Shown: positions 1 through 5,799 of the stretch, in pieces
How positions within the stretch are numbered: the first letter of the stretch is position 1
Layout: each line of letters starts with the position of its first letter
Assembly: GCA_046760505.1 (NCBI GenBank)
Contig: JBHIEG010000064.1
Span: forward strand, 1 to 5,799
DNA: 5,799 bases
Origin: CAYFZR01 sp046760505 [NCBI: Candidatus Hydrothermarchaeota archaeon]
GTDB lineage: Archaea > CAYFZR01
Reading direction: 5' to 3'
Translations under genes and position numbers: made by a program
Notes under the pieces: model-generated
The model's database searches: none
Seen by the model: only the letters and a program-made list of their open reading frames with translations
What the model was told of the DNA's origin: nothing

Positions 1-174
1 TTGGTTGAACCTTATGACACTGAGGGGTTTGCAGACAGGATTATAAAAATTTTGCATGATCCTGAGATTGCACAAAAATTTGGCAATAAAGGAAAGGAAA
101 CCGTCAGAAAGAATTTTCTCATAACACGACTCCTTTTGGATTATTTGGACTTACTGATCGATATAACAGAATGA
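1..174 (+). CDS. treT: GT4 glycosyltransferase, TreT-like trehalose synthase (C-terminal end only)
   Basis: The reading frame is open from the first base and ends in TGA at 172-174, so only the last 57 residues are present and the start lies outside the window. The visible part begins VEPYDTEGFADRI and continues with a 'DPEIAQKFGNKGKE' stretch, the usual end of the UDP/ADP-sugar-binding Rossmann lobe of GT4 glycosyltransferases. It closes with a NFLITRLLLDYLDLL helix, which I associate with archaeal trehalose glycosyltransferring synthase (TreT). TreT joins a nucleotide-activated glucose to glucose to make trehalose in the cytoplasm. The trehalose-phosphate synthase remnant directly downstream fits a trehalose locus. 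A different GT4 enzyme remains possible because the catalytic part is not in the window. Family membership is firm; the TreT assignment is moderate. Confidence 0.65.
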   Translation: MVEPYDTEGFADRIIKILHDPEIAQKFGNKGKETVRKNFLITRLLLDYLDLLIDITE

Positions 175-175
175 A

Positions 176-358
176 TAATGCGTACCAGTAGATATATGAA
201 GATTACAACGATATAATGAGGCATGGGCAAGTGATTTTATTGACAATTTGAGGGAGATCAAAAAACTTCAGCAGGATTTGAATACGAGGAGATTCACTAA
301 GGAGCGGGAAAAGAAACTATTGGATGACTATCTTAAAACTGACCATATGATTAAGTGA
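176..358 (+). pseudogene. otsA: Remnant of trehalose-6-phosphate synthase: end of synthase domain plus linker to a phosphatase domain
   Basis: The frame from 200 to the TGA at 356-358 reads RYNEAWASDFIDNLREIKKL and then a charged stretch containing NTRRFTKEREKKLLDDYL. The W-A-x-x-F-x-x-x-L helix is the usual end of GT20 trehalose-6-phosphate synthases. The following T-R-R-x-T...LL-x-x-Y segment resembles the linker that, in bifunctional synthase/phosphatase proteins, precedes the LLDYDGTL motif of the HAD phosphatase. That phosphatase motif is absent here: the similarity stops at about 350-358, where transposase-like sequence begins on the other strand. Just upstream, a second frame (IYEDYND, about 193-213) looks like the preceding residues displaced by an indel, and there are stops on both sides. 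I see no start codon with a ribosome site. This is a non-functional internal fragment. The synthase match is reasonably secure; the bifunctional origin is inference from the linker. Confidence 0.6.
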
Positions 359-927
359 TTAAACTACATATCATCTCAATAGAGCATAGATTAACCACAT
401 CATAGAAGATTACTCCAAGTTTATGGCTTAAATACTCAATACAATTGCCTAAGACAGCCATTAACAAAATAAACCCATTATTACTCTCTTCAGACCTTAA
501 ATAGTTACCTTCTAGTCTCAGTACAAATCCCTCTGTGCTTCTCCTCAATCCAGAATCTCTTCAAATACTCAATTATGTACTCTGGCTTCTTTTTCCTGTC
601 CGTTGAAACGAGATAGTAAGGTTCTTTTTTATCTTCCATGATGCATTTTACTATCTTAACTCTACCAGCTTCTGGAATGTTAACGACTTTAGAAGTGAAA
701 CTCCTTTCCTTCAACACTCTTACACAGCTTTTCGCCCTTAAACAACTCTTCTATCTTGAATTCCCTACCAAAAATCTCTATTTTCCAGTTTTTCTTTATT
801 CTGCCAATATAAAGACATTTTCCTTTGCTCTCCTAAGAATTTCTTTGTTGTCACAAAGCCGTCACCTATACTAATCTTCTGGCTTACCAATTATTTCACC
901 AAACTTTGGGCAAGCAACACCATCTAG
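351..927 (-). pseudogene. Degenerate DDE transposase (IS4-like superfamily), several frameshifts
   Basis: Transposase-like protein can be followed on the minus strand only by changing frame several times. From about 927 down, one frame gives LDGVACPKFG, and a second at 866-847 gives GDGFVT, probably the region of the second catalytic Asp. A third has NKEILRRAKENVFI. The frame at 808-692 reads IGRIKKNWKIEIFGREF and ends in TAA at 689-691. The frame at 717-505 contains the YYLVSTD strand and FWIEEKHR, where the W-x-x-E type glutamate would be the last DDE residue. The frame at 548-351 has LRSEESNNGFILL, typical of the C-terminal helical end. Taken together the pieces are collinear with one IS4-like transposase lacking its N-terminus and first Asp. 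I could not see terminal inverted repeats or a target duplication, so the family is left open. The element is dead and truncated on at least one side. Confidence 0.7.
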
Positions 928-1399
928 AACTTTACATCCTCCTTCGCCTCTCTCAGGAAACGAGGAACCAAAGAGAGATGATAGTCATGTATCCAAATTA
1001 AATCATAATTCTTCTCTTCCAGGATCGCCTTAGCAAACTTTTCATTGACTTCATTGTATGTTTTCCAGTTTTTCGGATCAATGATTGCGTTCTCCACAAA
1101 AAAATGGAAAACGGACCAGAGAACTCTATTAGAAAATCCATGATAATAATTATTGATATCTTCCTCAGAAAGCCAAACTCTCTTGAGAGTATAAGACGGA
1201 TCTTCAGGGGGGACTCTTATCTTATTTTCCGAGTCGACGACTTCTCTGTCAGCATTACCGCTTCCCATGCGACCCATAGTCCATTGGTAACCTGTATCAC
1301 AGGATATAAAGCAGAGACCAAACCTCTAAGAGTCCTTTTGCATACAAGCTTACCGCGTGATTTTTCATGCTCATAGGGCTCGCGATTAGAAACTTACAT
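924..1399 (-). pseudogene. otsA: Trehalose-6-phosphate synthase (GT20), N-terminal fragment with broken start and frameshift
   Basis: Trehalose-6-phosphate synthase transfers glucose from a nucleotide sugar to glucose-6-phosphate. An ATG at 1399-1397 is followed at once by TAA. The same frame then continues VSNREPYEHEK, GLVSALYPV and NGLWVAW, the expected N-terminal motifs including the SNR loop. Near 1265-1268 the match jumps one base into the frame GSGNADREVVDSENKIRVPP, then YTLKRVWLS, YHGFSNRVLW and IWIHDYHLSLVPRFLRE; the HDYHL motif contributes to sugar-phosphate binding. Similarity stops at the TAG at 924-926, about a third of the way through a normal ~470-residue domain, where the transposase remnant begins. 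The C-terminal nucleotide-sugar-binding lobe is missing. A piece of that lobe's end, from the same kind of enzyme, lies at 176-358 on the opposite strand, implying rearrangement. Clearly recognisable, clearly non-functional. Confidence 0.85.
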
Positions 1400-1457
1400 T
1401 AATTTATTATTTCCCAATATTTTTTGACCGTAAAAACTTCCTTTGGTAAATCTTTTT

Positions 1458-2804
1458 CTACGTGCATCGATCATCACGTTTTGATAAGTTTAAACACAAA
1501 TTGGTGACCCTAAGAGTATCCATGATTGTGGAGAAATCTCCGGTTAGAACTCTCCATACTCCCCTTAAAATCCTTTTTGAACGCAAATAAAAGTTTTTGA
1601 AGCTCTAACCAGCATTTCTTCCAGTTCTTCAGGTTTCAAATATTTAGTGCCCATAACTGCATGAAAACCATCGTAAACCCCGAAATCATCCCTAGTTATT
1701 TGTTCTTTTACTTTTTCATATAGAACTGTCCCTGGATAAGGAGTTAAAATCGAGAACTGAGCAATATCTGGGTCAAGATTTTTAGCAAAATCAATGGTAT
1801 CATCAATCATTTTTTCGTCTTCTTCGGGATTTCCAATGATAAAACTTGCCCAAATTTCTATATTGTTATCTCTAAGTATTTTAAATGCCTTATAAATTTG
1901 GGCGACGTCTATTTTTTTTTACCGTAGTCATCTAAAACTTTCTGGCTGGCGCTTTCCACTCCTATAAGTACGATTGTACATCCCGTTTCTGACATTTTCT
2001 TGACCATCGGTGGATTTTTAACAATGGTATCAACTCTCGATTCACATCCCCAGAAAATTTCAAGTCCCCTATTCTTAATTTCTTCACAGATTTCCATAAC
2101 TCTACTTGGATTTAAGGTAAAATTATCGTCGACGAAGCTAATTCTGTCGAAACCAAATTTTTTCTGTATTTCTTGCATCTCGTCTACGACGTTTCTTGGA
2201 GATCTAGCTCTCCATTTTCTTCCAGAAATCTTTGGGGTTGCGCAGAAAGAACAAGAGAAAGGACAACCTCTACTTGAAACAACGGTAGTCAGCCGCTTGG
2301 TATACTCCTCTATTTTCAGTAAATGGCGCGCTGGAAAGGGCAATTCATCCAAATTTTCTATAAAATCCCGGTCTTTATTCCGTACATATTTGTTGCCTTC
2401 CAAATATGAAATTCCATCTACCGATCTTCCAAAAGCTCAAGAAAGGTGTATTCGCCTTCTCCTCTTACAACAAAATCCACTACGCCAGTTTTTAGTACTT
2501 GCTCATCCATAAATGTGACGTGAGGACCTCCCATAACAATCGGAATTTCAGAATCCATCGATTTTATGCGGTTAGCCAGTTCAATAGATTTTTTGGCCGT
2601 TGGGGTTAGTGTAGAAATTCCTACAACGTCATAGTCATTCTTTCCATTAATTTTCTCATTCCCTAAGTTTAAGTCGGTGATATGAGCAGTAATTCCTTTT
2701 TCCTCTAAAATACCCGCGATATAAGCTAGACCTAGTAGTGGTACTTTAAACCCCAATTCCTGATATACCCCTGGAAAAGGGGGGTTTATCAAATGAACTT
2801 TCAA
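1458..2804 (-). pseudogene. B12-binding-domain radical SAM protein, broken by three frameshifts
   Basis: Read across three frame changes, this encodes about 448 residues, a normal length for the family. It starts at TTG 2804 with a G-run Shine-Dalgarno (2815-2810). Segment 1 (2804-2418) is the cobalamin-binding-like domain: MKVHLINPPFPG, VVGISTLTPTA and IVMGGPHVTFM. It hits TAG at 2418-2420, while another frame continues GRSVDGISYLEGNKYVRN. Segment 2 (to 1909) contains FPARHLL, SSRGCPFSCSFC (the CxxxCxxC 4Fe-4S/SAM motif, codons 2265-2242), FVDDNFT and LIGVESAS. It stops after nine A (1912-1920), whereas a +1 or -2 shift gives KIDVAQIYKAFKIL. Segment 3 holds FIIGNPEE and LTPYPGT. A further shift near 1585 restores FYLRSKRILRGVWRVL, ending at TAG 1458-1460. 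These enzymes often perform radical methylations or rearrangements in lipid, cofactor or natural-product pathways; the substrate cannot be told here. Inactivation is likely; sequencing indels are the alternative. Confidence 0.85.
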
Positions 2805-2855
2805 TCTTACCCCCCATTCGATTTCTTGTTAAGCTAAGATGGTTTTTAAAAAAAT

Positions 2856-3121
2856 TCAAAGCTCTTTTTTAATAGCATTTACAAGACTTTCTTTGTCAGG
2901 TCTTCCAACGAATTCTATGCTTCCATTTATTACTATGGTAGGAACAGCATATATTCCATATTTCAGAGCTTTTGAGGAGTTTTTTTAACGTCTATTATTT
3001 CTATTTTCGTTACATCTCCCATCTCTTTCCCCAACTCTTCAATAACGCTCTTTACAAGATCTATGGTTGGATTACAGGAGGAACAGTCTTGAAACATGAA
3101 TATCTCTATCTTAACAGACAT
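2856..3121 (-). pseudogene. Small thioredoxin/glutaredoxin-like protein with CxxC, one frameshift
   Basis: From ATG 3121 the frame reads MSVKIEIFMFQDCSSCNPTI, giving a thioredoxin-fold beta strand followed by a C-S-S-C redox motif (residues 13 and 16). It continues EIIDVKKTPQKL into TGA. One base later in register the family continues without interruption: KYGIYAVPTIVINGSIEF (with the expected cis-Pro in V-P-T), GRPDKESL and a final helix ending at TGA 2856-2858. Restoring one base near 2975 (AAG-GCT for AAGCT) rejoins the halves into an 88-residue protein, the normal size for archaeal mini-thioredoxins that reduce disulfides in the cytoplasm. It starts 19 bases after the stop of the upstream 134-residue gene, so they may have shared a transcript. 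The ribosome site is weak (GAAGTG). Fold assignment is solid; whether the 1-base loss is real or a sequencing error is open. Confidence 0.8.
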
Positions 3122-3140
3122 CTATACACTTCAAATCAAG

Positions 3141-3545
3141 TTATATTATCCATATCTTCTTTTTTAGCATATCTTTTTCCGATTGTCTAGAAATAGAGTC
3201 TCTTTCCCTTATTTCCTCATAACTTCCCCAGAAATGATTGATAGGTTTAGAAGGCTTAAGCTCATAGACCCTCAAATTCGTGTCATCTCGAAACGTTAGC
3301 CTTTCATCTACATAAACTCTTTTATTTAGGAGATAGACTTTATATGAGTAATATTTTACATCTTTCTCATGTATTAATCCTTCTCTTGAGAAATGATTCA
3401 GGCAAAGCCATCCAACATTTGGGAGATATAAGGCATTGTTTTTGTAATCTCTTATATCCCATCTTAGGCCTCCTTTTTTTCTATATCCCTTGAAAAGCTC
3501 TTTGTTACATTTAATGCATATACATGTGCTTTCTTCTATCTTCAT
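3141..3545 (-). CDS. Orphan 134-residue protein with CxxC...CxxH putative metal site
   Basis: I do not recognise this family. The protein opens MKIEESTCICIKCNKELFKG, with C10-I-K-C13 forming a zinc-knuckle-like pair, and 34 residues later has C48-L-N-H51 in the context GWLCLNHF. A single treble-clef or ribbon-type zinc site is plausible. The remainder is rich in Tyr, Lys, Arg and Glu, with a beta-strand-like YYSYKVYLLNKRVYV segment. It ends in a charged helix (YEEIRERDSISRQSEKDM) and a basic/hydrophobic tail (KKKIWII). There is no signal peptide or membrane helix. It reads on the same strand as the thermosome, 45 bases downstream behind a T-rich spacer, and just upstream of the thioredoxin-like gene. 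The ATG at 3545 abuts a GGGGGA run with essentially no spacer, an unfavourable distance for initiation, and I see no better in-frame start. Open frame and composition favour a real gene. Confidence 0.65.
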   Translation of the reverse strand: MKIEESTCICIKCNKELFKGYRKKGGLRWDIRDYKNNALYLPNVGWLCLNHFSREGLIHEKDVKYYSYKVYLLNKRVYVDERLTFRDDTNLRVYELKPSKPINHFWGSYEEIRERDSISRQSEKDMLKKKIWII

Positions 3546-3546
3546 T

Positions 3547-3590
3547 CCCCCTTCTAAATTTAGTTAAAAAGTTAAAAGTTAAAAAGAAAA
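3547..3590 (-). terminator. T-rich archaeal-type terminator after the thermosome gene
   Basis: Reading on the minus strand, the chaperonin stop codon is followed directly by four oligo-T clusters separated by short AAC or C interruptions. Archaeal RNA polymerase commonly terminates at such U-tracts without a hairpin, and I see no hairpin here. On the plus strand the same bases form an imperfect tandem repeat of AGTTAAAA (about 3561-3585). Termination is inferred, and read-through into the 134-residue gene is possible. Confidence 0.5.
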
Positions 3591-5237
3591 TTAGAACTCC
3601 TCCTCTCCTAATCCGTAACCTGGCGCTCCCGGAGCGCCTGGCGGACCTTCTGCCTCTCTCTTAGAGGCTGCTATCACATCGTCTATCCTTAATATCATGT
3701 TTGCTGCTTCACTAGCTGATTTTATTGCCTGGGTCTTAGTTCTTAGGGGTTCTATCACTCCGCCTTTAATCATATTGTTCGGTTTTCCTGTAAAAACGTT
3801 CAATCCGAAGTATGCACCCTCTTCATGAGCAGATCTTAACTCTACCAAAGTATCGATGGGATCTAGCCCTGCGTTCTCCGCCAAGGTCCTTGCTATTACA
3901 TCGATTGCATCTGCAAATGCGTTAATGGCTAGCTGCTCTCTTCCTCCCACTGTTTCAGCATAGCTCCTCAATAACCTTGAAACCTCTATCTCTGGTGCTC
4001 CTCCACCTGGAACAACTTTTTTGTCTTCTATGACGCTCTCTACAACTCTTATTGCGTCGTTTACGCCTCTTTCTACTTCAGATACGACGTGCTCTGTTCC
4101 TCCTCTTATGAACAATGTAACCGCTTTAGGATACTTGCACTCTGTAACAAATACCATCTCTTCGCCTGCAATCTTTTTCTCCTCTAAAAAACCTGCTTCT
4201 CCAAGATCATCAGGAGTAAGATCATCCAAACTGTTAACTATGCTTGCTCCTGTGGCTTTTGCTAGTTTTTCCATGTCAGATTTCTTTACTCTTCTAACCG
4301 CGAATATGTTCTCTTTTGCCAAGAAGTGCTGAGCCATATCGTCGATTCCCTTCTGACAGAATACTACGTTAGCACCAGATTTCTTGATTTTGTCTACCAT
4401 TTCCTTTAGCATTTTCTCTTCTTCGTCTAAAAATGCCTTTAACTGAGTGGGATCTGTAATTCTTATTTCAGCGTCTGTTTCTGTATCCGTTACTTCTATA
4501 GCGGCGTTTATCAAAGCTATTTTCGCATCCTTTACGGTTTTAGGCATCCTTGGGTGAACTCTCTCTTTATCTAACACTATTCCCTCTATAAGTTCAGTAT
4601 CGCTTACGCTTCCTCCTTCCTTCTTTTCTATCTTTATGTCATCTGGATCTACCTTATATTCGCCATCTATCTCCTCTGCTACTAATTTTACCGCCTTAAC
4701 TGCCAAATCTCCCAAATGTTCCTTGGCGATTTCGGCTCCCTTTCCAGTCATAGCTGTTACTGCGACTTGTTTGAGCATGTCTTCATCGTCTATTGATATA
4801 TCGATAGCCATATTTTCGAGTATCTCGTTAGCCTTATCCGCTGCAAGCCTGTAACCTGAGGCTATTACGGTAGCGTGTATGTTCTGATCCAATAGTTCCT
4901 CTGCTTTCTTTAGCAATTCTCCTCCTATAACTACCGCAGTTGTTGTACCATCTCCTACCTCATCGTCCAAGGTCTTTGCAACCTCTACCATCATTTTAGC
5001 AGCGGGATGCTCAACGTCTATATCTTTAAGAATAGTCACTCCATCGTTTGTGATTGTTATGTCTCCCAGAGAGTCCACAAGCATTTTATCCATGCCTTTA
5101 GGTCCTAGTGTAGTTCTTACAGCCTCTGCAATTGCTCTTGCAGCAAAAATATTATTACGCATCGCGTCTCTTCCTGTGTATCTCGTAGCGCCTTCTGGAA
5201 TTATTAAAACAGGCTTTCCACCAAATTGTGCTGTCAA
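3591..5237 (-). CDS. ths: Thermosome subunit (group II chaperonin)
   Basis: This is a cytosolic ATP-dependent folding chaperonin that forms double-ring complexes with a built-in lid. From the TTG start it has 548 residues, full length for the family. Motifs numbered from that start: QPVL-type opening [11 protein letters not shown] (residues 5-15), TLGPKGMDK (43-51), NDGVT (64-68), the phosphate-binding GDGTTT (95-100), the apical domain in the middle, ERGVNDA (389-395) with the catalytic-type Asp at 394, GGGAPE (411-416) and [15 protein letters not shown]. The C-terminal tail is [18 protein letters not shown] rather than the GGM repeats common in thermosomes. An upstream ATG (5261) would add eight residues (MGKKGDDT). 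I prefer TTG 5237 because GGAGATGAT (5249-5241) is a strong Shine-Dalgarno eight bases before it, and because homologues usually begin just before A-Q-x-G-G-x-P-V-L. The gene follows aIF1A within 30 bases, so it is cotranscribed. No defects seen. Confidence 0.97.
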
Positions 5238-5240
5238 AGT

Positions 5241-5249
5241 ATCATCTCC
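5241..5249 (-). promoter_or_regulatory. Shine-Dalgarno that decides the thermosome start (TTG 5237)
   Basis: GGAGATGAT on the minus strand differs by one base from the ideal complement (GGAGGTGAT) of the archaeal 16S 3' end. Its GGAG core lies eight bases upstream of TTG 5237. It is downstream of the alternative ATG 5261, so it can only serve the internal start. The ATG has no comparable motif in front of it. Confidence 0.7.
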
Positions 5250-5267
5250 TTTTTTTCCCATAATAAC

Positions 5268-5540
5268 TTAATAGTAGCCCTTTCTCTTGAGCCAAGCTGC
5301 TTCAGATTTTGTATATCTCCAAACAACGTCAGCTTTATCATTTTGAAAATCCCAAGGCTTTACAATAACCAAATCTCCCTCTCTTATCCGTATCCTTCTT
5401 CTCATTTTTCCAGGAATTCTACATAATCTCTTAGTATCATCAAAACAATCAACCTTTATTCTACTTGCTCCAAGCATTTGTACGACAATACCAAAAACTT
5501 CCTCTTCTTTTGGTAATCTAGCTCTTATTACCTCTTCCAA
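5268..5540 (-). CDS. eif1A: Translation initiation factor aIF1A
   Basis: This is the archaeal homologue of eIF1A and bacterial IF1. It is an OB-fold protein that binds the A-site region of the small ribosomal subunit and helps initiator tRNA and mRNA selection. From TTG 5540 it has 90 residues: [20 protein letters not shown], then [11 protein letters not shown], the basic [20 protein letters not shown] signature with IVKPW, and the C-terminal KADVVWRYT...WLKRKGYY typical of aIF1A. The frame extends upstream to another TTG at 5570, but no ribosome site precedes that codon, whereas AGGTGGT (5553-5547) sits seven bases before TTG 5540. The longer form would add ESKDLGGNC, which is not typical of the family. 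It ends six bases before the first possible thermosome ATG and 30 before the preferred TTG, pointing to a shared transcript. Identity is firm, the start moderately so. Confidence 0.95.
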
Positions 5541-5546
5541 ACAGTT

Positions 5547-5553
5547 ACCACCT
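5547..5553 (-). promoter_or_regulatory. Shine-Dalgarno favouring the internal aIF1A start (TTG 5540)
   Basis: AGGTGGT on the minus strand matches the AGGTG part of the consensus and lies at suitable spacing before TTG 5540. It falls inside the longer open frame that begins at TTG 5570, and is the main reason to prefer the shorter protein. Confidence 0.55.
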
Positions 5554-5576
5554 AAGTCCTTAGATTCCAAATATTC

Positions 5577-5690
5577 TTATGAAGGAACTTTGATTTGTTT
5601 GCCACATTCGGGACATTTGGCTGTTTGACCCGCCATATCGTCTGGAGCATTCAAATTTACCCCGCATTCAGGACAATTGAACTTTATCAC
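5577..5690 (-). CDS. 37-residue double-CxxC zinc-ribbon miniprotein
   Basis: The frame from GTG 5690 to TAA 5577 encodes 37 residues: MIKFNCPECGVNLNAPDDMA followed by GQTAKCPECGKQIKVPS. Two CPECG knuckles (Cys 6/9 and 26/29) form a classic four-cysteine zinc ribbon with a short, Asp-containing loop. There is essentially nothing else in the protein, so it is a free-standing ribbon. An ideal Shine-Dalgarno, GGAGGTGA (5703-5696), lies five bases upstream of the start, which strongly supports translation despite the small size. It sits between the FKBP-type gene and aIF1A on the same strand, 36 bases before the aIF1A start. Similar ribbons occur as separate proteins or as modules of larger proteins and often bind nucleic acid or protein partners; a specific role cannot be given. 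It is short enough to be skipped by automatic gene callers. Confidence 0.8.
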   Translation of the reverse strand: MIKFNCPECGVNLNAPDDMAGQTAKCPECGKQIKVPS

Positions 5691-5695
5691 GCTTG

Positions 5696-5703
5696 TCACC
5701 TCC
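5696..5703 (-). promoter_or_regulatory. Consensus Shine-Dalgarno of the zinc-ribbon miniprotein
   Basis: GGAGGTGA on the minus strand is a perfect complement to the archaeal anti-Shine-Dalgarno and lies five bases before GTG 5690. It is the main support for calling such a short gene with a GTG start. Confidence 0.75.
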
Positions 5704-5745
5704 ATCCAGCAATACAATACTTTTTTATTGTTTCAAAAAGCATTT

Positions 5746-5799
5746 TTATTTCTTTGCTACTATATCCTCAACCTTTATCTCAAAGATTAGGGTCTTACC
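5746..5799 (-). CDS. FKBP-type peptidyl-prolyl cis-trans isomerase (C-terminal end only)
   Basis: Only the last 17 residues are in the window: GKTLIFEIKVEDIVAKK, then TAA at 5748-5746. The G-K-T-L-x-F-x-[IV]-x-[VL] strand is the end of the FKBP domain, usually preceded by N-H-P-L-A. In archaea these enzymes speed proline isomerisation during folding and often also act as chaperones. The protein stops seven residues after that strand, so it would be the short type lacking the large C-terminal extension. Its position ahead of the zinc ribbon, aIF1A and thermosome on one strand fits a translation and folding cluster. The match rests on few residues. Confidence 0.6.
   Translation of the reverse strand, partial: GKTLIFEIKVEDIVAKK

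What the first reader, a model, noticed from the sequence alone, without database searches (positions are those of the whole stretch)
176..1399. Two oppositely oriented pieces of trehalose-6-phosphate synthase face each other across a dead transposase
The N-terminal third of a GT20 synthase (minus strand, 1399-924) and the end of a synthase with its phosphatase linker (plus strand, 176-358) both run 3'-ward into the same transposase remnant (351-927). Both matches stop within a few bases of the transposase-like sequence. A simple insertion would leave the two parts in the same orientation, so an inversion or recombination between element copies, or two different gene copies, is implied. The plus-strand fragment begins right after a TreT-like gene, suggesting loss of the OtsA/OtsB trehalose route beside a TreT-type route.
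Basis: partly seen in the sequence, partly recalled or inferred. Interest (0 to 1): 0.6.

Follow-up and report, generated by a model that had tools for sequence, protein, structure and literature searches.

The report
Decayed trehalose gene cluster, two genes
Beside a trehalose-making gene in an archaeon lie the broken ends of two different trehalose genes that face each other, with scraps of a jumping gene and another gene wedged between them; it looks like ordinary gene decay, and no flipped gene is needed to explain it.

Summary
Both trehalose-6-phosphate synthase (GT20) pieces are real, but most likely come from different genes. The minus piece (about 1408-930) is the N-terminal third of a standalone-type OtsA: it shares standalone-type motifs and scores 254-317 against 22 standalone ORFs versus 199-231 against 12 classical fused enzymes. 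The plus piece (200-337) is the interdomain linker of a fused TPS-TPP enzyme: 54-117 against those 12, at most 33 against 23 standalone ORFs, at most 50 for 200 shuffles. A tree agrees, but its AU test is not decisive (p 0.151). So no inversion is needed. Relatives show treT followed by tpsp on one strand (L150) and treT facing otsB-otsA (L113). Between the pieces lies the right half of an insertion sequence, IS4-like by weak match, whose right end is exactly at 338. Likely history: insertion into tpsp, then several deletions. Loss of the OtsAB route genome-wide cannot be tested, since no genome is held. The source is an archaeon without a close relative in the collections searched. Interest is low.

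The parts
1..174 (+). C-terminal 57 residues of a TreT-like GT4 trehalose synthase (gene runs off the window's left edge)
   Evidence: NCBIfam NF041139 E 3.1e-8, profile 367-410 of 412; 51% over 49 residues to L113 TreT, 45% over 55 to L125 TreT
176..337 (+). Remnant of a fused TPS-TPP (tpsp) gene: end of the TPS domain and the linker, readable from 200; TPS body and TPP domain absent
   Evidence: 48% over 48 residues to L148 residues 452-499; scores 54-117 against 12 of 12 classical fused proteins, shuffle maximum 50; 176-199 has no clear match
338..868 (-). Right half of an insertion sequence (531 window bases, matching positions 599-1149 of a full-length copy); IS4-like by weak match; C-terminal part of the transposase with frame changes; left half missing
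872..945 (-). C-terminal end of a small zinc-ribbon protein gene (border with the OtsA piece lies within 930-945)
   Evidence: DNA match to G115 (935-872, 78%) and G425 (945-864); shuffled control; gene found in 2 of 392 genomes
930..1408 (-). N-terminal third of a standalone-type OtsA (GT20), in two frames (1408-1265 and 1289-930)
   Evidence: PF00982 E 9.7e-27; 50% over 111 residues to L128, 62.5% over 48 and 55% over 73 to L142; standalone-type motifs

Best explanation
The stretch is a graveyard of a trehalose gene cluster. Ancestrally a treT gene was followed on the same strand by a fused synthase-phosphatase gene (tpsp), and a standalone otsA, probably with otsB, lay on the opposite strand facing them. 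An insertion sequence entered tpsp at the linker, and its right end is preserved to the base. Deletions then removed the tpsp synthase body up to the treT stop, the tpsp phosphatase part with the left half of the element, and the last two thirds of otsA, leaving also a scrap of a zinc-ribbon gene between the element and otsA. The pieces face each other because they are two different, originally convergent genes. Neither can make an active enzyme. TreT, if intact beyond the window, would be the remaining local route to trehalose. Shown here: the identity of each piece, the exact right end of the element, and the subfamily difference by score and motif. Inferred: the order of events, the former gene order in this lineage, and TreT taking over.
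For: Subfamily split on 37 GT20 ORFs: the linker scores 54-117 against 12 of 12 classical fused proteins and 23-33 against 23 standalone ORFs (2 of these are cut before the C-terminus); the N-terminal piece scores 254-317 against 22 standalone ORFs (the 23rd lacks that part) and 199-231 against the 12 fused. Motifs, read off the alignment by eye: the window has NREPYxH and GSGNADREVVDSENKIRVPPEDPSYTLKR like the standalone proteins (with variation); the 12 fused proteins have NRLP and GW(P/S/L)G. In the tree the 12 fused proteins form a 100/100 group without the window. Gene-order precedents: L150 has treT then tpsp, same strand, about 90 bases apart; L113 has treT facing otsB-otsA. Element right end exactly where tpsp similarity stops. 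One element copy in the window; no inverted repeat at the piece borders.
Against: The AU test does not reject grouping the N-terminal piece with the fused clade (p 0.151), and the tree puts it in a 96/96 set with L128, L143 and the 12 fused proteins, apart from the other standalone OtsA; the piece fills 23% of the columns and long branches are flagged. The best NCBIfam model for the N-terminal piece is the bifunctional PRK14501 (2.9e-31) before OtsA (1.3e-27), though the standalone L128 shows the same ranking, so this does not discriminate. With whole fused proteins as tblastn queries, two of four (L148, L156) listed the linker and two (L147, L150) did not, although pairwise scores for these are 95 and 76. 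No locus with both a tpsp and an otsA facing each other was seen. The zinc-ribbon scrap adds a junction that the history does not explain. Read support for the junctions cannot be checked.
Confidence: 0.78

Rival explanations
1. One GT20 gene was split by the insertion sequence and one part inverted, or two element copies recombined, so that its two ends now face each other.
For: The two pieces are complementary in principle (N-terminal third, and the C-terminal end of the synthase domain with linker). The AU test does not reject putting the N-terminal piece with the fused clade (p 0.151). Odd fusions with standalone-type N-termini exist (L138, L142), but neither matches the linker (29 and 26).
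Against: The pieces match different subfamilies by score and motif. Only four short imperfect inverted pairs in 1-1700, none at the borders, and no second element copy in the window. A scrap of an unrelated gene lies on one side only.
Confidence: 0.08
2. The arrangement is an artefact: a chimeric join from whole-genome amplification or assembly, for example in a single-cell or metagenome contig, brought unrelated stretches together.
For: Five pieces and four junctions, the junctions within about 0.8 kb (174-945). Frames are broken in otherwise well-kept thioredoxin and radical-SAM genes, the thioredoxin break and one of two radical-SAM breaks at T7 and T9 runs, so the sequence may carry indel errors. 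The source and reads are unknown, and no genome is held.
Against: The element's right end falls exactly where tpsp similarity stops, as in a natural insertion. treT followed by tpsp is a natural order (L150). The element has diverged about 24% from its best relatives and holds several indels.
Confidence: 0.12

Closest known systems
Archaeal loci with treT next to tpsp or otsAB (L150, L193, L194 from the phylum of an Archaeoglobales genome; L113 from a Hadesarchaea genome)
   Same: Same gene families near each other; L150 has treT then tpsp on one strand as in the window; L113 has treT facing otsB-otsA
   Different: The genes have open frames there; none of these loci holds both GT20 types
Thermoproteus tenax msc-gt-tpsp operon (PMC3634074; abstract, passages and section 22 seen)
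   Same: A GT4 glycosyltransferase gene directly upstream of a fused tpsp
   Different: Functional there; that GT is described as closest to PimA and shows no synthase activity alone, whereas the window's GT4 end resembles TreT
[quoted passage not shown]
   Same: An N-terminal synthase fragment in an archaeon that also has a TPSP fusion
   Different: Only the legend and section text were seen; no element or zinc-ribbon scrap is mentioned there
   Same: 75-76% DNA identity over about 338-868, same right end
   Different: The window copy lacks its left half; those two full-length copies are also broken in frame

Membership tests
Standalone OtsA (GT20) | GT20 N-terminal domain match | tested here: met
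   PF00982 E 9.7e-27
Standalone OtsA (GT20) | Standalone-type N-terminal motifs and higher scores than to classical fused enzymes | tested here: met
Standalone OtsA (GT20) | Place in a tree apart from the fused clade | tested here: inconclusive
   Outside the 100/100 fused group, but AU p 0.151 for joining it
Standalone OtsA (GT20) | Complete catalytic domain and open frame | tested here: not met
   Ends near profile position 166 of 473, two frames: a truncated pseudogene
Fused TPS-TPP (PRK14501 type) | Linker between TPS and TPP domains | tested here: met
   two of four whole fused queries list it; NCBIfam alone only E 0.024
Fused TPS-TPP (PRK14501 type) | TPS body and TPP domain present | tested here: not met
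   No other plus-strand match in the window for the four classical fused queries at E 1 or better
IS4-family insertion sequence | Transposase above the curated family cut-off | tested here: not met
   Stitched fragment 32.5 bits against 152 (NF033591); Pfam DDE_Tnp_1 17.2 against 23; N-terminal half of a full-length copy gave no transposase family
IS4-family insertion sequence | Defined element ends | tested here: met
   Right end shared with full-length copies; the left end is lost in the window
TreT | TreT_GT1 N-terminal domain plus GT4 C-terminal domain | tested here: inconclusive
   Only the last 57 residues lie in the window: NF041139 E 3.1e-8, 32.8 bits against a whole-protein cut-off of 775

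The most novel reading that the evidence does not exclude
A deep archaeal lineage once carried three parallel trehalose routes in one cluster (treT, a fused tpsp and a standalone otsA facing them), and both GT20 genes died, leaving TreT alone: a snapshot of replacement of the OtsAB route by TreT.
Probability: 0.3. Interest if true: 0.35.

Novelty: new member of a known kind. Interest (0 to 1): 0.2.

Why it matters
It shows that two synthase pieces lying head to head need not mean an inversion: subfamily typing of short fragments can tell two genes from one. If the rest of the genome lacks GT20, it would be a case of an archaeon dropping the OtsAB route and keeping TreT. As it stands it is local gene decay.

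Tried and rejected
Inversion of one gene: disfavoured on score and motif, with the tree not decisive. Reading 872-935 as transposase N-terminus: rejected; the full-length element L170 does not contain it, while a zinc-ribbon gene does. A relative of ORF 3141-3545 in genome contigs: none confirmed among 19 pattern matches. Window genes near the thermosome in the 80, then 90 loci held: only weak radical-SAM hits and aIF1A in L067 and L079. Transposase relatives in 28 genomes of the Hadesarchaea phylum (no positive control), in plasmids and in viral contigs: none. GT20 in the 23 genomes of the phylum of G006: 2, both fused. Thermosome tree: window in no starred group, nearest by path sequences from the Hadesarchaea phylum. 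MSBL1 was considered as the source from recall; a paper on MSBL1 single cells mentions trehalose synthesis (PMC4725937, passages), but nothing here tests that identity. The linker match running past 338 to 'LNY' is taken as chance, because it lies inside the element. A query labelled TPSP_fused was a wrong ORF, so its rows are ignored; corrected.

Full report
Setting. The window is archaeal: it has a thermosome gene with an open frame (3591-5261, minus) and aIF1A (5268-5570, minus). No genome is held for it. In a 91-row quick tree it lies in no starred set; the nearest rows by path come from the phylum of a Hadesarchaea genome. So the source is an archaeon without a close relative in the collections searched. 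I call the group searched through G004 'the Archaeoglobales phylum' after the record of L007; GTDB's Halobacteriota is my recall of its name.

The minus-strand piece. ORF 924-1277 hits GT20 (PF00982, E 9.7e-27, profile 65-166 of 473). A second frame, 1408-1265, carries the start of the domain, so the piece covers the N-terminal third with one frame change near 1265-1289. The match ends at about 930, just before the usual WHIPW stretch. In the Archaeoglobales phylum 73 of 392 sampled genomes match it at E 0.001 or better, the best being L128 at 50%.

The plus-strand piece. Frame 200-337 reads RLQRYNEAWASDFIDNLREIKKLQQDLNTRRFTKEREKKLLDDYLK. The NCBIfam hit is weak (E 0.024) but falls on the linker of the bifunctional model, profile 444-493 of 729. 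Among 37 GT20 ORFs from fetched loci, many of them close relatives of one another, the linker scored 54-117 for 12 of 12 classical fused proteins and 23-33 for 23 standalone ORFs (L103 and L104 are cut by contig ends and lack the C-terminus). It scored 29 and 26 for two odd fusions (L138, L142). The best of 200 shuffled linkers against the fused set was 50, so the two weakest fused scores (54, 57) are only just above chance and the stronger ones well above. In a tblastn of whole fused proteins against the window, L148 and L156 listed the linker while L147 and L150 did not.

Two genes rather than one. On the same ORFs the minus piece scored 254-317 for 22 standalone ORFs (L124 lacks that region), 199-231 for the 12 classical fused proteins, 284 for L138 and 216 for L142. 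By eye in the alignment the window shares an NR(E/Q)PYxH-like start and a GxxAD...P..P.Y.L(K/R)R-like stretch with standalone OtsA, with variation, whereas the 12 fused proteins have NRLP and GW(P/S/L)G. The NCBIfam ranking, PRK14501 before OtsA, does not discriminate, since the standalone L128 ranks the same. In a 34-row tree (L103, L104, L124 and L142 dropped; L138 counted with the standalone) the 12 fused proteins form one group with 100/100 support that excludes the window. The window lies in a 96/96 set with L128, L143 and that group, and its nearest row is L128. Forcing the window into the fused side was not rejected (p 0.151), the window fills 23% of the columns, and the program warns of long branches. 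Scores and motifs therefore carry the argument.

Gene order elsewhere. L150 has treT (stop at 2685) followed by tpsp (first ATG at 2597) on the same strand; Pfam confirms TreT_GT1 plus GT4, and GT20 plus trehalose-phosphatase. L193 has tpsp then treT. L194 has otsA-otsB-treT. L113 has treT facing otsB-otsA across other genes. TreT was found beside 2 of the 12 classical fused genes, with unequal flanks. No locus was seen with both GT20 types. G416 and G010 each gave two GT20 matches at separate places, which I did not compare further. In print, T. tenax has a GT4 gene upstream of tpsp in an operon, and M. thermophila is drawn with an N-terminal tps fragment (PMC3634074, abstract, passages and section 22).

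The element. A stitched reading of the broken transposase hits IS4-type families weakly and below the cut-offs, and the N-terminal half of a full-length copy hits no transposase family, so the family is not settled. Relatives were found in 17 of 392 genomes at E 0.001 or better, several of them weak; the best copies are 75-77% identical in DNA. A full-length copy (L170) is about 1145 bp with ends ACTGACGGTGTGAACG and, complemented, ACTGACCATGTGAATC (12 of 16 the same by eye). Window 868-338 aligns to positions 599-1149, and the terminal ATGGTCAGT ends exactly at 338, where the tpsp match stops. Of 20 fetched loci tried, L170 itself included, the last 120 bases aligned in 14, and 9 of these show GGTCAGT at the end. 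The rest of the window has no further copy. Within 1-1700 there are four short imperfect inverted pairs of 14-19 bases, none at the piece borders.

A fifth piece. Bases 872-935 are not in the element. They match the end of a 70-residue zinc-ribbon gene in G115 (64 bases, 78%) and, over 945-864, a relative in G425. The best score is 85 against at most 31 for 300 mononucleotide shuffles, tested against those two loci only. That gene was found in 2 of 392 genomes. The border with the OtsA piece lies within 930-945, where either reading fits.

History. The simplest account is: treT-tpsp on one strand with otsA facing; insertion of the element into tpsp at the linker; deletions at 174-200, 868-872 and 930-945. 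The order of events is inferred. Why a zinc-ribbon scrap is present is not explained.

Caution on decay. Thioredoxin (3121-2855) and the radical-SAM gene (2804-1565) are also broken by frame changes in otherwise well-kept reading; the thioredoxin break and one of two radical-SAM breaks lie at T7 and T9 runs. So the frame change in the OtsA piece may be a sequencing error; the truncations are not explained that way. An assembly or amplification chimera cannot be excluded without reads.

Verdict. The inversion reading is not needed, and two different genes is the best-supported option. Loss of the OtsAB route is plausible locally and untested genome-wide.

Noticed in passing
window 2855-3121 and 1565-2804: A thioredoxin-like gene and a B12-binding radical-SAM gene are each broken by frame changes, the thioredoxin at a T7 run and one of two radical-SAM breaks at a T9 run, in otherwise well-kept sequence; sequencing indels or recent decay.
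   Followed up: partly
   Followed up: partly
G010:C12:43951-44112 (listed): A short GT20-like stretch with a stop codon in the genome of L015 (Candidatus Alkanophaga volatiphilum), which also holds a fused tpsp beside treT (L193): possibly another dead N-terminal synthase fragment.
   Followed up: no
L170 689-1837, L181 458-1605: Two full-length copies of the element, 92.5% identical over 1152 bases, both with the transposase frame broken near position 600, where the window copy begins; two-frame gene or decay not settled. Several copies lie at contig ends in G147 and G349.
   Followed up: partly
L197 1096-1722 and L195 5597-6571: The rare zinc-ribbon gene lies within about 0.5 kb of a similar stretch in two genomes, transposase-like by eye only, in different relative orientation.
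   Followed up: no
window 5577-5717: A 46-residue zinc-ribbon-like ORF upstream of aIF1A; no match at E 0.01 in the 90 loci, only weak ones (E 0.05 or worse).
   Followed up: no
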